A DNA stretch of 9,512 nucleotides from a bacterium (GTDB taxonomy: Bacteria; Blakebacterota; Blakebacteria; Blakebacterales; Blakebacteraceae), in contig JALGVQ010000110.1 of assembly GCA_025774615.1 (NCBI GenBank), positions 1-9,512 on the forward strand, in the 5' to 3' direction. Below, one piece after another: positions 1 to 9,512 of the stretch; positions within the stretch are counted from its first letter, which is position 1; every line of letters starts with the position of its first letter. A program made the position numbers and the translations under genes. Under the pieces are notes generated by a model. It did no database searches and had not been told where the DNA came from. It saw nothing but the letters and a program-made list of their open reading frames with translations.

Positions 1-1399
1 CCGAGAGTTCGGTCAGGTCGGTCTCCACGCCGGTCTCCATATTCCGCACCCGCACCCTCTCATCCTTCAGATAGAGGTACCACTTCCCGTCGGGAGATGT
101 GCCCATGGCGCGTCCCAGGTTCTCGACCATTAGTGTCATCTCACCCGTGGACGTGTCGATGCGATAGTAGTCAGCCTTGCTCCCGCCCCAGGCAATCATA
201 CCCTCATACGGAGTCTGATCCCGGCCGATCCCCCACCGGCCGTCATCGGTGAAGGTGACCGAGCGTATATCCCCCCCCGCGAGTTGCAGGAACCGCGGGC
301 CGTCGAGATGGATAACCGAGGCCCAGGTAAAGTTGCGGTCACGACTCGCCTGCCTCATCTGCACCGACTGGACCCGGACATCAGCCCAGTGCCAGACATC
401 CACATCTGCCTGGGGATCATCACTCTCCGGCGGCACCTCCTGCTGTTCCTTGACTCCGGTGAAGAGCATCGTGCTCTCCTCGTTCCAGCCGAGTCCCGCC
501 AGTTCACTGAGGACCATCCCGTCAGGGAAAGACGCATCGGCTGACGGATCATAGATGACCGCCTTCTGGCGACGACCGCCGATATCGGTCCAGGCCAGAA
601 GTGTGTTCGCCATCTGTTCCAGACTGTCCGGCTTCGAACCCCGAAGGACCGCCAGAGCTGTTCCCTCTTCATTCCAGGTGAGCTGTGAATAGTGCTCACC
701 GCTCGTGTCGAGTGGTTTCAGGGTGCCCTGTTCGAGATCCATGAGATAGACACCGTTGCCGGTGCCGCCGGCGGCGTCCACGGTATAGACCAGCATCGAG
801 ACCTCGTCGTTGAAGGCGTAATCGGCCACATTCCCGATGTTCTGGACCACATCATTCGAGAGGTCGATCACGATCAGGTCGGCCCCGCTGTAGTCAGCGT
901 CGTTCGCGACCTGCCGTTTCCGCACCACGAAGTACTTCCCGTCATCGGAGAAGCTCGATCCGGCGATGTCTTCATATATCTGCTCACTACCGGTCGACAG
1001 TTCGAGGAGTTTGACCTTCCGGGTGGAACCACCTGAGGCTCCCGCGCCACCACCCTGGCCACGTCGCCCTCCGCCCCCAACTCCATTCCGCGGAGGAGAG
1101 ATGGTGACCGCCAACCAGTGGGAGTCACTTGAGAACGACGGTCCTGAACCGAGAGGGATCTTATACCGCGTACTCCCGTCAAGCAGTTCGACGTAAAGAG
1201 TGTCGTTCCCCTCGTTCGGACGGTAGCCATAGGTCATCCAGTTCCCGTCCGGTGAGATGGATGTCGAGGTGACCCGCCGCCACTGAGGGTAGTCGTCAAG
1301 GGTGAGGACCTTCCCTCCCTGGGCGGAGATGTTTGTTGCCTGAGCCAGGATGAGCAGTGTGAACAATGACAAGAAGAGGGAGGAGCGGTGCCTGTGCAT
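1..1399 (-). CDS. Exported S9-family (prolyl oligopeptidase-like) peptidase, N-terminal part; runs off left edge
   Basis: Reading the minus strand from ATG at 1399 gives 466 uninterrupted codons with no stop before the window edge, so the C-terminus is missing. GGAG at 1408-1411 lies 8 nt upstream of the ATG. The N-terminus is a Sec signal peptide: basic MHRHR, a Leu-rich core, and probable cleavage after NISA near residue 27. The start of the mature protein (LTLDDYPQWRRVTS) is typical of large secreted S9 peptidases. Beta-propeller blade motifs of the type S/T-x-D-G-x-W/Y recur near residues 49-54, 151-156, 384-389 and 435-440. A Gly-rich insertion occupies about 106-125. In this family the propeller gates a C-terminal alpha/beta-hydrolase with a Ser-Asp-His triad, which would lie left of position 1 and cannot be checked. 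It would act on peptides outside the cytoplasm. A TolB-like propeller without peptidase is the alternative. It is transcribed divergently from the aminotransferase gene. Confidence 0.85.
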   Translation of the reverse strand, partial: MHRHRSSLFLSLFTLLILAQATNISAQGGKVLTLDDYPQWRRVTSTSISPDGNWMTYGYRPNEGNDTLYVELLDGSTRYKIPLGSGPSFSSDSHWLAVTISPPRNGVGGGGRRGQGGGAGASGGSTRKVKLLELSTGSEQIYEDIAGSSFSDDGKYFVVRKRQVANDADYSGADLIVIDLSNDVVQNIGNVADYAFNDEVSMLVYTVDAAGGTGNGVYLMDLEQGTLKPLDTSGEHYSQLTWNEEGTALAVLRGSKPDSLEQMANTLLAWTDIGGRRQKAVIYDPSADASFPDGMVLSELAGLGWNEESTMLFTGVKEQQEVPPESDDPQADVDVWHWADVRVQSVQMRQASRDRNFTWASVIHLDGPRFLQLAGGDIRSVTFTDDGRWGIGRDQTPYEGMIAWGGSKADYYRIDTSTGEMTLMVENLGRAMGTSPDGKWYLYLKDERVRVRNMETGVETDLTELS

Positions 1400-1542
1400 G
1401 GGATCTTCTCCGGAAGAGGTTTCTTGAGTACCGGACCAACATTACACCAGGGAACGGAAGGTGACCAGTATCGACAGCGGTACTGGCAGACTGGACCGCT
1501 CTGCGCTACCCTGCTCACGGACACCAGGCAGGGAGTGAAAGG
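1400..1542. promoter_or_regulatory. Divergent intergenic region between peptidase and aminotransferase genes
   Basis: These 143 bp separate two genes transcribed away from each other, so they must hold the 5' signals of both unless either is read from further away. On the minus strand TGTAAT (plus-strand ATTACA, 1441-1446) matches a sigma-70 -10 box at 5 of 6 bases, with a weak TGGTCA 15 bp upstream at 1462-1467. I see no convincing -10/-35 pair for the plus-strand gene. GGGAG at 1531-1535 is its ribosome binding site. Promoter consensus may differ in this lineage, so the -10 call is weak. Confidence 0.4.
1465..1486. repeat. Inverted repeat in the divergent promoter region
   Basis: The arms CCAGTA (1465-1470) and TACTGG (1481-1486) are perfect inverted copies around a 10-base centre. 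As RNA the stem could extend by two pairs, one of them G-U. It overlaps the weak -35 candidate of the peptidase gene, a position suited to an operator for a dimeric regulator. A 6-bp arm can occur by chance, so the function is inferred. Confidence 0.35.
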
Positions 1543-2637
1543 ATGCGATTCGGGACCATCCGCTACATGGAGTGGCACAAGACACGCGAAGCAGCCGCGA
1601 TCGACCTCTGCCGAAGCGGGATCACTCCACGCCCCCTCATCGATCTCGAGCTCCGACTGGAGGAACTGGAGCTCTCCGGCAACGATGTCTACGGGTACCC
1701 ACCGCTCCTTGATCGGATCGCTGAGAGATTCGGAGTCGGGACAGAAAACGTCGTTTCCACCCTCGGCACCTCGAACGGGCTATTCGTGACCTGTTCCGCC
1801 CTGCTCTCTACCGGTGACTGTGTGGCGGTCGAGCAGCCAGCCTACGAACCGGTCCTGGCAGTACCTGAAGCCTTCGAGACCGATGTGGTGCGGTTCGAAC
1901 GGAAGTATGAGAACGGGTGGGCGGTCGATCCCGAGGAATTCGAAGCAGCCATTCCCGACAACACAGCGCTGGTCATGCTGACGAATCTCCACAATCCGAC
2001 CGGGATGTTCCTCTTTGACGATGAAGTGGTCCGGCTTGCAGAGATCGCCGCTTCGAAGGGCGCCTGGCTGTTCATAGATGAGGTCTATCGCGAATTCCTC
2101 GATGAGTACCGCAGGACGACCACGTTCGGGCTGGCCGACAACATCCTGACCTCGTCGAGTCTCGGGAAGGTCTACGGGCTGGGCGACCTTCGTTGCGGCT
2201 GGGTGATGGCGCCTCCGGAACTGAGCAAACGGATGCGACGGATCATCGACTATATCAACGTGGAGGGCGTCTTCATCGGCGAGCGGACCGCTACACTGGC
2301 ATTCGATCAGCTCGAGGCCCTCAGGGATCGCGACCGACTCCTCGTGGAACGGAACCGGCGCCTCGTCACCGGATTCATGCAGAGGGAATCAGAATCAGGC
2401 AGACTCTCATGGGTGGAGCCTTCCGGAGGTGTGGTCATCTTCCCGCGGATCGAGATCCCGGTGAGTGGTGATGAACTCTCCGATATCCTGATGAGGAATC
2501 ACGGCGTGGCCATTACACCTGGCAGTTTCTTCGAGGCCCCCGACCATTTCCGGCTCGGATTCTCCGGAGATACAGAGGAACTCTCGACCGGACTGGAGAT
2601 CATCAGCCGTGTGCTGAAGGAGAATAGTGCAGACTGA
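1543..2637 (+). CDS. PLP-dependent aminotransferase, class I/II (fold type I)
   Basis: This 364-residue protein has no signal peptide or membrane segment, so it is probably cytoplasmic. Fold-type-I landmarks appear in order: a phosphate-loop segment LGTSNG (74-79), Tyr101 in the cofactor-stacking position, HNPTG with Asn151, FIDEVY with Asp179 (pairs with the pyridine nitrogen) and Tyr182, SSLGKVYGL with Lys209 as the Schiff-base lysine, RCGW with Arg217, and FRLGF with Arg337 as the likely substrate-carboxylate binder. All key residues are intact and the length is near the lower end for the family. It should catalyse amino-group transfer between an amino acid and a 2-oxo acid, but the substrate cannot be read from sequence; a decarboxylase or lyase variant of the fold is possible. 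The start is supported by GGGAG at 1531-1535, 7 nt upstream. The gene leads a co-oriented set, 49 bp before the serine hydrolase gene. Confidence 0.92.
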   Translation: MRFGTIRYMEWHKTREAAAIDLCRSGITPRPLIDLELRLEELELSGNDVYGYPPLLDRIAERFGVGTENVVSTLGTSNGLFVTCSALLSTGDCVAVEQPAYEPVLAVPEAFETDVVRFERKYENGWAVDPEEFEAAIPDNTALVMLTNLHNPTGMFLFDDEVVRLAEIAASKGAWLFIDEVYREFLDEYRRTTTFGLADNILTSSSLGKVYGLGDLRCGWVMAPPELSKRMRRIIDYINVEGVFIGERTATLAFDQLEALRDRDRLLVERNRRLVTGFMQRESESGRLSWVEPSGGVVIFPRIEIPVSGDELSDILMRNHGVAITPGSFFEAPDHFRLGFSGDTEELSTGLEIISRVLKENSAD

Positions 2638-2646
2638 ACCTGCCGG

Positions 2647-2660
2647 GACCGATATCGGTC
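2647..2660. repeat. Perfect 14-bp palindrome forming a hairpin between two co-oriented genes
   Basis: GACCGATATCGGTC is its own reverse complement. CCGG at 2643-2646 and again at 2662-2665 extends the pairing, with one extra A (2661). As RNA this gives a 5-bp stem with an ATAT loop plus four further G-C pairs across a bulge. It lies 9 nt after the aminotransferase stop and 26 nt before the hydrolase start. No T-run follows, so it is not a classical intrinsic terminator. A regulator site or an mRNA-stabilising/attenuating hairpin are alternatives. Confidence 0.45.
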
Positions 2661-2686
2661 ACCGGCCGAACGACTGAGGACGATCC

Positions 2687-3808
2687 ATGCCATTCATCCT
2701 GACTCTGCTCCTCACCTGCCAGCTCTCGACCGGCGCTCTCCAGGTCGAGGACCTGAACGACCTGCTCGAGCCGATCCGTGTTGACTCGGGTGTACCGGCT
2801 CTGGCTGCCCTGGTCATGGAGGATGGCAAAGTGACAGCGATCGGCGCCACCGGCTTCAGGAAATACGGCGATGATACAAGGGTGACAGTGAACGACCAGT
2901 GGCACCTCGGCTCCGACACCAAGGCGATGACCGCCACCCTGGCGGCGATCCTGGTCGAGGAGGGTCTGATCGGCTGGGACTCCACCATCGACGCGGTCCT
3001 GCCCGACCTGGTCGGCACGATCGATGAGGCCTATCACGATGTCACCCTCCGGCAGCTCCTCATGCACCGGGGAGGATGCCCGAACGTGACTTTTCCACCC
3101 AACATGAACGTCTATCAGCTTCACGATCTGCCCGGGAACACCATGATCGGACAGCGGCTCAAGTACGTTGAGCTCTTCCTTGCCGGAGAACCGGAGGACA
3201 CACCGGGAAGGCGATATATCTACTCCAACGGCGGGTATGTAACGGCCGGAGCGATGCTGGAACGGGTGACCGGCAGACAGTGGGAGGAACTGATACAGGA
3301 GAGACTCTTCGTGCCCCTCGGCATCACCTCGGCCGGGTTCGGGGCGATGGGAACACCCGGGGTGATCGACCAGCCCCGCCAGCACGTGATGCGGGATGAA
3401 ACCCCCTACCCGATCGAGCCCGGTCCCTGGAGCGACAATCCGCTGGTGATCGGTCCCGCCGGTACGGTCCACATGACTCTGACCGACTGGTCCAGGTTCG
3501 TGGCAGCCCACCTGAGCGGACGCGCGGGAGAGAATGACCTGCTCTCACAGGAGACGTGGAAACTGCTGCATGAGCTCCCCGATGAAGGCGAATACGCCAT
3601 GGGGTGGGTGGTGGTGGAACGGCCGTGGGCTGAAGGGGAAACCCTGACCCACGCCGGCAGCAACACCATGAACTATTCCGTCGTCTGGGCCTCGGTGAAG
3701 CGGCGATTCGCTGTCTTCGCAGTCACCAATATCGGATACGACCAGATCGCCGGCATCTGCGACCAGGTCACCAGCGCGCTGGTCGTGAAGTACACGCCGG
3801 GAGGATGA
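2687..3808 (+). CDS. Serine hydrolase of the class-C beta-lactamase/penicillin-binding-protein-like family
   Basis: The 373-residue length matches family PF00144. All three active-site motifs are present: SDTK with nucleophile Ser76 and general-base Lys79, YSN with Tyr179 and Asn181, and HAG at 322-324 in place of the KTG box. GPAGTVHMTLTDWSRF (256-271) fits the conserved segment before the last motif. Members hydrolyse beta-lactams, D-amino-acid peptides or esters; the HxG variant is frequent in esterases and peptidases, so resistance should not be assumed. The N-terminus is short and hydrophobic but lacks a basic residue before the core, so export is likely but unproven; LLLTC is only a poor lipobox because Thr precedes Cys. 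An in-frame TGA lies 12 nt upstream of the ATG, and AGGA sits 6 nt before it, so the start is firm. It ends 101 bp before the propeller lipoprotein start. Confidence 0.9.
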   Translation: MPFILTLLLTCQLSTGALQVEDLNDLLEPIRVDSGVPALAALVMEDGKVTAIGATGFRKYGDDTRVTVNDQWHLGSDTKAMTATLAAILVEEGLIGWDSTIDAVLPDLVGTIDEAYHDVTLRQLLMHRGGCPNVTFPPNMNVYQLHDLPGNTMIGQRLKYVELFLAGEPEDTPGRRYIYSNGGYVTAGAMLERVTGRQWEELIQERLFVPLGITSAGFGAMGTPGVIDQPRQHVMRDETPYPIEPGPWSDNPLVIGPAGTVHMTLTDWSRFVAAHLSGRAGENDLLSQETWKLLHELPDEGEYAMGWVVVERPWAEGETLTHAGSNTMNYSVVWASVKRRFAVFAVTNIGYDQIAGICDQVTSALVVKYTPGG

Positions 3809-3897
3809 CTGAACCGCCAGTAAATTTCCCTTTGCCCGATAACCGCATGGTCGCAGATCCGAATCGTGCCCCACTACCGATCAGACATACGACGCTG

Positions 3898-3903
3898 AAG
3901 GAG
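3898..3903 (+). promoter_or_regulatory. Ribosome binding site supporting a TTG start at 3910
   Basis: AAGGAG stands exactly 6 nt before TTG at 3910-3912. Translation from this TTG begins with a compact lipoprotein signal, whereas the upstream in-frame ATG at 3805 would add 35 proline-rich residues in front of it. This site decides the start of the downstream gene. Confidence 0.75.
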
Positions 3904-3909
3904 CCTCCC

Positions 3910-5064
3910 TTGAACAGACCTCACCTGATCCGGATGGTGTTCGTGTTCAGTCTCTCTATTGCTTTGGCGGGTTGTTCCCGGTCGGGATCGGAAGGAGATC
4001 GGCCGGAGTTTCCCTGGCAGTTCGTCAGGATCGCGGAACTGGAGACCGACCATCCCGAAGCACTGGTGGGGAACCTGGAGTACGATTCGGCAGCGATCGG
4101 TCCCGACGGGACAGTGTTCGTCGCCACCGATGCATGGAAGGGCGTGCACGAGTTCGACCGGAACGGGAAATGGATCCGGAACCTGGGCGGCGAGGGGCAC
4201 GGGCCGGGCGAGTTCCAGCAGATCCGATACGTCTCGACGTCCCCGACCGGCCAGTTGGCATTGTACGACGATATCGGAAGGGTGAGCGTCTTCGGAGCTG
4301 ACAGAGTGCTCTCGCATACATTCAGATACATGGTGAACACCGCCTCCCTGACCCGCATCGCTTTCGCCGGTAAGGCCGGATTCTGGACCTTGAACATCGT
4401 GCCCGGACAGAATCCGACCATGACCAGCCTGCGCGAGGACCTCATCGTGCTCTCATCGGCTGGCGACACACTTCTGATCCATCCGGTCCCGGATTCACAG
4501 CCGGAGATGTCAACAGGGCGTGTCTCGAGCGCCAACCCGGCAGTGGGAGCACTGAAGTGGGCTGTTTCTCCTGACGGTACTGTCTGGCTCTACACACCGA
4601 ACGGTGAGCAACTGGTTCATCTTTCTCCTGCGGGAGGAGCGCCGGATAGTGTCGCTGTCCAAGCGTATCCGGCGATCTTCTCCGATGAGCAATGGACCCG
4701 GATCATCGAAGCACAGACTGCTGTCATGCGCGAGGTGAGCTTCCTGAATTCCTATGTCGAACCGACCATCGAGATTCTCGAGGAGATCCGCGATCGCTGG
4801 AGTCCTGTTCAGCGCATGTGGTGGGTCGATGAACATGGCCTGCTCGTCGATCGGATGTCTCCGAACTACCCGAGTATCCAGCGAGGTCCCTGGAGGTATA
4901 GTGCCCTCCGTCCGGATGGCGTCATGACGAATGAGATAGAAGGTCCGGCAGGTCTGCTCACGACCGCATACGGATATGCGCTGACAGTGACGTCGGAATG
5001 GCTGGAGCTTCCCCATCTCACCCTCTGGAGACTCGAACCTGTTCGTATCCTTGCCGAAAAATGA
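3910..5064 (+). CDS. Lipoprotein with NHL-like six-bladed beta-propeller
   Basis: From TTG at 3910 the product is 384 residues. It begins with a lipoprotein signal: Arg3 and Arg8, a hydrophobic core, and the lipobox LAGC with Cys22 as lipidation site. The mature part reads as propeller blades: AIGPDGTVFVAT (62-73), then VHEFDRNGKWIRNLGGEG (79-96) and HGPGEFQQI (97-105), a segment typical of NHL-like six-bladed propellers. Later blades include VSPDGTVWLY. No catalytic motif is recognisable. Such lipoproteins are usually held in the periplasm or outer membrane, and their ligands are mostly unknown. An ATG at 3805 overlaps the previous stop (ATGA) and is in frame, but it would bury the signal sequence behind 35 residues, so TTG is preferred. 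The next gene also encodes a lipoprotein and follows on the same strand. Confidence 0.8.
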   Translation: MNRPHLIRMVFVFSLSIALAGCSRSGSEGDRPEFPWQFVRIAELETDHPEALVGNLEYDSAAIGPDGTVFVATDAWKGVHEFDRNGKWIRNLGGEGHGPGEFQQIRYVSTSPTGQLALYDDIGRVSVFGADRVLSHTFRYMVNTASLTRIAFAGKAGFWTLNIVPGQNPTMTSLREDLIVLSSAGDTLLIHPVPDSQPEMSTGRVSSANPAVGALKWAVSPDGTVWLYTPNGEQLVHLSPAGGAPDSVAVQAYPAIFSDEQWTRIIEAQTAVMREVSFLNSYVEPTIEILEEIRDRWSPVQRMWWVDEHGLLVDRMSPNYPSIQRGPWRYSALRPDGVMTNEIEGPAGLLTTAYGYALTVTSEWLELPHLTLWRLEPVRILAEK

Positions 5065-5133
5065 TAGATGAGGTACTTTCTGCGGTGCCCGACCATTCGA
5101 CACAACTCTATTTCGCAAGGAGTCGAGAATACC

Positions 5134-5874
5134 ATGAGGCGAGTGCTCCCGTTCCATACCATTCCGTCGTTAGCCATTCTGCTTATACTGGCAGCCTGCG
5201 GGGACAGACCAGGATCATCCGCTGAGATCCCCGAGTCAGAGATCGAGGCATCGGTACCCGAATTGACAGAGATGCACGACCTGGTCTACCCCCTCTGGCA
5301 CACTGCCTTTCCAGAGAAGGATTATGAACTGATCCATGAACTGATTCACCAGTTCGATGAGGGGATGGCTGCACTCGAAACGATCGAGCTGCCGGGTATC
5401 CTGCGTGAGAAGCAGGCCGCATGGGACGAGGGCTGGGCTCTGATGAAGGAATCATTCACCGCCCTGGTGACCGCTGCTCATGATGGGGATGAAGCGGGGA
5501 TGCTCGAGCACACCGAAGCCTTCCATATGAACTACGAGAAGCTGGTCAGAGTCATCCGTCCCCTGGTCGCCGAGCTCGACGCATTCCACCAGGAGATGTA
5601 CAAGCTCTACCACTACTACATGCCCGCCTATGATGTTGAGAAGATCGGCGAGACCGTGACCGCCATGGAAGAGAAGCTGGTGGCGCTCGGAGAGGCGGAA
5701 CTCTCAAGTCGTCTCACCGACAAACAGGCTGACTTCGATGCGGCAGTCGTGGAACTGGCAGCGCAGGTGGCGGCCCTGGCCGAGCAGTTGAACGATCCCT
5801 CGAAAAGAGCAGTCACCGCGGCGATCGAAATGGTCCACACCGCATACGCGAATGTCGAGAAGATCTTCGATTAG
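5134..5874 (+). CDS. Lipoprotein with a tandem-duplicated helical unit bearing conserved histidines; unknown function
   Basis: The product from ATG at 5134 is 246 residues. MRR, a hydrophobic stretch and LAAC (Cys22) form a lipoprotein signal. AAGGAG at 5117-5122 sits 11 nt upstream, and the in-frame ATG at 5068 would put 22 residues ahead of the signal, so 5134 is preferred. Residues 45-141 and 149-245 align without gaps at an offset of 104, with about 25 identities by eye. Shared positions include H48/H152 and H56/H160 (H-x7-H), Y52/Y156, P60/P164, D63/D167, E65/E169, the KQA triplet 93-95/197-199, D98/D202, E128/E232, H131/H235 and Y134/Y238. Both halves look all-helical and rich in Ala, Glu and Leu, suggesting two helical bundles. 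I do not recognise a named family. The paired His and acidic residues could bind metal or haem, but no cysteine haem motif is present. It is the last gene before a terminator-like hairpin. Confidence 0.82.
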   Translation: MRRVLPFHTIPSLAILLILAACGDRPGSSAEIPESEIEASVPELTEMHDLVYPLWHTAFPEKDYELIHELIHQFDEGMAALETIELPGILREKQAAWDEGWALMKESFTALVTAAHDGDEAGMLEHTEAFHMNYEKLVRVIRPLVAELDAFHQEMYKLYHYYMPAYDVEKIGETVTAMEEKLVALGEAELSSRLTDKQADFDAAVVELAAQVAALAEQLNDPSKRAVTAAIEMVHTAYANVEKIFD

Positions 5875-5891
5875 CTGAGGAGTCACAGGTT

Positions 5892-5905
5892 CGGAGAGGT
5901 CTCCG
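5892..5905. repeat. Short inverted repeat after the duplicated lipoprotein gene
   Basis: CGGAGA (5892-5897) and TCTCCG (5900-5905) are perfect inverted copies separated by GG. It lies 18 nt past the stop codon. A 2-base loop is too tight for a full RNA hairpin, so at most four or five pairs would form. It may help protect the 3' end or be chance. Confidence 0.25.
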
Positions 5906-5920
5906 CTACCGACTAACCAT

Positions 5921-5960
5921 CGACGCCGGTCAGGTCCTTTCCCGGCCGGCGTTGCTGTTT
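5921..5960 (+). terminator. Probable terminator ending the 1543-5874 gene set
   Basis: CGACGCCGG (5921-5929) can pair with CCGGCGTTG (5946-5954) to give nine pairs, one of them G-U, around a 16-base loop. The downstream bases CTGTTT form only a short T-rich tail. Its position 46 nt past the last gene of the plus-strand set fits termination. The weak T-tract makes a Rho-assisted or partial terminator as likely as a classical intrinsic one. Confidence 0.5.
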
Positions 5961-5988
5961 GCATGAGCCGTATTTACCCTCTGCAAAC
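5957..5988. repeat. Inverted repeat upstream of the GH31 gene
   Basis: GTTTGCA (5957-5963) and TGCAAAC (5982-5988) are perfect 7-bp inverted copies with an 18-base spacer. It lies about 80 nt before the GH31 start, in the only gene-free stretch ahead of that gene, and could be an operator for its regulation. No convincing -35/-10 pair is visible beside it. The remainder of 5989-6070 holds nothing else I can name. Confidence 0.3.
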
Positions 5989-6070
5989 CTGCAGGAATCC
6001 CGCTACCATACATTCAGAAGTTCAGTTCCTGGCCTGATGGCGCTTCAATACTCTCCGTGAAGGCCGATGA

Positions 6071-8482
6071 ATGAGCCGGGGCCTGCGGATCGTCTCTGTC
6101 AAAGGAATACACGTGTCGCAAACATCTGTTGTGCCAGAGAGTCTCAGACGTATTCCGTATAGAACTCTTTTGAGTCTGTTGCTGCTGCTGGGTATGGCTG
6201 CCGTGCCTGTGTTCGCTCAGGAGCCCGGAAAACTGGGCGACATCGAATATTTCACAGAGACCAACAATCAGTATGCGTTCGTTACGGCTGATGGCGCCGT
6301 TGTCAAAGTGGCGTTCTATCGTGCGGACATCTTCAGGATCTGGATGGGACCGGAAGTGGAGCTGAGCGATCCGGCCGGCAGCGAGGATACGCCCATCGTC
6401 GTATACGACGGCAAGCCCATCGAAGTGAGCCACCGCGAGGAGCGCGATTACCATGTGATCGCCAGCGATTCATGCGTTCTACGGATCTATAAATCGCCCT
6501 GCACCTTTGCTCTCTACCAGACAGACAATACCACGCTGGTGTTCGAGGAGGCCGAGCCCATCACCTATGGTGAAACGATCGTTCTCGAACCCCCACCGGA
6601 AGTTCAGGAGAACGAACGGAGAAGAAGGCGCAGAGGACCCACCGAAAAGGTTGTGACGTACCAGACGCTCAGGCGCAACAGTGATGATCACTTCTATGGT
6701 TGCGGGATGCAGAACGGTCACTTCAACCACAATGACCGGGATGTGATCATCTCATCCACCGGCAGCTGGAATGAGGAAGGCCACCCCAATGCGGTTCCCT
6801 TCTATATGTCCTTGAAAGGCTATGGCGCCTTCCGTAACACCTATGCCCGGGGCCTGTATTCATTCAAGGATCCGGTCAGGGTGGAACACGAAGAGACACG
6901 ATTCGATTGTTACTATTTCTACGGCCCGTCCCTGAAGAAGATCATCGACGGATACACACTGATCACCGGGCGGCCATTCATGACGCCCATCTGGGCGATG
7001 GAATTCGGCGACGCCGACCGCTACGAAGATGGAACCTTCGAATGCGTCTCCTACGCAGATATGTACATCGATAATGATATTCCCGTCGGCTGGTTCCTGC
7101 CGAATGACGGCTACAGGATGAATTTTGAACGCTTCCCGGAAGTAAGCAAAGAACTTGAAGCGCGTAATATCTATACGGGTATGTGGACCGACGAAGGCCG
7201 TGACTTCGAGATGATCGTCAAGGAGTGGGGCGTCCGGCTCTTCAAACTCGATATCGCCTGGGTGGGTCGGGGCTACAAGTTCTCACTGGATGCCTGCCGC
7301 CAGGTCTTCAATCATATCGAGAACAACTCCGACGCCCGCGGTGTGCTGTGGGTGACGCTGGGCTGGGCCGGTTCACAACGGTATACGATCATGTGGACAG
7401 GCGACAATGCGGGAAGCCTGGATTGGATCAGATGGCATATTCCCACCGCGACCGGTTCAGGGCTGTCCGCGCAGAACGGCGGCACCGGTGACATCGAAGG
7501 CATATATGGCGGTGACGCGATCACCTATGTCCGGGACCTGCAATGGAAGTGCTTCTCGCCTTTCATGATGATCATCGATAACTGGTCGGATCACGAGAAG
7601 AAGCCGTTCAGCTACGGCGATCCCTTCACCATTCACAATCGCAATGCGCTGAAACTGAAATCCCGCCTGATGCCGTACCTGTACACTTATGCTTACGAGA
7701 GCCATATGACCGGTGTACCGGTACAGCGCGCGCTGGTACTCGAATTTCCTGAAGATCCCAACACCTGGACGGAAGTCGGCGATAACGCGAAGACGCAGTA
7801 TGAGTTCATGTCGGGCGAGTCGTTCCTGGTAGCTCCCGTCTTTGCAGACACAGCTGCCTGGAGCGTATATCTCCCCCCGGGCAGGTGGACCGATCATGCC
7901 AGTGGCCAAGTGTATGACGGCGGACAGACGATCACTGATTATGACGTCTCAGATTTCAAGTTGCCCGTCCTGGTGAAAGAGGGTGCCATAATCCCCATGT
8001 ATCCGGAAGCGTACTACGAAGATCGGGTACAGCAGCGGCCCCGTGATCCACTGCAGGTGGACATCTATCCGCATACCTCTGAGGCAACAGCGTTCACTTT
8101 GTTCGAGGATGACGGCCTGACCTATCAGTTCAGGGAGAACCGGTTCAACAAGACGCTCTTCAGTTGTGATGCGGTATCTGAGCGGGGAACCATCAGGATA
8201 GCCGTCGACGGCTGTGTGGAAGGCGATGGCTATGAGGGGATGCCACAGGAGAGGAATTACTATTTCACCGTGCATTGCGATTCAAAGCCGACGACTGTGT
8301 CCTGGGAAAGCACACCCGATGCCATGAGTCAGCTGCTTGAGATCGCTGATACCAATGGACTGCAGGGGAGTACCGAGGGCTGGAGCTATGACGCGGCACA
8401 GGGTGGAGTATTACATATCAAGCTCAGGTCGCTCGCATACGATGCCATGATCAAGATCGACATCAGGCTGGATAACAGATGA
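6071..8482 (+). CDS. Secreted glycoside hydrolase family 31 enzyme (isomaltosyltransferase/6-alpha-glucosyltransferase-like branch)
   Basis: The 803 residues begin with a Sec signal (RR at 26-27, a Leu-rich core, probable cleavage after PVFA near 50). The (beta/alpha)8 barrel carries GH31 signatures: FKLDIAW with nucleophile Asp394, MWTGDNAGS with acid/base Asp445, and LKLKSRLMPYLYTYAYE followed by the LEFPEDP element. The C-terminal part has family beta-sandwich motifs (SFLVAPVF, YLPPGRW, FTLFEDDG). The segments FYGCGMQNGHF, DIPVGWFLPNDGY and IRWHIPTATGSGLS recall GH31 enzymes acting on isomalto-, dextran- or alternan-type alpha-glucans rather than alpha-xylosidases; this is recalled similarity, not a search. 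Hydrolysis or transglycosylation of exported alpha-glucosides is therefore likely. A six-arginine run (about 184-189) is an unusual insertion. Start: ATG 6071 has GAAGG 7 nt upstream, but GTG 6113 has AAAGGA 6 nt upstream and a more normal signal length. It converges on the DUF1080 gene. Confidence 0.9.
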   Translation: MSRGLRIVSVKGIHVSQTSVVPESLRRIPYRTLLSLLLLLGMAAVPVFAQEPGKLGDIEYFTETNNQYAFVTADGAVVKVAFYRADIFRIWMGPEVELSDPAGSEDTPIVVYDGKPIEVSHREERDYHVIASDSCVLRIYKSPCTFALYQTDNTTLVFEEAEPITYGETIVLEPPPEVQENERRRRRRGPTEKVVTYQTLRRNSDDHFYGCGMQNGHFNHNDRDVIISSTGSWNEEGHPNAVPFYMSLKGYGAFRNTYARGLYSFKDPVRVEHEETRFDCYYFYGPSLKKIIDGYTLITGRPFMTPIWAMEFGDADRYEDGTFECVSYADMYIDNDIPVGWFLPNDGYRMNFERFPEVSKELEARNIYTGMWTDEGRDFEMIVKEWGVRLFKLDIAWVGRGYKFSLDACRQVFNHIENNSDARGVLWVTLGWAGSQRYTIMWTGDNAGSLDWIRWHIPTATGSGLSAQNGGTGDIEGIYGGDAITYVRDLQWKCFSPFMMIIDNWSDHEKKPFSYGDPFTIHNRNALKLKSRLMPYLYTYAYESHMTGVPVQRALVLEFPEDPNTWTEVGDNAKTQYEFMSGESFLVAPVFADTAAWSVYLPPGRWTDHASGQVYDGGQTITDYDVSDFKLPVLVKEGAIIPMYPEAYYEDRVQQRPRDPLQVDIYPHTSEATAFTLFEDDGLTYQFRENRFNKTLFSCDAVSERGTIRIAVDGCVEGDGYEGMPQERNYYFTVHCDSKPTTVSWESTPDAMSQLLEIADTNGLQGSTEGWSYDAAQGGVLHIKLRSLAYDAMIKIDIRLDNR
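6101..6106 (+). promoter_or_regulatory. Candidate ribosome binding site for an alternative GTG start at 6113
   Basis: AAAGGA lies 6 nt before GTG at 6113-6115, in frame with the GH31 gene. Starting there removes 14 residues and leaves a 17-residue n-region before the hydrophobic core instead of 31. The upstream ATG also has an acceptable site (GAAGG, 6059-6063), so the start stays open. Confidence 0.45.
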
Positions 8483-8551
8483 TCCTTCACACCGGAGCGA
8501 CTTGCACGGTGTCTGAGTGAGATCCTGAATTCCGAGCAGGAATGACCTCGC
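8483..8551. terminator. Convergent spacer with weak hairpins
   Basis: Two genes converge on these 69 bp, so termination in both directions is expected. ACACCG (8489-8494) pairs with CGGTGT (8507-8512) over a 12-base loop, and TCCTG (8523-8527) pairs with CAGGA (8537-8541) over 9 bases. Neither is followed by a T-tract, so the case rests mainly on gene arrangement. Confidence 0.25.
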
Positions 8552-9512
8552 TTATCGTCCTGCTCTCATCGGCGTCAGTGTGATGGTCCGGAAGTGGATG
8601 ACGCCCCCTTCCGACTGCAGGCCGATCTTCCCGGCCCGGACATCGCAGCCGGTCGCCTCGTTCACAAGCTTGCCGTTCAGCATCACCGTGATGGTGCCGC
8701 CCCGGACGGTGATCTCGTAACGGTTCCATTCACCCGGTTCCTTCTCGTTCCGTTCGAGAGCGGGTAATGACCAGCCGATCGAGATCTCCGACAACCGCTC
8801 CTCATCACCGCCGATCTTGAAGCCGTTAAAGCCGTACATGTCACCGGCGCTGCCGCTCCGCAACTGAGCTTCTGCACAATTCGGCAGCATGGTGGGTTCG
8901 CCCGTGATCCGCAAGAGCACGCCGCTGTTGCCTGGTTCTTCAGGCCAGCGCCATTCAACTACAAGCCTGAAGTTTTGATACTCCTCGACTGTGGCGAGAT
9001 AGCCGCGGGGATCTCCGGTGCAGACCAGGATACCGTCCTCGACACTCCAGACGTCCTCCATCGTGGCGGTCTCATCCGTCAGAAAGTACTCCCACCCAGA
9101 CAGGTCCCTGCCGTTGAACAGGGCGATCTGCCGGCCTGAGGGTGCATCCCTCGGCCGGCGGGAAACGGGCTCGGGAGTCCGCTCCTGGACCATGCGCTCC
9201 CGCAACCCGGCCATCCGCTCACGAGCCTGATCCTCGGTGATCCTGCCAGCTTCGATCGCCGCGGCAAGTTCGGCCCTGATCCGGACGATCTGTTCACGGG
9301 TCAGAGTTGCCCTCTCACGCTCGCCAGCCCCTCTAGCGGCAACTGCCAGACGCTCCCGCATCCCGGTCAGCCGCTGATGGGCTTGCTCCTCAGATATCTC
9401 GCCCGCCTCTACCGCGGCACTGGTCTCCCTCACAGCGCTGGCAACTTGCTCCTGCATGCTGCGTTCGGTTGCCTGCTCCTGCCTTATGCGCTCCCGTATC
9501 GCGACCATCCGC
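8552..9512 (-). CDS. DUF1080 (3-keto-disaccharide hydrolase) protein with N-terminal helical repeats; start outside window
   Basis: The frame ends at TAA (8552-8554) and stays open to the right edge. The Met at 9506-9508 is preceded by an in-frame Arg codon, and this Arg-Met pair begins the tail of another repeat copy, so it is probably internal and the true start lies beyond 9512. Numbering from that Met, residues 22-54 and 74-106 are copies of a charged helical unit whose core reads EAG-x-I-[ST]-E-[ED]-Q-A followed by R-[LM]-x-G-[ML]-RER. Residues 128-313 are a DUF1080/PF06439 concanavalin-like sandwich: LFNGRDLSGWE, WSVEDGILVCTG, GYLAT, YQNFRLVVEWRW, GNSGVLLR, a PGEWNRYEI segment and MLNGKLVN. 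The family includes enzymes cleaving 3-keto-glycosides; many members are uncharacterised and may only bind sugars. Any export signal would lie outside the window. It converges on the GH31 gene, suggesting a shared carbohydrate theme. Confidence 0.85.
   Translation of the reverse strand, partial: RMVAIRERIRQEQATERSMQEQVASAVRETSAAVEAGEISEEQAHQRLTGMRERLAVAARGAGERERATLTREQIVRIRAELAAAIEAGRITEDQARERMAGLRERMVQERTPEPVSRRPRDAPSGRQIALFNGRDLSGWEYFLTDETATMEDVWSVEDGILVCTGDPRGYLATVEEYQNFRLVVEWRWPEEPGNSGVLLRITGEPTMLPNCAEAQLRSGSAGDMYGFNGFKIGGDEERLSEISIGWSLPALERNEKEPGEWNRYEITVRGGTITVMLNGKLVNEATGCDVRAGKIGLQSEGGVIHFRTITLTPMRAGR

Follow-up and report, generated by a model that had tools for sequence, protein, structure and literature searches.

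Cytochrome b562 (PF07361) is an up-down four-helix bundle that carries its haem ligands in helices 1 and 4, on the same side of the groove between them, with an axial Met in helix 1 and an H-x2-Y motif at the end of the last helix. Cytochrome c' (PF01322) is also an up-down four-helix bundle; its last helix carries a CxxCH motif for haem attachment, and the His of this helix is followed, after two residues, by an aromatic residue. PsbQ and CyanoQ, photosystem II subunits of phototrophs, are four-helix bundles as well; CyanoQ is a lipoprotein in cyanobacteria, and these subunits can bind Zn2+ at sites that are not conserved and whose relevance is unknown (PMC4180030). In addition, the periplasmic copper protein CopM is a Met-rich protein with two DUF305 domains (PF03713), containing 8 His and 23 Met residues (PMC4335983).

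The protein described here is encoded in a 9,512-nucleotide stretch of DNA (the window, meaning the whole stretch that was analysed) and resembles each of these systems in part. We regard it as possible, at somewhat less than an even chance for the whole of this reading, that the protein represents a class of metal or haem carriers of the envelope that has not been described before. Its b562-like bundle would hold a groove site composed of a near-invariant His pair and a third His at i+8, and tandem duplication would have affected the class two or more times, in Gemmatimonadota as well as in the small phylum to which the window belongs. With it, the envelope proteins of a phylum that has been little studied gain an unnamed family open to testing. 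Should the site bind copper or haem, its ligand arrangement would be new for a very common scaffold.

Gene and internal repeat

The open reading frame at 5134–5874 (+) is intact, running from the ATG at 5134 to the stop at 5874, and its 246 codons encode a 246-residue lipoprotein (P0001). A Shine-Dalgarno-like AAGGAG (5117–5122, +), read directly from the DNA, lies 11 nt ahead of the ATG. The signal peptide (5134–5199, +) ends in the lipobox LAAC, whose Cys22 (codon 5197–5199) is followed by Gly at +2 and is the sole Cys of the protein. The Cys-GDRPGS stretch that begins here is common to the closest homologue (L002, see below). On these sequence features the protein is probably lipid-anchored and located in the envelope, where the lipobox together with the signal peptides of other members also places the family. 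A scan for promoters and terminators around the gene found none, with scores below or at chance. A gene for a beta-propeller-like lipoprotein with a weak DUF5128 match (P0002, 3805–5064, +) is separated by 69 bp from the tandem lipoprotein gene, which follows it on the same strand, and the two genes may be co-transcribed.

The protein contains two repeats, formed by residues 37–140 (5242–5553, +) and 141–244 (5554–5865, +). In the best ungapped self-alignment, at an offset of 104, the two stretches share 29 of 104 residues and score 107 with BLOSUM62, against 31 at the runner-up offset and a maximum of 58 among 5,000 shuffles of one half. A preliminary description of the locus had proposed a gap-free match at this constant offset, which the comparison confirms; its unit of about 97 residues is slightly short of the 104 that match. 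Three His residues stand in exact register between the repeats (all codons on the + strand): His48 (5275–5277) with His152 (5587–5589), His56 (5299–5301) with His160 (5611–5613), and His131 (5524–5526) with His235 (5836–5838). The last pair belongs to the H-x2-Y motifs His131–Tyr134 and His235–Tyr238, so that both H-x7-H and H-x2-Y occur in both copies as originally noted. The KQA triplet (93–95 and 197–199) is also in register; it is kept between the two halves but is not conserved beyond the tandem type. Comparison of the halves at the DNA level gave no repeat signal at the 104-residue spacing, and the duplication is therefore old.

Predicted fold

AlphaFold2 predicts two four-helix bundles for the whole protein, with a mean pLDDT of 81 from an alignment of two sequences. 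The N-half alone, modelled from residue 38, forms a confident bundle (pLDDT 92.8, pTM 0.86). The predicted helices span residues 42–61, 64–82 (interrupted), 88–117 and 120–141 in the N-half, and 146–165, 168–187, 192–218 and 224–245 in the C-half, which places His48 and His56 in helix 1 and His131 in helix 4 of repeat 1.

In fold comparison (VIA-align), both halves group with designed bundles and with cytochrome b562, cytochrome c' and PsbQ/CyanoQ. The C-half superposes on b562 (4er9) with Z 13.2 and rmsd 2.0 over 97 aligned residues, and on cytochrome c' (6a3k) with Z 12.4 and rmsd 2.0 over 101, while the N-half reaches Z 13.5 with PsbQ-like chains and 10.8–11.2 with cytochrome c'. These matches indicate likeness and not kinship, because helical bundles reach such Z values without being related; the absence of a family from the fold lists was not counted as evidence. 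For cytochrome c' the shared fold alone shows neither membership nor function, and the sequence likeness is weak and below threshold (Pfam E 0.045, score 15.2 against a curated cut-off of 26.5). P0001 has no Pfam match to b562 at E<=1, and hhalign against b562 (E 0.05–0.1) aligns only short, non-equivalent stretches. Likewise, PsbQ and CyanoQ give no sequence match, either in Pfam (E<=1) or in the PDB sequence search.

A family with near-invariant histidines

Searches of Pfam, NCBIfam and PDB sequences for a named family returned sub-threshold matches only, and the earlier statement that no named family has this layout agrees with Pfam and NCBIfam, neither of which holds a matching family. Matches to the hemophore Rv0203 (E 0.011), CopI (0.021) and CopA (0.11) came from single members and are not significant among 24 members. 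When genome contigs were searched for full-length homologues with the window protein alone as query, a single clear one was found, in a Gemmatimonadota MAG (L002); it is 50% identical and keeps the two-repeat layout and all six His residues. The genome of the window carries one copy of the tandem lipoprotein, and none was detected in three other, incomplete genomes of the window's phylum.

A profile built from the window protein and this homologue retrieved single-domain proteins in three Gemmatimonadota genomes. With single-domain members added to the profile, the family appears in 53 of 395 Gemmatimonadota genomes, mostly in the single-domain form, and has no match among the plasmids and viral contigs searched. 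Direct profile-profile comparison (hhalign) of the four tandem-type halves with 24 single-domain proteins gives P 4e-8 over 101 columns and aligns them His on His, which supports homology of the two types. The window domain thus belongs to the family by profile homology together with three His residues in register in an H-x7-H ... H-x2-[FY] bundle. A lipoprotein of genome G001 (L004) initially appeared as a paralogue (E 0.0035) but was not recovered by the wider profile; it was retained in the eight-row seed profile A2 but excluded from the conservation counts. The family is real and undescribed, is absent from the libraries searched, and probably has a site for a metal or haem.

In the first alignment of 33 domains, among which the lowest pairwise core identity is 13%, the only invariant columns are those of His48, His56 and His131 (33/33 each). 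Weaker profile matches were added to give a wider set of 54 domains, because the profile that found the first sequences contained these His residues. In this set the His131 position is His in all 54 domains and the His48 position in 53, with one Gln, which bears out the expectation that homologues keep these residues. The His56 position is His in 48 domains and Met in three, with Gln, Tyr and Ser also found, and position 134 is Phe in 47 domains and Tyr in seven, extending the motif to H-x2-[F/Y]. Most of the domains that have lost His56 are second copies in another tandem type (G069, G226 and G305) or belong to close relatives. Based on these counts (53/54 and 54/54 against 48/54), His48 and His131 form a core pair and His56 is secondary.

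The conservation bears directly on a distinctly unlikely alternative, in which the His residues would bind zinc or another divalent ion whose role is structural or incidental, on the model of PsbQ and CyanoQ. PsbQ-like bundles are among the closest folds and include the Zn-bound CyanoQ of Synechocystis (3ls1), itself a lipoprotein. The zinc sites of PsbQ and CyanoQ, however, are not conserved, whereas the His residues of the present family are nearly invariant.

In the maximum-likelihood tree, the window protein and its full-length homologue contribute four tandem-type halves, which form one group (100/100) apart from all others, and the tandem proteins of G069, G226 and G305 nest within the single-domain clade; the tree is built on 104 columns only, with a long branch between the two groups, so that the usual long-branch warning applies. 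Since the two tandem types sit in separate groups, tandem duplication occurred at least twice. Two independent duplications suggest that domain number matters, and they offer a natural comparison of one-site and two-site versions. At three loci with the second, independent tandem version (L041, L042 and L043), copy 2 has Met or Ser in place of the His56 equivalent, and a GH109 gene is a neighbour in all three. L041 and L043 both contain genes for an outer-membrane beta-barrel and for a Gly/Tyr/Ser-rich secreted protein, and L042 and L043 both contain an NTP transferase gene.

Geometry of the helix-1/helix-4 groove

The directions of the His side chains were derived from family-averaged hydrophobic moments with His excluded (bootstrap spread about 28 and 17 degrees). 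Relative to the core direction, His48 points to +59, His131 to +113 and His56 to +139 degrees, with His48 and His131 on one side; the sign is unchanged with other hydrophobicity scales. For E. coli b562 the identical calculation gives +72 degrees for the haem ligand Met7 and +77 for His102. These angles indicate that the His residues line the groove between helix 1 and helix 4, on the side of the b562 haem ligands, and are not scattered. A scatter of the histidines over the surface, which had been suggested as a refutation, is thus not what these directions show.

His48 and His56 are at i and i+8 of a single unbroken helix (residues 11 and 19 in the model, where the helix spans 5–24), with C-beta atoms about 12.9 Å apart. 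A single metal site formed by all three His residues was rejected, as none of 500 sampled idealised straight-helix bundles lets His48 and His56 reach one ion; a mononuclear three-His site is therefore unlikely. The pairs 48+131 and 56+131 are each feasible in 10–25% of the sampled idealised bundles, and the level of His131 falls between those of His48 and His56, so that it could pair with either. This modelled geometry would be better suited to a site of two His residues with a third as accessory, or to a larger cofactor, for example haem. The proposed spatial cluster of three His residues accordingly stands as regards their common side in the groove and fails as regards a common point.

The groove geometry invites a second alternative, which we consider doubtful, that each half binds a non-covalent haem b with b562-like bis-His ligation, His48 and His131 being axial and His56 lying near a propionate. 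The protein would then be a two-haem electron carrier of the envelope or a haem buffer. This agrees with the predicted fold, which matches b562 (4er9) and cytochrome c', with the placement of the His residues on the side of Met7 and His102, with the H-x2-Y that ends the last helix of b562, and with the finding that His131 and His48 are the two best-conserved His residues, ahead of His56. Haem is large enough to contact His56 too, and the M7H variant of b562, in which both ligands are His, gains strongly in stability from cobalt porphyrin (PMC8082397), which counts in favour of haem. The levels of the ligands speak against it: compared with the haem ligands of b562 and c', His48/His152 would lie about one turn and His131/His235 about two turns deeper, as judged from alignment endpoints only. 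Moreover, the sequence profiles do not align to b562, and the His/Met-rich tails of relatives (see below) are not a haem feature. The lack of CxxCH also weighs against haem, and covalent haem is excluded for the window protein, as it has no such motif and its sole Cys is that of the lipobox. The protein further differs from b562 in offering His48 in place of the axial Met and in being lipidated and tandem.

A proposed copper site

Both copies, and dozens of very distantly related proteins, share the same three His residues, which hence probably hold a metal ion or haem. With homologues keeping them, no named family, and their position on one side of the bundle, a bound ligand is the best reading; the initial suggestion of a ligand rather than a merely structural role is retained, apart from the clustering at one point. 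We tentatively favour, with a confidence somewhat short of even, a transition-metal site, most likely for copper, in a protein acting as an envelope buffer or chaperone. On this view an undescribed four-helix-bundle domain occurs twice in a lipid-anchored envelope protein, and each copy would bind a single transition-metal ion, copper being the likeliest, where its first and last helices form a groove. His48 and His131 (His152 and His235) would form the core pair, and His56 (His160), which is Met in some relatives, would serve as an accessory or transient ligand. The simplest role would be that of a copper buffer or chaperone at the periplasmic face of the outer membrane, which takes up, holds and passes on the metal, and the duplication would double its capacity or allow the metal to pass between sites.

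What points to copper is a His/Met-rich tail of the MDHSKMDHSKMDHG kind, present just before the domain in many single-domain relatives. The replacement of His56 by Met, a soft copper ligand, in three domains also counts for copper. The absence of such a tail from the window protein counts against it, as do the several natural fold neighbours that carry haem, and the inability of the i/i+8 His pair to share one ion counts against a simple three-His copper site. CopM resembles the protein in being located in the envelope and in containing a small His-bearing domain twice, and the His/Met-rich stretches of the single-domain relatives add to the likeness. It differs in the HH motif of DUF305, since the window protein has no HH dipeptide, no Pfam match to this family and no adjacent copper genes.

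In the neighbourhoods of about ten relatives, a sample that is not exhaustive, no copper genes were found beside family members; this counts against copper, and the sampled gene context gives no confirmation of a copper operon. The neighbours include M14 and S9 peptidases, GH109 and other glycoside hydrolases, amidohydrolases and TonB receptors. In four related genomes (L048, L050, L052 and L053), an M14 zinc carboxypeptidase gene adjoins the single-domain gene on the opposite strand.

The TonB receptors and peptidases among the neighbours are in line with an unlikely third alternative, in which the His residues bind neither metal nor haem and instead hydrogen-bond a small organic ligand or a partner protein, or hold the contact between helix 1 and helix 4. 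The loss of His56 in some copies while the domain persists fits this alternative. Three near-invariant His residues amid divergence, with Met as the commonest replacement of His56, are nevertheless more typical of metal or haem ligation.

Other genes

In the genome of the full-length homologue, a gene (L006, 1018–1740, -) encodes a 240-residue secreted protein with two distant CxxCH motifs (CGDCH and CADCH), possibly a duplicated c-type cytochrome. In the window, P0006 (8552–9511, -) contains a 3-keto-disaccharide hydrolase domain (PF06439); ahead of this domain lies a helical stretch that seems to repeat internally, with the units AAVEAGEISEEQAHQRLTGMRERL and AAIEAGRITEDQARERMAGLRERM. P0004 (1543–2637, +) is a PLP-dependent enzyme. 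In NCBIfam it matches best with GntC, of guanitoxin biosynthesis, and with the capreomycidine synthase VioD. Its scores are far under the cut-offs (186 against 415 bits for GntC and 181 against 391 for VioD), and it is probably another member of the aminotransferase fold.
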